DNA from: Breznakia pachnodae
GTDB lineage: Bacteria; Bacillota_I; Bacilli_A; Erysipelotrichales; Erysipelotrichaceae
Assembly: GCF_030814225.1 (NCBI RefSeq)
Contig: NZ_JAUSUR010000008.1
Coordinates: forward strand, 186,001 to 250,000
Length of the DNA: 64,000 nucleotides
Direction of reading: 5' to 3'
How positions within the stretch are numbered: position 1 is the stretch's first letter; each line of letters begins with the position of its first letter. Of the stretch, positions 1-64,000 are shown piece after piece. A model generated the notes under the pieces. That model was not told the DNA's origin. It did not search any database and saw only the letters and a list, made by a program, of their open reading frames with translations. The translations under genes were made by a program, and so were the position numbers.

Positions 1-1621
1 GGTATCTTAATAATCTAGCTAGTTCATTTGCATGAATTAGTTGCTCACATACTAGTACGTTACCTAACAATGAAGATGCTAAGATACTAAATTCATCATC
101 ATATTCTACAAACTGACTGGCAACACCTAAGAACCCAGATGTATTTTCAGCAACAATCATATCATTTCCTGATGGCTGACGATCTTTTAATACAGTCTTT
201 GGCAAGAACGTTGCACGACCACTCTTATTCTTCTTTAAGAAGGTAATCGCATTTCTTGCACAATCTTCATCTTCACTAACAATATGGTAAAGAGCACCAC
301 CAAGTGCACTTGATATTGCTTCTTCATAACCTTCTACAGGACGTAACAGTTGTGATACTACACCACTAATTCCATAAAGGCTATCTTTCGCTTCCATAAT
401 CGTTTTAACCCCTTGTTGGTGGTTAAAAGGTGAACGCATAAGATTCGATAATACTTCCTTACGATTTGATAACTTATTAATGTAAGAAGTAGAATTTGCA
501 TTCTTCTCAGCTAAACTATGAAATTTACCATCAAGAGTATCATAGTTTTGAGTAGCTAAATCATAATCAACATTTAAATCTTCCAAACGTTTCTCACGAT
601 CTTCATATTCATACTTTGCCTCATCCAGCATCTTTTTAAGTTCTTCAACCTTTTCTGCTGCACTGGCAAACTCTAATGTATATTTACGCTTTTCATCAAT
701 TTCAGTCTTTCTTGCATCCAATGTAGAGATTTCATTTACTACCGTCATAAATTCATTTTGCAGACGGTGTACATCATTATCAAGCACTGACATTTCTTCA
801 CGGTCTTCCTGATTCTTTTGATCTTCTACCTGAATCGTCGTTTCTGCAATAGCTTTTTGCGATTCATTTTCAAATGAAGTATTCTTTAATTCTTCAAGAC
901 GAGCATTAAAGGTTTGTACTTCATCAACAATTACACTAATTTCAATTGTTTCCAACTGTTGTTTCTTCTCTAAATATGTTTCCGCCTTCTTTGCCTGACG
1001 CTTCAAAGGATTCACACGAACTTCTAATTCCTCAACAATATCTTCCACACGTAAAAGATTCTCTTGGGTACGATTTAACTTACTAAGAGACTCATTTTTA
1101 CGTTTTTTATATTTTGCTACTCCAGCTGCTTCTTCAAATAAGGCACGACGATCTTCAGGTTTTGATTCAACAAAACTTTGGATATTCCCTTGCGAAATTA
1201 CCGAAAGTGAATCTCTACCTAACCCACTGTCCATTACCATGTTTACAATATCTTTTAAACGGCATGGTGTGTTATTAATCATATATTCAGCTTCCCCACT
1301 GTTACGGAACAGTTTTCTGGTTACTGATACCTCTTCAAATTCAACATCGAAGTGTTTTTTTGTATTATCAAAAACCAAAGTTACTTCAGCCATGTTAACT
1401 GCTTTTCTACCTTCAGATCCAGAAAATATAACATCGCTCATACTTCCACCACGAAGTGATTTTGCACTTTGTTCTCCTAATACCCAACGGATGGCGTCAT
1501 TGACATTACTTTTCCCACATCCATTTGGTCCAACTATTCCAGTTACTTCGTTTTCAAACTCAATTACTGTCTTATCAGCAAATGATTTAAACCCTTGCAA
1601 CTCAATTCTTTTAAGAAACAT
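1..1621 (-). CDS. smc: Chromosome segregation protein SMC, N-terminal part (cut by window edge)
   Basis: SMC ATPase that compacts and segregates the chromosome with ScpA and ScpB, both encoded near 50-51 kb. About 540 codons are visible, from the start to the window edge. The protein begins MFLKRIELQGFKSFADKT and has a Walker A motif GPNGCGKSN near residue 33, followed by a QSAKSLRGGSMSDVIF segment typical of SMC heads. A long coiled coil of Glu/Lys/Leu-rich repeats runs from about residue 160 to 400. The start of the hinge follows (GISGVVSQLLRPVEGYE). The ATG at 1621 has a GGAGG ribosome site about five bases upstream. The second coiled coil and the C-terminal head lie outside the window. 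Family assignment is secure. Confidence 0.96.
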   Translation of the reverse strand, partial: MFLKRIELQGFKSFADKTVIEFENEVTGIVGPNGCGKSNVNDAIRWVLGEQSAKSLRGGSMSDVIFSGSEGRKAVNMAEVTLVFDNTKKHFDVEFEEVSVTRKLFRNSGEAEYMINNTPCRLKDIVNMVMDSGLGRDSLSVISQGNIQSFVESKPEDRRALFEEAAGVAKYKKRKNESLSKLNRTQENLLRVEDIVEELEVRVNPLKRQAKKAETYLEKKQQLETIEISVIVDEVQTFNARLEELKNTSFENESQKAIAETTIQVEDQKNQEDREEMSVLDNDVHRLQNEFMTVVNEISTLDARKTEIDEKRKYTLEFASAAEKVEELKKMLDEAKYEYEDREKRLEDLNVDYDLATQNYDTLDGKFHSLAEKNANSTSYINKLSNRKEVLSNLMRSPFNHQQGVKTIMEAKDSLYGISGVVSQLLRPVEGYEEAISSALGGALYHIVSEDEDCARNAITFLKKNKSGRATFLPKTVLKDRQPSGNDMIVAENTSGFLGVASQFVEYDDEFSILASSLLGNVLVCEQLIHANELARLLRY

Positions 1622-1646
1622 AAAAACCTCCGAACTTCACTAAAAC

Positions 1647-1655
1647 ATTATAACA
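1647..1655 (-). promoter_or_regulatory. Extended -10 promoter for smc
   Basis: On the minus strand the sequence reads TGTTATAAT about 25 bases before the smc start, a perfect -10 box with the TG extension. No good -35 box lies at the usual distance. Inferred from consensus only. Confidence 0.5.
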
Positions 1656-1683
1656 TAGATTACCCTATTTACATTATAAAAAT

Positions 1684-1712
1684 TTGACCTTTACGGCAAG
1701 AAGGAATACAAT
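1684..1712 (+). promoter_or_regulatory. Sigma-A type promoter for the TrhA-family gene
   Basis: TTGACC, a 17-base spacer, then TACAAT. It lies 40 bases before the start codon at 1752 in the divergent gap with smc. Confidence 0.6.
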
Positions 1713-1751
1713 AGAATAAATCTGTTTTTTTAGAGTTAGGTGGTGGGACAA

Positions 1752-2402
1752 ATGAAGCGAAGTTCAATGAAGGACTTACTTAAATTATCGTTTGGAGAAG
1801 AAGTATTTAACTGTGTAACCCATGGTGTAATGGCAGCAATTATGCTAATCCTTATACCAGCTTGTGCAGTTTATTCTTATGAAGTTGGAGGTACCCTGAG
1901 AGCATTTGCAGTGAGCGTGTTCACAATCAGTATCTTCCTGATGTTTTTGGTATCAACGTTATACCATTCAATGGACTTTGACAGTCCGCATAAGTTTGTA
2001 TTTCGAATCCTGGATCATATATTCATTTATGTGGCAATTGCAGGAAGTTATACTCCTGTTGCACTGTGTGTTATCAAAGGAATAGAAGGAATCGTTATTC
2101 TGATAATCCAGTGGACAATGGTTCTTGTAGGAATATTATATAAATCATTAGCCAAGAAGAGCTTACCTAAATTATCATTAACTATTTATCTGGTTATGGG
2201 ATGGACAGCAATCTTCTTTATTCCATCTTTATTAAATAATGCTAATTCATTATTTTTAGGATTTATAGTTGGTGGTGGAGTTTTATATTCGATTGGGGCA
2301 TACTTCTATTCAAGAAAATGGAAATACGCACATTCGATATGGCATATATTTATAAGTTTAGCAGCAACAATGCATTTCTTTGCAATTGTATTCTTTATGT
2401 AA
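1752..2402 (+). CDS. Hemolysin III / TrhA family membrane protein
   Basis: Member of the hemolysin III (YqfA/TrhA, PAQR-like) family of seven-helix membrane proteins. Relatives are linked to membrane-energetics homeostasis in bacteria; the hemolysin name is historical. The 216 residues form about seven hydrophobic helices. Family marks are the N-terminal EEVFNCVTHG segment, STLYHS after helix 2, the LDHIFIYVAIAGSYTP block, and HSIWHIFI near the C-terminus. The conserved Ser and His residues of the putative metal site are present. A GTG lies 12 bases upstream in frame, but the AGGTGGT ribosome site overlaps it, so the ATG at 1752 is preferred. It is a single gene with its own promoter and terminator. 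Substrate or activity cannot be read from sequence. Confidence 0.9.
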   Translation: MKRSSMKDLLKLSFGEEVFNCVTHGVMAAIMLILIPACAVYSYEVGGTLRAFAVSVFTISIFLMFLVSTLYHSMDFDSPHKFVFRILDHIFIYVAIAGSYTPVALCVIKGIEGIVILIIQWTMVLVGILYKSLAKKSLPKLSLTIYLVMGWTAIFFIPSLLNNANSLFLGFIVGGGVLYSIGAYFYSRKWKYAHSIWHIFISLAATMHFFAIVFFM

Positions 2403-2407
2403 AACAA

Positions 2408-2436
2408 ATGGTATCCAGATTTTCTCTGGATACCAT
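2408..2436. terminator. Bidirectional terminator between the TrhA gene and the sigma factor gene
   Basis: Perfect 12-bp inverted repeat (2408-2419 with 2425-2436) and a five-base loop, followed by T-rich sequence on the plus side. It sits between convergent genes and probably serves both. Confidence 0.8.
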
Positions 2437-2442
2437 ATTTCT

Positions 2443-3762
2443 TTAATCAAACACGAGTCTTAGTTCATTCCCTGCATAATCATATACATAGAATATATTG
2501 CTATATTCTTTTTTTGTTTGTACTTTAATAATCTGATTTGCTGCATCATACTCATATTCATTGCTTTGTACTCCTTCTCTTAAGAAGGTAATTGTATCTG
2601 GATTAATCCCTGATATATCATCACTCAAATAAATCGTAAAGTTATTTCCATCATGTTCACTTGTCATCTGTGGACTGTTTCGATCAATATTAGTAATTAT
2701 TAATTCCCTACTATCAATGATTTCTCCATTTCTCTGGAGTTGAACCTGATAGGTTCCATTGTTGTCGATTTGATTTGTAACTACTCCATCAATCAATATT
2801 GCGTCGAATTCTTCATTTGATGTTACTACTTCAATAACAATTGATTCATTGGTCCATTCCTGTGAATAGTTAATTGAATTAATCTGCGCTGAACTTATGG
2901 AAGGCTCTTCCACTACAGGTACTTCAGGTTGCTCTATTACTTCTTGCACCACTGGTTTTACAACTGGTTCTTCTTCAGGCAACATCGATATACCTACATA
3001 AGCACCAGTTACAACAAGTGCTATACCACCTATCACTTTTGCATTCATTGTAATCATAGCTGTCGCAGTTTCTACTAATGACTTTTTAATGATTACATCA
3101 CTAATTACTATTCCTTCTGTAGCTTGAGCAAACATTGACTCATACACCTGACTAATTACTTGCGGCAGAAAAAATGTAAAGCCATAAGTTTTTGGTGAAA
3201 CTCCTTGTTTTCGCAGTTCATCTTTTAAAATTGAACGAACACGATTCAATCTTGATTTTACGGTTCCTTTTGGAATATCTAGAACTTTTTCAATCTCTGA
3301 TATTTTAAGTCCACTAAAATACTTTAGCATTCCAACACTTTTTAAAGTTTCATCCATTTTTTGCAGCGTTGTTTCTACTATTTTTACAATTCGCTGATTT
3401 TCAATAATATCTAGTGTTTCTTTTGATGCGGAATCAATAACTTCTTCTGCGTCATTATTGTTATGAAAAACCACTTCCCTAAACTTTGTTCTATTGAAAT
3501 TTGAACATGTATTATAAGTCGTACGATATAACCATGCATGAAATGCTTTTGGCTCCTTTAATGTACCAATATTCTTATAAATATTAATAAAGATATCATG
3601 TGTTATATCCTTTGCTTCTTCTTCATCTAAAATGAATTGATTTACCATAAAATTCACTCGTTGTGAATAAGTATTATAGATTTCCTCAAATGCCTGTTCA
3701 TCTCCTTCTTTGGCTCGTATAATAACCGATGAAGAAATTAGATATTGTTTATTTCTATTCAT
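2443..3762 (-). CDS. ECF-like sigma-70 factor fused to a transmembrane helix and an extracellular Ig-like domain
   Basis: Predicted RNA polymerase sigma factor of 439 residues, more than twice the usual ECF length of about 180. Region 2 spans about residues 14-85 (AKEGDEQAFEEIYNTY, then DITHDIFINIYKNI). Region 4 spans about 130-185, with the helix-turn-helix SEIEKVLDIPKGTVKSRLNR. A hydrophobic helix follows at 243-261. A Pro/Glu/Val linker runs through 262-290, and a beta-rich Ig-like domain fills 295-439, with DDISG and YDYAGN motifs seen in Ig-like folds. Topology should place regions 2 and 4 inside the cell and the Ig domain outside. An upstream in-frame ATG at 3780 lacks a ribosome site, whereas GGAGAAAGG precedes the ATG at 3762, so the shorter start is chosen. 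The gene follows the surface-protein gene with little gap, probably in one transcript. No separate anti-sigma gene is visible. Confidence 0.85.
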   Translation of the reverse strand: MNRNKQYLISSSVIIRAKEGDEQAFEEIYNTYSQRVNFMVNQFILDEEEAKDITHDIFINIYKNIGTLKEPKAFHAWLYRTTYNTCSNFNRTKFREVVFHNNNDAEEVIDSASKETLDIIENQRIVKIVETTLQKMDETLKSVGMLKYFSGLKISEIEKVLDIPKGTVKSRLNRVRSILKDELRKQGVSPKTYGFTFFLPQVISQVYESMFAQATEGIVISDVIIKKSLVETATAMITMNAKVIGGIALVVTGAYVGISMLPEEEPVVKPVVQEVIEQPEVPVVEEPSISSAQINSINYSQEWTNESIVIEVVTSNEEFDAILIDGVVTNQIDNNGTYQVQLQRNGEIIDSRELIITNIDRNSPQMTSEHDGNNFTIYLSDDISGINPDTITFLREGVQSNEYEYDAANQIIKVQTKKEYSNIFYVYDYAGNELRLVFD

Positions 3763-3786
3763 CTTTTTTCCTTTCTCCATATTAAG

Positions 3787-5952
3787 TTAACTATACCTTT
3801 TCTTTCTATTAAAAAATAAAACCAATACTAATGAACTTAACATTAACAATAACGAATATATAGTTACATTACTGTGATCAGATAATACAGGATTACTACT
3901 TGGATATCCTGTTAAATTAACCTGTTCCTCTAAATCTGGTTTTATTGATGGTTTAGGACTTACAGGATCAGTAGGTTTTGGCTCAACTGGATCTACTGGT
4001 TTCGGTTTCTCAGGATCAACAGGATCTGGATCTGGGTCCGGATCTGGCTTTTCTGGATTAACTACTGTTTTCTTTTTCCACTGTGCATATAAATAGACGT
4101 CCTCGTAAATATCAAATACATCATTTGCATGATAACTTATTCCACTTCCATCTCTTTTTGTATTCCATCCGATAAATTCATATTCTTCTCTAGTTAAATC
4201 TGATTCATTCAATATCGTAACTGTATAACCTGGGGTATAAGGATTATGTACATCTACAGGAGCAGTTCCGCTTGTTTCACCGTTCCCGTCATAGATAACT
4301 TTATACGTAATTTTCTTCTCCTCAACTATATTAAATGTAAAAGGCTGAGGATTGCTCCCTTCATAACTATGAACAGTTGCTGCGTTAAGACCTTCTTCGT
4401 CTTCTCCTTGTGCCCATACATATAAGGTATATTCTCCTGTTTCCAGATTTGTATTATCTATTGTCGACTTTATTGTTTGTATCTTTAATACATCAGGTGT
4501 ATCACCTTTACTGGTTCCATAAGCAACAATTTCACGACTTCCATCTGGAGTGGAACGAACAATTTTATATGCAAGATAATCGCCAATATAATCATCACTT
4601 TTTACTGTAATTGATTTTCCTTCTTCTACTTCTAATACAGTAGAAAAATCGATAGGTTCATCACTGACATTGGTAAGTGAATTCAACTGAACCTTATCAC
4701 TTACCAATGTTAATTTATAGTTATTAATTCCATCATCTCCATCAGCATAATTCCAGAAACTATCATTTGTTTTATCTTCCTGAATTTGATTTGACAGCAC
4801 TGGCTCATCTGGTGTAACTAAATGCGTCATAATTACGTTTTCTGGCACCAATTTAGTAATTGGTCGTATTCCGTTATAATCCCTAGAATATGAATATAAC
4901 GTAACCTGTCCGTTTTCGTAAACAATATAAGTGTAACCAGAATCTGATTGTGCATAACTTCCATCTGGATTACGAAGCCAATAAGCAATAGGTTCCTTAT
5001 ACTTAGTCTGACCTTTATAAATATCTTCACCAACTTCACCAATACTGTAATCTAGCGATGTAGAAGTTTTTGGCAATCCATTAGAATTCCAAAATACTTT
5101 TCGATGTGACGGAAGTCCTGTATATGTTGATAAACCAAATGGAATATAGGCAATTGCATCGTATTCAGTAACTGGCCACTTACGAAACTCAATTACTCCT
5201 GATGCAAAATAACTTGTCCATTCCCCAGTCGTAAGATGATTTTTTACATATTGGTACATATCTCCAGGACTATCTGAATCAATTACAACTTCACTATGGT
5301 TCACTCCATCACCCTGCATAATTGCATAAGTATCAACCGTACTACGTCCAATCGAATTTAACTCTGCATCATAACTGATAGATGTATCGCTTTCTGTTAT
5401 CTTAAAACTATTACCAAATCCAATTCTTGCAGGTAAATCTTCATAACCATATCGACCTGGATTGTTTAGTACAAATTGAAATGGCTGATATTTATAAGTA
5501 TATTCATTATTCAGCCATCCATTTACAAATGATACGTGATAGTCAGCTTCTCCTGACATGAGTCCCATATGAGACCAACTCATTTTACCCATACCACTAA
5601 ATTTAGATGCATCAATAACATACTCACTAAACAGAGCTAAGTTCCCATCAGTTGTAGTTCCATCTAAACTTCCATCCTCACCCATTACCCGCCAAAGGAT
5701 TGGTGTTGGATTGCTTTCATAACTTGAGGCCTCTTTACCATAGAAATGGTACTTTGTACCATTCATCTGATTCATCGCTCCAAAATATACGCGATTTCCG
5801 ATTAATTCATCGAAATTCACCCCATCATACGGTTGCCCAATTGCTGTATTATCTTGTACTGGCATATCTGCGTATATGCTGCCCCCAATACAATATGTAA
5901 GCAACAACGCAAAAAACAGGGCAGCTAATACTACTCTTTTCATTTTAAACAT
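3787..5952 (-). CDS. Large membrane-anchored surface protein with DUF6273-like region and InlB B-repeat
   Basis: Predicted exported surface protein of 721 residues. A signal peptide occupies about residues 1-28. The N-terminal half resembles DUF6273-type regions of surface proteins, ending in an AYWLRNP...NGIRPITKL pattern near 320-370. A List-Bact_rpt (InlB B-repeat) unit lies at about 548-627 (YKVIYDGNG to LYAQWKKK). A Pro/Asp/Lys linker spans about 633-670, then a transmembrane helix near 697-715 and a basic tail (NRKKRYS). This is the layout of a sortase substrate, but no LPXTG motif is visible before the helix (VNLTGYPSSNP stands there), so it may stay membrane-anchored. An in-frame GTG at 5961 overlaps the AGGG ribosome site, so the ATG at 5952 is used. 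The sigma factor gene follows downstream. Ligand unknown. Confidence 0.8.
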   Translation of the reverse strand: MFKMKRVVLAALFFALLLTYCIGGSIYADMPVQDNTAIGQPYDGVNFDELIGNRVYFGAMNQMNGTKYHFYGKEASSYESNPTPILWRVMGEDGSLDGTTTDGNLALFSEYVIDASKFSGMGKMSWSHMGLMSGEADYHVSFVNGWLNNEYTYKYQPFQFVLNNPGRYGYEDLPARIGFGNSFKITESDTSISYDAELNSIGRSTVDTYAIMQGDGVNHSEVVIDSDSPGDMYQYVKNHLTTGEWTSYFASGVIEFRKWPVTEYDAIAYIPFGLSTYTGLPSHRKVFWNSNGLPKTSTSLDYSIGEVGEDIYKGQTKYKEPIAYWLRNPDGSYAQSDSGYTYIVYENGQVTLYSYSRDYNGIRPITKLVPENVIMTHLVTPDEPVLSNQIQEDKTNDSFWNYADGDDGINNYKLTLVSDKVQLNSLTNVSDEPIDFSTVLEVEEGKSITVKSDDYIGDYLAYKIVRSTPDGSREIVAYGTSKGDTPDVLKIQTIKSTIDNTNLETGEYTLYVWAQGEDEEGLNAATVHSYEGSNPQPFTFNIVEEKKITYKVIYDGNGETSGTAPVDVHNPYTPGYTVTILNESDLTREEYEFIGWNTKRDGSGISYHANDVFDIYEDVYLYAQWKKKTVVNPEKPDPDPDPDPVDPEKPKPVDPVEPKPTDPVSPKPSIKPDLEEQVNLTGYPSSNPVLSDHSNVTIYSLLLMLSSLVLVLFFNRKKRYS

Positions 5953-6193
5953 TGTTTTCACCCTTCGAAAATTCTTATGAATTTTCCTCTTTCTTTCTTG
6001 ATATAATCACTTTTACATAAATTGAACTTGTGCCATATCGTTATAAAGACACACAGTTCTAAAAAAGGTTCTCAACTTTTTATTTTCTTATCCCTCCTCA
6101 ATACGTTCACTTCCATAACGTCATTCATTTATTAGTCGTAGTAACTTAATATATCGTTCATTACTTATTTCTTTTTTTAAAAATCAAAAAAAA
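5953..6193. other. AT-rich upstream region of the surface-protein gene
   Basis: Together with the terminator beyond it, this leaves about 300 bases without a gene between the surface-protein gene and the metallopeptidase gene. It holds a possible ECF-type promoter at 6045-6072. No RNA gene, repeat or small ORF with a ribosome site was recognised. Confidence 0.5.
6045..6072 (-). promoter_or_regulatory. Possible ECF-type promoter before the surface protein-sigma operon
   Basis: Minus strand reads GAACCT, 16 bases, then TCTTT, about 90 bases before the start at 5952. This resembles the GAAC-type -35 element and short -10 element of ECF sigma promoters. No good sigma-A promoter was seen at the same place. 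If real, it suggests autoregulation by the downstream sigma factor. Weak evidence on its own. Confidence 0.3.
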
Positions 6194-6218
6194 GAACATC
6201 ACTAATAAAGTGATGTTC
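6186..6218 (-). terminator. Terminator after the metallopeptidase gene
   Basis: Perfect 10-bp stem (6194-6203 with 6209-6218), five-base loop, then a run of eight T on the minus strand apart from one interruption. Confidence 0.85.
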
Positions 6219-6261
6219 TCAAATTGTTTAACTGTAAATCTTTGCAGCATCTTTCCTGCTT

Positions 6262-7443
6262 CTATAATATTTTATTTACAACATAATCATAAGATCTTGG
6301 TGCATTTGCTTTTAAAGTTGCAGGATCATAGTAGTAGTAAACTACAATATTTGCTACCCATTCATAAGTATCATCTCTCATGTTACCACTAAATTTAGCT
6401 GGTATATTATTCTTTTCTGCATTAAAGATTGATACTAATTCTGGATCATTTGCAAATCCCATTGTGTAGTCATATGCATGAGTTGCTTCATGTAAAACAG
6501 TTGTTGAATAGTAACCTTGACCTTGTAACCAAAGTCTACCATCAGAATATGCCATTCCAAGATATGGATAAGGCAATGACAAGTCAATTGTTACAGTACT
6601 GAAGTGAGATGTATTGTACATTGCTGGTAAGTTAGCTAATTCATTCATATAAGCTTGAATTGTTGCGTCACTTACTCTGCTGTCTGTAGCAATAATTTTC
6701 CATCCACGTACGTATAAATTGTTTCTGTCTAGTGCTTGTGTAGTTGCAGCTGCTGATTGATCTCCACTGTAAGTGTAGTCTGAAGTATAACCTGAAGTTC
6801 CACTTCCACCACCTTGTACAACTTGATCTTGTGTAGCTGAATCTTGCACTGTTACTGTGAATGATTTTTGTGTTTTCAAATCATTCCAGTCTGTTGCGTT
6901 AACTACTACTTTATATTCTCCAGCAGTAGCTGTATCAACATTGTTTTCGCTAACTTCATAATCCAAATCACCATCTACACTATCGTATGCATGAATTTCT
7001 AATGCATCAACATTAAATTCACCACCAGTTGCGATTGTAACATCTTTACCTTCGATTACTGGAGGAGTTGTGTCATTAAGTTTTACATCAACTACATAAA
7101 TGTTTTCGGCAATTTGCACTTGTTGATTTGTCATTTCACTGTCTCTGTTTACTGTTTCAACTCTGAATTGACGATTAAGATTGTTTTGTGAATCATTATT
7201 TGCATCAAGTTGTGCTAAAGAAATAACATTTTGTGAATCCTTTTTAAAATATTCATTAATGTTTGTTTCTATCGTATCTTCTGTTGCATATTCCATTTCC
7301 AGCGTAATACGATTTTCAGTGTCGCTACCGGCTCTTACACTATTGCTTAACCCAAAGTAATCATAACTGAATACAATCCCATAAAATACTCCTACCACTA
7401 ATAATACAATTAAAAATCTTCTTAGTCCTACCTTCTTTTTCAT
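6262..7443 (-). CDS. Exported HEXXH metallopeptidase, lethal-factor/Pro-Pro endopeptidase-like (ATLF), with Ig-like domain
   Basis: Predicted secreted or membrane-anchored zinc endopeptidase of 393 residues. An uncleaved-looking signal anchor occupies residues 9-26. A DUF5011-like Ig-fold (TTPPVIEG...FTVTVQD) lies at about 125-200, then a Gly/Ser/Tyr linker at about 210-235. The catalytic domain spans about 240-393. The zinc motif is HEATH at 318-322 and the likely third ligand is Glu361 in DDTYEW. The 39-residue spacing between His322 and Glu361 suits the ATLF family, which includes anthrax lethal factor and clostridial Pro-Pro endopeptidases. In that family such enzymes often cut Pro-rich linkers of surface proteins encoded next door. 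The adjacent surface protein does have a Pro-rich linker but no Pro-Pro pair. The ATG at 7443 has an AAAGGGG ribosome site. Family call is good; substrate is inference. Confidence 0.75.
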   Translation of the reverse strand: MKKKVGLRRFLIVLLVVGVFYGIVFSYDYFGLSNSVRAGSDTENRITLEMEYATEDTIETNINEYFKKDSQNVISLAQLDANNDSQNNLNRQFRVETVNRDSEMTNQQVQIAENIYVVDVKLNDTTPPVIEGKDVTIATGGEFNVDALEIHAYDSVDGDLDYEVSENNVDTATAGEYKVVVNATDWNDLKTQKSFTVTVQDSATQDQVVQGGGSGTSGYTSDYTYSGDQSAAATTQALDRNNLYVRGWKIIATDSRVSDATIQAYMNELANLPAMYNTSHFSTVTIDLSLPYPYLGMAYSDGRLWLQGQGYYSTTVLHEATHAYDYTMGFANDPELVSIFNAEKNNIPAKFSGNMRDDTYEWVANIVVYYYYDPATLKANAPRSYDYVVNKIL

Positions 7444-7483
7444 GATTTAAAACCCCTTTCCCAAAGAATTTAGTAAATATCTT

Positions 7484-7508
7484 GGTAATTATCTCCCAAA
7501 TAATTACC
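7484..7508. promoter_or_regulatory. Perfect inverted repeat in the metallopeptidase leader
   Basis: GGTAATTAT and ATAATTACC (7484-7492, 7500-7508) flank seven bases, 41 bases before the metallopeptidase start. No T run follows, so it looks like an operator or an RNA stem rather than a terminator. A second stem-forming pair (AAAGGGAAA with TTTCCCTTT) lies further upstream at about 7515-7541. Confidence 0.5.
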
Positions 7509-7554
7509 ACATATGAAAGGGAAAATTTTACCTTTCCCTTTCCACCTATAATAT

Positions 7555-7598
7555 AACAAAAATATGTTGAACACCCCAGCGAGATGCTCAACATATTT
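7555..7598 (-). terminator. Terminator after the M18 aminopeptidase gene
   Basis: An 11-bp perfect stem (7560-7570 with 7588-7598) around a 17-base loop, followed on the minus strand by TTTTTGTT. Confidence 0.7.
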
Positions 7599-7659
7599 GT
7601 AAATTCGATATAAATTATAACAATTGTTAAAACTATTTTAACACAGTATTAATTTTCTG

Positions 7660-9039
7660 TTAAATTTTGCTTAAAAACACCTTATATGCCTGATAAGCTT
7701 CGTATACATCGACCTTAGAAACAATCTCCCAAGGAGCATGCATATTTAATACAGGAATACCACAATCAATAACATCCATATTAAGATTTCCTAAAATATA
7801 AGCGATGGTTCCTCCACCACCTTGGTCTACCTTTCCAAGTTCTGCAGTTTGGAAATGAATATTACCTTCATCCATTACATTACGTAGCTCAGCAATAAAT
7901 TCAGGATTAGCATCATTACATCCACCTTTTCCACGAGATCCTGTGTATTTATTAAATACAACCCCTTTTCCAAGATATGCACTGTTCTTAGGTTCATTTA
8001 CTTCTGCATATAGTGGATCAAAACCGGCACTAACATCACTTGATAACATTTTTGAATTTGTAAGTGCACGGCGTGTAGCAAGGTTTGTATCAAGATCATT
8101 AAGAGCGCACATTTCAGCAATCATATTTTCAAAGAAACGTGATTCCATTCCTGTAGCACCAATACTACCTACTTCTTCTTTATCTACTAATACACAACAG
8201 TTTGTGTATTCACATTCTTCAACATCTAAAATTGCACGAAGTGAAGTATATGCACATACTCTGTCATCATGTCCATAACCCATTACCATTGAACGATCTA
8301 GTCCATAGTCACGAGCATCTCCTGCAGGAACAATTTCAAGTTCTGCACTTAAGAAGTCTTCCTCTTCAATATTATATTTATCTTTTAACAATTTTAATAA
8401 ATTTGCTTTTACCGCATCCTTTTCTGTATCCTTTAAAGGAATACTTGCAACTGTAACATCCAGTTTCTCACCTTCTACTACAACACTTGCAGTCTTTTGC
8501 AGTTGATCAGCAGATAAGTGAACTAACAAATCAGAAATACCAACTACTGGATCACCATCATTATCACCAATCGCAATCACTTGTTCACTTCCATCTTTAC
8601 GATATACAACTCCATGAATTGCCATTGGTAATGTAACCCATTGATATTTTTTTATACCACCATAATAGTGCGTATCCAATAATCCAAAGTCGTTACTTTC
8701 ATATACTGGATTTTGTTTTACATCCAAACGTGGTGAATCAATATGAGCACCAAGAATTCTCATTCCTTCATCTAATGGTTTCTTTCCCATTACAAATAAA
8801 ACAATGTTTTTACCGCGATTAACTACAAAAACCTTATCATTTGGTTTTAGTTCTCTTTTTTCTTTAATGTAATCTTCTAAATCAGTAAATCCATGTTCTT
8901 TCGCTAAACGAACACCTTCACTTACACATAAACGTTCTGTTTTATTTTCAGAAATGAATTTACGATATTCTTCATTAAATTCAAATACATCCTTATAACT
9001 GTTTACTTCGTATTTACTCCATGCATTTTTTGCGTACAT
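7660..9039 (-). CDS. M18 family aminopeptidase
   Basis: Cytoplasmic zinc aminopeptidase that removes N-terminal, often acidic, residues from peptides. The 459 residues match the usual M18 length. Metal-site motifs appear in order: GAHIDSPRLD (His and Asp), the bridging region around SDLLVHLSADQ, DKEEVGSIGATG (general base and ligand Glu), DVSAGFDP, and NMHAPWEIVSK with the final His near the C-terminus. The ATG at 9039 has a perfect AGGAGGT ribosome site. It follows the M24 aminopeptidase gene after nine bases, suggesting a two-gene peptide-degradation operon. Confidence 0.93.
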   Translation of the reverse strand: MYAKNAWSKYEVNSYKDVFEFNEEYRKFISENKTERLCVSEGVRLAKEHGFTDLEDYIKEKRELKPNDKVFVVNRGKNIVLFVMGKKPLDEGMRILGAHIDSPRLDVKQNPVYESNDFGLLDTHYYGGIKKYQWVTLPMAIHGVVYRKDGSEQVIAIGDNDGDPVVGISDLLVHLSADQLQKTASVVVEGEKLDVTVASIPLKDTEKDAVKANLLKLLKDKYNIEEEDFLSAELEIVPAGDARDYGLDRSMVMGYGHDDRVCAYTSLRAILDVEECEYTNCCVLVDKEEVGSIGATGMESRFFENMIAEMCALNDLDTNLATRRALTNSKMLSSDVSAGFDPLYAEVNEPKNSAYLGKGVVFNKYTGSRGKGGCNDANPEFIAELRNVMDEGNIHFQTAELGKVDQGGGGTIAYILGNLNMDVIDCGIPVLNMHAPWEIVSKVDVYEAYQAYKVFLSKI

Positions 9040-9048
9040 AATTACCTC

Positions 9049-10830
9049 CTATATCGCTCTAGTATATTTTTTTAGCCAAGCATTTTCTTCATCTGTTAGA
9101 TAAGGGCTAATCTTTTTATATACTTCTTCATGGTAAGTGTTTAACCACACTTTCGTTTCTTCATCTAAATACTCTTTGTTAATCATATCCAAATCAATTG
9201 GTGCAAATGTAATTGTTTCAAAACTCATAAATTGTCCATATTCATTTTGAACATCCTTTTTTACAATCAATTCATTCTCGATACGAATACCATGACTTCC
9301 TTCTTCATATACTCCAGGTTCGTCTGTTACCACCATTCCTTCATACAATGGTGTATCTTCCTTACGAAACATCTTACGCCAACGGATTCCATGAGGTCCC
9401 TCATGTACCCCTAATGTAAACCCTACACCATGTCCGGTACCACTGCGATAGTCAATACCCATATTCCATAGTGGTTGACGAGCAAGAATATCTAAGTTGA
9501 TTCCTGTACATCCAAATAAGAATTTCGCTCTTGATAATGCAGACATCCCTCTTAATACCAATGTAAAGTCACGTTTCCAAACTGGATTTACTTCACCAAG
9601 GGCAAAGGTTCTGGTAATATCTGTTGTCCCATTCATATACTGTCCACCAGAGTCCACTAGAAGCAGACCCTCTGGCTTTAATACATCCTTATTATCTTCG
9701 GTTGCATGATAGTGCATCATCGCTGCATTTGCATTATATGCGCTGATTGTATCAAAGCTTGGTTCAATAAATTCACTTTGATCTTCACGAAATGCTGTTA
9801 ATGTACGATCAGCTAATACTTCATCGATTTCCATCTTCCCGATGTTATTCTTTAGCCAGTACATAAACTTCGTCACTGCTACACCATCTTTGATATGAGC
9901 AATTCTCAAGTTTTCAATCTCAACACTATTCTTGATTGCTTTCATCATGATCGTTGGATTTTCTTTTTCATACACATTCATTTCTTTGCTTACTTTTTCA
10001 TATAATGTATAATTCACGATTTCAGGATCCAACCAAATAGTTCCACTTAGATCATCAACATCTGTATATACATCATCATATCCTTTGATACTAATACCAT
10101 TTTCTTTAAGATAAGTCATTATATCATCTGATAATTTACGCTCATCACAATAGAATACACAACTATCTTTACCAATTACTAAATAAGATAAAATAACTGG
10201 TGTTGATAAAATATCTCTACCTCTGATATTAAGCAAGTATGCAATATCATCTAAACTTGTAAGAATATGATAGTTAGCATTTGCTTCCTGCATTTTAAAT
10301 CTTACTTTTGCTAATTTACTTTCTACTGATTCACCAACATATTTAACATCTAGTAAAAATGCTGGTTTTACTTCTAAAGCAGGACGATCATTCCAAATGT
10401 CACCTACAAAATCAACATCAGCCAAAAGCTTACCACCCCTGAGGTCTGTTAATTGCTTTAACAATTTTCCCATATTGGTTGTGACGGTTCTACCATCAAA
10501 AGCAATTACACCTTTATCGGGAAGCTGATTACGCATTAACTCAAATGGCGTTTCTACTCCTTCTTCTCCTTGTTTCATAAAGATAATTTCACTACCTTTA
10601 ATCTGATCCTGGGCTTGAATATAGTAACGACCATCACTCCATAAGTATGCATGATCAGTTGTTACAATCATAACTCCAGCAGACCCAGTAAATCCACTCA
10701 TGAATTTTCTTGTCTGAAAATAATCACCAACATATTCACTGTTGTGATAATCACTTGTTGGGATATAGTAAATATCCACTTGATGTTGCTTCATCAATTC
10801 TCTTAATTTAAGAATTCTATCATTAATCAT
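9049..10830 (-). CDS. M24B family Xaa-Pro aminopeptidase (aminopeptidase P), three-domain long form
   Basis: Manganese-dependent peptidase that removes an N-terminal residue when the next is proline. At 593 residues it is the long form, with two creatinase-like N-terminal domains (about 1-130 and 150-300), a pita-bread catalytic domain (about 310-530) and a C-terminal extension. Metal ligands are visible in LLVDSGGQYMNGTTDITR (two Asp), GTGHGVGFTLGVHEGP (His), and DEPGVYEEGSHGIRIENE (Glu). Bacillus PepP is only about 350 residues, so this is a different subfamily. The ATG at 10830 has an AAAGGTGATG ribosome site. Likely co-transcribed with the M18 gene. Confidence 0.92.
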   Translation of the reverse strand: MINDRILKLRELMKQHQVDIYYIPTSDYHNSEYVGDYFQTRKFMSGFTGSAGVMIVTTDHAYLWSDGRYYIQAQDQIKGSEIIFMKQGEEGVETPFELMRNQLPDKGVIAFDGRTVTTNMGKLLKQLTDLRGGKLLADVDFVGDIWNDRPALEVKPAFLLDVKYVGESVESKLAKVRFKMQEANANYHILTSLDDIAYLLNIRGRDILSTPVILSYLVIGKDSCVFYCDERKLSDDIMTYLKENGISIKGYDDVYTDVDDLSGTIWLDPEIVNYTLYEKVSKEMNVYEKENPTIMMKAIKNSVEIENLRIAHIKDGVAVTKFMYWLKNNIGKMEIDEVLADRTLTAFREDQSEFIEPSFDTISAYNANAAMMHYHATEDNKDVLKPEGLLLVDSGGQYMNGTTDITRTFALGEVNPVWKRDFTLVLRGMSALSRAKFLFGCTGINLDILARQPLWNMGIDYRSGTGHGVGFTLGVHEGPHGIRWRKMFRKEDTPLYEGMVVTDEPGVYEEGSHGIRIENELIVKKDVQNEYGQFMSFETITFAPIDLDMINKEYLDEETKVWLNTYHEEVYKKISPYLTDEENAWLKKYTRAI

Positions 10831-10865
10831 TTCTACATCACCTTTCTTTTTATATATTATTCACT

Positions 10866-10890
10866 AAAAAAAGAATACATGAAAGTATCC
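10866..10890 (-). terminator. Terminator after rseP
   Basis: Six-bp stem (10873-10878 with 10885-10890, one G-U pair) followed by seven T on the minus strand. It ends the isoprenoid/lipid gene run. Confidence 0.65.
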
Positions 10891-11952
10891 TTAAAATAGT
10901 TTTAAAACATCGTTAAAGGTGGCGAATACCATTAAAAATACCAGTGCTAATACTCCACCCCACATTAGAATACCCATTACCTTTTCATTTAATTTTCGAC
11001 CCATTATCTTTTCAATAATTGTAATCAACACTCTACCACCATCTAAGATTGGTAGTGGAAGTGCATTCATAACACCAATATTAATTGAAAGAATAGCCAA
11101 TAAACGAAGATAAGTTGTGAATCCACTTTCTGCAGCTTGCGAACTAATTTTAAATATTCCTACAGGACCACTTAATTGATCTAAATTTTTCCCTTGGAAA
11201 ATTCTTCCCAGAGAATCAAATAATGCTGTAGAATTCGTTACTAAATCATCTGTACCATATTGTACCGCTTCTAATATTGAAATATCTTCATATTCTGTAG
11301 CAGGAGCATATACTCCAATTCGATACACTTCAGCTTGTTCATCATATAATGGAGTTAAGGTTAAATCAACTGATTCTCCATCACGATTCACTGTAAATGT
11401 TGCTTCTCCTGGGTTATAGTTAATAGCAGTTACAATATCATTGAATGTTTCAGGTTTTGAAACTTCTCCCGTTTCAAATGTAATCTTTTCTATTATATCG
11501 CCATCTTGAAAACCAGCTTCTTCAGCAATTGATCCTTCTTGCACCTGTGCAAACTCAGGACCTACAGGAAGTGCTCTTTCACCACTTGCGATGTTTAATC
11601 CAATGAAAACAACCCAAGCCAAAAGAATATTCATAATAATCCCTGCAGACATTACAATAACTTTTTTATATGTTTTGATTCCATTGATTGTACGTTCAAA
11701 TGGAATATTCTCGTCCTTTTTTGTATCATCTTCTTCACCAGCCATCGATACAAATCCACCGATTGGTAATAAACGAAGAGAGTATTGCGTTTCTCCTACT
11801 TGTTTTTTGAATAAAACAGGACCCATTCCAATTGAAAACTCACCACAATAAACACCAAAACGTTTTGCAGTTAAGAAATGTCCCAATTCATGTATTAATA
11901 CGATAATTCCAAGCAGGAATATAAAATATATAATTTGTAATAAAAAATTCAT
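10891..11952 (-). CDS. rseP: Site-2 intramembrane zinc metalloprotease RseP/RasP
   Basis: Membrane protease that cuts transmembrane segments of anti-sigma factors and leftover signal peptides. The 353 residues carry HELGH at 21-25 in the first helix, one PDZ domain at about 140-205, and the second active-site motif LPLPILDGGRVL near 297-308 with the ligand Asp. About four membrane helices are visible. The ATG at 11952 has a GGAGG site and lies four bases after the dxr stop, in the conserved cdsA-dxr-rseP order. A signal-tethered sigma factor is encoded about 8 kb away and would be a candidate client; that link is inference. Confidence 0.95.
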   Translation of the reverse strand: MNFLLQIIYFIFLLGIIVLIHELGHFLTAKRFGVYCGEFSIGMGPVLFKKQVGETQYSLRLLPIGGFVSMAGEEDDTKKDENIPFERTINGIKTYKKVIVMSAGIIMNILLAWVVFIGLNIASGERALPVGPEFAQVQEGSIAEEAGFQDGDIIEKITFETGEVSKPETFNDIVTAINYNPGEATFTVNRDGESVDLTLTPLYDEQAEVYRIGVYAPATEYEDISILEAVQYGTDDLVTNSTALFDSLGRIFQGKNLDQLSGPVGIFKISSQAAESGFTTYLRLLAILSINIGVMNALPLPILDGGRVLITIIEKIMGRKLNEKVMGILMWGGVLALVFLMVFATFNDVLKLF

Positions 11953-11955
11953 TAA

Positions 11956-13104
11956 TTAATCCTCCAACGAACGTATCAAATACTCTCTTGTCATCTGGTC
12001 CGTTCTTTTTATATCATCAAACGTTGGTGATGATATGAATTCTATTTCTTTATATGCTTTAAAGATCAAATCTTCAATCTCTAAAAAGCTGATTTTCTTA
12101 TTAATAAAAAAATCGACAGCTACTTCATCCGCAGCATTCAAAATTGCACCACTGTTTCCTCCACGCTTACCAGCTTCAAATGCCAGTTTTAATAAAGGAT
12201 AGCGTTCATAGTTCATTTCCATAAAGTTGAGTGAACCAATCTTACATAAATCAAGAGATGGTGTCTGTTCTAGTGAGAGACGTTTAGGATATGTTAGCGC
12301 ATATTGAATTGGAATTCGCATATCTGCTGTTCCTAATTGTGCAATTACACTTTTATCTTTATATTCAACCATTGAATGAATAATACTCTCTTTATTGATA
12401 ATAACATCTATATGATCAAAATCAATATCAAACAAATAAAAAGCTTCAATCACTTCAAATCCCTTGTTCATCATTGTAGCACTATCAATCGTAATACGCT
12501 TCCCCATTGACCAGTTTGGATGATTTAAAGCATCCTCTACACTTACTGAAACAAGTTCCTCTCTGCTTTTATCACGGAAACTTCCACCACTGGCACTAAT
12601 AATTAATTTATGTACCTGACTCTTTTCATTTCCCTGCAGACATTGAAAAATTGCAGAGTGTTCTGAATCAATTGGATACATCGTACCACCGTGTTCTTTC
12701 AACGCTTTCTTCACCAGTTCACCACCAGTTACTAAACTTTCTTTGTTTGCTAAGGCTAACACCATATGACGCTTAATTGTCTTTAGCGATGGCTCTAAAC
12801 CAATAAAACCGACTAAAGCATTTACAACGACATCACCATCTAAATCTAATAATTTAGATACTCCATCCATTCCATAGAAGAATGTTTTATCAGAGTACTT
12901 TTTAGATAATAGAGTAGCATCATCTTCACTTTTTACACTAAAGTAATTACATGAAGGATACATAGTCATAATTTCTTCTAATTTATTTATATTACTTCCA
13001 CATGCCATTGCAATAATTTCAAATTCAGTAGAATGTTCATTCACTACATCAATACACTGAGTTCCAATCGAACCAGTAGCACCTAACAAAATCAGGCGTT
13101 TCAT
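11956..13104 (-). CDS. dxr: 1-deoxy-D-xylulose 5-phosphate reductoisomerase
   Basis: Second enzyme of the MEP isoprenoid pathway; makes 2-C-methyl-D-erythritol 4-phosphate with NADPH and a divalent metal. The 382 residues start with the dinucleotide motif GATGSIGTQ. They contain LANKESLVTGG, the metal-binding PIDSEHSAI, ISASGGSFRD, HPNWSMGKRITIDSATMMNKGFE (the last two motifs in sequence), and AADEVAV. The ATG overlaps the cdsA stop codon (ATGA), indicating translational coupling. Two other MEP genes, ispG and ispH, lie near 38 and 42 kb. Confidence 0.97.
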   Translation of the reverse strand: MKRLILLGATGSIGTQCIDVVNEHSTEFEIIAMACGSNINKLEEIMTMYPSCNYFSVKSEDDATLLSKKYSDKTFFYGMDGVSKLLDLDGDVVVNALVGFIGLEPSLKTIKRHMVLALANKESLVTGGELVKKALKEHGGTMYPIDSEHSAIFQCLQGNEKSQVHKLIISASGGSFRDKSREELVSVSVEDALNHPNWSMGKRITIDSATMMNKGFEVIEAFYLFDIDFDHIDVIINKESIIHSMVEYKDKSVIAQLGTADMRIPIQYALTYPKRLSLEQTPSLDLCKIGSLNFMEMNYERYPLLKLAFEAGKRGGNSGAILNAADEVAVDFFINKKISFLEIEDLIFKAYKEIEFISSPTFDDIKRTDQMTREYLIRSLED

Positions 13105-13871
13105 AAAATTATTACCATTACTGCATAGAATGCAATCAAGTTAAACACAAGTGAATCAATTCGATCCATAAATCCCCCATGTCCTGGGAAGATGTTTGAA
13201 AAATCTTTAATATTGAAATGACGTTTGATTGCTGAAAATGATAAGTCACCAATCTGTGAAATAATTGGAAGCCATAAGCATCCAAGAATCATTAGTAGCA
13301 TATTCATATCTTTAATTACAAACATTGCAAATAAGAATGATAATCCTGCACCAACTGCCCATCCACCAACTGCACCTTCTACAGTTTTCTTAGGTGATAT
13401 CGTTGGCAACAATTTGGTTTTCCCAAATAGTGAACCGACAAAGTATGCACCTGTATCACAACCATAGGTCGCAAGCAGGATATACCAGATATACAGATGA
13501 TTGTAATCATAAATATATGTAAATGACATACCAATCATATACAATATACATATAATCGCAATCACAAAGAATGCATCTTCGCTTGTAAATTGTTTTGTAA
13601 ATATTGGAAATGCTAAGCTTGTTAAAACTAATAATGCAAATCCTGCAAAACTATATTTATCAGGAACAATGATTAGTGCTGCTGTTATTAAGAAACTTAC
13701 AAATAGCATTGGTGTTGACAGAAACTTACGAGATGGTAATAGATTTACCAACTCAAATCCACCAACAATAATAACAATCGAGATTAATGCATCTAAAAAG
13801 TAACCACCTAACCACAGAGGTGGAATAACACAAGCAATGATGACAAGTGCTGTTATAATTCGTTTTATCAT
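13101..13871 (-). CDS. cdsA: Phosphatidate cytidylyltransferase (CDP-diglyceride synthase)
   Basis: Integral membrane enzyme that makes CDP-diacylglycerol from phosphatidate and CTP for phospholipid synthesis. The 256 residues form seven or more hydrophobic helices. The family signature is present as GDLSFSAIKRHFNIKDFSN followed by GHGGFMDRIDS. An SPKKTVEG motif precedes it. A longer in-frame start exists at 13913, but GGAGGAG sits just before the ATG at 13871, one base after the uppS stop, so this start is used. Confidence 0.95.
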   Translation of the reverse strand: MIKRIITALVIIACVIPPLWLGGYFLDALISIVIIVGGFELVNLLPSRKFLSTPMLFVSFLITAALIIVPDKYSFAGFALLVLTSLAFPIFTKQFTSEDAFFVIAIICILYMIGMSFTYIYDYNHLYIWYILLATYGCDTGAYFVGSLFGKTKLLPTISPKKTVEGAVGGWAVGAGLSFLFAMFVIKDMNMLLMILGCLWLPIISQIGDLSFSAIKRHFNIKDFSNIFPGHGGFMDRIDSLVFNLIAFYAVMVIIL

Positions 13872-13872
13872 C

Positions 13873-14562
13873 TTACACTCCTCCAAATCTGCGGTCACGG
13901 TTTTCAAACTCATTTATTATCTCACGAAATCTTGCTTCATTCAATTCAGGCCATGCATAATCTACAAACACAAATTCACTATAAGCCAGTTGCCACAGTA
14001 AATAGTTCGATAAACGTTTCTCACCACTTGTACGAATTAATAAATCAATCTCTGGTAAACCATCCGTCATCAAGTACTTAGAAAACCCTTCTTCATCAAT
14101 TTCAACATTTGCTGTACCATTTACTACATCTTGTGCATAGTGTCTTGCAGCTAAGGTAATTTCTCTTCTAGACCCATAGTTAATAGCAATTACCAGTTTT
14201 AAACCAGTATTACTTTCGGTTTGTCTAGCAGCTTCTTTAATTACGGAAACTGTTTCACTAGGAAAACGTTCCAATTCTCCTATATACATAACCTTTATAT
14301 TATTTTCATTCAATTCTTTAATATATCGATTAAAAAACATTTTAGGTAATTTACACAAATATTCAATTTCCTTTGGTGGACGTTTCCAGTTTTCAGTACT
14401 AAAAGCATACAGAGTTAATGCTTCAATTCCCATCCGATTTGCCTCTAGTGCAATCGTACGAATTGTTTCAGCTCCCTGCTTATGTCCTTTTGTACGTTCC
14501 CAACCATGAGCCTTTGCCCATCGTCCGTTACCATCCATTATAATTGCTATGTGTTTAACCAT
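13873..14562 (-). CDS. uppS: Undecaprenyl diphosphate synthase
   Basis: Cis-prenyltransferase that builds C55 undecaprenyl diphosphate, the lipid carrier for peptidoglycan. The 229 residues open with the conserved HIAIIMDGNGRWA (catalytic Asp) and contain LTLYAFSTENWKRP, an INYGSRREI segment and the C-terminal signature IDLLIRTSGEKRLSN with LAYSEFVF. The AGGAGGA ribosome site lies before the ATG at 14562, so the in-frame codon at 14589 is not the start. It sits between frr and cdsA as in Bacillus. Confidence 0.97.
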   Translation of the reverse strand: MVKHIAIIMDGNGRWAKAHGWERTKGHKQGAETIRTIALEANRMGIEALTLYAFSTENWKRPPKEIEYLCKLPKMFFNRYIKELNENNIKVMYIGELERFPSETVSVIKEAARQTESNTGLKLVIAINYGSRREITLAARHYAQDVVNGTANVEIDEEGFSKYLMTDGLPEIDLLIRTSGEKRLSNYLLWQLAYSEFVFVDYAWPELNEARFREIINEFENRDRRFGGV

Positions 14563-14582
14563 AAATCTTCCTCCTAAATGAA

Positions 14583-14601
14583 AACCCACAAATTGTGGGT
14601 T
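14583..14601 (-). terminator. Hairpin between frr and uppS, possible weak terminator or attenuator
   Basis: Eight-bp perfect stem (AACCCACA with TGTGGGTT, loop three bases), with TTCATTT following on the minus strand. The tail is poor, so it may only trim expression between frr and uppS. Confidence 0.45.
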
Positions 14602-14605
14602 AGGA

Positions 14606-15151
14606 TTAAATTGACATTATTTCTTCAACTTTATCTTTTACTGTATCGTCAATTTTCTTTACATATTCATCAGTAAGTTTTTGAATACGTTCCTGTGCAT
14701 CCTTTTTTAAATCTTCGTTAAGTTCATCGCTCTTTTTCGCAGCATCATTCGCATCACGACGAATGTTACGAATTGCAATCTTGCTTTCTTCTCCGATTTT
14801 TGACGCATCCTTACTAAGTGATTTTCTAGTTTCCTCAGTTAAAGGAGGGATATTGATTCTAAGTGTATCCCCATCATTGGTAACTGGATACCCAAGGTCT
14901 GCTGCATTAATTGCAGATTCCATATCTTTTACTAAACTTTTATCATAAGGTTTAATTGCCAATTGACGTCCCTCAACCACTTGGATTGAAGCCATTTGGT
15001 TAACTGGAGTTGGTGAACCATAGTAGTTCACTTCCACTCGATCCAAAATTGCTGGGTTCGCACGTCCTGTACGAATATCAACTAAATTGTGACGAAGTGT
15101 TTCAATTGCTTTTTCCATTCTTTCTTTTGTGTTATTTAAAATTTCTTGCAT
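14606..15151 (-). CDS. frr: Ribosome recycling factor
   Basis: Releases ribosomes from mRNA after termination, together with EF-G. The 181 residues are near the usual 185. Typical motifs are the N-terminal coiled-coil helix, DIRTGRANPAILDRVEV, YYGSPTPVNQMASI, and the C-terminal helices with VRNIRRDAND-like sequence (AIRNIRRDANDAAKK). The ATG has an AAGGAG site and starts two bases after the pyrH stop, as in the conserved pyrH-frr pair. Confidence 0.98.
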   Translation of the reverse strand: MQEILNNTKERMEKAIETLRHNLVDIRTGRANPAILDRVEVNYYGSPTPVNQMASIQVVEGRQLAIKPYDKSLVKDMESAINAADLGYPVTNDGDTLRINIPPLTEETRKSLSKDASKIGEESKIAIRNIRRDANDAAKKSDELNEDLKKDAQERIQKLTDEYVKKIDDTVKDKVEEIMSI

Positions 15152-15153
15152 AA

Positions 15154-15867
15154 CTATTCTCCTTTCTTAGATATAACTGTTCCATTTCCTTTTCCTTGAA
15201 CAGCTTTTAAAATGTTTCTTCTTTCATTCATATTGAATACAATTAAATCAATGTCATTGTCCATACACATACTAGTTGCAGTAGAGTCCATAACTTGCAG
15301 ACCTTGATTCAATAAATCCATGTATGTTAACTTTTCGTATTTCTTCGCATCCGGATTCTTTTTCGGATCTGAATCATATACACCATCAACACCATTCTTT
15401 GCCATTAAGATTACATCAGCTTTGATTTCAGAAGCTCTAAGAGCTGCTGTAGTATCCGTTGAGAAGTATGGTGAACCAGTACCAGCTCCAAAGATTACTA
15501 CTCTTCCTTTTTCAAGGTGACGTACTGCTCTTCTGACAATAAAAGGTTCAGCAACTTTTTGCATTTCAATCGCTGTCTGAACACGAGTAGGTACTCCGAT
15601 TTGTTCAAGTGAATTTTGTACTGCAATTGCATTAATTACAGTTCCTAGCATTCCCATGTAGTCTGCCTGAACACGATCAATTCCCATCTGTTCAACAATT
15701 TTACCACGAATGAAGTTTCCTCCACCAACCACAATTGCAAGATCAACACCTGAATCATGAACTTCTTTTAGTTCTTCAGCAAGTTTTGACAATACCTTAG
15801 GATCGAATGCATTTTCAGATGAAGATAGAGCTTCACCACTCAATTTTAATAGAACACGATTATACAT
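15154..15867 (-). CDS. pyrH: UMP kinase
   Basis: Amino-acid-kinase-fold enzyme that phosphorylates UMP to UDP in pyrimidine nucleotide synthesis. The 237 residues start [11 protein letters not shown] and contain [23 protein letters not shown] and [17 protein letters not shown], which are all typical of bacterial UMP kinases. The ribosome site AAGGAAGG precedes the ATG. A -10-like TATAAT lies about 50 bases upstream after the tsf terminator, so pyrH may start its own transcript. Confidence 0.97.
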
Positions 15868-15965
15868 TTTTAAACCTTCCTTACTTGATTATCTAATCCA
15901 TATTAAATTATACATGATTTACGTATCTATTTCTACGCTAAAAACATGATTATTGTCTATTCCTA

Positions 15966-15991
15966 AAAAAAAGTCGCTTTATTAAGCGACT
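15966..15991 (-). terminator. Terminator after tsf
   Basis: Eight-bp stem (15972-15979 with 15984-15991) and a four-base loop, followed by T's on the minus strand. It overlaps the tsf stop codon. Confidence 0.85.
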
Positions 15992-16880
15992 ATTTTCCTG
16001 AAATTTGACTCATTACTTCTTCAGCAAAGTTTTCTTCACGTTTTTCAATTCCTTCACCAACTACGTAGCGAACAAATGTTACAACTTCAGCATTTGCTTC
16101 TTTCAAGAATTGAGCAACTTTTTGATCTGGATTCTTAAAGAATACTTGATCAATTAAACTTACATCTTGTAATGATTTTGAAAGTCTACCTTCAACAATA
16201 CCTTTTAGTACGTTTTCTGGTTTCGAGTTCAAAGATTCGTCGTTTTTAAGAATTTCTAACTGAATTGATTTTTCATGATCAATAAAGTCTTGTGGCATGT
16301 GGTCACGAGAAATATATTGAGGAGCCATTGAAGCTACCTGCATAGCAATATCTTTCGCTACTTCAGCATTTCCACCTTTTAATACAACAAGTGCAGAAAT
16401 TTTTCCACCCATGTGCATGTATGAACCAAATGTTTCATCATCTGATTTTTCAATAACCGCTACTCTTCTGAAAGAAATTCTTTCTCCGATTGTAGCAGTA
16501 GCGTTAGCTATTACTGTTTCTAATGTATCACCATTTACATCCAATGCTAATGCAGCAGCTTCGTCAGCTGGCTTAGCAGCAAGTAATACAGTTTGAATTG
16601 TATCTAACAATTCAATGAATTGATCATTCTTAGCAACAAAGTCAGTTTCTGAGTTTACTTCGAATACAACACCTGTGTTACCTTCAACAGCAACTCTAGT
16701 TAATCCTTCAGCAGCAATTCTACCTGATTTCTTTGCAGCTTTTGCAATTCCTTTTTCACGCAACCAATCGATTGCTTTTTCCATATCTCCGTCACATTCT
16801 TGAAGGGCTTTTTTACAGTCCATCATTCCTGCACCAGTTTTTTCTCTTAATTCTTTTACCATGCTAGCAGTAATATTCAT
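15990..16880 (-). CDS. tsf: Translation elongation factor Ts
   Basis: Nucleotide exchange factor for EF-Tu. The 296 residues match the standard length. The UBA-like N-terminus reads VKELREKTGAGMMDCKKAL, followed by WLREKGIAKAAKKSGRIAAEG and the core motif EVNSETDFVAKN, which contacts the EF-Tu nucleotide site. The ATG has an AAAGGAG site and follows rpsB by about 30 bases, so the two form the usual rpsB-tsf operon. Confidence 0.98.
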   Translation of the reverse strand: MNITASMVKELREKTGAGMMDCKKALQECDGDMEKAIDWLREKGIAKAAKKSGRIAAEGLTRVAVEGNTGVVFEVNSETDFVAKNDQFIELLDTIQTVLLAAKPADEAAALALDVNGDTLETVIANATATIGERISFRRVAVIEKSDDETFGSYMHMGGKISALVVLKGGNAEVAKDIAMQVASMAPQYISRDHMPQDFIDHEKSIQLEILKNDESLNSKPENVLKGIVEGRLSKSLQDVSLIDQVFFKNPDQKVAQFLKEANAEVVTFVRYVVGEGIEKREENFAEEVMSQISGK

Positions 16881-16911
16881 ATCTGTCAGCTCCTTTCTCT
16901 TTTTTTAATTC

Positions 16912-17922
16912 TTATTCTTCAACAGTTGTTTCAGTCTTTGGTGCTTCTTCTTTTACTTCAGCTGGTTTCGCTTCAGTTTTCACCTCTGCTGGTTTAGAAT
17001 CAGTTCTTGTTTCTGATCTGTTATCTGTTGATCTGTTGTCATCTCTTTTTACGTAAGGTCTGTTGTTACCTCTTCTGTTGTCGTTGTTGTTACGTTTGTT
17101 GAAACGAGCACGTCTTTCTTCGTATTTTTGACGTCTTCTTCTTTCGTTTTCAGCAATTTGTTCTTCAACATTAACAATAACATCAGCCATTGTAACATCT
17201 GGTTCAGTATCATTAGCACAACTGTGAGCAACTGATAATAATCCACCTTTTGCTTCAACAATTGCATCCGCCATTAATGTAACCATTAATTTGATTGAAC
17301 GCATAGCATCATCATTTGATGCGATTGGGAAATCTACTTCTTCTGGATCACAGTTTGTATCGATCATTGCAAATACAGGGATACCTAATTTCTTAGCTTC
17401 AGCAACTGCATTGTGTTCTTCTCTTGGGTCAATTACAAATAATGCATCTGGAAGTTTTTTCATTTCCTTAATTCCACCTAAGAAGTTTTCTAAACGAGCT
17501 TTTTGTTTACGGTATTGTGCTTGTTCTTTCTTAGTGTATACTTCGATTAATCCGCTTGATTCCATCTCTTCGATTTCTACCAAACGTTTAACTCTTTTTT
17601 GAATTGTACGGTAGTTAGTTAATAATCCACCTAACCATCTTTGGTTAACATAGAAACTTCCTGAACGTAAAGCTTCCTCTACGATAGTTCCTTGTGCTTG
17701 TTTCTTAGTTCCAACAAATAAAACTTTACCACCTTTTTCAGCGATTTCTTTTAATGCAGCATAAGCAACATCGATTTGTTTCATTGTGTCTTCTAAGTTA
17801 ATAATGTAAACACCATTTCTTGATCCATAAATATATGGTTTCATTTTTGGGTTCCATTTTCTTGTGTGGTGTCCGAAATGTACACCTGCTTCTAATAATT
17901 GTCTCATTGAAACGATTGACAT
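16912..17922 (-). CDS. rpsB: 30S ribosomal protein S2 with a long charged C-terminal tail
   Basis: Small-subunit ribosomal protein that helps anchor S1 or mRNA near the platform. The core (residues 1 to about 245) is canonical: [26 protein letters not shown]-type [32 protein letters not shown] and the Asp-rich C-terminal helix. Unusually it reaches 336 residues instead of about 245. The extra part is an Arg/Asn-rich stretch ([19 protein letters not shown]) followed by a Lys/Glu/Pro/Thr-rich acidic end with AEVK-type repeats. It looks disordered and may bind RNA. GAGGA precedes the ATG at 17922; the GTG at 17937 is within the site region. A structured leader lies upstream. Confidence 0.97.
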
Positions 17923-18050
17923 AAAATAATTCCTCACTCTCCGTTAGTCCGCCATCACTTCAAAAGCTGATAACTCATTTTCGCTAGGTTCTTTCCCGCT
18001 AGAGCACGGATCAGCAAATCCATGATGTGTGTATTTGCGCGATTACGCGC
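17923..18050 (-). promoter_or_regulatory. Structured rpsB leader RNA, probable S2 autoregulatory site
   Basis: The leader can fold into nested helices: CATCA with TGATG (17953-17957, 18023-18027) around GCTGAT with ATCAGC (17966-17971, 18010-18015), plus an inner CTAG pair. A GCGCG/CGCGC hairpin (18037-18050) stands at its 5' end. Leaders controlled by the encoded ribosomal protein are known for rpsB in other bacteria. The fold here is read by eye and the S2 link is inference. Confidence 0.5.
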
Positions 18051-18056
18051 TTGTAT

Positions 18057-18085
18057 ATACTATCATAAACACTATCAAAATACAA
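18057..18085 (-). promoter_or_regulatory. Likely promoter for rpsB-tsf
   Basis: TTGTAT, a 17-base spacer and TAGTAT on the minus strand, just upstream of the structured leader. Confidence 0.5.
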
Positions 18086-18113
18086 GAAAACATTGAAAAA
18101 ACCTGCATATCCC

Positions 18114-19022
18114 TTACATTTTTGAGCGTGGATGTGCTTCATTGTATGTTTTCTTTAGTTTTTCTTGTGTTACATGAACGTAAATTTGGGTTGTTGACAA
18201 TGAACTGTGACCTAATAATTCCTGTACAATACGAAGGTCTGCCCCATTATCCAGCAGATGAGTTGCAAAGCTGTGTCGTAACATATGAGGATGAATATTC
18301 ATCGTCAATAGACTTTTCTTTGCTTCTTTATCTAATAGATATTGTATACCTCGTGAAGTAAGTTGTTTACCTCGCTGATTCACAAAGACATTTTTCATCT
18401 TTGGATCCCCTACCCATTTCAATCGAACTTTTTTTAAGTAGTCCTGTAGTAATTCTCCAACTTCTTCATAGAAAGGTACAACTCGCTGTTTATCACCTTT
18501 CCCTGTTACAAATACTAGCATCTCATCGAAATCGATATTCTCTAACTGCAAATCCACTGCTTCACTCACACGCAAGCCACATGCATACATTAATTCAAAT
18601 AATGCACGATTACGAATTCCTTCATCACTACTGCAGTCAATCCCAGATAATAACTGGTCAACTTCATCATAAAATAGAAACTCTGGAATCTTTTTAGTAG
18701 CTTTAGGTGCTTTTATGTAATGAAATGGATTATTAGTTATTCCAACATATTCATTAAGATAAGCAAAAAAGGAACGTAGTGATGATAGTTTTCTTGAAAT
18801 ACTGCTGTTCTTTAGTGCGCCCTGTCTGGTTGAACGATTACGTAATGCAACGATATAGTTGCTGACAACAATACGGTCAACCTCATTAAAGTCACTAATA
18901 CCTTCACTATTCAAAAACTCGATAAACTCTTCAATGTCACGACGATACGCATCATTAGTATGAGCTGAACCTGAGTTTCGTTGATTTACATAGTTTAAAA
19001 ATCGTTCAAGCAGCTCATTCAT
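18114..19022 (-). CDS. xerC: Tyrosine recombinase XerC (CodV type)
   Basis: Site-specific recombinase acting at dif with XerD to resolve chromosome dimers. The 302 residues have a SAM-like N-terminal core-binding domain and a C-terminal catalytic domain. Catalytic residues are visible: Arg in [13 protein letters not shown], Lys in VTGKGDKQR, His and Arg in [13 protein letters not shown], His in [14 protein letters not shown] and the nucleophile Tyr in that same motif. Its place directly after topA-trmFO matches Bacillus codV, favouring XerC over XerD. The ATG overlaps the trmFO stop. The usual hslV-hslU-codY genes that follow in Bacillus are absent. Confidence 0.92.
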
Positions 19023-20314
19023 AGCGAATACTCTTCCTTAATCTTATTCATTGTTTCAATTGCTTGTTTCGCAAATGCTTCTTTACGTTCTTTTTTCTTA
19101 ACCTTACCTTCCAGCTGCATAATTCCAAAATTAGCATTCATTGGCTGGAAATATTTTGGATTGGTATGTGTAATATAATAAGCCTGCGCACCAATTGCAG
19201 TTGTTGGTGGCAGTTCAATTAGTTCTTCATTCTTTAGTAGTCTAGCCATGTTGATACCAGCCAAGCATCCACTTGCACATGATTCAACATATCCTTCAAC
19301 CCCACACATCTGTCCTGCAAAGAACAGATTATCTCGTTTATTAGATTGATACGTTGGCTTTAAACATCTTGGTGCACATAAATACGTATTACGGTGCATA
19401 ACCCCATAACGTACAATGTTTACATTTTCCAAACCTGGAATCATTGATAAGATACGTTTTTGTTCTCCCCATTTTAAATGGGTTTGAAATCCTACAATAT
19501 TATAGAGAGTAGCCGCTGCATCATCCTGACGCAGTTGTACAACTGCATATGGACGATGATCTTCATCCTTTTCTAATCCAACTGGTTTCATTGGTCCAAA
19601 CAAAAGAGTCTTCTCACCTCTTCTTGCCATTTCTTCAAATGGCATACATCCTTCAAAGTATTGTTCTTCAAATTCTTTTGGTTTTACAACCTCCGCATGA
19701 ATTAATGCATCATAGAATTTTTCAAACTCTTCTTTACTCATTGGACAGTTGATATAATCAGCATCACCTTTATCATAACGCGATTTAAAATACGCTTTAC
19801 TAAAGTTAATGCTGTCTTTCTCAACAATTGGTGCTGCTGCATCATAAAAGTACAATTGTTCTTCATCAAACAACTTCTGAATATCTTTACTCAGTTCATC
19901 ACTGGTAAGTGGTCCGGTTGCCACAATTACATTCCCATCAGGAATTGATGTTAATTCATCTTCAATCACTTCCACAAGTGGATGATTGCGAAGTTCATCT
20001 GTAATGTACTTTGAAAATCCCTGACGATCTACTGCTAAAGCACTTCCTGCAGGAACCTGATGTTTATCAGCCGATTTCATAACTAAAGAGTTGAGAATTC
20101 TCAACTCTTCTTTCATGATTCCAACGGCATTGTTTAATGAATTAGAACGTAGTGAATTTGAACACACTAATTCTGCAAAACCATCACTTTGATGTGCAGG
20201 TGTCATTTTCTTTGGTCGCATTTCATAAAGTTTTACTTTAATCCCACGGTTCACTAACTGCCAGCAAGCTTCGCTTCCTGCGAGTCCCGCTCCAATTACA
20301 ATTACTTCTTCCAT
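19019..20314 (-). CDS. trmFO: Methylenetetrahydrofolate-tRNA-(uracil-5-)-methyltransferase TrmFO
   Basis: Folate- and FAD-dependent enzyme that forms ribothymidine at U54 of tRNA in many Gram-positives. The 431 residues start with the FAD motif [14 protein letters not shown] and contain [20 protein letters not shown], the Cys-bearing [30 protein letters not shown], and PMNANFGIM near the end. Length and all motifs are canonical. The start codon shares its A with the topA stop (TAATG), in the conserved topA-trmFO-xerC cluster. Confidence 0.97.
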
Positions 20315-22440
20315 TATTTTTCCTCTTTTTTCTCAGTCTCTTCACCTTCAGGCTTTTCTTCCTTCTTAATGTAACGACATTTTGGGTATCCACTACATCC
20401 AATAAAGAATTTTCCATAACGTGATTTTCTCTTTACAAGTTCTTTGCCACACTCTGGACACATTTCACCTGTTTTTTCTGGTGGAGTCTTATCTGATTTA
20501 ATATACTTACATTCTGGATAATTTGCACAAGCATAGAATTCTCCAAAACGTCCACGTTTTTTTACTAATGGTCCACCACAGTTTGGACATGTTTCATCAA
20601 TCTTTTCACTTTCATCCTGTTTGATGTGTTTACACTCAGGATAATTGCTACAAGCTTCAAACTTACCATAGCGTCCATTACGGATTACCATATCACTACC
20701 ACATTCAGGACACTTCTCTCCTGTTTTTTCTGGTTCGATTTTTTCCATTTCATCATATGCTTTTTCCAATAAAGGTTGGAAACGGTTATAAAAGTCTCTT
20801 AACTCTTTCACCATATCTTTTTCACCAACAGCAATTGCATCTAAGTCTTCTTCCATTGCTGCAGTATATTTAACATTAATTAAACTTTCAAAGAACTCTT
20901 GAAGTTTAGTATCCGTAAGTTCTCCTTGTTCCGTTGGAAAGAATACTCTAGTCTTTCCTGTTTCTGTTTGCTTTTTAAGTTCTGCATACCCTCTTGCTTG
21001 AAGTGTATCAATAATCATTGCATAAGTTGAAGGACGACCAATTCCTTGTTCTTCCATCTCTTTGATTAATCTAGCTTCACTATAACGCTTTGGAGGCTCT
21101 GTAAAGTGTTGTTTACCTTCTAATGTTACATTGTCCAGAATTTCTCCTACTTCCATTGTAGGTAGTAATTCATCTTTTGTAGATTCATAAGGTCCATACA
21201 CTTTTAAGTATCCATCAAATGTTAATACATTACCGTTTGCACTGAATTCACATTCATTATTAATAATTGTTACATTTACACTATCACTCTTAGCAGGTGC
21301 CATTAATGATGCAAGTGTACGTGCATAAATCAATTTATATAAACGATATTGATCATTTGTAAGGTATTGTTTAATTGCTTCTGGTGTACGAGTGATATCA
21401 GTAGGACGACATGCTTCATGGGCGTCTTGTGATCCTTCCACTTTTTTCTGACGTGCAGTTCCAACATACTCTTTCCCATATTCATTTTTAATATAGTTAA
21501 AAGTAGCATCAATAAACATATCACTTAAACGAGTTGAGTCAGTTCTCATATATGAGATTAACCCTTCAACTCCAGTCTCAATTTCTACCCCTTCATACAA
21601 CTTTTGTGCAACTTGCATTGTTTTCTTCGCACTGAAGTTTAACTTTGTAGATGCTTCCTGTTGAAGTGTAGAAGTAATAAAAGGCATCTTTGATTGCTTT
21701 TTCTTTACTTTCTTTTCAATATCAGTGACTTTGTATTCACCATCACATGCTGCAATAATTGCATCACTTTCATCTTTATTTGAAATTTTTGCTTTTTTAC
21801 CTTTATATTTCTTTAGTTCAGCAATAAATTCATTTTGTTTCTTTTTAACCAATGCTTCAATTGTCCAATACTCTTCACTTTTAAAAGCACGAATTTCTTT
21901 TTCTCTTTCAACAATCAGACGTAAAGCAACAGATTGCACACGCCCTGCAGATTTTGACTTAATCTTATTTTGAAGAAGTTTCGATAGTTTAAACCCAATG
22001 ATACGGTCAACCATTCTTCTTGCTTCTTGTGAATGTACCAATCCCTGATCAATTACTCTTGGATGTTCAAATGCTTCCAAGATTGCAGGTTTTGTTATTT
22101 CATTAAATACAATACGATTCTTATCGTCCATATCTAATCCTAATTCACTTGCTAAATGCCAAGAAATTGCTTCTCCCTCACGGTCAGGGTCACTTGCAAG
22201 ATATACTTCATCGCTCTTCTTAGCTAATTCTTTTAATTGTTTAACTACATCTTTTTTATCTTTACTTATTTTATATGTAGGTGTAAAGTCATTCTCAACA
22301 TCAATCCCCAATCCATCTTTCCCAGATGTGGCTAAATCCCTGATATGACCTTTACTTGATACCACGTTAAAATCTTTTCCCAAATATTTTTCAATCGTTT
22401 TTGATTTTGAAGGTGATTCCACAATAACTAGTTTTTTCAT
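20314..22440 (-). CDS. topA: DNA topoisomerase I
   Basis: Type IA topoisomerase that relaxes negative supercoils. The 708 residues begin with the TOPRIM region ([32 protein letters not shown]). The catalytic Tyr lies in [13 protein letters not shown] near residue 298. Three C4 zinc-ribbon units close the protein, each of the form CPxCG...YGKF...C...YPxCxYIK, at about 590-690, followed by a Lys/Glu tail. The ATG has a GGAGG site. Confidence 0.97.
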
Positions 22441-22493
22441 AAAATCCTCCGGTTCTAGAACATATTATCTTCACATTTCTTATTTGTCAACCT

Positions 22494-23225
22494 TTATAAC
22501 TCTTTCATGGTTGAGATGTCAACTATTACGCTTGCTCCCGATTCAATCAGCAAATTGCATCCACTTACCTCATTTTCAATAAATGGATATGGAAAACAAA
22601 AGACTTCTCTATCAAGTTCTAAGGCTTCGTTTACAGTTAATAACGTACCACTTCGCTTCTTTGCTTCAATAACTACTAAACACTTGCCAAGTGCTGCAAT
22701 TATACGATTACGCATTGGAAAATGCCATGCATAAGGTTTTACACCTTTGGGGTACTCACTAATTAATAATTGATCCTTTTTCATTCTTTTATATAACTCA
22801 TTGTTTTCTGATGGATAAGCAATATCAAGTCCACAACCAATTACACCAATTGTTCTATGACTTGTAAGTGCTAGGTTATGAGTAAAACCATCGACTCCTT
22901 TTGCCATTCCACTAATAATTACATATTCTTTATTTATATACTTCATTAATAATTCAATATAGGATTTTCCTAATCGAGTAATATCTCTACTTCCTACTAC
23001 GCTAACTGCATCCTTATATAGTAAAGATAAATCTCCTTCATAAAATAACACATATGGAGGATTTTTCAACTCTTTTAGAATATTTGGATAATCTTTGTCA
23101 CAAATACAAATATAATTCCCATCATAAACTGTCTTTGTGTACTTTTCGTTACAATCAATTGCTTTTCGTATCTTATTATAGTCACCACTATATCTTATTG
23201 CATAATAAAGTAATCGCTCTCTCAC
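22494..23225 (-). CDS. dprA: DNA-processing protein DprA, short form
   Basis: Loads RecA onto incoming single-stranded DNA during natural transformation. The 243 residues hold the Rossmann-like core: PPYVLFYEGDL, VSVVGSRDITRLG, IISGMAKGVDGFTHNLAL, TIGVIGCGLDIAYPSENNELY, ISEYPKG, FPMRNRIIAALG and SGTLLTVNEALELDREVFCFP. It lacks a C-terminal DML1/winged-helix domain and has only a short N-terminal part, so it is shorter than the usual 280-370 residues. The start is GTG at 23225 with GAGGTGA seven bases upstream. Its presence fits with the complete comG operon near 32-35 kb. Confidence 0.93.
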   Translation of the reverse strand: MRERLLYYAIRYSGDYNKIRKAIDCNEKYTKTVYDGNYICICDKDYPNILKELKNPPYVLFYEGDLSLLYKDAVSVVGSRDITRLGKSYIELLMKYINKEYVIISGMAKGVDGFTHNLALTSHRTIGVIGCGLDIAYPSENNELYKRMKKDQLLISEYPKGVKPYAWHFPMRNRIIAALGKCLVVIEAKKRSGTLLTVNEALELDREVFCFPYPFIENEVSGCNLLIESGASVIVDISTMKEL

Positions 23226-23296
23226 TATATCACCTCAATAATATATAGTTAATAAATTATAATTTACCTAAAAAAGATTCGTGTTTCCACAAATCT

Positions 23297-23887
23297 TTAT
23301 TGATTATCACTTGATACAACTCCAATTTTATCAAATGGATATAGTACAAGAACATATTTACTTACAATATCTTCTTTCTTAAATGGACCTACTTCACGAG
23401 AATCATAAGATACAATTCGATTATCACCAACTAGAAAATATTCGTCATCTCCAAGTTGATAAGGTCCATAATCTCTGGAAAATATAATTTGTCCATTATT
23501 TGTTTTTTCATTCACATAGGCTTCATCAAAGAAATCTTCTTCAACAAATTCATCATTAATATAAAGTTTATTATTTTTATATTCTACCTTTTCACCAGGT
23601 AAACCAACTACACGTTTTACCCAACGATCATCATTTGGTTCATAATTTACAACTACAACTTCAAATCGTTTTATATCACTTACATAAGTAGAGAATACAT
23701 TTGAGAATCCACGTTCCTGATCAATCAAGGTTGGATACATACTATTTCCTTCTACTGTTACTGGACGAAATACAAACTTAATGCATAGAAAAGAAAATAC
23801 AAAACATATTAAAATTAGACGGATAAAATCCAGTATCTCAATTTTAATATTCTCTTTTTTTGTCTCTTTCTTCATCTTTGCTTCCAT
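23297..23887 (-). CDS. lepB: Signal peptidase I, paralog A
   Basis: Membrane serine/lysine protease that removes signal peptides from secreted proteins. The 196 residues have one N-terminal transmembrane helix (about 19-40), the catalytic Ser49 in GNSMYPT, and Lys91 in WVKRVVGLPGE. The GDNR...DSREVGP box (YFLVGDNRIVSYDSREVG) is complete. It is about three quarters identical, by hand alignment, to the second signal peptidase at 25.4-26.0 kb, and both are 196 residues long. It follows the rnhB gene. The ribosome site AAAGGGG is eleven bases before the ATG, slightly long. Confidence 0.94.
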   Translation of the reverse strand: MEAKMKKETKKENIKIEILDFIRLILICFVFSFLCIKFVFRPVTVEGNSMYPTLIDQERGFSNVFSTYVSDIKRFEVVVVNYEPNDDRWVKRVVGLPGEKVEYKNNKLYINDEFVEEDFFDEAYVNEKTNNGQIIFSRDYGPYQLGDDEYFLVGDNRIVSYDSREVGPFKKEDIVSKYVLVLYPFDKIGVVSSDNQ

Positions 23888-23926
23888 ATCATGTAATACC
23901 CCTTTATATTTATTATAATATCTTGA

Positions 23927-24553
23927 CTATTCATCAAAGTCAAAACTTAATTGTCTCATCTGTGCAACTGGTCCAAAACTTTTACGATGGATTTCCAATA
24001 CACCATATTGTTTCAATGCTTCTAGATGTTGTTTGGTTGGATATCCTTTGTGTTTCGCAAATCCATACTCTGGATATTGTTTATCAAATTCACACATGAT
24101 ACGATCTCTTGTAACTTTCGCTAAAATACTTGCAGCAGCAATATTTACACTTTTCTGATCACCTTTTACTAAAGGCTCAACTATTTTACCTTCAATCTCA
24201 AAAGGCATTGCATCGCTTAGTACAACATCTGCCATTTCACAATCATTTGCGATATCCATCATTGCTTTTTTTGTTGCCTGATAAATATTCAGTTTATCAA
24301 TAACTTCTTCATCAATAATAAGAATTTTATGATAAATAGATTCTTCAAGGATAACATCATAAAGTAACTCACGTTTCTTTTCGGATATCTTCTTTGAGTC
24401 ATATATCTCTTCATGCGTATACCCTTTAGGAAAGCATACACCCGCAACTACTAATGGTCCAGCCAAAGGCCCTCTACCTGCTTCATCAATACCTAAAATG
24501 ACATTGTAGCCCATGTCAAAGTATTTTTTTTCAAACTCATTCGCACATTTCAT
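23927..24553 (-). CDS. rnhB: Ribonuclease HII
   Basis: Removes RNA from RNA-DNA hybrids and misincorporated ribonucleotides. The 208 residues contain GIDEAGRGPLAGPLVVAG (first Asp and Glu of the active site), YDSKKISEKKRE, VLSDAMPF (third Asp), KGDQKSVNIAAASILAKVTRDR and a C-terminal KHKGYPTKQH motif. An upstream in-frame start at 24592 has no ribosome site; GGGAGA stands before the ATG at 24553. The start lies inside the end of rbgA, so translation is coupled. Confidence 0.96.
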   Translation of the reverse strand: MKCANEFEKKYFDMGYNVILGIDEAGRGPLAGPLVVAGVCFPKGYTHEEIYDSKKISEKKRELLYDVILEESIYHKILIIDEEVIDKLNIYQATKKAMMDIANDCEMADVVLSDAMPFEIEGKIVEPLVKGDQKSVNIAAASILAKVTRDRIMCEFDKQYPEYGFAKHKGYPTKQHLEALKQYGVLEIHRKSFGPVAQMRQLSFDFDE

Positions 24554-25406
24554 GATATATCTCCCATGTAATAGGTCCGAATCGATTGTCACGAATATCC
24601 TTTAAAAAGGTTTCAATTGTACGATTATAATCAACTTCGTTTCCTTTAATCAGAAAACCTTTTTTTCTTCCAATCTCTAAAAACTGCTTATAATTATTAT
24701 CAACTAATTCAATACCATATACTTCTATAAGTTGTCGAGGGAAATGCTCTTTCATAAACTTTAAGGCAAAGTAAGCAATTTCTTCAAGTGGTAACACCTG
24801 ATCACGAATTGCACCTGTCACAGCTAATAAAACACCAATTTCTTCATCATCAAATTTAGGCCATAGTACTCCAGGAGTATCCAATAGCTCAATTTCTTTA
24901 TTTACCTTTACCCAACGAGTATTCTTTGTGACTCCTGGACGATTTCCAGTCTCCAATACTTTCTTGGAAGCAATACGGTTAATCAATGTACTTTTCCCTA
25001 CATTAGGAATCCCACATACCATACAACGTACTGCTCTTGGATTCATTCCTTTACGAATCTGACGATCACGTTTTTCCTTCATTAACTCCATTACTGCCTG
25101 AGTAATGATTTTAGAACAGTTATCCTTTAGTACATTAAGTCCAATAACTTTGGTTGTCTCATTTTCCAGTGCCTTCATCCATTGTTTTGTCATATCACTT
25201 TGTGCTTTATCAATCTTGGTTAAAACAATCAACCTGGGCTTCTGTTGGATGATTTCATCAATTAGAGGATTCTTGCTTGCGTTAGGAATACGAGCATCTC
25301 TTAACTCTATGACCATATCAACAAGCGAGAGCTTGCTTTGCATCTCTCGCTTTGCTTTTGTCATATGTCCTGGGAACCACTGAATGTTTAATTTACTTTG
25401 TGCCAT
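24537..25406 (-). CDS. rbgA: Ribosome biogenesis GTPase RbgA (YlqF)
   Basis: Circularly permuted GTPase needed for a late step of 50S assembly in Gram-positives. The 289 residues show the permuted order: G4 (VLTKIDKAQ) near residue 60, then G1 (GIPNVGKSTLINR) near 125, then G3 (LLDTPGVLWPK) near 170. The N-terminus IQWFPGHMTKAKREM is typical. The rbgA-rnhB pair is standard. Its start overlaps the end of the second signal peptidase gene by 14 bases. Confidence 0.97.
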   Translation of the reverse strand: MAQSKLNIQWFPGHMTKAKREMQSKLSLVDMVIELRDARIPNASKNPLIDEIIQQKPRLIVLTKIDKAQSDMTKQWMKALENETTKVIGLNVLKDNCSKIITQAVMELMKEKRDRQIRKGMNPRAVRCMVCGIPNVGKSTLINRIASKKVLETGNRPGVTKNTRWVKVNKEIELLDTPGVLWPKFDDEEIGVLLAVTGAIRDQVLPLEEIAYFALKFMKEHFPRQLIEVYGIELVDNNYKQFLEIGRKKGFLIKGNEVDYNRTIETFLKDIRDNRFGPITWEIYHEMCE

Positions 25407-25983
25407 CGGATATAATTCCTATCTTATCAAATGGATAAAGCACTAATACATACTTACTTACAATATCTTCTTTGGTGAAAGGACCAACAACTCTGGAATC
25501 TTTTGATACCTGACGATTATCACCCATCAGGAAGTATTCGTCCTCACCTAAATAATAAGGCCCAAAATCACCTGTGAAAATACTTTCGCCATTGTTTGTC
25601 ACACTATTTACATATTCTTCATCAAAGAATGTTTCTTCTACATATTCATCGTTGATATAAAGCTTATCATCTTTGTATTCTACTTTTTCACCAGGTAATC
25701 CAATTACTCGTTTTACCCACAGTTTATCTGTTGGTTCATAATATGCAACTACAACCTCAAAACGTTCGGGATCACTAACAAATGTTGAAAACACATTTGA
25801 GAACCCAAACTCTTTATCAACCAAAGTAGGATACATACTACTACCATCCACTGTTACTGGACGAAAAACAAATTTAACGCATAAAAAAACAAATACAAAA
25901 CATATTAGTATCATTCTTACAAAATCTAGTATTTCTATTTTTAACGATTCTTTTTTCGTTTCTTTTTTCAACTTTTCTTCCAC
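25393..25983 (-). CDS. lepB: Signal peptidase I, paralog B
   Basis: Second type I signal peptidase, same enzyme role and length (196 residues) as the paralog 1.5 kb downstream. One N-terminal membrane helix, Ser49 in GSSMYPT, Lys91 in LWVKRVIGLPGE and the YFLMGDNRQVSKDSRVVG box are intact, so both copies look active. Differences concentrate in the substrate-facing loops, such as VNSVTNNGESIF versus VNEKTNNGQIIF, which may alter specificity. Start is GTG at 25983 with AGGTGA five bases upstream; another GTG at 25992 lies inside that site and is unlikely. Confidence 0.93.
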   Translation of the reverse strand: MEEKLKKETKKESLKIEILDFVRMILICFVFVFLCVKFVFRPVTVDGSSMYPTLVDKEFGFSNVFSTFVSDPERFEVVVAYYEPTDKLWVKRVIGLPGEKVEYKDDKLYINDEYVEETFFDEEYVNSVTNNGESIFTGDFGPYYLGEDEYFLMGDNRQVSKDSRVVGPFTKEDIVSKYVLVLYPFDKIGIISDGTK

Positions 25984-26036
25984 TATTATCACCTATATCA
26001 ACATTATACTCTCATACTACTTCATTTGCTAGAAAA

Positions 26037-26060
26037 AAAAACAACAAGATTGTTGCTTTT
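26037..26060 (-). terminator. Terminator after rplS
   Basis: CAACA/TGTTG stem with ATCT loop, extended by G-U and A-T pairs, and a T run on the minus strand. Confidence 0.6.
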
Positions 26061-26408
26061 TTAACGAATTTCTTTAATACGTGCAGCTTTACCACTACGT
26101 CCTTTTAAGTAACGTAATTTATTTCTTCTAACTTTACCACGACGAGTTACTTCAATCTTATCGATGATTGGTGAATGAACTGGGAAAGTTCTTTCTACTC
26201 CGATTTGGTTAGAGATTTTACGAACTGTGAAAGTTTCTGCAATTCCTCCACCTTTTTTAGCGACAACAACACCTTCAAAAATCTGGATTCTTGATTTGTC
26301 ACCCTCTTTAATTCTAACGTGGACTTTTACTGTACATCCACTTCTGAACTCAGGAATATCACTTTTCAACTGAGACTTTGTAACTTCATTAACTAAATTT
26401 AAATTCAT
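26061..26408 (-). CDS. rplS: 50S ribosomal protein L19
   Basis: Large-subunit protein at the 30S-50S interface. The 115 residues are standard, with [54 protein letters not shown] and a basic C-terminus ([15 protein letters not shown]). Normally it follows trmD directly; here an ABC transporter operon and T-box separate them. It has its own promoter and leader upstream. Confidence 0.98.
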
Positions 26409-26416
26409 TTTCGTTC

Positions 26417-26480
26417 TCCTTTTCTTCGTTATACACCTGGCTCATAATCAATGTTAGCGGAACCGTGTAGCCAACAGGCT
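26417..26480 (-). promoter_or_regulatory. L19 leader RNA
   Basis: The 5' leader of rplS contains a GTTGGC...GCTAAC hairpin around ACACGGTTCC, resembling the L19 leaders described in Firmicutes, which are thought to bind the L19 product. Read by eye. Confidence 0.55.
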
Positions 26481-26485
26481 TATAT

Positions 26486-26514
26486 ATAATAACAAAATTC
26501 AAACCTGTTGTAAA
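26486..26514 (-). promoter_or_regulatory. Promoter for rplS
   Basis: TTTACA, 17-base spacer, TATTAT on the minus strand, just upstream of the leader. Confidence 0.65.
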
Positions 26515-26563
26515 TGGTAAATTTGAAAATATCCTTTATTTTAGCCTGTTTTGTATTAAATAA

Positions 26564-26608
26564 CAAAAAAATAAGATTGATACTATATCAATAGCAATCA
26601 ATCTTATT
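26564..26608 (-). terminator. Terminator after the ABC transporter operon
   Basis: Perfect 12-bp stem (26570-26581 with 26597-26608) followed by a T run on the minus strand. Confidence 0.85.
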
Positions 26609-26612
26609 TCTT

Positions 26613-27413
26613 TTAATCTTTTGATAACAGCAATGTATCGTTATCCATTTCTTCTCCTACAGCATTTTCAAACATCTGTAGTAGATCAGAAACTTTTAGC
26701 TTACTTTTCTCTTCTCCACGAATATCAAAAATAATTTCTCCTTCATGAAACATAATCAAGCGATTACCATATGTAATGGCGTCTTTCATATTATGTGTAA
26801 CCATTAATGTAGTAAGCTGATCCGCTTCAACAATCTCTTTTGTAATCTGAAGCACCTTTTTTGCAGTCTTTGGATCTAGAGCAGCTGTATGTTCATCAAG
26901 CAATAATAGTTTTGGTTTCTGCAATGTTGCCATAAGAAGGGTTAATGCCTGACGTTGACCACCAGACAGAAGTCCTACTTTTGAAGACATCCGATCTTCC
27001 AGTCCAAGTTCTAATTTCCTTAACTTTTCTTTGAACATCTCTTTTTCGTTGCCTTTGATTCCCCATTTTAAACCTCGCCCAAATCCACGACGATTTGCCA
27101 TTGCAAGGTTCTCCTGAATTTCCATATCGGCTGCAGTTCCCATCATTGGATCTTGAAATACTCGTCCAATTAATTTACTGCGTTTGTATTCCGGATACAA
27201 TGAAATATTTTCATCTTCAATATAAATATATCCACAATCAATTGGATATACTCCAGCAATCATATTTAGAATGGTACTTTTACCTGCACCATTTCCACCA
27301 ATTACGGTTACAAAGTCTCCTTCTTCTAACTGTAAATCAATTTTATTTAGTGCTTTCTTTTCGTTGACTGTCCCCATATTGAAAGTCTTACTTACTCCTT
27401 TTATCTTAAGCAT
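26613..27413 (-). CDS. ABC transporter ATP-binding protein, TrpXYZ-type (predicted tyrosine importer)
   Basis: Cytoplasmic ATPase that powers the transporter formed with the two genes upstream. The 266 residues have Walker A (IGGNGAGKST) near 39, the ABC signature as LLSGGQRQALTLLMA near 144, Walker B (KLLLLDEHTAALD) and the switch His in MVTHNMKDA. Such ATPases pair with branched-type permeases and PF04392-type binding proteins. Its start overlaps the end of the permease gene by eight bases. The T-box upstream of the operon points to tyrosine as substrate. Confidence 0.93.
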   Translation of the reverse strand: MLKIKGVSKTFNMGTVNEKKALNKIDLQLEEGDFVTVIGGNGAGKSTILNMIAGVYPIDCGYIYIEDENISLYPEYKRSKLIGRVFQDPMMGTAADMEIQENLAMANRRGFGRGLKWGIKGNEKEMFKEKLRKLELGLEDRMSSKVGLLSGGQRQALTLLMATLQKPKLLLLDEHTAALDPKTAKKVLQITKEIVEADQLTTLMVTHNMKDAITYGNRLIMFHEGEIIFDIRGEEKSKLKVSDLLQMFENAVGEEMDNDTLLLSKD

Positions 27414-28335
27414 GTTCAGACTCCTTTCCTGTCAACTTTTTATACATACGTACTTGTTTCTGTTTATTTAGTAATACTGGTATTGTGAGGGCAACTCCTA
27501 CTAGAATTGCTGTTAATAATTTCAAATCATCAGTGTTCAAGCCAAGTTCTAATACGATTGCGATAATAATTCGATAGATTGCTGAACCTACAGCAATTGA
27601 AATTAGACGTACAGCAAAACTCTGTTTGCGCCCAAATAAAACCTCACCAATTACAATCGAAGCTAAACCAATAACAATTGCACCGGTTCCCATCTTCACA
27701 TCTGCGTATCCTTGAGATTGGGTAACCAAAGCTCCAGATAACGCAATAAGTCCATTACTGATCATCAAACCAATAATCTTTGTAGTATTAATATTCACTC
27801 CTAGTGCAGATACCATTTTTTCATTATTACCAGTTGCACGAATAGCAGAACCAATTTCAGTTCCAAAGAACCAGTACAAAACACCAACAATAAAAATTAC
27901 AATAATAATTCCTATTGCGAGTGTTGTATGTGCCGTACTTAGTCCTGTCATACTACTCAATGATTTAATAATTGTATCACTTTGAAGCAGTGGAAGATTT
28001 GAACGTTCTCCCATAATCCGCATATTAATGGAATACAATCCAATCTGGGTCAGTATTCCTGCCAGAATTGCAGGTATCTCAAATTTGGTAATTAATACTC
28101 CAGTAATTAATCCTGCAGCAAACCCAGTAAGTATTGCACCAATAATTGCTAGTACTGGTGATACACCATTCGTAATTAAAATAGCACAGGTTGCACCTCC
28201 AGTAGCAAAACTACCATCTACAGTCAAATCTGCAATATCTAAGATTCGAAATGTAACATATACACCAAGTGCCATAATTCCCCAAAGAATTCCTTGGCTG
28301 ATTGCATCTTGAATCGATAAAAATAAACCTGTCAT
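27406..28335 (-). CDS. ABC transporter permease, branched-chain/TrpY-like
   Basis: Membrane permease of the same transporter. The 309 residues form about eight to nine helices. Family marks are ALGVYVTFRILDIADLTVDGSF at the N-terminus (split here as ALGVYVTFRILDIADL plus TVDGSF) and the cytoplasmic loop RATGNNEKMVSALGVN that contacts the ATPase. The ATG has an AGGAGT site and follows the binding protein gene by eight bases. Confidence 0.92.
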   Translation of the reverse strand: MTGLFLSIQDAISQGILWGIMALGVYVTFRILDIADLTVDGSFATGGATCAILITNGVSPVLAIIGAILTGFAAGLITGVLITKFEIPAILAGILTQIGLYSINMRIMGERSNLPLLQSDTIIKSLSSMTGLSTAHTTLAIGIIIVIFIVGVLYWFFGTEIGSAIRATGNNEKMVSALGVNINTTKIIGLMISNGLIALSGALVTQSQGYADVKMGTGAIVIGLASIVIGEVLFGRKQSFAVRLISIAVGSAIYRIIIAIVLELGLNTDDLKLLTAILVGVALTIPVLLNKQKQVRMYKKLTGKESEHA

Positions 28336-28343
28336 ATATACTC

Positions 28344-29336
28344 CTATTCTTCAATAATAGTTGCTTTATCTAATAATTCCTTTGGAATTGTAATTCCTAA
28401 TTCATCAGCAACCTTTTTGTTGATTGTAAGTTCACAATCTTCTGCAGCCAGATACTCAATTGGCATATCAGCAGGTTTTGCATCACCATTTAATATTTTA
28501 GCAGCTTGAACTCCTGATAAATATCCCAGGTTGTAGTAATCAATACCATAAGTAGCTAAACCACCATTGGTAACCATACCACTTTCACCAACAATACATG
28601 GCAAGTCATTTTCGCTTGCTACCATTGAAATTGTACTCATACCTTCTGCCATCATATTATCTGTTGGAATATAGATTGCATCCACTTTACCAACTAAAGA
28701 TTGAGTAACTTGTTGAATCTGACTTAAATCAGATACTTTTGCTTCTGTATATTCTAATCCAGCAGCCTCAATTGCTTTCTTTGCTAAATCGGCTTGGAAT
28801 CTAGAGTTATCCTCAGCATTTGTATACATAACTGCTACTGTTTTTGCATCTGGAAGCAATTGTGTCAACAAATCAATTTGTTCTTCTACAGGTGTTAAAT
28901 CGCTTGTCCCCGTTACATTTCCTCCAGGTTTATCATTAGAAGTAACCAATCCAGAGTTTTCAGGATCTGTAACTGCCGAAATAACAATTGGAATATCTGA
29001 AGTCTTTTGAGCAACTGCCTGTGCTGCAGGTGTTGCGATTGCGTAAATTAAATCATTTCCATCGTTTACTAATTTATTAGCAATTGTTTCCGGAGTAGAT
29101 GCATCTCCTTGAGCATTCTTAAAATCAATACTGATGTTCTCACCATCAACATATCCTTCATCCTTCAAACCATCAATAAAACCTTCATATGCCTGGTCTA
29201 ACGCAGGATGCTCAGCATATTGAATAACTCCAACCTTTAGTGTTTTCTCTCCATCTGCTGTGTCATCACCATCGCTACATCCAACAATTACTGTACACAT
29301 ACTTAATGCTAATAATAGCTTATATACTTTCTTCAT
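28344..29336 (-). CDS. ABC transporter substrate-binding lipoprotein, TrpX-like
   Basis: Extracellular binding protein anchored as a lipoprotein. The 330 residues have a signal peptide with the lipobox VIVGC (Cys20) and a PF04392-type periplasmic-binding fold: VGVIQYAEHPALDQAYEGF, QGDASTPETIANKLV, PIVISAVTDPENSGLV, GNVTGTSDLTPVEEQ, and TYGIDYYNLGYLSG. TrpX relatives are linked to tryptophan, but the T-box before this gene reads a Tyr codon, so tyrosine or a Tyr precursor is the better guess. The ribosome site (GAGAGGAG) lies right after the T-box terminator. Confidence 0.93.
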   Translation of the reverse strand: MKKVYKLLLALSMCTVIVGCSDGDDTADGEKTLKVGVIQYAEHPALDQAYEGFIDGLKDEGYVDGENISIDFKNAQGDASTPETIANKLVNDGNDLIYAIATPAAQAVAQKTSDIPIVISAVTDPENSGLVTSNDKPGGNVTGTSDLTPVEEQIDLLTQLLPDAKTVAVMYTNAEDNSRFQADLAKKAIEAAGLEYTEAKVSDLSQIQQVTQSLVGKVDAIYIPTDNMMAEGMSTISMVASENDLPCIVGESGMVTNGGLATYGIDYYNLGYLSGVQAAKILNGDAKPADMPIEYLAAEDCELTINKKVADELGITIPKELLDKATIIEE

Positions 29337-29375
29337 ACACTTCTCCTCTCATAATATTTTTTTCTTCCGTAAAAC

Positions 29376-29624
29376 AAAAAAAGTCCTCCAATAGAGGACG
29401 ACTAAGCCGCGGTACCACCTCTGTTTGATATAGTTAGCTATATCATCTCACAAGTACAAACTTACAGGGTAATGGTTGTTAACCAAGATAGCCTACTAAC
29501 AATTGTATTCGGTATCTAACTCCATGATGTATTCAGTTTTTATCTTGTGCTATTTTCACCAACCATAGCATCTCTGCATGCCAATAAAAACTTACTATTT
29601 CACTTCTTCGTTTTTGTTTTATTT
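29376..29624 (-). promoter_or_regulatory. T-box riboswitch with UAC (Tyr) specifier
   Basis: Transcribed leader that senses uncharged tRNA and switches a terminator. Stem I has the AGTA bulge and a specifier loop GAA-TAC-A (codon at 29529-29531). The antiterminator carries the T-box AGGTGGTACCGCGG (29407-29420), followed by the terminator GTCCTC/GAGGAC and seven T (29383-29399 plus tail). The T-box base after TGG is T, which pairs with an A73 discriminator as in tRNA-Tyr; bacterial tRNA-Trp usually has G73. The same GAA-XXX-A spacing in the alaS leader gives GCT (Ala), which supports the reading frame. Confidence 0.85.
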
Positions 29625-29630
29625 ATGTTT

Positions 29631-29659
29631 ATACTATGATATTCTGAAAACTTTGTCAA
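29631..29659 (-). promoter_or_regulatory. Promoter of the T-box transporter operon
   Basis: TTGACA, 17-base spacer, TAGTAT on the minus strand. Confidence 0.75.
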
Positions 29660-29681
29660 TGAATAATGAAAATAATGAAAG

Positions 29682-29725
29682 AAAAATTCATCACTTTCAT
29701 TATTTTTCAATAACAAGTGATGAAT
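29682..29725 (-). terminator. Terminator after trmD
   Basis: Perfect 11-bp stem (29686-29696 with 29715-29725), 18-base loop, then TTTTTC on the minus strand. Confidence 0.75.
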
Positions 29726-29736
29726 TACATTTATAA

Positions 29737-30465
29737 TTACTTCATCTTCTCTTCTTCAATTACTTCTGATAAGAGCTTACTTTCTTCTTTATTTAACTCT
29801 TTCTTGTCTAATAAATCTGGTCGACGCAAATAGGTTTTACGAATAGATTCTTTCAAACGCCATTTACGAATATTTTCATGATGGCCACTCAATAAGATAT
29901 CAGGAACTTTCTGTCCTTCAAACTCAATTGGACGTGTGTATTGAGGGTATTCCAATAATCCATTTTCATATGAATCATCCTCATGACTTGTTGTAGTAAT
30001 AACACCATCGTGCAAACGAATCATCGCATCACAAAGTACCACAGCAGCTGTTTCACCACCAGTTAACACATAATCTCCAATTGATATCTCTTCATCCACA
30101 TAACTGCGAATACGTTCATCAAAACCTTCATAATGACCACACAAGACTATAACATCATCACTTTGCGCTAATTCATGTACTTTCTGTTGGTTTAATGGCG
30201 CTCCCTGTGGCGTCATCATAATAACTTTTGTGTCTTTTTGACGGTTTGCTTTAATTGCATCAACAATTGGCTGACAAGTTAATAACATCCCTGCTCCACC
30301 ACCACAAACAGTATCATCTACATTATTGTGTTTATCTAAGGTATAGTCACGAAAGTTAACACTACTGAAATCAACATGCTTATTATCAATTGCTCTTTTA
30401 ATAATAGATGTATTTGTAAAAGAATCAAAGAACTCCGGAAATAATGTCAGTACCGTTATTTTCAT
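29737..30465 (-). CDS. trmD: tRNA (guanine37-N1)-methyltransferase TrmD
   Basis: SPOUT-fold enzyme that methylates G37 of tRNA and prevents frameshifting. The 242 residues start ITVLTLFPEFFDSF and contain DDTVCGGGAGMLL, LCGHYEGFDERI, the trefoil-knot segment EISIGDYVLTGGETAA, and SGHHENIRKWRL. Length is standard. The ATG overlaps the rimM stop codon, as in the conserved rimM-trmD pair. rplS, which usually follows, is displaced by the transporter operon. Confidence 0.98.
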   Translation of the reverse strand: MKITVLTLFPEFFDSFTNTSIIKRAIDNKHVDFSSVNFRDYTLDKHNNVDDTVCGGGAGMLLTCQPIVDAIKANRQKDTKVIMMTPQGAPLNQQKVHELAQSDDVIVLCGHYEGFDERIRSYVDEEISIGDYVLTGGETAAVVLCDAMIRLHDGVITTTSHEDDSYENGLLEYPQYTRPIEFEGQKVPDILLSGHHENIRKWRLKESIRKTYLRRPDLLDKKELNKEESKLLSEVIEEEKMK

Positions 30466-30953
30466 AACAGTCCCTCAATCACTTCAATATCAATTCGTTT
30501 ATTTTCTATATCCACATTCTTAATAAATTGATCAACATATGGAACCAGAATCGTCTTGTTGATCCGTAATATTGGATTTGCAGCTGTATCAATAACATCT
30601 TCTACTTCACCTAGCAGATTATCATCCTGATCATAAACCGAACACCCCTTTAATTCAAAGAAATAATAACCTTCATCTAATTCCTCAATATTATTACGAT
30701 CAATATACAACTCGCTTCCCTTCCAAATCTCTACTTTATTAATATCTTCAAAACCATCAAAAGTAACCAATACCATATCTTTATGTTCACGATATGTCTT
30801 AACTTTTAAAATTATTTCTTTATTTTGAAACAACAAAATTAACTCATTTCCTTTTTTAAATCGTTCATCATTAAAATCACTTAAAGATTTAATTTTCAAT
30901 TCCCCTTTAAGTCCATGTGTATTCACTATAATTCCAACTTTAATTTTATCCAT
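30462..30953 (-). CDS. rimM: Ribosome maturation factor RimM
   Basis: Assists 30S assembly and binds S19. The 163 residues show an N-terminal beta-barrel (VGIIVNTHGLKGELKI), a linker, and the PRC-barrel (FFELKGCSVYDQDDNLLGEV to LVPYVDQFIKNVDIENKRI in two blocks). Sits in the rpsP-khpA-rimM-trmD operon; trmD is coupled by an ATGA overlap. Confidence 0.95.
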   Translation of the reverse strand: MDKIKVGIIVNTHGLKGELKIKSLSDFNDERFKKGNELILLFQNKEIILKVKTYREHKDMVLVTFDGFEDINKVEIWKGSELYIDRNNIEELDEGYYFFELKGCSVYDQDDNLLGEVEDVIDTAANPILRINKTILVPYVDQFIKNVDIENKRIDIEVIEGLL

Positions 30954-30985
30954 ATTATACTCCTAAAAAAAGGATGCTAAGCATC

Positions 30986-31231
30986 CTAGTATGATTCAAA
31001 TTTAATTGTAATCATTTTGTTTTCTTTACGTGATGCTATCGACATCATCTGACGAATACTACTCGCCATCATTCCACGACGACCAATTAAACGAGCAACA
31101 TCATCTGAATTCGCATATACATGTAGCAAAACCTCATTTTCATTTAATGTTGACATTACTTTAACTGACAGACTATCTTTATCATCAACGATTGGTGTAA
31201 TGAGATCTAAAATTGTTTTTTCGTAATTCAT
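30986..31231 (-). CDS. khpA: KH-domain RNA-binding protein KhpA (YlqC)
   Basis: Small RNA chaperone that pairs with KhpB in many Gram-positives and affects cell elongation. The 81 residues form a single type II KH domain with the variant GXXG loop ARLIGRRGMMASSIRQ. It stands between rpsP and rimM, its usual place. The ribosome site for its ATG falls at the end of rpsP. Confidence 0.94.
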   Translation of the reverse strand: MNYEKTILDLITPIVDDKDSLSVKVMSTLNENEVLLHVYANSDDVARLIGRRGMMASSIRQMMSIASRKENKMITIKFESY

Positions 31232-31234
31232 AAA

Positions 31235-31507
31235 TTATTTAGAAAATTTTTCGTCGTGAATTTTCTTCATAATTCCGTTTTTTGACAACATACTTCTTAC
31301 AGTATCTGATGGTTGTGCACCATTTCTTAACCATTTCAAAGCTAATTCTTCATCAATTGTAATTTCTGCAGGGTTATTGTTAGGATTATATGTTCCAATC
31401 GCTTCAATAATTCTTCCATCACGAGGACTTCTTGAATCAGCAGCAACGATTCTGTAGTAAGCATATCCTTTTTTACCCATTCTTTTTAATCTTAATTTAA
31501 CAGCCAT
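31235..31507 (-). CDS. rpsP: 30S ribosomal protein S16
   Basis: Early-binding small-subunit protein. The 90 residues start [20 protein letters not shown] and include [19 protein letters not shown] and [21 protein letters not shown] site ten bases before the ATG at 31507 decides the start; the in-frame codon at 31534 lies close to the promoter. First gene of the khpA-rimM-trmD operon. Confidence 0.97.
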
Positions 31508-31536
31508 TTTATTAATTCTCCTTTTATTCCTCACTT

Positions 31537-31564
31537 AGTATAACACAATAAGAATAGGTGTCAA
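31537..31564 (-). promoter_or_regulatory. Strong promoter for the rpsP operon
   Basis: TTGACA, 16-base spacer, TATACT on the minus strand, 30 bases before rpsP. The -35 box lies inside the 3' arm of the hairpin that ends comGG. Confidence 0.7.
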
Positions 31565-31585
31565 GCATTTTTGCTGTACACCTAT
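31554..31585 (-). terminator. Hairpin at the end of the comG operon
   Basis: ATAGGTGT/ACACCTAT stem with an inner AGCA/TGCT helix; it overlaps the comGG stop. The following tail (TCTTATTG) is only moderately T-rich. Confidence 0.5.
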
Positions 31586-31992
31586 AAATAATCATAACTA
31601 ATAATTTTATGATTACTTGAATCATATCTAAGTTGTGAATAAATCTTTAGTTGACCGCCATCATATATTTGAATAGTATATGATTCTATTTCAGGTGTAA
31701 TTAAGATTTTAAAACTATCATAATACAATTCTTTGGCTTCAACTACTATTTCCTCTTCATCTTCAAACTCATCAAAACTTTCTTCTTCCTCAAATATCTC
31801 CTCTGTATCTTCTTCATATGATCTCATAGATAACTTTATCTGATGAATTGCATACAACTCTGCATATGCAAGATTTTCATTTTCAACTCTAATTGACTTT
31901 GCTTTCACATACAACATTGAAGTAAACCCCATACATATGGATAATAACATAATTCCATAAATACTTATAAATCCTTTTTTATTCACATCCAA
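31582..31992 (-). CDS. comGG: Competence pseudopilus minor pilin ComGG-like, with acidic insert
   Basis: Last gene of the comG operon. The 136 residues begin with a short basic leader (MDVNKKG) before a hydrophobic helix FISIYGIMLLSICMGF, as in type IV pilin-like proteins processed by ComC. Residue five of the mature part is not Glu, as is common for ComGG-type pilins. Unusual is a very acidic stretch at about 60-85 (EDTEEIFEEEESFDEFEDEE). It overlaps comGF; the start read here is TTG at 31992, and an in-frame GTG two codons later is an alternative. Assigned mainly from position. Confidence 0.75.
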   Translation of the reverse strand: MDVNKKGFISIYGIMLLSICMGFTSMLYVKAKSIRVENENLAYAELYAIHQIKLSMRSYEEDTEEIFEEEESFDEFEDEEEIVVEAKELYYDSFKILITPEIESYTIQIYDGGQLKIYSQLRYDSSNHKIISYDYL

Positions 31993-32392
31993 TCACTCGC
32001 TTTTCTTCTGTTTGATTTTTATGATGATACTGTAGATAGAGACAATTATCATAACGAGAAAAAATAACCGATTTTAAATCTTTCATAAACACCTGGTATC
32101 CTGGGGTAAGAATTAACTTATCATCTTTTTGATACAAACATAATTCATTATTCATATAGTCGAAGCAAACTCGTTGATCATCAATCGTTATTGACGATGA
32201 TAATACATAAATTAAACGCAATTGACGAATACTTACCTCATCTTCACCATAATGAAAGTCATAATCAATTTTACTAACAAGCTGTAAATAACCACTAATT
32301 AGCAATACTGATATAGATACCACAAGTAACCCTAATATTGTCTCTATTAGGGTAAAACCCTTATTATTCGATTTCTTTGTAGAATACTTCAC
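31979..32392 (-). CDS. comGF: Competence minor pilin ComGF-like
   Basis: Prepilin-like protein of the DNA-uptake pseudopilus. The leader ends in KSNNKG followed by FTLIETILGLLVVSISVLLI, a type III signal sequence with Glu5. The body has the ComGF-type pattern RQLRLIYVLSSSI...VCFDYMNNELCLY. About 137 residues from GTG at 32392, which has GAGG nine bases upstream; in-frame ATGs further upstream lack such a site. It overlaps comGE and comGG. Confidence 0.8.
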   Translation of the reverse strand: MKYSTKKSNNKGFTLIETILGLLVVSISVLLISGYLQLVSKIDYDFHYGEDEVSIRQLRLIYVLSSSITIDDQRVCFDYMNNELCLYQKDDKLILTPGYQVFMKDLKSVIFSRYDNCLYLQYHHKNQTEEKRVIGCE

Positions 32393-32543
32393 GTATGCAT
32401 TCCTCATCATTAGAATAATCAATCTCTGTTGTTTTTATATGTGTAATTCCTTTTATAGAAGCACTGATAACCATAATTAAAATAACTGTAATCTGAAACA
32501 ATAAAATTGACTCCATCATAATAAACCCTTTTCTATTTAACAT
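32364..32543 (-). CDS. comGE: Short competence prepilin-like protein in ComGE position
   Basis: The 59 residues start MLNRKG followed by FIMMESILLFQITVILIMV, a type IV prepilin leader and helix with Glu5. After the helix only about 30 residues remain, which is short for ComGE. The name rests on operon position between comGD and comGF. The ATG at 32543 is the likely start, with GGAAGTGGGA upstream. Confidence 0.7.
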   Translation of the reverse strand: MLNRKGFIMMESILLFQITVILIMVISASIKGITHIKTTEIDYSNDEECIREVFYKEIE

Positions 32544-32919
32544 AAATATTCCCACTTCCAAGATTAATTACAACTTCTTTTTGACTATCTGCACTTTTAC
32601 ATAGAATTGTTTGAGCCATATTCACATTCCCTCTTTCATTAAAACTGATTTCATGAGTAGTACACATAGTACTGTTGGATAAGCTTATTGTACGTTCATT
32701 AATCATAATACTGCTTCCTTCAATGTTAACGACTACCTGTTCCTTATTTTCAATTGCTTCAATCTGTGCCTGTAGCAAATAATCTTTCAGTTTCTCACAT
32801 TCAAATCTTAATAATACTTTGCTGTTTACTTGTGATGGAATCAGAACTGCAATACTGCCAATAATAACAAATACAAACAGCGTCTGAATCAAAGTAAATC
32901 CTTCCCTATTTACTCGCAC
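32533..32919 (-). CDS. comGD: Competence minor pilin ComGD-like
   Basis: Pseudopilus subunit. The 128 residues carry leader RVNREG and helix FTLIQTLFVFVIIGSIAVLIP; residue five of the mature form is Gln instead of the usual Glu, seen in some ComGD proteins. The rest fits the GspH/ComGD pattern (LLQAQIEAIENKEQVVVNI, then IMINERTISLS). Start is GTG at 32919 with GGTGGAG six bases upstream. It overlaps comGC and comGE. Confidence 0.8.
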   Translation of the reverse strand: MRVNREGFTLIQTLFVFVIIGSIAVLIPSQVNSKVLLRFECEKLKDYLLQAQIEAIENKEQVVVNIEGSSIMINERTISLSNSTMCTTHEISFNERGNVNMAQTILCKSADSQKEVVINLGSGNIYVK

Positions 32920-33211
32920 TTGCTTCTCCACCTTGGATAGTTATTGTCTCTCCATCTGGACAACGTCTCTGACTATCTTTTAAATATCCCTTGTTGATAA
33001 GCTGATCAATACTTGATGGTGTCTCTAATGTTTCTACTTCATACAACAATATCTGCGAGTTTACAACTTCCACCAATGCTTCACACCCTTTGTTATCAAT
33101 TACTTCTTTTTTCTGCTGTATTTGTGGTAATGTAAGCAAAAATATTAATGCAATAATTGTTAATACAATAATCATTTCTAAAATCGTAAATCCCTTCTTC
33201 AAGTTCCTCAC
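32906..33211 (-). CDS. comGC: Major competence pilin ComGC
   Basis: Major subunit of the transformation pilus. It has a short basic leader ending LKKG and the helix FTILEMIIVLTIIALIFLLT with Glu5, followed by two Cys (KGCEALVE, RRCPDGETITIQGGE) as in Bacillus ComGC, where they form a disulfide. About 101 residues from GTG at 33211, which overlaps the comGB stop (GTGA); a TTG at 33202 would give 98 residues, the Bacillus length. An ATG further upstream would give an implausibly long leader. Confidence 0.92.
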   Translation of the reverse strand: MRNLKKGFTILEMIIVLTIIALIFLLTLPQIQQKKEVIDNKGCEALVEVVNSQILLYEVETLETPSSIDQLINKGYLKDSQRRCPDGETITIQGGEASASK

Positions 33212-34236
33212 ATCCTTTCTAACATTTGTAATGGAACCAGCATTATCTGATATACACATATAACTAATATACCTACAAAACTATACGAGATGAGTTGAAC
33301 CAAAACACTAACTTTTCTAATCTGATTCATCCATTGCTTTTCTTGTAAATCTCTATATGTAATTAAGGAATCACGAAATGTATTTGTTGAAGAACCAAGG
33401 GTAAAGTGTAACTTAAAGTTCTTTGAAATCATTGGATTATTTTGAATCGATTCCATCATCTCAACCCCATTCTGCAGATCATAATAGATTTTCTTAACTA
33501 CAATAAACAATAATGGTTGATCATTCACATTCTGAAGAAACTGAAATGCATGCTTTGTACTCATTCCATGTTTATCTAATTCAATTAAATAATTGCTGAG
33601 ATAATAAGACATCCACTCTCTAATAATCCCAACATAACGAACAAAGATTAAACCAACCGAATACATTAGTTTCTTTGACAATTTACACAGTACAACTAAA
33701 ACAATTAAAAGTAGTAGTACTCCAAGCAAAATTAGTGATAAATAATTGATTAATGAAACTATTTCAAATATAACACTTCCATCAACTTCGAAATTTTGAA
33801 TCAACTGAGGAATAATTACATTGGAAAACATAATTACTGAGAAGAAAGAAACAACAAGAATAAACAATGGATAAGCAGTTTGTTTGATTAGTTTCTTTCG
33901 AATGTCTTGTTCAAACTGATACATTGCTATTGCACATTGTAGTGCGTTAGCAATACTTGTAGTATTTAAGAAGAATGTAACAAATACTTTTAAACGCCCC
34001 TTACAACTGTCTTCAATAATCTTCTCAATTGATTCTCCTTGTTCGATTGCAATAAGAATATGTTCATCATCCTTATTCAACAACTGCAATGCATGGTGTA
34101 AGGAGTACCCTTTTGAAATCAACTGTGCAAAATACATCCATTGCGTTATATTAAGTGATAATGTCACTTTGTGCGGATTCTTTATCAATCCAGCCTTTGC
34201 TAACTGCATTTTTAATCTTTGTTTTAATATCAGCAT
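33208..34236 (-). CDS. comGB: Competence pilus polytopic membrane protein ComGB
   Basis: Platform protein of the pseudopilus, GspF family. Two GspF domains are visible (about 40-150 and 230-330), with helices FILVVSFFSVIMFSNVII, ILLGVLLLLIVLVVL and the C-terminal VQLISYSFVGILVICVYQIM. The start is uncertain: the ATG at 34236 has an AAGGG too close to it and overlaps comGA by 86 bases; an internal TTG or GTG may be used. Family assignment is firm. Confidence 0.9.
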   Translation of the reverse strand: MLILKQRLKMQLAKAGLIKNPHKVTLSLNITQWMYFAQLISKGYSLHHALQLLNKDDEHILIAIEQGESIEKIIEDSCKGRLKVFVTFFLNTTSIANALQCAIAMYQFEQDIRKKLIKQTAYPLFILVVSFFSVIMFSNVIIPQLIQNFEVDGSVIFEIVSLINYLSLILLGVLLLLIVLVVLCKLSKKLMYSVGLIFVRYVGIIREWMSYYLSNYLIELDKHGMSTKHAFQFLQNVNDQPLLFIVVKKIYYDLQNGVEMMESIQNNPMISKNFKLHFTLGSSTNTFRDSLITYRDLQEKQWMNQIRKVSVLVQLISYSFVGILVICVYQIMLVPLQMLERM

Positions 34237-35140
34237 ATCCCTTTGGAAGTGTATTACTCTCTAACACTTCCTTTAAATCCTCCTTTTCTAATATTTCATA
34301 GATGCAGACTCTACTTTCACTATCTTTTGATTTAAAGATTCTCTGATTTGTTACACCAGTTACCGTTTCTTTTAAATCAAGTTTTGAAATACCAAACTCC
34401 TCTAACCGTAATAATGCTTCTTTACAACTTTTCGCATGAATGGTTGTAAAGATCATATGCCCACTCAATGCACTTCTTATCAACATCTTTGCAGTTTCTT
34501 CATCTCTGATCTCACCAATCATAATTACGTCAGGATCATGTCTTAGCAGTTGTTTAATACCTTCACGATAATCAAAATTTAATCGTTCATTAATCTGAAG
34601 TTGCAGATAGTTATCACTTTTAATTTCTACTGGATCTTCCAGACTAATTACATTCAATTGTTCTCTTTCTGCTATCATCTCTAATACAGCATGTAATGTT
34701 GTACTCTTACCACTACCGGTTGGCCCACTTACCAGAATTAAACCACTGCGAAAATTTGTCCATGAGTGAAATATATCATTTTGTTTCTTCTCTTTACTCA
34801 GTTGATCAATTTCTATTTTAGGATGATTATTCAATACTCTTAGCACTCCGGACTGTGATTGTAATGTACGCAAGTAAGAAAATCGAAAATGTAATTCTTT
34901 ATTTTTATAAATATAAGAGAAGTTTCCACTTTGAGGTAATAGAGAATTCCCTAAATCAAGATTAGCTGTAAACTTCAAATAATGAAATAAAGTATCATTC
35001 AATTTCTTATCCTGAATTGCTATAAAACCCTGCAACCCCCGTACCTTTATCTTTAGTTTTCCTTTTTCCAGTAGAAAATGAACATCACTGGCATTGTGTT
35101 TCACTACATACTTTAATAACGTGTTTAATTTCTTACGCAT
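34151..35140 (-). CDS. comGA: Competence pilus assembly ATPase ComGA
   Basis: Cytoplasmic secretion ATPase (GspE/PilB family) that drives pilus assembly for DNA uptake. The 329 residues have Walker A (SGPTGSGKSTTLHA) near 140, the Asp box, Walker B (DPDVIMIGEIRDEETAKM) and the His box TTIHAKSC. The zinc-Cys motif and N-terminal domain of larger PilB proteins are absent, as in Bacillus ComGA. Start ATG at 35140 has GAGGTGA. First gene of a seven-gene operon with overlapping reading frames. Confidence 0.95.
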   Translation of the reverse strand: MRKKLNTLLKYVVKHNASDVHFLLEKGKLKIKVRGLQGFIAIQDKKLNDTLFHYLKFTANLDLGNSLLPQSGNFSYIYKNKELHFRFSYLRTLQSQSGVLRVLNNHPKIEIDQLSKEKKQNDIFHSWTNFRSGLILVSGPTGSGKSTTLHAVLEMIAEREQLNVISLEDPVEIKSDNYLQLQINERLNFDYREGIKQLLRHDPDVIMIGEIRDEETAKMLIRSALSGHMIFTTIHAKSCKEALLRLEEFGISKLDLKETVTGVTNQRIFKSKDSESRVCIYEILEKEDLKEVLESNTLPKGYADIKTKIKNAVSKGWIDKESAQSDIIT

Positions 35141-35190
35141 AACTCACCTCACTTATTACTACATATTTCGTCAAAAAAAACCTAAAAAAA

Positions 35191-35214
35191 ATAACCAGTT
35201 TTTTTTCTGGTTAT
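35191..35214 (-). terminator. Terminator after the MBL hydrolase gene
   Basis: Perfect 8-bp stem ATAACCAG/CTGGTTAT, loop of eight, then eight T on the minus strand. Confidence 0.85.
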
Positions 35215-35218
35215 CATT

Positions 35219-35818
35219 TTATAAAAATGGATTATTAATTAATTCTTCCTGGATGGTTGTCGAATCTCCATGTCCGGGATAAACAATATAGTCCGGATTA
35301 AGTGCCTTTACTTTTTCAAGTGACTGATTCATCTTTGTATTAGAACCAGTTGGCAAATCACAGCGACCAATACTTTGTTTAAATAATACATCTCCACTGC
35401 AGATAAAATCATCAAAAATAAGTAGTACACAGCCATTTGTATGACCTGGTGCATCTTCTACATCAAAGTGAAACGGCCCAATCGTCATCGACATATCATA
35501 TGTTTCAACTGGCCAATTAAACACTTTTTCCTCAACAAACGAAGAGCAGTTTAATTTGGAATCACGTAATAGTTTTTCATCGTCTGCACTAATATAAACA
35601 GGGCATGAAAAATTTTTTCTAAAAAACTCAACTCCTGCAACATGATCATAATGACCATGAGTTAACAAAATAGCATCTACGATTCCTTCTTGTTCTTTGA
35701 TATGCTCTACAACTTTCTTGGAACTTCCTCCAGGGTCAACAATCATTACATGTTGATTGTCCCAGATTAAGTAACAATTCGCTTGTAGGCTACCTAACAC
35801 ATAACGCTCTACTTTCAT
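35219..35818 (-). CDS. MBL-fold metallo-hydrolase, YqgX/glyoxalase II-like
   Basis: Zinc hydrolase of the metallo-beta-lactamase fold, 199 residues. The metal motif THGHYDHVAG appears near residue 53, and further ligands in APGHTNGC, SGDVLF (Asp) and YPGHGD. In Bacillus the ortholog yqgX also lies next to the comG operon. The start ATG at 35818 has no recognisable ribosome site and stands 16 bases after the rpmG terminator stem, so the translation start is uncertain. Substrate not determined. Confidence 0.88.
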   Translation of the reverse strand: MKVERYVLGSLQANCYLIWDNQHVMIVDPGGSSKKVVEHIKEQEGIVDAILLTHGHYDHVAGVEFFRKNFSCPVYISADDEKLLRDSKLNCSSFVEEKVFNWPVETYDMSMTIGPFHFDVEDAPGHTNGCVLLIFDDFICSGDVLFKQSIGRCDLPTGSNTKMNQSLEKVKALNPDYIVYPGHGDSTTIQEELINNPFL

Positions 35819-35827
35819 ATATATAAT

Positions 35828-35856
35828 AAAATAAAAAAGCCTAAACTACGGCTTTT
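35828..35856 (-). terminator. Terminator after rpmG
   Basis: AAAAGCC/GGCTTTT stem (35835-35841, 35850-35856) followed by T-rich minus strand. Confidence 0.75.
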
Positions 35857-35857
35857 A

Positions 35858-36007
35858 TTATTTTTTCTCCTTATGCTCAGTTTGTGCATTACATTTTGGA
35901 CAATATTTTTTTACCTGCATACGTTCTGTTTGCGTTTTCTTGTTTCTTGTATTTATATAGTTCTCTGAACCACATTCTGAACATTTTAAAGTGATACGAT
36001 CTCTCAT
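35858..36007 (-). CDS. rpmG: 50S ribosomal protein L33, zinc-binding form
   Basis: Small large-subunit protein of 49 residues. Two CxxC pairs are present ([10 protein letters not shown] and KYCPKCNA), so this is the zinc-containing (C+) type. Starts [14 protein letters not shown] and ends in HKEKK. The ATG at 36007 has an AGGAGG ribosome site. Confidence 0.95.
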
Positions 36008-36032
36008 GTTGAATCCTCCTTAAGCGTTTCTT

Positions 36033-36038
36033 ATTGTA
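36033..36038 (-). promoter_or_regulatory. Possible -10 box for rpmG
   Basis: TGATACAAT on the minus strand (TG extension plus TACAAT) between the PBP stop and rpmG; no clear -35. Confidence 0.35.
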
Positions 36039-36058
36039 TCATACATAATTCTAAATTG

Positions 36059-38236
36059 CTACTTATTCTTTTCAGTAAAGTAGTAATTTGATATATCCCC
36101 TACGATTTCCCCACAAAGGTTGTCCCCAGGATCGTTAGTAACAACGTTTGCATTTGGTGCAACACAAGCGAATACAATCTCTGGTTCTTTTCCATCCTCG
36201 TATGGTCCATATGCTACTACCGAAGATGTAGCAGTGTCTATAACTGCTTTGGTTTCTTCATCAGTAACTGTATTTTCAGAAGTACCAGTTTTTGCAGCCA
36301 ACTTAGTTCCCGTATTTGTATCATCCAGTGTACTAGGACAAATTCCTCTCTCTCCAACTACACAATCTCTCATTCCATCTTGTACAACCTTTAAATTCTC
36401 TGCGACATTATCTCCAGCGAGTGTTGATAAAATTTTCGTTGGAACTTCATATAAAACCGTTTTTCTATCTGAATTAACTTCTGATACTGATTTTAGTACA
36501 TGAGGTTCAATACGATTACCGCCATTTGCAACTGTTGCCACATATTGCGCTAACTGCATTGCTGTATAAGTGTCATATTGTCCGATTGAAAAAGGAATGA
36601 TTTTCCCAGCCTCTTCAATTGGACCAACATAACCTGTTTGCTCGTCAGGTAAATCAATACCAGTCTTCACACCTAATCCAAACATATTGTAATATGTTCT
36701 CATTAATTCAAATGTTCCATCATCTACACGCAATTCCTGATTTGCAGTTGTATAAGCTCCACCAGCAAGACGAATAGCAATGTGTGCCATATATACATTA
36801 CTTGAATAAGCAATTGCCTGTTGAGCAGTAATGTTACCATTATTACTTCTTGAAGATGCAAAAGCTTCTGAACCCTTAATCTGAATTGGTGTATCAGGAA
36901 TTCTTTCTACAGCACTAACAACACCTTGGTCTAGTCCCATGTACACAGTTGCCATCTTCACAACACTACCTGCACGCTCAGAAAGAAGATATGTAAGCGT
37001 AGGATCGGTTGTTGCTTTTCCTTCATCATCTTTTTGAACTGCTACCATTGCAAGTACTTCACCAGTATTTGGATCCATTGCCACAAAATAAATACTATCA
37101 AAATAAGTACGAGCAGCTTTTCCATTTTCTCTTTCTAGAACTTCAGTAAGTTTATCATTTACTCTATTTTGCAAGTCCATATCAATAGTAAGCGTTAAGT
37201 CATAACCGTTCTTACCATCTTGCACTTGTGTCAACTGCCCAATTCCATTTTCATCATATGATATACTATATACTTTATCAGTTCCTGATAATAAATCTTC
37301 ATATTGTTTTTCTACACCAGAAATACCTACTCTTTGATTAATTGAGTAGCCTAACCCCATATAATGAGATGATAAATCTGCTGGCAAACCTTGTGTAGAA
37401 CTAGAAACACTTCCTAATAATGATTTTATAACATCATCATTATTTTTATAATAGTCGCGTTTCCAACCAACGATTGATTGGAACCCACCAAATTCTGTTT
37501 GTCGTTCTGTAAGAATTGCAGTTTGTTCCTCTGTTGCATCCTCAATAATTACTTTAAATTCACTTTCAGGACTTTGGTCCATCAGCATTTTAGTTAAATA
37601 TACTTTTTTAGTATGATCATCAAGCTTAGTAACATCAACAATGTCATCCATACGATCAATCTTCAATGCATATGCTTCATCATCATCCATTTTTCCACTC
37701 TTCCAATCAGCTAATTCTTCATCTGTTAATAAAGAGTTGAAACTATCTTTTTCTTCGCCCATTTGTGTTTCATATAAGTAGTGCATATCTTTCAGCTGAC
37801 GATCAGTAATCGCAGCCTGCTCTGCACCATTATTATTTTTTTTAGTTAAACTAATGTCAATTACATCAACAAACTTCTCTGCCAATGCCCATTCTTCTTT
37901 GTTTGAAATATTTTCAGGAGGATAATAATAAATCATCAGTGCTTTTTCACTCCATGCTAGTCGTGTGCCATTACGATCATAAATACCACCTCTTGATGCA
38001 GTAAAAGACTGATTTTGCGCTGTAAAAGCTTCTAATTTCTCTGTATATTCTTCTTGGCTAAGCAACTGTATCTGAACCAAACGAACTCCAATAACCGCAA
38101 ATAAAACACAGATTACAACTGTAATAATCTGTAAACGTTTATTAATGACTTTCGCTGTATCTTCTTTCGCACTAAATATATTACTGGAACGTCTTCTTCT
38201 ATCAAGATCACGTTTTCGAAGTGGGTTAAAAAACAT
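36059..38236 (-). CDS. pbpA: Class B penicillin-binding protein (PBP2-type transpeptidase)
   Basis: Membrane-anchored peptidoglycan transpeptidase, 725 residues. A basic N-terminus (KRDLDRRRRSS) precedes one transmembrane helix at about 38-57. A pedestal/dimerisation domain follows (RGGIYDRNGTRLA). The transpeptidase motifs are SVVK (in RAGSVVKMATV), SSN (YSSNVYMAH) and KTGT (KTGTSENT). Usual PBPs read PGS before VVK; here it is AGS. No PASTA domains. GGAGGAAGG precedes the ATG at 38236, and the -10 box at 38266 would place the transcript start between this ATG and an upstream in-frame ATG at 38260. Position near rpmG and comG matches Bacillus pbpA. Confidence 0.93.
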   Translation of the reverse strand: MFFNPLRKRDLDRRRRSSNIFSAKEDTAKVINKRLQIITVVICVLFAVIGVRLVQIQLLSQEEYTEKLEAFTAQNQSFTASRGGIYDRNGTRLAWSEKALMIYYYPPENISNKEEWALAEKFVDVIDISLTKKNNNGAEQAAITDRQLKDMHYLYETQMGEEKDSFNSLLTDEELADWKSGKMDDDEAYALKIDRMDDIVDVTKLDDHTKKVYLTKMLMDQSPESEFKVIIEDATEEQTAILTERQTEFGGFQSIVGWKRDYYKNNDDVIKSLLGSVSSSTQGLPADLSSHYMGLGYSINQRVGISGVEKQYEDLLSGTDKVYSISYDENGIGQLTQVQDGKNGYDLTLTIDMDLQNRVNDKLTEVLERENGKAARTYFDSIYFVAMDPNTGEVLAMVAVQKDDEGKATTDPTLTYLLSERAGSVVKMATVYMGLDQGVVSAVERIPDTPIQIKGSEAFASSRSNNGNITAQQAIAYSSNVYMAHIAIRLAGGAYTTANQELRVDDGTFELMRTYYNMFGLGVKTGIDLPDEQTGYVGPIEEAGKIIPFSIGQYDTYTAMQLAQYVATVANGGNRIEPHVLKSVSEVNSDRKTVLYEVPTKILSTLAGDNVAENLKVVQDGMRDCVVGERGICPSTLDDTNTGTKLAAKTGTSENTVTDEETKAVIDTATSSVVAYGPYEDGKEPEIVFACVAPNANVVTNDPGDNLCGEIVGDISNYYFTEKNK

Positions 38237-38265
38237 TGCCTTCCTCCTATTATTGTTCATTTGTC

Positions 38266-38274
38266 ATTATATCA
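38266..38274 (-). promoter_or_regulatory. Extended -10 promoter for the PBP gene
   Basis: TGATATAAT on the minus strand; no good -35. Supports the start codon at 38236. Confidence 0.5.
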
Positions 38275-38346
38275 TAATTCGCAATAGTGAGTATATAAAG
38301 TTTTTGTGAACAGTATGTGAATATAGGATAAGAATGGCACATGGTT

Positions 38347-38375
38347 TTGAAGAATAAAATACTTAGTGCTATAAT
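38347..38375 (+). promoter_or_regulatory. Promoter for ispG
   Basis: TTGAAG, 17-base spacer, perfect TATAAT, 19 bases before the ispG start. Confidence 0.65.
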
Positions 38376-38394
38376 GAGAGACAGGAGATATTTT

Positions 38395-39447
38395 ATGAAA
38401 AAAAGAGAAACAACAAGACAAATAAAAGTCAGAGATATAGCAATTGGTGGACAGAATCGTATTGTTATTCAATCGATGTGCAGTTATAAAACAAGCAATA
38501 CAAAGAAAATTATCCAACAGATTCTCGATTTAGAAAAAGCTGGTTGTGAGACTGTTCGTTTATCAGTGATGGATAATGATGATGCAGTAGCGATTAAAAC
38601 AATTAAAGAAAATACAAACATTCCTTTAGTTGCTGATATTCACTTCAACTATAAACTGGCAATTGCTGCAATTGAAAATGGAATTGATAAGATTCGTTTG
38701 AATCCTGGTAACATCGGTTCTAAAGAAAATGTTGAAAAAGTAGTGACACTATGTAAAGAAAAAAAGATTCCAATTCGAATTGGAATCAATAGTGGTTCTT
38801 TAGAAAAAGATATTCATGAGAAATATGGAAAACCAACTGCTGAAGGAATGATTGAAAGTGCTCAGCGTCATGTGAAAATCTTAGAAGATATGGATTTCTA
38901 TGATATCTGTTTATCATTTAAGAGTAGTGATGTGCAGTTATGTATTGATGTATATACAAAAGCTAGTGAGGTCTTTGATTACCCCCTACATCTAGGTGTG
39001 ACGGAAGCAGGAAGTTTTAATACTTCTTCCATAAAATCAAGTGTTGCTTTAGGAACATTAATAGAAAGAGGTATTGGAGATACAATGCGAGTATCCGTAA
39101 ATGGGGACCCAGTAAGTGAAATGATTATTGCAAAGCAAATATTAAAATGTTTCAATTTAATTAAAAATGTACCAAATCTAATTGCCTGTCCTACATGTGG
39201 TAGAACGCAATTTGATATCAAACCAATTGTTGATGAAATTGAAGTATTCCTGCAAACGGTAAATAAAGACGTTACTGTTGCTATTATGGGATGTGCAGTA
39301 AATGGACCAGGAGAAGCAAAACATGCGGATATCGCAATTGCTGGAGGTCGTAATGAAGGTTTATTGATTCGAAAAGGTGAAATCATTGAACGTATTCCTC
39401 AAGATCAAATGATTGAGCGCTTAAAGAAAGAAATTATGGACTTCTAA
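38395..39447 (+). CDS. ispG: 4-hydroxy-3-methylbut-2-enyl diphosphate synthase IspG
   Basis: Iron-sulfur enzyme of the MEP pathway that makes HMBPP. The 350 residues start KKRETTRQIKVRDIAIGG and contain IQSMCSYKTSNT, LVADIHFNYKLA, KIRLNPGNIGS, and the cluster-binding Cys residues in ACPTCGRTQFD and MGCAVNGPGEAKHAD. GGAGA lies before the ATG at 38395; an in-frame ATG at 38341 precedes the promoter and is excluded. Its electron partner is not visible here. Confidence 0.97.
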   Translation: MKKRETTRQIKVRDIAIGGQNRIVIQSMCSYKTSNTKKIIQQILDLEKAGCETVRLSVMDNDDAVAIKTIKENTNIPLVADIHFNYKLAIAAIENGIDKIRLNPGNIGSKENVEKVVTLCKEKKIPIRIGINSGSLEKDIHEKYGKPTAEGMIESAQRHVKILEDMDFYDICLSFKSSDVQLCIDVYTKASEVFDYPLHLGVTEAGSFNTSSIKSSVALGTLIERGIGDTMRVSVNGDPVSEMIIAKQILKCFNLIKNVPNLIACPTCGRTQFDIKPIVDEIEVFLQTVNKDVTVAIMGCAVNGPGEAKHADIAIAGGRNEGLLIRKGEIIERIPQDQMIERLKKEIMDF

Positions 39448-39448
39448 T

Positions 39449-40111
39449 ATGGAATTTAAAGTAAATCAGGACTATAATCCATCGTTTCGAAATTTGAAAT
39501 CAGCATTAAAAGATAAAGATATTGAACTAATTAAAAAACATGCTCATGAAGTTCATGAAATGGCACACCATTTCCCCGATAAACCAAATCATAAGAACAT
39601 GATGTCTCCATTAATGGAAAAATACAACCCAAGTATTTGGAATCAACAATATACGAAGAAATATGAACCAAAAAGAAGTATTGCATTTATGATTTATCAC
39701 ACTACAAGGATTGAGGATATTAATATGAATACATTAATCGCAAAGCGTGAACAAGTATTCTTTGAAAATAATATTCAAGAAAAACTTAATATTCCATATA
39801 GTGATACTGGTAATGCCTGGAATGATGAAGATATGGAAAAATTCAATTCTTCTATTAATATTAATGAATTATTAAAGTATCGTCTTCTAGTTGCAAACAG
39901 AAGTAAACAAATCATTGATACACTAACATTAGATGAAATAAAAAGAAAACCTGATGATGAAGATATCAACAGGTTGAAAGGTACTAGTGTTAGTGAAGAT
40001 GAAGGCGCTATATGGCTTCTTGATTACTGGAAGAATAAAACTATAGGACAACTGCTATTAATGCCTCTAACAAGGCATCAGGCATTTCACTTAAATGAAT
40101 GTATACAATAA
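39449..40111 (+). CDS. DinB-superfamily protein
   Basis: Probable four-helix metal-binding DinB/YfiT-like protein, 220 residues. The three His of the metal site are likely those in MIYHTTRIED and TRHQAFHLNE (H-x3-H). The C-terminal PLTRHQ...HLNE pattern is typical. DinB-like proteins in Gram-positives are often thiol-dependent transferases using bacillithiol or mycothiol, but the substrate here is unknown. It starts one base after the ispG stop, so the pair is co-transcribed; no strong ribosome site of its own is seen, which suggests coupling. Confidence 0.7.
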   Translation: MEFKVNQDYNPSFRNLKSALKDKDIELIKKHAHEVHEMAHHFPDKPNHKNMMSPLMEKYNPSIWNQQYTKKYEPKRSIAFMIYHTTRIEDINMNTLIAKREQVFFENNIQEKLNIPYSDTGNAWNDEDMEKFNSSININELLKYRLLVANRSKQIIDTLTLDEIKRKPDDEDINRLKGTSVSEDEGAIWLLDYWKNKTIGQLLLMPLTRHQAFHLNECIQ

Positions 40112-40130
40112 AAGAGCTTGCGCTCTTTTT
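40110..40130. terminator. Bidirectional terminator between the DinB-like gene and nfo
   Basis: AAAAGAGC/GCTCTTTT stem with TTGC loop; T runs on both strands. Confidence 0.85.
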
Positions 40131-40989
40131 ATTTTACGATATCAACAAATTTCTTGCTTCTAAGCATTTCAATTTCTTCTTTGTAAGGAGGTTTCCCTTC
40201 AATGTATGGTGTTTCTAATATTTTAACAATATGTTCCACTCGCTTGTTGTTAGCAATTGAACATAAAGTTTCAAACCCTATTTCTCCATGCCCTAAGTTA
40301 GCATGGCGATCTTTTTTAGCTCCACGAATATTCTTTGAATCATTTAGATGAATACAAACCAGACGGTCCAATCCTACGACTTGATCAAACTCATCCAATA
40401 AAGCATCAAAGTTACTTACATCATAACCTGCATCATTCATATGACAAGTATCCATACACACTCTTAAATAATCACTTTTTTCAGTATTATCAATAATATA
40501 TTTTAACTGTTCAAATGTATAGCCAAGTTCACTTCCCTTACCTGCCATTGTTTCAAGAGCAATATTAACATCACCCATATCTTTCATTGCCAGATTCAAA
40601 CCTTTTACGATTTGTTGCAAACCAACATCTTCACCTTCTTTAACATGACTTCCTGGATGTAATACCAAGTATTTCGCTCCAATTGCATTTACTCTAGAGA
40701 TTTCTTTTGCAAGAAACTCCACTGCAATCTCAAAGGTTTCAGGTTTTACTGTATTTGCTAAATTAATAATGTAAGGAGCATGTACAATCATACGATCCAT
40801 AGGAATGTTATTCTCTGCCATCAATGCTTGTGCTTCTTCTATTTTTAATTTTGCTATTTCCTGACGTCTTGTATTTTGTGGTGCACCACTATAAATCATC
40901 ATTGCTGTAGACTTATAAGACAATGCTTCCTGTACACTTCCATAAACAAAGTTTGGAGCACTCATTGAAACATGAGAACCTATAATCAT
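40129..40989 (-). CDS. nfo: Endonuclease IV
   Basis: Zinc-dependent AP endonuclease of base-excision repair. The 286 residues fold as a TIM barrel with ligands in VLHPGSHV, ALETMAGKGSELG, CMDTCHMNDAGYD, IHLNDSKN, DRHANLGHGEIG and LETPYIEG. The ATG overlaps the cshB stop (ATGA), matching the cshB-nfo order of Bacillus. Confidence 0.97.
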   Translation of the reverse strand: MIIGSHVSMSAPNFVYGSVQEALSYKSTAMMIYSGAPQNTRRQEIAKLKIEEAQALMAENNIPMDRMIVHAPYIINLANTVKPETFEIAVEFLAKEISRVNAIGAKYLVLHPGSHVKEGEDVGLQQIVKGLNLAMKDMGDVNIALETMAGKGSELGYTFEQLKYIIDNTEKSDYLRVCMDTCHMNDAGYDVSNFDALLDEFDQVVGLDRLVCIHLNDSKNIRGAKKDRHANLGHGEIGFETLCSIANNKRVEHIVKILETPYIEGKPPYKEEIEMLRSKKFVDIVK

Positions 40990-42341
40990 TCTTCACCTCG
41001 TTTAGCACGTTGACGTGCTTTGGCTTTTTCTTTTGCCTGCTTCTTAATTTCGGTTTGAACCATACTTCGCTTAGCTTTTTTCTTTAATTTTTCTACCTGA
41101 ATTTTACGCTTTTTCTTGTATCCAGGCTTTACTTTTAATTTCTTGTTATTTACAATCTTACTAACTTCTTTTTCTAAAAGATCATCATTACGTTTACGTT
41201 TATAGAAAATAGGTTTCATATCAACCAATTGGCGACCAACTATTTTCATATGTTCAAAGTGAATCCCTTTTATCTGCAGTTGCTTGATACTTGGTTCATC
41301 ACTATCTTTATATAGTGCAAAACAGATTCCTTCTTTACCAGCTCTACCAGTACGTCCAGAACGGTGTACATAAAAATCTAATTCTTTAGGAAATCCTAAT
41401 GAAATAACATGACTAACACCATCAATATCAATACCACGCGCTGCAATATCACTAGCAACAATGTATTTTTCTTTTAGATTCACTAAATCTTTCATCGCGC
41501 TGCGACGTTCTCTACTACTTAAATCACCATGTAGCTCAATCACTCCATATCCAGCTTCACGTAAACGATTTGCTGCTGATGCACATTCCGTTCTTGTGTT
41601 CGCAAAAATCAAGCACAGATATGGATTAAACGTTGGTAGCAAGTCCAACAGTTTATCTTCATATGAGTAATGTCTACATGGAATCAGAATATGTTCAATT
41701 CTTGGTTTGAATTTTTTATCATCCAAAATTTCAACTGTTTCTGGGCGAACCATATATTTCTTTAAGAATAATTTTAACTGTTCTGGTATGGTTGCTGAAA
41801 ATGACATCATTTGCACTTTCTTCATTCTTGAACAAATCTGATCAATATCTTCAAGAAACCCATATTCTAATGTCATATCTGCTTCATCAATAACTAAAAC
41901 ATCTGCATTCTGCAACATCAAACTTTGATCATCCAAGAATAAATCACGCATTCTTCCTGGCGTACCAATAACAATATGTGGTTGTTTCCTCAACTGTGAA
42001 CTCATCTTTGTCTTATCCGTTCCACCAGTAATCAGTTTGATGCGAATGGTACGATCAACTTTCTGCATATCTAATGCTTTGTTGTAAATCTGTAATGCCA
42101 GTTCTCTGGTAGGTGCAGTAATAATTGCCTGCACCTGATCTTTTTCAGTATCAATCTCGTTAAAAATAGGAATTAGAAAAGCATGTGTCTTTCCAGTTCC
42201 CGTTTGAGACTTACCAATAATATCTTTACCTTTTAGTGCCAACGGGATAACTTTTTCCTGAATCTTTGTTGGTTCACTAAAATGGTTTAATTCTATAAAC
42301 TTGCACGTTCTATCATGTAAATTATAATTGTTAAAATCCAT
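40986..42341 (-). CDS. cshB: DEAD-box RNA helicase CshB-like
   Basis: Cold-stress-type DEAD-box helicase, 451 residues. RecA-like core motifs: Q motif (FSEPTKIQEKVIP), Walker A (GKSQTGTGKTHAF), PTRELALQ, TPGR, DEAD (VIDEADMTLEYG), SAT, and HRSGRTGRAG. A long basic C-terminal tail (KKKRKIQVEKLKKKAKR) suggests RNA binding. AGAGG precedes the ATG at 42341, so the upstream in-frame ATG at 42362 is less likely. Neighbours nfo and ispH are as in Bacillus. Confidence 0.93.
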   Translation of the reverse strand: MDFNNYNLHDRTCKFIELNHFSEPTKIQEKVIPLALKGKDIIGKSQTGTGKTHAFLIPIFNEIDTEKDQVQAIITAPTRELALQIYNKALDMQKVDRTIRIKLITGGTDKTKMSSQLRKQPHIVIGTPGRMRDLFLDDQSLMLQNADVLVIDEADMTLEYGFLEDIDQICSRMKKVQMMSFSATIPEQLKLFLKKYMVRPETVEILDDKKFKPRIEHILIPCRHYSYEDKLLDLLPTFNPYLCLIFANTRTECASAANRLREAGYGVIELHGDLSSRERRSAMKDLVNLKEKYIVASDIAARGIDIDGVSHVISLGFPKELDFYVHRSGRTGRAGKEGICFALYKDSDEPSIKQLQIKGIHFEHMKIVGRQLVDMKPIFYKRKRNDDLLEKEVSKIVNNKKLKVKPGYKKKRKIQVEKLKKKAKRSMVQTEIKKQAKEKAKARQRAKRGEE

Positions 42342-42454
42342 AAACTTAACCTCTTTCTTCATGTATTATAACTTAGTTTGAGCCCATTTACAAAAATAAT
42401 CGTCGATTCCTTTTTAATAACATAACATCTTTATTTCCTATTGTTGCTTTCTTT

Positions 42455-42483
42455 TTGCATTTCTTAGCATTCCTTACTATAAT
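42455..42483 (+). promoter_or_regulatory. Promoter for ispH
   Basis: TTGCAT, 17-base spacer, TATAAT, just upstream of the ribosome site. Confidence 0.7.
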
Positions 42484-42502
42484 AAAACAAAGAGGTAAGC
42501 AA

Positions 42503-43399
42503 ATGAATGTCATAAAAGTAAACCCTAGAGGATATTGTAAAGGTGTTGTCAGAGCGGTTCAGATTGCTAAACAGACTGCAAAAGAATATCCTGATAAAAA
42601 CATATATATACTTGGTATGCTTGTCCATAACAGTTATGTTATTAAAGCATTGAATCAATATGGAATCATCACTTTAGATGATAAAAACAAATCACGTGAA
42701 GAATTACTCGATCAGATAGATGATGGTGTTGTAATCTTTACAGCACATGGGATTAGTGAAAGAATCAAAAAAATAGCTAAAGAAAAAGGATTAATTACTG
42801 TTGATGCTACCTGTCCTGATGTATTAAAAACTCAAATACTAGTTCATCAATATATAGCAGATGGTTATCATATTCTGTATATTGGTAAACGTAACCATCC
42901 AGAGGCAAGTGCAATTTGTGATGGAAATGAACAAATAACCCTAATTGAAAAAGTTGATGATATTAATTCACTTCCCCATTATGATAAAGTATTTGTAACC
43001 AATCAGACAACAATGTCGATTTATGATATTGATATTTTATTTAAAGAAATCAAACGTATCTACCCTGACGCTGTCTTCTCAGAAGAAATTTGTAACGCTA
43101 CTAGAGTTCGTCAAGAAGCAATTGCTAACTTAAAAAATGTTGATACCTTAGTTATAGTTGGTGATAAAGCAAGTAATAACTCTAATCGTTTAGCTCAAAT
43201 TGGAAAAGAAAATGGAATAAATGATGTACATTTAATCGATGATGTAAATGATTTAATTAATATAAAACTACAGGATGGTGCTACTATAGCAGTTAGTTCA
43301 GGAGCTTCTACTCCTACCTATCTGACAAATCAAGTAATACAAGCACTGGAAAACAATAACTTCACAATTCAACAAATTGAAGTTGAAGAGATACTATAG
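42503..43399 (+). CDS. ispH: 4-hydroxy-3-methylbut-2-enyl diphosphate reductase IspH
   Basis: Last enzyme of the MEP pathway, making IPP and DMAPP with an iron-sulfur cluster. The 298 residues have the three cluster Cys in PRGYCKGVVRAV, VDATCPDVLK and SEEICNATRVRQE, and conserved HNSYV, TAHGI and NHPEA with His ligands. AGAGGT precedes the ATG at 42503; the in-frame ATG at 42455 lies within the promoter and is excluded. Confidence 0.96.
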   Translation: MNVIKVNPRGYCKGVVRAVQIAKQTAKEYPDKNIYILGMLVHNSYVIKALNQYGIITLDDKNKSREELLDQIDDGVVIFTAHGISERIKKIAKEKGLITVDATCPDVLKTQILVHQYIADGYHILYIGKRNHPEASAICDGNEQITLIEKVDDINSLPHYDKVFVTNQTTMSIYDIDILFKEIKRIYPDAVFSEEICNATRVRQEAIANLKNVDTLVIVGDKASNNSNRLAQIGKENGINDVHLIDDVNDLINIKLQDGATIAVSSGASTPTYLTNQVIQALENNNFTIQQIEVEEIL

Positions 43400-43400
43400 C

Positions 43401-43426
43401 AAAAGCCACTTAAATGTGGCTTTTTT
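43401..43426 (+). terminator. Terminator after ispH
   Basis: AAAAGCCAC/GTGGCTTTT stem followed by TTTT. Confidence 0.85.
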
Positions 43427-43431
43427 ACATT

Positions 43432-43453
43432 AAAAAAGGAAACCGAAGTTTCC
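43432..43453 (-). terminator. Terminator after rpsU
   Basis: GGAAAC-TTCG-GTTTCC hairpin with a stable tetraloop, then TTTTTT on the minus strand. Confidence 0.9.
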
Positions 43454-43463
43454 TCTATAATAT

Positions 43464-43643
43464 TTATTTTCCTCTGCGTGCTTTACGTGCAGCTTCAGAT
43501 TTCAATTTGCGGCGAACTCCTGGTTTTACATAAAATTCGCGTTTACGTGCTTCAGCAAGGGTTCCATTTCTTGATACCTGACGTTTGAAACGGCGTAAAG
43601 CATCATCAAGAACTTCATTTTCTTTTACAACTACTTTTGGCAT
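43464..43643 (-). CDS. rpsU: 30S ribosomal protein S21
   Basis: Small-subunit protein of 59 residues, starting [20 protein letters not shown] and with the typical [20 protein letters not shown] basic stretch. The ATG at 43643 has a GGGAGG ribosome site. It lies beside mtaB and rsmE, which also neighbour rpsU in Bacillus; murE is inserted here. Confidence 0.96.
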
Positions 43644-43677
43644 GGGCTTCTACCCTCCCTTCTGAATTACTATGGTT

Positions 43678-43706
43678 ATTATATAAAAATTTATTTCAAA
43701 ATGCAA
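43678..43706 (-). promoter_or_regulatory. Promoter for rpsU
   Basis: TTGCAT, 17-base spacer, TATAAT on the minus strand between murE and rpsU. Confidence 0.7.
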
Positions 43707-43738
43707 ATATAATTGCATAAAATAAGCCTTTTTCTTAA

Positions 43739-45199
43739 TTAATCGTCGATTCCGATACCTAAATAGTATTTACGTATTGTATCAGCAGCAGCATTGTGGT
43801 CACCAATCCATGGTGCACGTCCACCTTCCCGATACATAAACGGTTCATCACCTTTCCCTAAAATAAGGACAGTATCATCTGCATTTGCCTGCTCAACGGC
43901 CTGACGAATCGCCGCATAACGATCTTCAATAAAGACACAACGTACATTATTCGTAATCCCAGTTTTTATTTCATCTGCAATTTCTTTTGCACTTTCATCA
44001 CGTGGATCATCTTCAGTCAGAATAATCATATCACTGTATTTACTGGCAATTTCACCAAATGTTTTTCGTTTCGCGCTATCTCTTCTACCTGCACTGCCAA
44101 ACACACTAATTACACTTGAATCCTCTGGTGTAATTGACTGCGCAAACTCGTAGATTTTTTCTAATCCATCTGGTGTATGAGCAAAATCAACAATCACATT
44201 GAATGGTTGGCCTTCATCAATAATCTCAAGACGACCTTCTACCTGACTTACATTATTCACATATTTTAGGACTTCTTCCATTGGAATACCTGATTCCACG
44301 ATGCTAGCAATTGCAGCCAACAGATTGTAGATGTTATACTCTGCAATTAGATTTGTTTCTACTGGATATACTTTATCTGCATATACTAAACTGAATTTTG
44401 TACCATTCATTGATAATTTTAGATTCTTTGCCTGATAATCACATTCCTGATTGATTCCATAGGTTACCACTCGACCAGAAACAGCAGTTCTTAATTCTTG
44501 TGACTTTTCATCATCAATATTAAGAATAGCAATTCCTTCACTTTTTAAGTTCTGAAACAGTTTCTTTTTTGCATTAAAATAGTTTTCGATTGTTCCATGA
44601 AAATCTAAATGATCGTATGTAAAGTTAGTAAATACCGCGATATCAAAATCAATTGCATCTACTCTTCCCTGTTCAAGACCATGAGAACTAACTTCAAGCG
44701 CTACTGCTTTTACATCATCTTTCACCATATCTCTCAGTATCTCATTAAGATAAATTGGATCTGGTGTTGTAAGGTCAGGTGCTCTTCTAACATCTTTGTA
44801 TTCAATTGAAATTGTTCCAATATATCCACATGGAGCAAAATGATCATAAATATCTTTTATAATATTGGTAACTGTACTTTTACCATTAGTACCCGTAACA
44901 CCAAATACAAGCATGTTTTCACTTGGATAATTGTAGAATTTCGCAATCACCTGATTCATAGTAGCGGTCATATCCTCTACTTTAATGTATGCAATATCAT
45001 CTACAAATTTCTTTAGTTTCTCTGTATGAACAATACAAGTCGCTCCATTCTCAATCGCCTGATTGATATATTTATGCCCATTGGTAATAATTCCATCAAG
45101 ACAAAAAAACATTCCATGTTTTTTAACCTTTCTAGAATCTGTATACAGACCCTTTATTTCAATGTTTGGTGCCCCTTCGAATATACTTGATAATCTCAT
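43739..45199 (-). CDS. murE: UDP-N-acetylmuramoyl-tripeptide synthetase MurE
   Basis: Mur ligase that adds residue three to the peptidoglycan stem peptide. The 486 residues have the P-loop TGTNGKST at 102-109, ALEVSSHGLEQGRV, TNFTYDHLDFHG and an FGSAGRRDSAKR motif. The specificity motif is DDPR at 397-400, not the DNPR of meso-DAP enzymes; DDPR is known from a Lys-using MurE (Thermotoga). A lysine-type wall is thus possible but not certain. The ATG overlaps the mtaB stop. murE stands here apart from other mur genes. Confidence 0.93.
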   Translation of the reverse strand: MRLSSIFEGAPNIEIKGLYTDSRKVKKHGMFFCLDGIITNGHKYINQAIENGATCIVHTEKLKKFVDDIAYIKVEDMTATMNQVIAKFYNYPSENMLVFGVTGTNGKSTVTNIIKDIYDHFAPCGYIGTISIEYKDVRRAPDLTTPDPIYLNEILRDMVKDDVKAVALEVSSHGLEQGRVDAIDFDIAVFTNFTYDHLDFHGTIENYFNAKKKLFQNLKSEGIAILNIDDEKSQELRTAVSGRVVTYGINQECDYQAKNLKLSMNGTKFSLVYADKVYPVETNLIAEYNIYNLLAAIASIVESGIPMEEVLKYVNNVSQVEGRLEIIDEGQPFNVIVDFAHTPDGLEKIYEFAQSITPEDSSVISVFGSAGRRDSAKRKTFGEIASKYSDMIILTEDDPRDESAKEIADEIKTGITNNVRCVFIEDRYAAIRQAVEQANADDTVLILGKGDEPFMYREGGRAPWIGDHNAAADTIRKYYLGIGIDD

Positions 45200-46488
45200 G
45201 AAATTCCTCCTAAACTCCCTACTAAACTACCCTCTTCTACCTTATCTATTATTACACTATATACTTGATTTGTGATATCTTTATCACTTTTTACTTTGGT
45301 CAATACATATTCACTTGTATGGCCATAGTAATATCCATCTTTTTCGTATTCAAATAATACCTCAACCGTTTGCCCAATAAACGTGTGAATATAGTTATTA
45401 TAATGTTTTTTAGATAAAAAGGAAACTGCTGAACAACGTTCCTTTTTAATTTGATTTGATAAATGCCCTGATAATTTCTCTGCTCTAGTTCCATCACGTT
45501 TAGAAAATGGGAACACATGAAGAAACGAAAATTGTACTTTTTCTACTGTATCCATTGTTTCTTTAAACTGCTCCTCACTTTCCTGAGGGAACCCCATAAT
45601 GATATCACTACTAATGGAAATGTTCGGTATTTTTGAACGAATTTCTTTTACTTTCTCTTCAAACAATGCAATTGAATATGGACGATTCATTGCCTTCAAT
45701 ATCTCATCACTCCCTGACTGAATGGGAATATGTAAGTGTCTTGCAATTTTCTTATTATCAGCAATAAATTCAATTAATTCATCGCTTAATTCAGTAACCT
45801 CAATTGATGAAATACGAATTCGCTGTAATTGTTCAATTCTGACTAATTCTTTTAACAGATCAATTAGTTCAATACCTAAATCATGACCATAACGACCCGT
45901 ATGGATACCCGTTAATACAATTTCACGGTGTCCATGTTCAACTAGTTTCTTAGCATTCTCTACCACTTCTATTAATGGCATAGAACGCTCTCTACCTCGT
46001 GCAAATGGAATAATACAGTAACTGCAGTATTGATTACATCCATCTTGTATTTTTAGAAATGCACGGGTTTTGTGTTGAAACTGATCAACAGTTAGGGTTT
46101 CAAAATGTGTAAAGTGCTGAATATCTTCTACTAAAGAATTCACTTCTTTTCCATCCAGTACCTCTTTAATTATTTCAGGTAGTTTTGCCTTTTGAGAACT
46201 ACCAATTAAAATATCTGCACCTAGCTCTTCTGGTTTATGACTTGTCTGCACAAAACAACCTACCACACAGATAACTGCATTTGGGTTATTTCGTTTCGCC
46301 TGATTGATTTTCTGTCTTGATTTAGAAGCAGCTGTATTAGTTACTGCACATGTATTAATAATATATACATCTGCACATCCCTTAAAATCAACCTCATGAA
46401 AATCCAAAGCAGTTAAGCCTTGGACATAGCTTTCCGATTCATATGTGTTAACTTTACATCCTAAAGTTGCAATAGCAAAAGTATTCAT
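45196..46488 (-). CDS. mtaB: tRNA t6A37 methylthiotransferase MtaB
   Basis: Radical-SAM enzyme that converts t6A37 to ms2t6A37 in tRNA. The 430 residues have the N-terminal cluster domain (ATLGCKVNTYESE, NTCAVTNTAASKSRQ, CVVGCFVQ), the radical-SAM triad CNQYCSYC, and a C-terminal TRAM domain. In Bacillus mtaB also lies between yqeU (rsmE) and rpsU. It starts at TAATG with the stop of the unknown gene upstream. Confidence 0.95.
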   Translation of the reverse strand: MNTFAIATLGCKVNTYESESYVQGLTALDFHEVDFKGCADVYIINTCAVTNTAASKSRQKINQAKRNNPNAVICVVGCFVQTSHKPEELGADILIGSSQKAKLPEIIKEVLDGKEVNSLVEDIQHFTHFETLTVDQFQHKTRAFLKIQDGCNQYCSYCIIPFARGRERSMPLIEVVENAKKLVEHGHREIVLTGIHTGRYGHDLGIELIDLLKELVRIEQLQRIRISSIEVTELSDELIEFIADNKKIARHLHIPIQSGSDEILKAMNRPYSIALFEEKVKEIRSKIPNISISSDIIMGFPQESEEQFKETMDTVEKVQFSFLHVFPFSKRDGTRAEKLSGHLSNQIKKERCSAVSFLSKKHYNNYIHTFIGQTVEVLFEYEKDGYYYGHTSEYVLTKVKSDKDITNQVYSVIIDKVEEGSLVGSLGGIS

Positions 46489-47240
46489 TATTTTCCTTTC
46501 TTAAGAAGTTTACGTACTTTCTTTACGTCTTTTTCGCGAATTAACGCTAAACCAATCAGTAATTCAATAAACTCCTCAGTAGGTCCGTTATAAAAAGCAA
46601 AACTTAAGTTTTTCAACACCGAAACATCTACTTTATTTATTAATGTCAAATGATTGACTAATTTTAAATCAACTACAAAATATAGACAATTCATTGCTCG
46701 ATCATATAGTGTCATTGTATTTTCATGTTCATAGATTAATGATACACTACAAAATGAATCATTATAAAACACATTTCCATATTCATGAAAATCAATCATA
46801 ATCTGTTTGAAATTATCTTTATAATAATTATATTTTTTTATATCAAATAATACCATTTCATTATCATAAATCTGATTCATTCTACGATCAAGAAATGGAA
46901 TATAAATTGTTTGTTCTTCACTTACAATACTAGGGACTTCTGGTTTAACTTTTTCTATTTCATAATTCATAAGTCGACGTTTTTCATTATAATCAAGAGT
47001 TTCATAAAAATCATGCATCAGAATTCCACCTTCAAAGTGCGCATCTTCTAATCTGCGTTTATTTAAGATACCCTGATAAATGATTTCATTATTAAAGAAG
47101 TCAAGTTCATTATCTTCACTGTAATCTATTCGATAAATTTTAAACATCTTTTCCATGTCTTCGCGTTTATTTTTGACTCTTGTTGATTTTGAAAAATTGC
47201 TATCATAACGCTTATGTAATAACTTATAAATCTTTTCCAT
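46488..47240 (-). CDS. Unrecognised protein between rsmE and mtaB
   Basis: A 250-residue protein of no family I recognise. It is rich in charged and aromatic residues (YRIDYSEDNELDFFNNE, FDIKKYNYYKDNFKQ). There is no signal peptide and no clear membrane helix. The only hydrophobic stretch is near the end (FIELLIGLALIREKD), before a basic tail KKVRKLLKKGK. The ATG has a GGGG site and lies nine bases after the rsmE stop; the stop is coupled to mtaB. Cytoplasmic location is likely. The tight operon suggests a role linked to RNA modification or the ribosome, which is inference. Confidence 0.7.
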   Translation of the reverse strand: MEKIYKLLHKRYDSNFSKSTRVKNKREDMEKMFKIYRIDYSEDNELDFFNNEIIYQGILNKRRLEDAHFEGGILMHDFYETLDYNEKRRLMNYEIEKVKPEVPSIVSEEQTIYIPFLDRRMNQIYDNEMVLFDIKKYNYYKDNFKQIMIDFHEYGNVFYNDSFCSVSLIYEHENTMTLYDRAMNCLYFVVDLKLVNHLTLINKVDVSVLKNLSFAFYNGPTEEFIELLIGLALIREKDVKKVRKLLKKGK

Positions 47241-47249
47241 AATATTCCC

Positions 47250-47969
47250 CTATTCGTAATAAAACATTAATGATTGTAACATTGCCCACGCTGCACTTTC
47301 TGCTCGAAAAATGCGGTGTCCTAACGATACACAATAATACCCTTTATCAATCGCAAATGCAACCTCTTCTTGAGAAAAACCACCCTCACTTCCAATTAAT
47401 ATGGTAACACTTTTCACCTCTGGATAGTTACTTAGCAGCCTCTTTAGAGATTCACCTTTTGTATCAGCATCTTCATATGCGATTACATTTAATTCACTTT
47501 TATAATTTTCAATATTTTGAAATTTAGTTGGTGTAACTACTTCAACTAAATGATCTCGTCTGGATTGTTCACATGCTTCTAACGCTATTTTATTATATCG
47601 TTCTAGTTTCTTATCAATCTTATCATTTAGTTTCACCACTGTTCGTGAACTAACGACTGGAACAATACTATCAACACCAAATTCACAAGCTTTTTGAATT
47701 AGCATATCCCAGCGTTCACCCTTAATCATTCCTTGTAGTAAAGTAACCTTGATGGGTTCTTCATTCTTTTGAAGTCTTTCTACCACTTCTCCAGTTACTT
47801 CCTCATCAACCGTAAGTTTTACCAGATAAGGAGTGCTTGTTGAATCAATTACTTTTACTACATCGCTATTACGCATTCGCAACACTCTCTTGATATGATG
47901 CTGTTGCTCTTTAGAAAATAGAACAGGTTTCATTTCTTCTATCTGTTGATCAATAAAATATTGTTGCAT
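47250..47969 (-). CDS. rsmE: 16S rRNA m3U1498 methyltransferase RsmE
   Basis: SPOUT methyltransferase acting on 16S rRNA U1498. The 239 residues have a PUA-like N-terminus (QQHHIKRVLRMRNSDVV), KGERWDMLIQKACEFGVD, KKLERYNKIALEACEQSRR, the knot motif LIGSEGGFSQEEVAFA and SLGHRIFRAESAA. The ATG follows an AGGGTGATG site. Confidence 0.97.
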   Translation of the reverse strand: MQQYFIDQQIEEMKPVLFSKEQQHHIKRVLRMRNSDVVKVIDSTSTPYLVKLTVDEEVTGEVVERLQKNEEPIKVTLLQGMIKGERWDMLIQKACEFGVDSIVPVVSSRTVVKLNDKIDKKLERYNKIALEACEQSRRDHLVEVVTPTKFQNIENYKSELNVIAYEDADTKGESLKRLLSNYPEVKSVTILIGSEGGFSQEEVAFAIDKGYYCVSLGHRIFRAESAAWAMLQSLMFYYE

Positions 47970-47984
47970 AACATCACCCTTATA

Positions 47985-48719
47985 TTATTTCTTTCTTGCA
48001 TGAATAATTAGCATCATTGGTCGTCGCAATTCATCCTTCATTCCCTCAATGGTTTCTACTGCTTCATCTGCAGGCTTCGGTTCTTCAAGATGAAGAATTT
48101 CAAATCCTTGTTTTAATAACTCCATTACATAAGTAGTTATGGTACGATGATACTTCTTTACTTTCTCACCTAAGAATACCGTCTCAATTTGTCGTTCAAT
48201 AAAATAAGAATCAACTGGCCAATATTCCATAGCATCACTGCTCCACTGTTCACTACCTTCAGCAGTAAACACCGGATGTTCTACTGAGAACACAAAAGAA
48301 CCACCACTTCTCAGTGTAGTATGTACCTTCTTACAAATATCACTCCATGAAGGCAGATAATGAAATGCCAAAGAACTCAATACAATATCATATTGTGCTT
48401 TTGGATATTCATATTCATCAATTGATTGATGAATATAGGTAATCCCCATACCAACTGACATTTCTTCTGCTTTATCTAACATATTTTTGGATAAATCAAT
48501 ACCAACAACATGATTTGCACCTTCCTGTTTCGCATAACGACAGTGCCAACCAAAACCACAGCCTAAGTCTAAGACATCTTTACCATGAAACGATGGTAGA
48601 ATATCTTTTAACACATGCCACTCACCAGCACCTTCTAATCCTTTTTTAGAGCGGTCCATATCTTTATATTTATCATAAAATTGTTTATTGTCATATACAT
48701 TACTTTTCATCTTACTCAC
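47985..48719 (-). CDS. Class I SAM-dependent methyltransferase
   Basis: A Rossmann-fold methyltransferase of 244 residues. SAM motif I is DVLDLGCGFGWHCRYA near residue 50, followed by VVGIDLSKNMLDKA and YDIVLSSLAFHYLPSW. Small-molecule methyltransferases of this type are common; the substrate is unknown. It has an AGAGGTGAG ribosome site and leads into rsmE 15 bases later. marR lies upstream, separated by a terminator. Confidence 0.85.
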   Translation of the reverse strand: MSKMKSNVYDNKQFYDKYKDMDRSKKGLEGAGEWHVLKDILPSFHGKDVLDLGCGFGWHCRYAKQEGANHVVGIDLSKNMLDKAEEMSVGMGITYIHQSIDEYEYPKAQYDIVLSSLAFHYLPSWSDICKKVHTTLRSGGSFVFSVEHPVFTAEGSEQWSSDAMEYWPVDSYFIERQIETVFLGEKVKKYHRTITTYVMELLKQGFEILHLEEPKPADEAVETIEGMKDELRRPMMLIIHARKK

Positions 48720-48810
48720 CTCTATACATAGTACTCTCTTTCCTTTTAATAATGTTTTAATTCTTACCTTATATATATTACCATATATTTACATCACTCA
48801 AAAGTGCAGA

Positions 48811-48842
48811 TAAAAGAAAAGTACACCCGAAGATGTACTTTT
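48811..48842 (-). terminator. Terminator after the marR gene
   Basis: AAAAGTACA/TGTACTTTT stem (48817-48825, 48834-48842), T-rich minus-strand tail. Confidence 0.75.
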
Positions 48843-48857
48843 TCAAACAACTAAATT

Positions 48858-49307
48858 TTATTTATCACTTTCATCTTTTTTATATAATGAACTTAAGTTA
48901 TTCTTTATTTTTGTCTGTAAACGAATGTACTGATCAATTTCATCATCACTAAATCCATCATACTTCTTTGTAATATATTCATCCATTACCATATCTGACT
49001 GCACAAGTAACTTCACACCTTTTTTGGTAATCTGAAGCATTGTTGCTCTTGCATCTTCCTTGTTTGGAACTACTTCAATAAATCCCTGTTTTTCCATTCG
49101 TTTCACTGAAACACCAATGGAAGCTCTGGAAATACCTAGATACTTGGCAATTTCATATTGCTTACAGTCTTTATGCATATAAATATACGCCAATATTTCA
49201 GGCTGTCCTTTATGCATTTCAATTTTATTCAGACGTTTATATTTCAATTTTTCTTCTAACCAATCAAGCTGTTGTTCCAATTGATATATTTCTTTATTTC
49301 TCAGCAT
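48858..49307 (-). CDS. MarR family transcriptional regulator
   Basis: Winged-helix repressor of 149 residues. The HTH reads CKQYEIAKYLGISRASIGVSVKR with MEKQGFIEVVP and the wing KEDARATMLQITKKG. Flanking helices form the dimer interface. The ligand is unknown. AGAGGTGG precedes the ATG at 49307. Its promoter spacer contains a near-palindrome, suggesting autorepression. The next gene, a SAM methyltransferase, may be unregulated as a terminator separates them. Confidence 0.88.
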   Translation of the reverse strand: MLRNKEIYQLEQQLDWLEEKLKYKRLNKIEMHKGQPEILAYIYMHKDCKQYEIAKYLGISRASIGVSVKRMEKQGFIEVVPNKEDARATMLQITKKGVKLLVQSDMVMDEYITKKYDGFSDDEIDQYIRLQTKIKNNLSSLYKKDESDK

Positions 49308-49326
49308 AAATACCACCTCTACCTAA

Positions 49327-49355
49327 AGTATACAACTTTGTAAACTGTATTACAA
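49327..49355 (-). promoter_or_regulatory. marR promoter with overlapping candidate operator
   Basis: TTGTAA, 17-base spacer, TATACT on the minus strand. The spacer and -10 contain the imperfect palindrome GTTTACAAAGTTGTATAC, a plausible MarR site. Confidence 0.5.
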
Positions 49356-50087
49356 TTACTTGTTTTGACCTTCTTGAGCCAATAAACGCAGTTGTTTTAC
49401 TTCGTAAGGTTTCAGTATACGATATTCACCTTGTTTCAGTTCATCTACTTTTAAAAATCCAAGTTGCTTACGATGTAAACGCGTTACATTATAACCAAAA
49501 TATTCCATCATTCGTTTAATCTGACGATTTCTACCCTCATAAATTGTAAGATCCAAAGACATCTGATTTTTCTTAATATCCTTCTCTGTTACTTTATACT
49601 TTGCAGGTAGTGTTTTCTTACCATCATCCAATACAATTCCACTTTTTAATTCCATTAGTTGTGGAGGTGTTAAGATTCCATTGATGGTAAGATTATAAGT
49701 TTTGGGCAAATGATATCTTGGATGAATCAACATATTTGCAAATTCTCCATCATTCGTTAAAATCAATACTCCACTTGTATCATAATCCAAACGGCCAACA
49801 CTGAATAAACGTTCTCGTGAATTCACCAAAGAAATAACAGTCTTACGATCAAACTCATCATCACTAGTACACATTGTTTTCTTTGGTTTATTCATTACAT
49901 AATATACTTTGTTTTCTTTTTCAATCGTTCTACCATCAACTTCAATGATATCTCCTCTTTTTACTTTATATCCTTGTTCCTTAAGAACTTTACCATTCAC
50001 CTTCACTCGACCTTCATCAATCATTGCTTCGGCTTTTCGTCTTGATGCAACTCCACTGGCTGCTATTACCTTTTGTATCCGTTCCAT
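49356..50087 (-). CDS. rluB: Ribosomal large-subunit pseudouridine synthase RluB
   Basis: Modifies U2605 of 23S rRNA. The 243 residues have an S4 domain (RIQKVIAASGVASRRKAE) and the catalytic-Asp motif GRLDYDTSGVLILTNDG, plus ARYHLPKTY-type and GRNRQIKRMMEYFG motifs. AGGAGAAGT precedes the ATG at 50087, just after scpB. The scpA-scpB-rluB order is standard. Confidence 0.95.
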   Translation of the reverse strand: MERIQKVIAASGVASRRKAEAMIDEGRVKVNGKVLKEQGYKVKRGDIIEVDGRTIEKENKVYYVMNKPKKTMCTSDDEFDRKTVISLVNSRERLFSVGRLDYDTSGVLILTNDGEFANMLIHPRYHLPKTYNLTINGILTPPQLMELKSGIVLDDGKKTLPAKYKVTEKDIKKNQMSLDLTIYEGRNRQIKRMMEYFGYNVTRLHRKQLGFLKVDELKQGEYRILKPYEVKQLRLLAQEGQNK

Positions 50088-50094
50088 ACTTCTC

Positions 50095-50631
50095 CTATCG
50101 GTTGTCAAACAACTCGTCTTGAACCGTTACACTGTAATCTTCTAACTCTGGTAACTCTTTCAGACTCTCTAATTTAAATGAATCCATGAATTCATCAGTT
50201 ACTTCATACAAAAAAGGTTTCCCAGGAGCATCACTACGTCCACATTCCTTAATTAAGGAACGAGCAAGCAGCTTACGTATCATCATATCTGCACCGACAC
50301 CACGAATTTCTTCAATCTCCGCTCTTGTTACTGGCTGTTTGTATGCAACAATTGCCAATGTTTCAAGGGCAGCACTAGATAATGTTGCCATTCTGTTTGA
50401 TGAGAATAAACGTTCTGCATATTCATACACAACTTCTTTGGTAACAAACTTATATTTCCCACCAAAGTGCACCAATTCTATTCCATGTTTATCATCAATG
50501 TATTCATCCATTAATTTATTGATTTCTTCTTCTAATTCTTTTTCATCTATTTCCAATGTCTCTAATAATTGTTCTTTACTGATTCCTTCATCACCACTAA
50601 GGAACAACAATCCTTCTATAATATGTTTCAT
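50095..50631 (-). CDS. scpB: Segregation and condensation protein B
   Basis: Winged-helix kleisin partner of ScpA and SMC. The 178 residues contain FLSGDEGISKEQL, LSSAALETLAIVAYKQPVTR and IEEIRGVGADMMIRKLLARSLI. The start codon shares its A with the scpA stop (TAATG) and has an AGGAG site; the in-frame upstream codon at 50655 is unlikely. Confidence 0.96.
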   Translation of the reverse strand: MKHIIEGLLFLSGDEGISKEQLLETLEIDEKELEEEINKLMDEYIDDKHGIELVHFGGKYKFVTKEVVYEYAERLFSSNRMATLSSAALETLAIVAYKQPVTRAEIEEIRGVGADMMIRKLLARSLIKECGRSDAPGKPFLYEVTDEFMDSFKLESLKELPELEDYSVTVQDELFDNR

Positions 50632-51359
50632 TATGCCACTCCTGTAATCAGCCAAATCTGATCATCCTTATCCACACTGAAGCGAACTTCCTGTGTTTTG
50701 ATTAAATCTAAAATTGACAGAAACGATACAATTACCATATGTAAACTGTCACAGTCATCACAAAGCTGTTCAAAAGATATTTTTCCTTTTACCTTTTTTA
50801 AGCGTTCACGTAATTGTTTTTCTCTTTCTTCTGTACTCATCTCCTGAATCGTAATCTGTGTTTCCAAAGGCTTATTTAACTCAAATCTGCGAATCACTCG
50901 ATTCATTGCTTTAATCAGATCATAAGGATTTCCCTCATATTCTTCAATCGTCACCTGACGCATCCATTCTTCGGTCTTTTTACTGATTGGACGTTCCATC
51001 ATTCTTTGACGTTCTTCATAACTTTTAGAAAACTGACCACTTGCTTCTTTGAATTTCTGATATTCAATCAATCGTTTTACCAACTTATCGCGTTGATCTT
51101 CTTCATACTCTTCCACAATCTCAATTTTCTCACGTGGTAATAAACGTTTACTTTTATACTCTATCAATCCTGCAAGTTCACTTAAAAATTCACTGGCAAC
51201 TTCTAAATGCATCGATTCCACTGAATTGATGTATGCCAGATATTGATCACATAAGATTGTCATATCTAAATCAAATAGATCCAATTTATTTTCTTTCACC
51301 AAATGGAGCATTAAGTCCAGTGGTCCTTCAAACTGATCAATTGAAATTTCAAAAGCCAT
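50631..51359 (-). CDS. scpA: Segregation and condensation protein A
   Basis: Kleisin that bridges the SMC heads. The 242 residues have the N-terminal FEGPLDLMLHLVKENKLDLFD motif (shown as FEGPLDLMLHLVKENK here), YLAYINSVESMHLEVASEFL and a charged C-terminus ending in a winged helix. GAGGTGATG precedes the ATG. With smc at 1-1621, all three condensin subunits are in this window. Confidence 0.96.
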   Translation of the reverse strand: MAFEISIDQFEGPLDLMLHLVKENKLDLFDLDMTILCDQYLAYINSVESMHLEVASEFLSELAGLIEYKSKRLLPREKIEIVEEYEEDQRDKLVKRLIEYQKFKEASGQFSKSYEERQRMMERPISKKTEEWMRQVTIEEYEGNPYDLIKAMNRVIRRFELNKPLETQITIQEMSTEEREKQLRERLKKVKGKISFEQLCDDCDSLHMVIVSFLSILDLIKTQEVRFSVDKDDQIWLITGVA

Positions 51360-51425
51360 TTCATCACCTCACGTTCTCTATTATACCAAAACCACGAAAG
51401 CATGGAAACTAAAATATTAACTAAA

Positions 51426-51444
51426 AAAGGCACATTGTGCCTTT
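51426..51444 (-). terminator. Terminator after ruvB
   Basis: AAAGGCAC/GTGCCTTT hairpin overlapping the ruvB stop, followed by TTTTT on the minus strand. Confidence 0.75.
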
Positions 51445-52450
51445 AATCATCAAATAATCCTTCATTAAATGTAATTTTCAAGTGACGGTATGCCTTCGCA
51501 CTTACTACACGTCCTCTTGGCGTACGATTAATGAATCCAATTTGAAGCAGATATGGTTCATATACATCTTCTAACGTAAGGGCTTCTTCCCCAATACTTG
51601 ATGCAATTGCTTCCAGCCCTACAGGTCCACCATTGAAACGTTCAATGATTCCACGTAAGTACTTATGATCCACATCATCCAATCCTAAGTGGTCAACCTT
51701 CAGACGATCCAACGCCATCTTTGCGATATCCTCTGAAATTACACCATTGTTCATTACCTGAGCAAAATCACGGACTCTACGAAACAGACGATTGGCAATA
51801 CGTGGTGTTCCTCTGGAACGAAGCGCAATCTCATGTACAGCTTCAGGAACAATTTCGGTTTCCATTACCTTTGATGTACGCCATACGATTTTCTCTAAAT
51901 CACTTTGTTCATAGTATTCCAGTTGTGATACGATTCCAAAACGATCTCGCAGTGGTGCACTTAAGTCACCTGCTCTGGTTGTTGCTCCCACCAATGTAAA
52001 CGGTGGTAAATCAAGACGAATACTACGTACTCCTGATTCCTTACCAATTACAATATCCAAGCAGTAATCTTCCATTGCTGGATACAAGATTTCTTCTACC
52101 GCTTTTGATAAACGATGGATTTCATCAATAAACAAGATATCACCAGGTTCCAGTTGTGATAATATCGCAGCTAAATCTCCACCTTTTTCTATGGTTGGTC
52201 CACTTGCGGTTTTAATGTTTGTTCCCATCTCATGTGCCAGAATATAGGATAACGTTGTTTTCCCTAATCCTGGAGGACCATAAAGCAACACATGGTCCAA
52301 CGCTTCATTACGCTGTTTCGCAGCAGTAATAAAGATTTTAAAATTCTCTTTTAGATCAGTTTGTCCAATATATTCTTCCAACCGTTGAGGTCGTAAGTTA
52401 ATATCTTCATCCTGTTCTAAGTTTTCACTGGATAAAATTCTTTCCTCCAT
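51443..52450 (-). CDS. ruvB: Holliday junction branch migration ATPase RuvB
   Basis: AAA+ motor of branch migration. The 335 residues include [17 protein letters not shown], Walker A ([12 protein letters not shown]), Walker B (LFIDEIHRL), sensor 1 ([19 protein letters not shown]) and the C-terminal winged helix ([13 protein letters not shown]). GGAGTGTAGTAG precedes the ATG, four bases after the ruvA stop. Confidence 0.98.
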
Positions 52451-52453
52451 CTA

Positions 52454-53029
52454 CTACACTCCTTTTTGCTTCGCTAGTAACTGCAAAGCCATCTTAATGT
52501 ATTCATCCACACTTTTTCCTTCTTCTTTGCGTAAGTGCTTCACTAATGGATTCACTTCATTTGCCTTATATCCTAAACTTTTTAGTGCTTCTATTGCATC
52601 ACTTAAGTTACTATCTATTTTTCCTGTGTCTTTTGTATCCACTAATTTACCTTTTAAATCCAGTACAATCTGTGATGCAGCCTTTGGACCAATTCCAGGT
52701 AAACTCTTTAAATAAGCCGCATTATTGGTTTCGATTGCTTCCACAATCTGTTTCCATCCACCAACACTCAAAGCATTGATTGCAATCTTAGGTCCTATTC
52801 CTTTTACTGAAATTAAACGTAAAAACAAATCATGTTCATCCATGCTTGTAAATCCAAATAAGATTTGCGCATCTTCACGAATATGCTGGTAAGTATAAAT
52901 AAGTGTCTGTTCATTTAACGTTAATACAGTTGGGTTTGGCATAAAAATACGATAACCGATTCCACCTGTTTCTACTATTACGTTGTCACTTGTATAACTG
53001 ACAACCGTTCCTCTTATAAATGCAATCAT
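52454..53029 (-). CDS. ruvA: Holliday junction DNA helicase subunit RuvA
   Basis: Junction-binding partner of RuvB, 191 residues. Domain I is an OB fold (MIAFIRGTVVSYTSDNVI), domain II carries two helix-hairpin-helix motifs (LISVKGIGPKIAINALS and LKSLPGIGPKAASQIVLDL), and domain III is a short C-terminal UBA-like helical segment. AAGGAGG precedes the ATG. Confidence 0.97.
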   Translation of the reverse strand: MIAFIRGTVVSYTSDNVIVETGGIGYRIFMPNPTVLTLNEQTLIYTYQHIREDAQILFGFTSMDEHDLFLRLISVKGIGPKIAINALSVGGWKQIVEAIETNNAAYLKSLPGIGPKAASQIVLDLKGKLVDTKDTGKIDSNLSDAIEALKSLGYKANEVNPLVKHLRKEEGKSVDEYIKMALQLLAKQKGV

Positions 53030-53041
53030 AGTTCCTCCTTA

Positions 53042-53707
53042 TTATATTACTTTTAATTCATGAAAATCATAAATGAAGAGATCACAGATCTTCGCTATAT
53101 CCTCACTCTCATGCGAAGATAAAACATCATGGATTCCACAAGTACGAAACCCTTCTTTCTTGGCAATTTCTAATGCCATCAGTAAGTCTTCAAATATCAT
53201 TGTATTTTCAACTTTCGCATCCATCTCGTCACTACATCTCAAAAAGATATCAGGATGTTCCTTGTTCTTTCCTACTTCTTTACATGTTCTTACAAACGTA
53301 AAGTAAGGTAATATTTCCAAACGCTCCAGTGCCATCAAAGCATGTGTCTTATTGCAAGCAGTTGCAATACACATTTTGATATCACGACTCGCCAGATAAC
53401 TTAAGAATTCTTTTACCCCTGGTTTCAACTGCACATTATCGCGATACTCCACTTCCACCAGCTGATTCCAATCTTCCATGATTTCTTCTTCAGTTCTTGG
53501 AATCTTAAATTTTTCAATAAAATACTTTGCACTTTCATTAAAGGTAAGTCGTTTAATTTCTTCACTAAACGTTTCATCAAACTCGATTCCATATGATGCA
53601 AGATATTTGCGATCAACTTCCTGCCATATGTCCATAGAATCTAGTAGAGTTCCATCCAAATCAAAAATACATGCTTCAAGATTGTCGAAACAACTGAAGT
53701 TGTTCAT
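53042..53707 (-). CDS. HAD family phosphatase, beta-PGM-like
   Basis: Haloacid-dehalogenase phosphatase, 221 residues. Motif I is IFDLDGTLLDSMDIW, the cap domain follows, motif II IATACNKTH, and motif IV region EDLLMALEIAKKEG. Substrate unknown; beta-phosphoglucomutase and phosphatase members share this layout. The ATG at 53707 is preferred over an in-frame TTG at 53722. Its start overlaps the xth stop region. Confidence 0.85.
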   Translation of the reverse strand: MNNFSCFDNLEACIFDLDGTLLDSMDIWQEVDRKYLASYGIEFDETFSEEIKRLTFNESAKYFIEKFKIPRTEEEIMEDWNQLVEVEYRDNVQLKPGVKEFLSYLASRDIKMCIATACNKTHALMALERLEILPYFTFVRTCKEVGKNKEHPDIFLRCSDEMDAKVENTMIFEDLLMALEIAKKEGFRTCGIHDVLSSHESEDIAKICDLFIYDFHELKVI

Positions 53708-53708
53708 G

Positions 53709-54467
53709 TTAGTTTGCCTCAAGTTCTAATGTTACTGGGCAGTGATCACTACCTAATACATCACTTAAGATTTCCGCTTTTTTACATTTATCTTTTAAAC
53801 TATCACTCACTAAGAAATAGTCAATACGCCACCCTGCGTTTCTTGAGCGAGCGTTAAAACGATAACTCCACCAAGAGTATGCTTCTGCTTTATCAGGATA
53901 GAACATACGGTATGTATCAATAAACCCAGCCTCTAGCAGTCTTGTGAACGCAGCACGTTCTTCATCTGAGAAACCAGCATTCTTTCTGTTTTGCGTAGGG
54001 TTCTTTAAGTCAATCTCTTTGTGAGCGACATTCAGGTCTCCGCAGACAACGACTGGTTTACGTTCTTCCAATCCTTTTAAATAGTCCTTAAATACATTTT
54101 CCCACTCCATACGGTAGTCTAAACGCTTTAAGCCTTCCTGTGAATTTGGTGTATACACATTAATTAAAAAGAAATCTTCAAATTCAGTCGTAATTACTCT
54201 ACCTTCATTATCATGTTCTTCAATTCCAATTCCATAACTTACAGATAATGGTTTCTTCTTGGTAAACGTAATCGTACCAGAATATCCTTTTTTTACTGCA
54301 CTATTAAAGTATTGATAGTATCCATCACTAATTATCTCTATTTGACCTTCCTGCATCTTTGATTCTTGAATACAAAGTACATCAGGTGATTCCTTTTCCA
54401 AAAACTCATAAAACCCTTTGTTGATACATGCTCGTATCCCATTTACATTCCATGATATTAATCTCAT
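53709..54467 (-). CDS. xth: Exodeoxyribonuclease III (AP endonuclease)
   Basis: Exonuclease/endonuclease/phosphatase-fold repair enzyme, 252 residues. Key motifs: [26 protein letters not shown] (Glu), [33 protein letters not shown] and [12 protein letters not shown] (catalytic His). Acts on abasic sites together with Nfo, also encoded here. Confidence 0.95.
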
Positions 54468-54504
54468 AACAACCCTCTTTCTTCTCTAATCATTCAATAT
54501 TTCC

Positions 54505-54533
54505 ATTATATATGAAAAGCGCAAAGATATCCA
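54505..54533 (-). promoter_or_regulatory. Possible promoter for xth
   Basis: TGGATA, 17-base spacer, TATAAT on the minus strand, in the divergent gap with the Na/Pi gene. Confidence 0.45.
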
Positions 54534-54625
54534 CTTTCAATATTCTCAATAAAAATAAAATTAATAGTAGGAATTTTTCAATTTAATGGTAAAATAGTAC
54601 TAGTGTTATATTTAGGAGGATCAAT

Positions 54626-56308
54626 ATGCTACATATAGCGACGTCTATTCCCTCGATTCAATGGGATTATATCCTGGGTGGATTTGCATTGTTTTTATTC
54701 GGTATCGAATATATGGGTGCTGGATTAAAAAGCATTGCTGGTGATAAACTAAGAGATTATATTGATAAGTATACATCAAAACCTTGGATGGGAATTATTA
54801 TTGGAGCTTTGATCACTACGTTTATTCAATCAAGTAGTGCTACAACAGCGATTGCCATTGGATTTGTTCGTGCTGGAATTATGAAGTTAGAACAAGCTGT
54901 AGGAATTATCATGGGAGCAAATATTGGTACAACGATTACTGCCTTCTTAATTGGGTTAAAGGTTGAGAAGATGTCATTAATTTTTGTATTTATAGGAGTA
55001 ATTATTACCGTTTTCTCAAAACGTAAAAAACAAGGATACGCAGGTCAAATTATTCTTGGATTTGGACTTTTATTCTTTGGTTTACGTTTAATGGGAGACG
55101 AACTTAGCTTATTAGGAGAATTACCTCAGTTTGATACAATTGCTACTGAGATGGCTCAACAGCCAATTCTGGGAATGCTTGCAGGTACCTTTATTACCGC
55201 AATTGTTCAGTCCAGTAGTGCGGTTATTGGGATTGTCCAGAAATTGTACGACTCCAATTCAATACAATTGATAGCCGCCTTACCCTTGATCTTTGGATCA
55301 AACATTGGGACAACCATTACAGCAGTATTAGCTGCTCTTGGTGGTAGTGTGGCCGCAAAAAGAACCGCAGGTATTCATGTTATGTTTAATGTGTTTGGAA
55401 CCATTTTATTTATGATATTCCTTACCCCAGTTTCGGAATTAATTGCGACGATATCTAGTGGACTGAATCTATCACCAATGATGGAGATTGCTGTTGCACA
55501 TATTATATTTAATGTGACTGTCACCATCCTAGCATATCCATTTATTAAACAGATGGTTATGATTGTGAAAAAGATTGTACGTGGAAAAGATGAACGTCAG
55601 ATTGAAGTTGATACAGCTGGATTAGATCCAATGCTTGCAGAGACATTACCTGCAGCTGCAATTAACTCAGCGAAGAACACAACAATTAAAATGGCTGAAC
55701 TGGTAATTCTGCAACTGGAAGAAACTAAACTGTTCTTAAATACAAAAGCAGGAAAACACAAAGAAGGTGCTGGTCAATATGAAGACGCAGTAAATACTTT
55801 GGATTCTAAGATTACAGAATACTTAATTCATATTTCTCATGAAGGGTTATCACAAGATGATGCAGATGCATTGATTGCAAACCTTCAAGTTATTAAGAAT
55901 ATTGAAAGAATCGGAGATATATCAATGAACTTAGTTAACTTCTATGACATGGTATATGATGAAAGGGCTGAATTCTCAGAAAGTGCTTTAGCGGATTTAA
56001 ATGAAATGAGTGATGTTGTAATCAGTATGTTGGACTTTGCAATGGCGTACTATTATGAACAAGATGAATCATTAGCAGAAGTTGTCGCAGATAAAGAGAA
56101 CTATCTTGACTTAATTGAAGAAAAAGCAAGAAAACGTCATTTCAAACGTATGGCAAATGATGAATGTAAAGAACATGTTGCTGCTTCAATTTATGTTGAT
56201 ATCCTATCAAACTTAGAACGTATGGGTGATCATGCAGACAACATTATAAAAGTATTAAAAGACCCTGCTCCATTACATGAACCAGTAGCAGGACTAGAAC
56301 AAAATTAA
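54626..56308 (+). CDS. Na/Pi cotransporter family protein with PhoU-like C-terminus
   Basis: Sodium-phosphate symporter of the NptA/PF02690 family, 560 residues. Two inverted repeat units carry the motifs TTFIQSSSATTAIAIGF and TAIVQSSSAVIGIVQ. About eight membrane helices lie in the first 310 residues. Residues 345-550 form a cytoplasmic PhoU-like helical domain (IKNIERIGDISMNLVNFYD and LSNLERMGDHADNI). GGAGG precedes the ATG at 54626. Monocistronic. Confidence 0.93.
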   Translation: MLHIATSIPSIQWDYILGGFALFLFGIEYMGAGLKSIAGDKLRDYIDKYTSKPWMGIIIGALITTFIQSSSATTAIAIGFVRAGIMKLEQAVGIIMGANIGTTITAFLIGLKVEKMSLIFVFIGVIITVFSKRKKQGYAGQIILGFGLLFFGLRLMGDELSLLGELPQFDTIATEMAQQPILGMLAGTFITAIVQSSSAVIGIVQKLYDSNSIQLIAALPLIFGSNIGTTITAVLAALGGSVAAKRTAGIHVMFNVFGTILFMIFLTPVSELIATISSGLNLSPMMEIAVAHIIFNVTVTILAYPFIKQMVMIVKKIVRGKDERQIEVDTAGLDPMLAETLPAAAINSAKNTTIKMAELVILQLEETKLFLNTKAGKHKEGAGQYEDAVNTLDSKITEYLIHISHEGLSQDDADALIANLQVIKNIERIGDISMNLVNFYDMVYDERAEFSESALADLNEMSDVVISMLDFAMAYYYEQDESLAEVVADKENYLDLIEEKARKRHFKRMANDECKEHVAASIYVDILSNLERMGDHADNIIKVLKDPAPLHEPVAGLEQN

Positions 56309-56313
56309 GTTAG

Positions 56314-56340
56314 AGGATATGCTTGCCATATCCTTTTTTT
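56314..56340 (+). terminator. Terminator after the Na/Pi transporter gene
   Basis: GGATATG/CATATCC stem followed by seven T, immediately before the ribosome site of the GNAT gene. Confidence 0.8.
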
Positions 56341-56350
56341 GGAGAATGAT

Positions 56351-56887
56351 ATGATAAAAACAAAACGATTAATATTGCGTCAGTTTAAAGAAGAAGATGC
56401 AAATGATTTCTATGAATATATGAAACTTGACTTTACAGCAAAACATGAGAACTTTGAACCTAAGACATTAGAAGAATGTAAAAAAATTATTGAGCGGCAA
56501 AAAGAGAACAAATATTTCTTTGCAGTTGAATTAACGAGTGAACATAAAGTTATTGGTAATATTGAGATTGATCCACAATCTTCTGAAACCTATGAAATTG
56601 CTTTTGACTTCAATGTAAACTACAGTAAAAAGGGATATGCTACTGAAGCAGCTTATGCAGTTATGGAATATGCCTTTGATACGCTTGATGCAAGACGCAT
56701 TATTGCCGAATGTAACGATGATAATGAAAATTCATATAAATTGCTAGAACGGCTTAATTTTCGCCGAGAAGCGCATTTCATTGAAGATGTTAGTTTCAAA
56801 CAGGATGAGTATGGAAATCCTATCTATGTAAGCAGTTATGCCTATGCTATCTTGAAAAGAGAATTTATTAACCAAAATAAAAAGTAG
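56351..56887 (+). CDS. GNAT family N-acetyltransferase (RimJ/RimL-like)
   Basis: Acetyl-CoA-dependent acetyltransferase, 178 residues. It has the RimJ/RimL-like start TKRLILRQFKEEDANDFYEY, the beta-4 strand EIAFDFNVNYSKKGYATEAAYA (acetyl-CoA loop shown as YSKKGYATEA), DARRIIAECNDDNENSYKLLE and RLNFRREAHF. Substrate not predictable. GGAGAATGAT precedes the ATG at 56351, so the TTG at 56339 is not needed. A terminator between it and the transporter gene suggests limited co-expression. Confidence 0.88.
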   Translation: MIKTKRLILRQFKEEDANDFYEYMKLDFTAKHENFEPKTLEECKKIIERQKENKYFFAVELTSEHKVIGNIEIDPQSSETYEIAFDFNVNYSKKGYATEAAYAVMEYAFDTLDARRIIAECNDDNENSYKLLERLNFRREAHFIEDVSFKQDEYGNPIYVSSYAYAILKREFINQNKK

Positions 56888-56906
56888 AATAAATATCTAC
56901 TTTTTT
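56880..56906 (+). terminator. Terminator after the GNAT gene
   Basis: AAAAGTAGA/TCTACTTTT stem followed by T; also lies at the end of the convergent small gene. Confidence 0.75.
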
Positions 56907-56932
56907 TCATATCATATATATTGTTAGTTTAT

Positions 56933-57346
56933 TCAACAAAATGCTACATCTGCGCTGCCAACTTCAATAACATTATAGTTTGTTCCATCTACTTTTAACC
57001 CTACACCATGTTGTCGATCTAAATCAGTATTGAATTGAAGTCCAAATATTGGTTTCTCATTTTGCTCAAACAATACAAATATATTCACTAAAACAAAGTC
57101 AGTTACTTTTGAATCCATATTATAAACCTTTATAAATCTTTCACGAATTGATTTTGATACATTATCTTTCCATTCACTTCTATTATTAATAAAACTAGCA
57201 ATTTCTTGTTTGTATGTAGTTGATAATACTTCATCATAAGCATATAAGCCATCAGATATAATAAGACAAACGCTTTCGCCTGTCACTTCAAATGTAAAAT
57301 ATAATTCCATGTTGTCATCAAATATAAGTTCTTCTGAATTTATCAT
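56933..57346 (-). CDS. Unrecognised 137-residue protein, possibly immunity-like
   Basis: Cytoplasmic beta-rich protein, no signal peptide, no membrane helix. Sequence marks are MELYFTFEVTGESVCLIISDG, an NRSEWKDNVSK segment, and a C-terminal DRQHGVGLKVDGTNYNVIE block. Such small acidic proteins ending in a strand-rich HGxGxK pattern are common among immunity-type proteins near toxins, but I cannot name the family. GGAGG precedes the ATG; it lies 24 bases after the gene at 57371-57694, in one transcript. Confidence 0.6.
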   Translation of the reverse strand: MINSEELIFDDNMELYFTFEVTGESVCLIISDGLYAYDEVLSTTYKQEIASFINNRSEWKDNVSKSIRERFIKVYNMDSKVTDFVLVNIFVLFEQNEKPIFGLQFNTDLDRQHGVGLKVDGTNYNVIEVGSADVAFC

Positions 57347-57370
57347 ATAATTCCTCCAATAATTAATTTA

Positions 57371-57694
57371 TTACACATTAGTATTTAACTCTTTTAACCT
57401 CTCTTTTAGTAATGGAATACCTCTCTCTAACCAGAATCTACCACTTATAAAACCCGTAGACATCCCGACATGCTTTGTTGCAAATTGTTTAACATGATAA
57501 TGCTTATCACTTTTCGGATTTTCATTGGTCAATACTTTTATTTCCTCTATTATATCTTGTTCCAGTTTTTCAGGTGAATATGGTATTACAGTATTCAAAT
57601 ACTTATCTTTCAAATATCTCCACAAGAAAGGATCACCTCTAAGTCCCCATTGCTTTGGTTCTTCTTCAAATATTTGCGAAACATACCTTATCAT
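57371..57694 (-). CDS. Unrecognised 107-residue protein with WGLRGDP motif
   Basis: Small cytoplasmic protein. It contains EEEPKQWGLRGDPFLWRYLKD near the N-terminus (core WGLRGDPFLW), a variant of a motif I associate with small proteins next to polymorphic toxins or immunity genes. The C-terminal half is GMSTGFISGRFWLERGIPLL. No toxin gene is seen in the window. GGAG precedes the ATG at 57694. With the following gene it forms a two-gene unit between convergent terminators. Confidence 0.6.
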   Translation of the reverse strand: MIRYVSQIFEEEPKQWGLRGDPFLWRYLKDKYLNTVIPYSPEKLEQDIIEEIKVLTNENPKSDKHYHVKQFATKHVGMSTGFISGRFWLERGIPLLKERLKELNTNV

Positions 57695-57721
57695 CTGTTT
57701 ATCTCCACTCTTTTCTAATTA

Positions 57722-57730
57722 ATTATACCA
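57722..57730 (-). promoter_or_regulatory. Extended -10 promoter for the two small genes
   Basis: TGGTATAAT on the minus strand about 30 bases before the 57694 start; weak -35. Confidence 0.45.
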
Positions 57731-57751
57731 TTACTAATTCTATAATTAACA

Positions 57752-57778
57752 GAAAAAAAGATATCGCTTTGGATATCT
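57752..57778 (-). terminator. Terminator after the lipoprotein gene
   Basis: AGATATC/GATATCT stem, six-base loop, then seven T on the minus strand. Confidence 0.85.
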
Positions 57779-57812
57779 ATCCTTTCAGTTATTATAAATT
57801 TTCTTATTTAGA

Positions 57813-58262
57813 TTATTCACATTCTGCTCCAGCAGTTTCTAAATCTTTAATAAAATCATCAAAACTGATTTCTTTTAAATCATCTGCAGTCCCTGTTGTT
57901 GATTGAAATATTGATGGCATCTCTTTAATGTTTTGAACATCAAATGTAAGAACTACTTTAATCGTATTGTCACCATATTCAATTTTTAGTGTTACCCCAC
58001 TCTCTCCATCAATACCCATAGCACTCGCCATATAAGCATCTAAAGCAGATTTATCATCATCTGATAATTCTGATGCACCCTCATAATCTTGTTCCAATGT
58101 AGCAATAATGGTTTTTACTTTATTTCCATCAGGTATAATTTCAAAAGTACCTGTTTGTTCATTTGTTTCTACTGTACATACTTTTGGTTCTTTAGATTCA
58201 TTTGATGAACAACCTCCAACTAAGACAGCACTAAGTACTAAACTTGATAATAAAAGTTTCAT
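57813..58262 (-). CDS. Small lipoprotein, YehR/DUF1307-like
   Basis: Exported lipoprotein of 149 residues. Signal peptide with lipobox LVGGC (Cys18). The mature part has KVCTVETNEQTGTFEI, then KVKTIIATLEQDYEG and IKVVLTFDVQNI, resembling the DUF1307 (YehR) layout. Function unknown; surface exposed. GGGAGG precedes the ATG. It stands alone between greA and the two small genes, with its own terminator. Confidence 0.75.
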   Translation of the reverse strand: MKLLLSSLVLSAVLVGGCSSNESKEPKVCTVETNEQTGTFEIIPDGNKVKTIIATLEQDYEGASELSDDDKSALDAYMASAMGIDGESGVTLKIEYGDNTIKVVLTFDVQNIKEMPSIFQSTTGTADDLKEISFDDFIKDLETAGAECE

Positions 58263-58322
58263 ATAATCCTCCCGTCTACATAATAATATAATATATATAA
58301 ATAATAATCAACCACCAAAATA

Positions 58323-58342
58323 AAACTCCATTTCTGGAGTTT
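58323..58342 (-). terminator. Terminator after greA
   Basis: AAACTCCA/TGGAGTTT hairpin overlapping the greA stop, with a TTATTTTG tail on the minus strand. Confidence 0.6.
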
Positions 58343-58820
58343 ATTTTAAACTTAAGATTTTTACTTTATAAGGTTTTTCAACATTTGTTACTGTTACCGT
58401 AGCACCTACTTTACTTTCCAATAATGCTACTGCTAATGGAGTAACATTAGAAAGTTTTCCATTAAATGGATCCGCTTCTACAGAACCAACAATTGTATAA
58501 GTTTCTTCTTCATTTGAATCTAAGTCCAAAATTGTTACTGTAGACCCTAATGAAACTGTCTTTTTAGTAGTTGTTTTCTTATCATCAATAATTTCAACGT
58601 TTGTAAGCATTGCTTCTAGTTCAGCGATTCTTGCTTCGACACGAGCTTGATGGTCACGAGCAGCATCATAATCCGCGTTTTCACTTAAATCTCCCTGAGC
58701 GCGAGCTTCTTGTAATTCCTGAATTACAATATTACGTTCTTCGTGGACTAATTTTTTCAGTTCGCCTTTTAATTCTTCATAACCAGCTTGGGTTACTAAT
58801 ACTTTTTCTTGATTTTCCAC
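58341..58820 (-). CDS. greA: Transcription elongation factor GreA
   Basis: Rescues backtracked RNA polymerase. The 159 residues have the N-terminal coiled coil (LVTQAGYEELKGELKKL) with the acidic tip LSENADYDAARDHQA and the C-terminal FKBP-like fold (TVSLGSTVTI). Start is GTG at 58820 with AAGGAG upstream. Last gene of the ireB-ruvX-DUF1292-mltG group. Confidence 0.96.
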   Translation of the reverse strand: MENQEKVLVTQAGYEELKGELKKLVHEERNIVIQELQEARAQGDLSENADYDAARDHQARVEARIAELEAMLTNVEIIDDKKTTTKKTVSLGSTVTILDLDSNEEETYTIVGSVEADPFNGKLSNVTPLAVALLESKVGATVTVTNVEKPYKVKILSLK

Positions 58821-58885
58821 TTAAATCACTCCTTATTTTATTGCTTTCGTATTATAACATGTTTCTAATAATTATACTATCTTTT

Positions 58886-59962
58886 TTAATAATCCAAGTA
58901 CTTCTCAACATTCTTTAAATGTTCTTCATAAGTTTTTGCATAATATACTGTATTATCACCTTGTACATCTGCAATAAAGTAGTAATAATCATGTTCAGCT
59001 GGATGTAATGTTGCTTCAATTGCCTGCTTGCCAGGATTTAATATTGGACCGATTGGTAAACCTTCATACATATATGTATTGTAAGGTGAATCAATATCTG
59101 ATGATTTCTCACATTCTAACCAATCCTCAAACTCATATAGCGAATAACATACCGTAACACTTGATTCAAGTTTTTGTCCTTTTTCCAGACGGTTATAGAA
59201 CACTCCGGCAACCATTTCCATATCTTCTTTAGAAGAACTTTCATATTGAACAACACTCGCTAATGTAATAATTTCATGTAATGACATATCACTTGCTTCT
59301 ACATCATCTCGAATTTCTTCATATTCAATAGCAAAATGATTCAAGAATGTATAGGTTACTTCTTCAGGTGTTGTATCCTTCATAAAGTAATATGTTTCAG
59401 GATATAAGTATCCTTCCAGTTTAATACGATATTCACTATTTAAAATTGATTCATCTAAGAAATCATACGTATCAATGCATTGTCTTAAGAACTCTTCGTC
59501 ATTCCATAGAGCAATCAGTTCATCAGCTGTTACATTTGTATTCTCTTCAATTTTCTTTGCAATGTCTTTTGCCCAGATTCCTTCCTGGAAGGTAATCAGA
59601 ACTTCATCATTTTTAATATTATCAGGATTAGAAATATACTTTAAAATCTTAGGTGTACTCCAATTCTTATTCACTACATAAGTTCCTACACTAAATTCAT
59701 CAATTCCATCAAAACGTGCAGATAACTTCGCCATTGAAGCATCTTTGATAATCCCCTGTTCGGCTAAATTTTCAACGATTGTAGAGACACCATCACCTTC
59801 TTTAATTTCAAAATAAATTGGTTCATCTTCACTGCTGATCGCAGATAATGAGTTATTGTAATAAGTTACAGCAACCACAGCAAAGATAACCACTACTACT
59901 GCAACCAAGGCAATTACCTTTTTTGCAGTCCATTTAAAATCCTTAAATATTGATTTCTTCAT
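58886..59962 (-). CDS. mltG: Endolytic murein transglycosylase MltG
   Basis: Membrane enzyme that cleaves nascent glycan strands. The 358 residues have one N-terminal helix (about 15-33), a LysM-like part with EDEPIYFEIKEGDGVSTI, and the YceG domain. The catalytic region reads ASVVQYESSSKED; the usual ASIVEKE has Gln in place of the first Glu here, while the second Glu is kept. Further motifs: VAGVFYNRLEKGQKLESS and SPYNTYMYEGLPIGPILNPG. GAGGAAG precedes the ATG, overlapping the DUF1292 gene. Confidence 0.94.
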   Translation of the reverse strand: MKKSIFKDFKWTAKKVIALVAVVVVIFAVVAVTYYNNSLSAISSEDEPIYFEIKEGDGVSTIVENLAEQGIIKDASMAKLSARFDGIDEFSVGTYVVNKNWSTPKILKYISNPDNIKNDEVLITFQEGIWAKDIAKKIEENTNVTADELIALWNDEEFLRQCIDTYDFLDESILNSEYRIKLEGYLYPETYYFMKDTTPEEVTYTFLNHFAIEYEEIRDDVEASDMSLHEIITLASVVQYESSSKEDMEMVAGVFYNRLEKGQKLESSVTVCYSLYEFEDWLECEKSSDIDSPYNTYMYEGLPIGPILNPGKQAIEATLHPAEHDYYYFIADVQGDNTVYYAKTYEEHLKNVEKYLDY

Positions 59963-60197
59963 TGTCTTCCTCCGTAAATGCTAGTAAAACCTCCTCTACC
60001 ATTTGCCACTCTTCTTCAGTTTCAATAGGTAAGAGTTCCCCCTCGTCATTATAGGCAGAAGCAAAAACCTCTCCGTCTACATCTGAAACACTGCGAAAGA
60101 CTACATACTTTGTACTTTCATGATCAAATGTGAAAAGAATTTCCATTTCTTGCTCATTTCCAAACTCATCTTTCACAAACATACTTTTAGATTCCAT
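59943..60197 (-). CDS. DUF1292 family protein (YrzB)
   Basis: Small acidic cytoplasmic protein of 84 residues. Pattern DEFGNEQEMEILFTFDHESTKYVVF, then VFASAYNDEGELLPIETEEEWQMVEEVL, matches DUF1292. Function unknown; the gene almost always lies between ruvX and mltG or near alaS in this group of bacteria. GGAGG precedes the ATG. Confidence 0.92.
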   Translation of the reverse strand: MESKSMFVKDEFGNEQEMEILFTFDHESTKYVVFRSVSDVDGEVFASAYNDEGELLPIETEEEWQMVEEVLLAFTEEDNEEINI

Positions 60198-60214
60198 GTT
60201 ATACCTCCAATAAA

Positions 60215-60232
60215 ATAGGGCAATCGCCCTAT
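60215..60232 (-). terminator. Hairpin between ruvX and the DUF1292 gene
   Basis: ATAGGGC/GCCCTAT stem with a TTTTATT tail on the minus strand, overlapping the ruvX stop; may attenuate the downstream genes. Confidence 0.5.
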
Positions 60233-60645
60233 CTTACACTATCTAAATAATCTTGAAGAATGGTAACTGCTGCCATCTTGTCAATTACTTTTTTACGTTT
60301 CTTTCTTGAAACATCCGCACCAATCAGCATCCGTTGAGCACTTACTGTTGTTAAACGCTCATCCCAAAGAATTACCTTGATTCCTTGTGCTTCCAGTTTT
60401 TCTTTAAATTCAATTGATACGTCGCCTCTAATTCCAACATCACCGTTCATATGTTTTGGCAGTCCCAAAACAACTGTACGACTATTGTTTTCTTTTAACA
60501 CTTTTACCACTTCTTGTAAACAGGTATCATAATCATCAGGTTCAAAGCGAATGGTTGTTACACCAGTTGCAATGATACCCATCAGATCACTGACACTCAC
60601 GCCACAAGTTACGCTTCCTAAATCCAGACCAACAATTTTTTCCAT
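60229..60645 (-). CDS. ruvX: Putative pre-16S rRNA nuclease / Holliday junction resolvase RuvX (YqgF)
   Basis: RNase H-fold nuclease of 138 residues, known to process 16S rRNA 5' ends. Motifs: GLDLGSVTCGVSVSD (catalytic Asp), VLGLPKHMNGDVG, and LWDERLTTVSAQRML with the metal-binding Asp and Glu, followed by KKRKKVIDKMAAVTILQDYLD. The ATG shares TAATG with the ireB stop. Confidence 0.96.
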   Translation of the reverse strand: MEKIVGLDLGSVTCGVSVSDLMGIIATGVTTIRFEPDDYDTCLQEVVKVLKENNSRTVVLGLPKHMNGDVGIRGDVSIEFKEKLEAQGIKVILWDERLTTVSAQRMLIGADVSRKKRKKVIDKMAAVTILQDYLDSVR

Positions 60646-60911
60646 TATTGCTCTTCTTTGATTGCGCTTAAGTAAAAGCGAACTAATTCTTCAATAATCT
60701 CATATCTATCAGCACCTTGAATGATAGTACGCGCATTTTTATGACTAGAAATATAAGCTGGATCATTAGAGATTAAATATCCTGAAATTTGATTAACAGA
60801 ATTGTATCCTCTTTCTTCCAGAGCCTCATTTACCAGTCGTAAAACATGTTTGATATTATCTCTTTTAAATTCTTCAGATGCAAATGGCATAGTCTCTGTA
60901 ATATCTTTCAT
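60645..60911 (-). CDS. ireB: IreB family regulatory phosphoprotein (YrzL)
   Basis: Small protein of 88 residues (DUF965). In enterococci IreB is phosphorylated by the wall-sensing kinase IreK and controls cephalosporin resistance. The sequence has NIKHVLRLVNEALEERGYNS, VNQISGYLISNDPAYISSHKNAR and IQGADRYEIIEELVRFYL (typical blocks). GGGGG precedes the ATG. First gene of the ruvX operon, directly downstream of alaS. Confidence 0.93.
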   Translation of the reverse strand: MKDITETMPFASEEFKRDNIKHVLRLVNEALEERGYNSVNQISGYLISNDPAYISSHKNARTIIQGADRYEIIEELVRFYLSAIKEEQ

Positions 60912-60964
60912 ATCAAGACCCCCTTTTTTGAGTTAGTTTCATTGTACAATATTTTTAACATGTT

Positions 60965-63595
60965 TTAAAGAGTAAACCCTAGGTTTGTACTAATTTCTTT
61001 TATTGCTTCATCTAGTTTGCTAGCATCTTTTCCACCAGCCTGTGCCATATCCGGACGGCCACCACCGTTACCACCACAAATTTGAGCAGCTTCTTTTACT
61101 AAATTACCACAATTGATTCCCTTCGCAACAGCATCCTTACTTGCACTAGCAACAAAGACAACTTTACCATTATCTTCACTAGCAACAAAGACAACTGCGC
61201 TACCAAGTTTATCTTTGATTGATGAAGCCATATCTTTTAATGCTCCACCGTTTACTCCTACAAACTTCTTAACCAGCACCTTTATACCGTCTACTTCTTT
61301 TGCATCCGATAAAAGGTTATCTGCTTCTTTTTTCATTGCTTCTTCTTTTAATGACTGAACTTCTTTTTGAAGTTGTTTGATTTCATCACTAAGACTGGTA
61401 ACTTTATCTTCCATTCCATTGATTGTTTTCATTTTTAGAATAGAAGCAACATTTAATAATATTTCTTCTTCTTTCTTAAATTCTTCAAATGCTGAATATC
61501 CACACTTCGCTACAATACGGCGAATTCCTGAACCGATTGATTCTTCACTTACAATTTTGAAGACACCAATATTACCAGTTCTTTGGACATGACATCCACC
61601 ACAGAATTCTTTGGATACATCACCCATCGAAACAATACGAACCACATCACCATACTTTTCATCAAACATTGCTGTAGCTCCTGTTTTCTTAGCATCCTCA
61701 ATGTTCATATATTCAACCTTCACTACTTCATCTTGTTCGATAAATCGGTTGACAAGTTGTTCAACTTCATTCAATTGCTCTGAATTCACCTTCTCAAAGT
61801 GAGTGAAATCAAAACGTAAGTATTCGTCGCTTACATATGATCCTGCTTGGGCAATATGATCACCTACAATACGCTTTAATGCGCTTTGCAGTAAATGGGT
61901 AGCCGAGTGATGACGTGTTGTAAGAGCACGTTTCTTAGCACTAAGCGCCAAATGTGCCTTATCACCTGTATGAATTGTTCCATCACTGATTTCAACACTA
62001 TGCAAGAATTGACCATGTGGTGCTTTTTTTACATCGATTACGTTATAAGAGACTCCATCAACGGTAACTTCACCTTGATCTGCTACTTGTCCTCCACTTT
62101 CTGCATAGAAGCAAGTCTGATCAAAGACCAACTGACCATCTTCTGATAGTTCATTAACTTTTACACCATCTTTAAACATACCAATTACTACTGCATTGCA
62201 TGTCAGATTGTCATATCCAATAAATTCACTTATATCTGTGAATTCCATTAAATCTACAGATTGTGAAGTCATCGAACCAGAATCAGCACGAGCATTTCTA
62301 GCGCGTTCTTTTTGTTTTCCCATTTCTTTATCAAAACCATCACGGTCAATTGTATAACCATCATCATTTAAGATTTCTTCAGTTAATTCATAGGGGAATC
62401 CATATGTATCATATAATTTAAATGCTACCTTTCCTGAAAAAACAGTGCCATCCATTTTTGATATCTCATCATTTAATAGTTTCTCACCATTTGATAATGT
62501 TTTATGGAACGTTTCCTCTTCCGTTTTAATTAAATTTTGATTATATTCCACTTTATCCATTAAATATGGATAGAAATCTTTCATATTTTCACTTACAATT
62601 GGTACCAATTGATACATAAAGGATTCATTTAATCCTAATTTAATTCCATAACGCACTGCTCTACGTAACACTCTACGCAACACATATCCACGGCCATTAT
62701 TAGAGAACATAGCTCCATCACTTAGCGCAAACACAACTGTTCTTATATGGTCTGCAATAACGCGATATGCCATTTTATACTCACCTTCATATTTATTTGG
62801 TGTAAGTTTTTCAACTTCACGAATTACTGGAAGGAATAAATCTGTATCATAGTTAGTTTCTCCACCTTGCACGATTGATACTAAACGTTCTAATCCCATT
62901 CCTGTATCAATGTTTTTCTGTGGCAATTCTTTGTATTCACTTCTTGGTTTTCCAGGCTGTGCATCGTATTGAGAGAATACAACATTCCATACTTCAATAT
63001 AACGATCATTTTCTAATTCTTCAAAGAATAATCTTTCACCAATTCCTTCAGGATCATATTTTTCTCCTCGATCATAGAAAATTTCACTGTCTGGTCCACT
63101 AGGTCCAGCTCCAATTTCCCAGAAGTTTCCATCTGTCTTTAGAATATGACTTGGATCAATACCAATTTCATCTACCCATACATTGTAAGCAACATCATCA
63201 TCTGTATAAACTGAGATGTACATCTTTTCTTTTTCCATTCCAATATATTCTGGGCTTGTCAGAAACTCCCAAGCAAAATGAATTGCTTCTTTCTTGAAGT
63301 AATCACCAATTGAAAAGTTTCCTAACATTTCAAAGAATGTATGATGTCTTGCTGTTTTACCAACGTTTTCAATATCATTAGTACGAATTGATTTTTGTGC
63401 ATTTGCAATACGATTGCTCTTTGGTTGTTCACTACCATCAAAGTATTTCTTTAATGCTGCAACTCCTGCATTGATCCATAAAAGAGTTGGATCATTATTT
63501 GGAATTAGCGATGCTCCTGGTTCAATCATATGACCATTACTAGCAAAGTAATCTAAGAATAACTGTCGTATTTCATTTCCTGTTCTTTGTTTCAT
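60965..63595 (-). CDS. alaS: Alanyl-tRNA synthetase
   Basis: Class II synthetase charging tRNA-Ala, 876 residues. The catalytic domain covers about 1-440 (ASNGHMIEPGASLIPNNDPTL, KSIRTNDIENVGKTARHHTF, GRGYVLRRVLRRAVRYG). The editing domain has the zinc motifs TRHHSATHLLQSAL and CGGCHVQRTGNIG. A coiled coil at about 725-770 precedes the C-terminal DHHA1 domain (GNGGGRPDMAQAGG). The ATG has a GAGGAGG site. A T-box leader precedes it. Confidence 0.98.
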   Translation of the reverse strand: MKQRTGNEIRQLFLDYFASNGHMIEPGASLIPNNDPTLLWINAGVAALKKYFDGSEQPKSNRIANAQKSIRTNDIENVGKTARHHTFFEMLGNFSIGDYFKKEAIHFAWEFLTSPEYIGMEKEKMYISVYTDDDVAYNVWVDEIGIDPSHILKTDGNFWEIGAGPSGPDSEIFYDRGEKYDPEGIGERLFFEELENDRYIEVWNVVFSQYDAQPGKPRSEYKELPQKNIDTGMGLERLVSIVQGGETNYDTDLFLPVIREVEKLTPNKYEGEYKMAYRVIADHIRTVVFALSDGAMFSNNGRGYVLRRVLRRAVRYGIKLGLNESFMYQLVPIVSENMKDFYPYLMDKVEYNQNLIKTEEETFHKTLSNGEKLLNDEISKMDGTVFSGKVAFKLYDTYGFPYELTEEILNDDGYTIDRDGFDKEMGKQKERARNARADSGSMTSQSVDLMEFTDISEFIGYDNLTCNAVVIGMFKDGVKVNELSEDGQLVFDQTCFYAESGGQVADQGEVTVDGVSYNVIDVKKAPHGQFLHSVEISDGTIHTGDKAHLALSAKKRALTTRHHSATHLLQSALKRIVGDHIAQAGSYVSDEYLRFDFTHFEKVNSEQLNEVEQLVNRFIEQDEVVKVEYMNIEDAKKTGATAMFDEKYGDVVRIVSMGDVSKEFCGGCHVQRTGNIGVFKIVSEESIGSGIRRIVAKCGYSAFEEFKKEEEILLNVASILKMKTINGMEDKVTSLSDEIKQLQKEVQSLKEEAMKKEADNLLSDAKEVDGIKVLVKKFVGVNGGALKDMASSIKDKLGSAVVFVASEDNGKVVFVASASKDAVAKGINCGNLVKEAAQICGGNGGGRPDMAQAGGKDASKLDEAIKEISTNLGFTL

Positions 63596-63612
63596 AACTA
63601 TACCTCCTCATA

Positions 63613-63829
63613 TAAAAATAAAAAACGTTCCATGTCAGGAACGTTTTAAACGCGGTACCATCCTGATTCATAAGATAATACATATCTTATGCACCTTAAT
63701 TCATCTTTAACGCAGACTATACGATAAAACTCCTAAGTAGCTTCCTCAAGTTCAACTATAAAGCTTTCACCAACTGCTTTTTCTCTGGAATAGGTTCTGC
63801 ATGAGTACTCATCTTATTCATCATTTTAT
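63613..63829 (-). promoter_or_regulatory. T-box riboswitch of alaS, GCU (Ala) specifier
   Basis: Leader that senses uncharged tRNA-Ala. Stem I has the AGTA bulge; the specifier loop reads GAA-GCT-A (codon at 63739-63741). The T-box GGATGGTACCGCG (63651-63663) and the terminator AACGTTCC/GGAACGTT followed by T (63624-63645) complete it. The base after TGG is T, matching an A73 discriminator. It serves as an internal standard for reading the other T-box. Confidence 0.92.
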
Positions 63830-63835
63830 TAATGA

Positions 63836-63864
63836 ATTATATCACACTTTCACAGGTCTATCAA
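63836..63864 (-). promoter_or_regulatory. Promoter for the alaS T-box leader
   Basis: TTGATA, 17-base spacer, TATAAT on the minus strand. It overlaps the end of the upstream MFS gene. Confidence 0.85.
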
Positions 63865-64000
63865 GATTACGAATTGATTTCACCATCAGACAGAAACCAA
63901 CACATAAGATAGCAGCAACACCACAAATAACAAACCAGTTATGTACACCTATTTGCTCGGCAAATGCCCCTGAAAACATAAGTCCAACTGGTGCTGCAAA
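63842..64000 (-). CDS. MFS transporter, C-terminal end only (cut by window edge)
   Basis: The last 52 codons of a membrane protein: part of one helix (VGLMFSGAFAEQIG), a short loop (VHNWF), a final helix (VICGVAAILCVGFCLMV) and a basic tail KSIRNLDRPVKV. The pattern of GAFAEQIGV...WF followed by a helix resembles the last two helices of major facilitator transporters. The rest is outside the window, so substrate and full family are unknown. The alaS promoter lies inside its 3' end. Confidence 0.65.
   Translation of the reverse strand, partial: FAAPVGLMFSGAFAEQIGVHNWFVICGVAAILCVGFCLMVKSIRNLDRPVKV

What the first reader, a model, noticed from the sequence alone, without database searches (positions are those of the whole stretch)
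2443..3762. Sigma factor carrying its own transmembrane helix and extracellular Ig-like domain
Regions 2 and 4 of an ECF-like sigma factor (residues 14-185) are followed by a membrane helix (243-261), a Pro/Glu linker and a ~145-residue beta-rich Ig-like domain. No separate anti-sigma gene is seen. The protein could be a one-component surface sensor: held at the membrane until the helix is cut, then freed to direct transcription. ECF groups with C-terminal membrane extensions are known in classification studies, but one with an outside Ig-like domain paired with a surface-protein gene is unusual.
Basis: partly seen in the sequence, partly recalled or inferred. Interest (0 to 1): 0.8.

Follow-up and report, generated by a model that had tools for sequence, protein, structure and literature searches.

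The report
Membrane-tethered sigma factor controlling surface-protein operon
This gene encodes a gene-switching protein (sigma factor) fused to its own membrane anchor and outer domain; the same genome carries about 60 such proteins, nearly all beside a cell-surface protein gene and most under one shared promoter, which suggests a large, undescribed system for controlling what the bacterium displays on its surface.

Summary
One intact minus-strand ORF (2443-3762/3780) encodes ECF sigma regions 2 and 4, a cytosolic linker, one membrane helix and about 145 beta-rich outer residues. It is not a one-off: the same 4.3-Mb genome has 61 full-length paralogs, nearly all adjacent to a secreted, wall- or membrane-anchored surface-protein gene. 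An ECF-type promoter, TGAACG-N16-CGACTA, precedes most of them. The genome has 47 TGAAC-N17-CGACT sites against 4 for a reversed control; 38 lie at family operons and 5 at other surface, pilus/sortase or short-sigma genes. In the window this promoter (6134-6160) precedes the surface gene P0002, with the sigma gene second in the operon. Related Erysipelotrichales genomes show the same pairing, a split sigma plus membrane-tether version, and a second expansion (22-26 per genome) in which sigma genes have sigmaA-like promoters and surface genes carry a GAAC-N17-NNNC promoter. Best reading: self-tethered (fused sigma/anti-sigma) factors that, once released, switch on surface-protein operons, here with positive feedback. 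Release by proteolysis, the signal, and which sigma reads which promoter are inferred. One-component tethered ECFs are known (IutY; ECF48/52/53); the outer domains, surface pairing, promoter wiring and scale look new.

The parts
2443..3762 (-). P0001: self-tethered ECF sigma factor, 439 aa (445 aa from the upstream ATG at 3780)
   Evidence: 61 full-length paralogs in the genome
3469..3732 (-). sigma region 2 (residues 17-104 of the 445-aa form)
   Evidence: Pfam Sigma70_r2; confident helices in AlphaFold model
3208..3414 (-). sigma region 4 (residues 123-191)
   Evidence: Pfam Sigma70_r4_2; AlphaFold
3040..3207 (-). cytosolic linker (residues 192-247) with Pro206, invariant among the 36 own-genome members aligned; candidate sigma-inhibiting segment
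   Evidence: conserved in family; low-confidence helices; function inferred
2980..3039 (-). transmembrane helix, Gly-rich, with conserved Lys248 at its cytosolic end
   Evidence: hydropathy; 60 of 61 paralogs have a hydrophobic segment after residue 190; K248 invariant in the close clade
2890..2979 (-). Pro/Glu-rich outer linker
   Evidence: sequence; present in only part of the family
2446..2889 (-). two beta-rich, Ig-like outer domains (residues 298-366 and 367-445); invariant Asn341, nearly invariant Gly342
3787..5961 (-). P0002: secreted surface protein with C-terminal hydrophobic anchor and basic tail; DUF6273, List_Bact_rpt; probable start ATG at 5952; 6 bp upstream of the sigma ORF
6134..6160 (-). 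family promoter TGAACG-N16-CGACT(A), about 170 bp before P0002
2408..2436 (.). bidirectional terminator-like hairpin closing the operon
6192..6220 (-). terminator-like hairpin separating P0003 from the operon
10891..11952 (-). RseP-type site-2 protease (HELGH motif) beside dxr: candidate releasing protease in an ordinary housekeeping locus
   Evidence: sequence; role inferred

Best explanation
P0001 is a fused sigma/anti-sigma factor. The N-terminal ECF sigma is held inactive at the membrane by its own linker, helix and outer beta domains. An outside event, probably at the beta domains, leads to cleavage near or in the helix (RseP-type protease likely) and frees the sigma. The freed sigma then drives the promoter in front of the surface-protein/sigma operon, so the surface protein and more sigma are made (positive feedback). 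About 60 paralogous operons carry nearly the same promoter, so members probably also activate one another and a pilus/sortase operon, together remodelling the cell surface. Shown by sequence: architecture, family size, surface pairing, promoter motif and its location. Inferred: tethered inactive state, release, signal, and that the family sigmas themselves read the promoter.
For: 61 full-length paralogs. Nearly all are adjacent to a surface-protein gene, usually -30 to +45 bp downstream; the window and two sister loci have the surface gene upstream. The dyad GAAC-N17-CGAC is in 35 of 61 upstream regions (less than one expected) and a recognisable match in about 49. Genome-wide 47 sites against 4 in the reversed control; no such excess in 19 related genomes. 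34 sites lie directly before family sigma genes, 4 before other family operons (window, L018, L048, broken L017), 5 before a pilus/sortase operon, three surface genes and a short sigma; 4 remain, equal to the control. In genus g53, 48 of 51 tethered sigmas precede a long surface ORF; GAAC sites in the gap (35 of 48; shuffles 13.9) have C at the same spacing in 32 of 40, and the sigma genes have sigmaA-like promoters (42 of 51; shuffles 9). There the -10 core tracks sigma similarity (Mantel r 0.33, 0 of 2000 permutations). The homologous tether is a separate overlapping gene in G314 (E 4e-27) and a similar layout is seen in G018. The sigma model is closest to anti-sigma-bound SigW (TM 0.82-0.84; about 0.4 for RNAP-bound sigmas).
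Against: No experiment. The region 2.4 helix is more variable in this genome (mean identity 0.23) than in g53 (0.43) although its promoters are more uniform, which does not support simple sigma-promoter matching. The -10/sigma correlation in g53 could reflect duplication of whole loci. The linker carries no known anti-sigma domain, and its low model confidence (<50) means the inhibited pose is not shown. L013 and a few other members lack a recognisable promoter.
Confidence: 0.6

Rival explanations
1. Tethered sigmas are each wired only to their own neighbour; the similarity of promoters in this genome is recent duplication, and subtle differences keep pairs apart.
For: In g53 each surface gene has its own ECF-like promoter with varied -10 cores; here partner type follows sigma clade.
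Against: In the window's genome the same TGAACG-N16-CGACTA sits before sigmas from both deep clades, about 25% identical, and before genes without an adjacent sigma.
Confidence: 0.2
2. The shared promoter is read by one or a few ordinary (untethered) ECF sigmas; the tethered proteins tune surface genes in some other way.
For: Short ECF sigmas exist in the genome and one (L022 6450-7010) has the promoter itself; the 2.4 helices of the tethered ones vary strongly.
Against: Sigma regions 2 and 4 match Pfam in all 37 members scanned; sigma and promoter are tied locus by locus, also in g53 where the promoters differ.
Confidence: 0.15
3. Activation is by conformational change at the membrane, as in ECF41-type extensions, with no proteolysis.
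For: ECF41/42 extensions are reported to act by conformation (PMC8999054).
Against: A membrane helix between sigma and outer domain, and split homologs laid out like membrane anti-sigmas, resemble proteolysis-controlled systems such as IutY.
Confidence: 0.15
4. Artefact: frameshift fusion of two genes, or the helix buried in a soluble fold.
For: A split two-gene form exists in other genomes.
Against: Same fused frame in 61 paralogs and in G001, G051, G085 and G219.
Confidence: 0.02

Closest known systems
IutY of Pseudomonas putida (ECF243): fused ECF sigma/anti-sigma cleaved by Prc and RseP (PMC8999054; PMC5411451)
   Same: One polypeptide with N-terminal ECF sigma, a membrane span and an outer C-terminal domain
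   Different: IutY belongs to an iron-responsive cell-surface signalling system with an outer-membrane receptor; here Gram-positive lineage, Ig-like outer domains, surface-protein partners, about 60 copies
ECF48/ECF52/ECF53 (e.g. SCO4117) of Actinobacteria (PMC8999054)
   Same: C-terminal extension with membrane helix and outer domain, proposed proteolytic activation
   Different: They carry a zinc-finger (likely ZAS) domain; none was found here; different outer domains and phylum
SigI-RsgI of Clostridium thermocellum (PMC12203970)
   Same: Several paralogous membrane sensors controlling extracellular machinery, cleaved by RseP
   Different: Separate anti-sigma, SigI is not an ECF sigma, nine RsgI factors, substrate sensors
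SigW-RsiW type canonical ECF/membrane anti-sigma pair
   Same: Sigma fold (TM 0.82-0.84 to SigW bound to RsiW); split relatives in G314/G018 have this gene layout
   Different: In the window sigma and tether are one protein; no zinc anti-sigma domain found

Membership tests
ECF sigma factors | Regions 2 and 4 only, no region 3 | tested here: met
   Pfam Sigma70_r2, Sigma70_r4_2, Sigma70_ECF; PDB SigW, RpoE, AlgU by sequence and fold
ECF sigma factors | Directs transcription with RNA polymerase | not testable with these tools
   needs in vitro transcription
One-component membrane-tethered ECF (IutY-like) | Sigma, membrane helix and outer domain in one open frame | tested here: met
One-component membrane-tethered ECF (IutY-like) | No separate anti-sigma gene adjacent | tested here: met
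   neighbour survey of 61 loci
One-component membrane-tethered ECF (IutY-like) | Activation by regulated intramembrane proteolysis | not testable with these tools
   RseP-type protease gene is present at 10891-11952, role unknown
ECF243 (IutY itself) | FecR-type anti-sigma tail and TonB-type receptor partner | tested here: not met
   no FecR or TonB-related Pfam match in the tail or in the neighbours scanned
ECF48/52/53 | Zinc-binding anti-sigma domain after sigma region 4 | tested here: not met
   no zinc-finger Pfam match in 37 members; no Cys in residues 192-247 of P0001
SigI-RsgI | SigI-type sigma with separate RsgI anti-sigma | tested here: not met
   ECF Pfam matches, fused tail
Canonical ECF/anti-sigma pair | Sigma and membrane anti-sigma encoded separately | tested here: not met
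   fused in window; separate in G314 and G018

The most novel reading that the evidence does not exclude
A genome-wide surface-control network: about 60 self-tethered sigma factors, each with its own diversified outer domain, feed one shared autoregulatory promoter class that governs most of the surface-protein operons and a pilus/sortase operon. A related genus has separately expanded a second tether type and wired it so that constitutively made tethered sigmas each switch on a private neighbouring surface gene.
Probability: 0.45. Interest if true: 0.85.

Novelty: new variant of a known kind. Interest (0 to 1): 0.72.

Why it matters
Tethered, anti-sigma-free ECFs are known from a handful of groups, and proteolytic activation has been worked out experimentally for only one (IutY). 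A genome with about 60 of them, tied to surface proteins by a defined promoter, makes questions testable: how many sigma inputs converge on one promoter class, whether positive feedback creates cell-to-cell surface variation, and how fused and split sigma/tether forms interconvert. It also gives a way to predict surface-protein regulons in Erysipelotrichales.

Tried and rejected
Frameshift fusion: rejected by 61 intact paralogs. Sigma specificity-region conservation as a test of promoter sharing: the result did not support it and is reported against. Fold of the C-terminal 149 residues alone: pLDDT 42, not used. P0003 as a Pro-Pro-endopeptidase-like enzyme acting on P0002: PDB search found only the Ig-like part, dropped. 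LPXTG in partners: the simple pattern found none; the tails carry NTGD/NTSD/NTAD-type signals instead. First genome-contig scan with P0001 found nothing; an alignment scan found one full-length relative, Thomasclavelia sp., otherwise mostly generic ECFs. The main ECF classification paper (Casas-Pastor 2021) is not held, so assignment to a numbered ECF group was not possible.

Full report
Observation. Numbering below is for the 445-aa form. Pfam finds sigma region 2 and region 4; PDB sequence matches are SigW, RpoE and AlgU-type sigmas over about residues 14-190. Foldseek puts the sigma part closest to SigW bound to RsiW (TM 0.82-0.84 by target) rather than RNA-polymerase-bound sigmas (about 0.4); since the relative domain placement in such models can be generic, this is a hint only.

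Family. A search of the same genome (G000, 4.30 Mb, 22 contigs) returned 69 matches. After fetching 50 stretches I counted 61 full-length members of 423-482 aa, plus one frame-broken member (L017) and several ordinary short ECFs. 60 of 61 have a hydrophobic segment after residue 190; outer parts contain almost no cysteine. Conserved features include W83, E162, P206, N341 and D366. Among close paralogs sigma stays 63% identical while the outer domains are at 42-44%, so the outer domains change faster.

Surface partners. Nearly every member is next to a gene with a signal-peptide-like start and a C-terminal hydrophobic segment with basic tail; many end in signals such as VNTGDTTN-hydrophobic-KRRK, which look like sortase signals of a non-LPXTG type. 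The genome has six sortases. Partner domains include leucine-rich repeats, FctA and SpaA pilin-type domains and List_Bact_rpt. Two partner types (about 390 aa, about 240 aa) lack the signal and in several loci sit between sigma and a larger surface gene; partner type follows the sigma tree with 5 changes. In the window the order is reversed: surface protein P0002, then sigma; two sister members (L018 4857, L013 6366) share this order.

Promoter. Upstream of the sigma genes the dyad GAAC-N17-CGAC occurs in 35 of 61 against less than one expected; with variants about 49 show a TGAAC-N17-NNNC match. Genome-wide TGAAC-N17-CGACT has 47 sites, 4 in the reversed control. 34 are within 350 bp before a family gene; four more are before family operons (window 6134-6160; L018 surface gene; L048 operon; broken L017); five precede a signal peptidase-pilin-sortase operon, three large surface genes (1107, 774 and over 2023 aa) and a short sigma; four remain, as in the control. 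The CGTCT variant is not enriched overall (9 versus 15 control) though several of its hits are family promoters. Nineteen related genomes show no excess. The window operon is bounded by hairpins at 6220-6192 and 2436-2408.

Relatives. Broader samples of class and phylum found matches at E 1e-50 only in the same two families. G051 is Thomasclavelia sp. STF2_103: its contig of 31,025 bp and ORF coordinates equal those of L120/JAQVWN010000022.1, placing the group in Erysipelotrichales. Most G001 and G051 members also sit beside surface proteins ending in TGD-type signals, some with signal peptidase genes. Genus g53 has 22-26 members per genome with a different, roughly 90-residue outer domain. 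In 51 inspected, 48 are followed by a long surface ORF; sigma genes have sigmaA-like promoters (42 of 51, shuffles 9) and the sigma-to-partner gaps contain [TC]GAAC (35 of 48, shuffles 13.9, other strand 10) with C at the same distance in 32 of 40. Their -10 cores vary (13 kinds) and track sigma similarity, as expected if each sigma reads its neighbour, or if loci duplicated whole. In G314 and G018 the sigma is a separate short protein followed by an overlapping gene for helix plus beta domains, homologous to the tether in G314 (E 4e-27).

Mechanism. Put together: a fused sigma/anti-sigma, tethered, released by an outside event, driving a surface operon. The architecture, family, pairing and promoter are shown by sequence; inhibition, cleavage, signal and promoter reading by these sigmas are inferred. 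A direct check on sigma specificity residues did not favour the simplest version: the 2.4 helix is more variable here than in g53.

Known and new. IutY and ECF48/52/53 establish that single-chain tethered ECFs exist and that IutY is activated by proteolysis (PMC8999054). This family differs in phylum or lineage, lack of recognisable FecR and zinc anti-sigma domains, outer domains, surface-protein pairing, scale and promoter sharing. I found no paper describing it in the held library, which omits most subscription journals and the main ECF classification paper. I therefore call it a new variant of a known kind.

Noticed in passing
L104-L114, L213-L252 (genus g53: G155, G157, G159, G161): Second expansion of tethered ECF sigmas with a different short outer domain, each before a large surface protein gene with its own GAAC-N17-NNNC promoter; sigma genes have sigmaA-like promoters.
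   Followed up: partly
L119 5164-6463 (G314) and L062 779-2058 (G018): Split form: ECF sigma followed by an overlapping gene for membrane helix plus Ig-like domains, i.e. the tether as a separate anti-sigma-like protein.
   Followed up: partly
L203 3792-7660 (G000:C2): Pilus-type operon (signal peptidase, FctA-domain pilin, sortase, small anchored protein) behind the family promoter.
   Followed up: partly
L017 4576-5858: Family member broken by a frameshift after the helix, promoter still present.
   Followed up: partly
L084 4255-5491 (G051:C3): Family member in two overlapping frames; frameshift, assembly error or programmed event not resolved.
   Followed up: no
window 6262-7443 (-): P0003: secreted protein with a Big_3 Ig-like domain and a C-terminal HEATH metallopeptidase-like motif, just upstream of the operon.
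   Followed up: partly
L115 4583-6370 (G258), L116 6097-8340 (G043), L177 2154-4010 (Ruminococcus sp. UBA3767): Further tethered ECF sigmas with quite different, larger outer domains.
   Followed up: no
L207 3579-10480 (G000:C4): Two divergent family promoters: one for an operon of bactofilin-like proteins, signal peptidase and tethered sigma, one for a 774-aa surface protein; a similar operon exists in G001 (L075).
   Followed up: no
L205 2757-2783 (G000:C3): A family-type promoter site about 185 bp before glycogen synthesis-like genes; may be chance (control level is four sites).
   Followed up: no

Follow-up and report, generated by a model that had tools for sequence, protein, structure and literature searches.

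A tyrosine-specifier T-box leader ahead of a TrpX-type ABC importer operon in Breznakia pachnodae

Among the binding proteins related to TrpX, CD0873 of C. difficile, SP1069 and VC_1101 are reported to bind tyrosine, tryptophan and phenylalanine, respectively (PMC6816091). According to the accessible part of that report, tyrosine is bound in the CD0873 crystal (6HNI), with a KD of 94 uM, and its hydroxyl is bonded by Glu263, a position occupied by Ala in both SP1069 and VC_1101; at a second position, Gln284 of SP1069 admits tryptophan, Tyr is found in CD0873 and VC_1101, and this residue in CD0873, Tyr279, is described as blocking tryptophan. A thermal-shift screen of 20 amino acids in the same source found that tyrosine alone raised the melting temperature of CD0873. 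This protein has been reported as an adhesin, and the available parts of the papers on it mention no T-box; control of aromatic uptake genes by SigL has been suggested in C. difficile (PMC7438776, available in part). T-box control is described for a related three-gene importer family, trpXYZ of S. suis, which responds to amino-acid limitation (PMC9382623). Tyrosine T-boxes, for their part, are reported to control transporters of the NhaC family (Wels 2008, PMC2494555), although these are secondary transporters unrelated to the ABC importer considered here; in the accessible part of that survey's table, the tyrosine row holds NHAC and NSS, and among the aromatics ABC transporters stand in the tryptophan row. 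Tyrosine T-boxes, T-box-controlled trpXYZ operons and a tyrosine-binding relative are each already known, but a partial literature search, with TBDB and RegPrecise outside it, found no published report of a tyrosine or phenylalanine T-box on the TrpX-type transporter family.

The locus described here lies in a window of 64,000 nucleotides (the whole stretch of DNA analysed) from a genome of 4.30 Mb in 22 contigs, 97.3% complete and with 5.7% contamination. Its features are as follows.

29631..29659, minus strand: promoter-like site TTGACA-17-TAGTAT ahead of the leader (-35-like hexamer TTGACA at 29659-29654)
29391..29617, minus strand: T-box leader, RF00230 (covariance model, 127.5 bits; same match on locus L005)
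29554..29564, minus strand: Stem I apical-loop motif GGTTGGTGAAA (covariance-model alignment)
29529..29531, minus strand: specifier triplet UAC (Tyr), GAA before it and A after it (covariance-model alignment, tyrS alignment and ruler)
29408..29417, minus strand: T-box bulge sequence TGGTACCGCG, variable base T at 29414 (covariance-model alignment)
29376..29399, minus strand: intrinsic terminator, stem 29399-29383, then T-run to 29376 (one found, 0.1 expected)
28344..29336, minus strand: TrpX-type substrate-binding lipoprotein, 330 aa (NF041285, PF04392; aligned pocket residues Glu251 with CD0873 Glu263, Tyr267 with CD0873 Tyr279)
27406..28335, minus strand: ABC permease (PF02653)
26613..27413, minus strand: ABC ATPase (PF00005)

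The leader match (29617..29391) exceeds the Rfam gathering score of 93 and is full-length, covering RF00230 positions 1-219 of 219; upstream of the lipoprotein gene, the 5' arm of the terminator overlaps the 3' arm of the antiterminator. The minimum free energy of the leader RNA is unremarkable on its own (z 0.32), and therefore plain minimum-free-energy folding was set aside and the T-box assignment is based on the family model and the conserved motifs. Promoter-like sites were about as frequent as expected by chance (2 found, 2.1 expected), so the leader promoter is suggested mainly by its position. The span 29376-29659 given in the original prediction is right, running from the -35-like TTGACA to the end of the terminator T-run, and the specifier loop that it had read as GAA-TAC-A is found letter for letter at 29534-29528, with TAC at 29531-29529. 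Specifically, the covariance model, which had been named as the check on this reading, places UAC, one of the two tyrosine codons UAC and UAU, in the specifier bulge of Stem I, directly 3' of GAA and one base ahead of the 3' helix, and no other triplet such as ACA or TGG.

The register of the specifier was compared with that of the genome's own T-boxes, of which there are 25 matches, 22 of them above the gathering score. The genes behind them were named by passing 20 proteins through NCBIfam, where 19 matched a family and one (L004) was unmatched; among the remaining five, the window protein was named by family search and the other four by eye. The UAC of the transporter leader shares its alignment column with the UAC of the tyrS T-box, and these columns read GAA-UAC-A in tyrS (identical to the transporter leader), GAA-UUC-A in pheS and UGG in trpS. 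As had been claimed, the alaS T-box in the same window (63830-63634) has GCT, for Ala, in the same columns of the covariance-model alignment. A plain alignment leaves about 10 of the 25 T-boxes out of register through an extra base. A ruler consisting of a triplet, five bases and a GGAG-like element was also applied; although two or more triplets usually stand in each of its candidate lists, the expected codon is among them in 19 of the 20 T-boxes for which the gene points to an amino acid (the expectations being taken from gene names by the report author), and the one miss is trpS, where the spacing is six bases. Tyrosine as the sensed amino acid is thus upheld by the covariance model, the tyrS alignment and the ruler. 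Within the same set, the hisS T-box (L018, G000 C8:111517-111716) reads GAC (Asp), which would fit a predicted hisS-aspS operon sensed via tRNA-Asp.

The lipoprotein is, like CD0873, of the PF04392 type (E 2.6e-84), and it has CD0873 (6HNI, 6HNJ, 6HNK) as its closest solved sequence (phmmer against the PDB, E 5.5e-76), and only three PDB proteins fall below E 0.001: CD0873, then SP1069 (3LFT) and VC_1101 (3LKV). Glu251 and Tyr267 occupy the positions of CD0873 Glu263 and Tyr279, and the pocket, as judged from these aligned residues, is of the CD0873 (Tyr) type rather than the Trp type. Tyrosine import is proposed because the lipoprotein shares the Glu with which CD0873 forms a hydrogen bond to the tyrosine hydroxyl; since Glu-bearing relatives with a phenylalanine specifier exist, and since loss of a C. 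difficile relative is reported to go along with lower uptake of both tyrosine and phenylalanine (PMC5951980, available in part), phenylalanine may also be carried.

Very probably, then, a canonical transcriptional T-box senses the charging of tRNA-Tyr(GUA), and the operon behind it imports tyrosine, perhaps with some phenylalanine; both the tRNA response and the transported substrate are what we infer from the leader and the pocket. Uncharged tRNA-Tyr would pair with the leader twice, its anticodon with the Stem I UAC and its ACCA end with UGGU; this pairing would stabilise the antiterminator, and RNA polymerase would read into the lipoprotein-permease-ATPase operon; with charged tRNA, the terminator at 29399-29376 would form. 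Domains predicted as prephenate dehydrogenase (PF02153) and prephenate dehydratase (PF00800) are also present in the genome, and therefore uptake of aromatic amino acids need not be essential.

A broader sample of relatives allows the specifier to be set against the pocket. The window protein was searched against 198 genomes of the class (53 matched at 1e-20) and 315 genomes of the order (209 matched at 1e-40); regions fetched from among the matches listed were joined with 80 titled loci of a contig scan and with a search by the TrpX family model, giving 243 unique binding-protein genes, a set biased towards the window protein. T-boxes were detected with a profile that was based first on those of this genome and later on family members, and a match was found at 95 of the 243 genes, two of them without Stem I. 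Because pattern-only specifier finding missed or over-called cases, specifiers were counted in alignment columns: the remaining 93 T-boxes read UUC (42), UAC (35) or UGG (16), with no others. The contig scan, which bears on Clostridia, gave a T-box match in three of its 80 named loci (L186, L189, L191), and the TrpX family model found 30 loci in 296 genomes of the class, all of whose T-boxes are in the window's family and order.

The position of Tyr267 is Tyr in all 93 proteins. At the other pocket position, Glu accompanies the UAC specifier in 35 of 35 cases (the window included) and Ala accompanies UGG in 16 of 16, and behind UUC the residues are Glu (30), Cys (5), Val (5) and Trp (2). Fisher's test gives p values of 1e-13 (Tyr against Trp) and 3e-4 (Tyr against Phe), on rows that are related. 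Specifically, the 16 UGG rows form one clade, and this association is therefore a single event; moreover, these proteins have Tyr, not the Gln of SP1069, so the published two-residue rule alone does not predict tryptophan. Of the 148 unique genes at which no T-box was detected, 137 encode Glu as well, which, together with the 30 of 42 phenylalanine-specifier proteins, makes this residue partly a subfamily trait. Further specificity columns proposed by a mutual-information search were judged to be clade differences.

The most probable alternative is transport of tyrosine and phenylalanine to about the same extent, with a specifier that only marks the starvation signal of the lineage, in which case UAC would say little about substrate preference. 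This is a serious possibility, if a somewhat less than even one. With the Glu column left out of a quick maximum-likelihood tree, at least 13 switches between UUC and UAC specifiers (a difference of one base) are counted over 77 proteins, and in nine independent tree pairs the pocket follows the change in three, opposes it in none and is unchanged in six (sign test, p 0.25). For instance, within genus g17 four pairs that set the leaders of L202 or L207 (UUC) against those of L064, L199 or L217 (UAC) show 85-92% identity, and the pocket segments of the five proteins are the same or nearly so. Specifiers thus often switch without a pocket change, so phenylalanine may be taken up too, and the lower uptake of both tyrosine and phenylalanine in C. 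difficile points the same way. Against equal transport stand the response of CD0873 to tyrosine alone in the thermal-shift screen and the loci in which both sensors occur together.

There are 12 such loci, with 313-470 bases between two binding-protein genes that each have a T-box ahead of them, one reading UUC and the other UAC (UUC first in eight, UAC first in four). Glu is present in all 12 proteins behind UAC and absent from 10 of the 12 behind UUC, and therefore in tandem loci the protein goes with its sensor; of the two exceptions, one is in G243, of the window's own genus. An Rfam rescan of five of these loci (L306, L307, L308, L310, L311) placed both T-boxes above the gathering score, and in the six fetched in full (L306-L311) one permease gene and one ATPase gene follow the pair. 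At L221/L311 (G213), a tandem pair, both T-boxes have UGGA, which is unexpected for A73 or G73 tRNAs.

That the window operon represents a modular aromatic importer in its single-gene form appears to us an evenly balanced possibility. In such a module, the RNA sensor and the pocket would evolve semi-independently, and the two T-boxes of a tandem locus, one in the leader and one internal, would share one permease and one ATPase; if so, the choice of the binding protein that loads the one shared channel would lie with two amino-acid signals. No published report of a two-sensor, one-channel arrangement was found in a partial literature search. T-box specifiers serve to assign transporter substrates, and such assignment (i) seems to work for tryptophan versus tyrosine, (ii) seems to work for most tandem Phe/Tyr pairs, the pocket in both cases differing with the sensor, and (iii) may fail in single-copy genes, where the specifier changes between Tyr and Phe with the pocket unchanged. 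The transporter family offers natural pairs for testing sensor-transporter co-evolution.

It is very improbable that the specifier has been misread and that the operon is a true TrpX system importing tryptophan. Its best NCBIfam match does carry the TrpX name (NF041285, E 1.6e-104), but at 349.5 bits the lipoprotein is below the curated equivalog cut-off of 390, which was exceeded in none of the 296 genomes of the class, and the TrpX label is thereby corrected. The trpXYZ operon of S. suis is described as a tryptophan importer under a tryptophan T-box (PMC9382623); however, the Streptococcus operon has a Trp specifier and its pneumococcal relative the residues Ala and Gln, whereas the window operon has a Tyr specifier with Glu and Tyr, and the covariance model finds no UGG in the specifier loop. 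The original prediction of a tyrosine rather than a tryptophan importer therefore holds as far as the pocket type goes, but because 30 of the 42 phenylalanine-specifier relatives have the same Glu, the importer may carry phenylalanine as well as tyrosine.

The base after TGG, which had been offered as a second independent position excluding tryptophan, turns out to be a poor guide. The leader has T (29414), as had been read, and this fits the A73 of tRNA-Tyr, which in this genome ends in ACCA (tRNA-Trp ends in GCCA); the test is weak, however, because T also occurs with G73 tRNAs and is thus compatible with tryptophan. Indeed, the trpS, asnB, argG and hisS T-boxes, with Trp, Asn, Arg and Asp specifiers, carry T despite their G73 tRNAs, and of the genome's T-boxes, those that have an assigned gene and correspond to a G73 tRNA number five (Asn, Arg, Ser, Asp, Trp), four with T and one with C. 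T follows TGG in 13 of the 16 tryptophan T-boxes of the transporter family, and TBDB reports U in 46% of tryptophan T-boxes, read as a G:U wobble (PMC7778990, available in part). On the strength of trpS, these family members and TBDB, the base was rejected as independent evidence against tryptophan: it fits tyrosine and excludes little, and the binding protein offers a better second argument for tyrosine than this base does.

The genome also seems to own a separate Trp-sensing operon, although the different contigs and the 5.7% contamination make a shared cell less than certain. On contig C1 (L088 976-4735, G000), a T-box is followed by genes for a lipoprotein, a permease, an ATPase and a second lipoprotein; the T-box reads AAA-UGG-A with UGGC and scores 85 bits, below the gathering score, and the pockets have Ala and Tyr in the first lipoprotein and Val and Tyr in the second, which follows the ATPase gene. 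This operon is a further argument against tryptophan as the substrate of the one in the window.

A specifier frame off by one, with AUA (Ile) or ACA (Thr) as the true codon, is more improbable still: TBDB considers frames -1, 0 and +1 (PMC7778990, available in part) and several of the genome's own T-boxes carry one extra base after GAA, but the covariance-model bulge fixes frame 0 here, as does the spacing to GGAG, which holds for 19 of the 20 own T-boxes with an expected codon, and an aromatic codon stands in the specifier column of all 93 family T-boxes.

The idea that the leader is a recent copy of the genome's own tyrS T-box was rejected, since its identity to that T-box is 0.40 but lies at 0.55-0.59 for the leaders of three related transporter genes, which suggests that the leader descended with the transporter. 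The operon sits between trmD and rplS, inside a ribosomal cluster rpsP-rimM-trmD-rplS (window 26061-31534), and none of the 92 other transporter loci checked gave a trmD, rplS, rimM or lepB match. Beside the ribosomal cluster, at window 31582-35140, the list of open reading frames shows genes that, by eye, look like a comG-like (competence-pilus) cluster.
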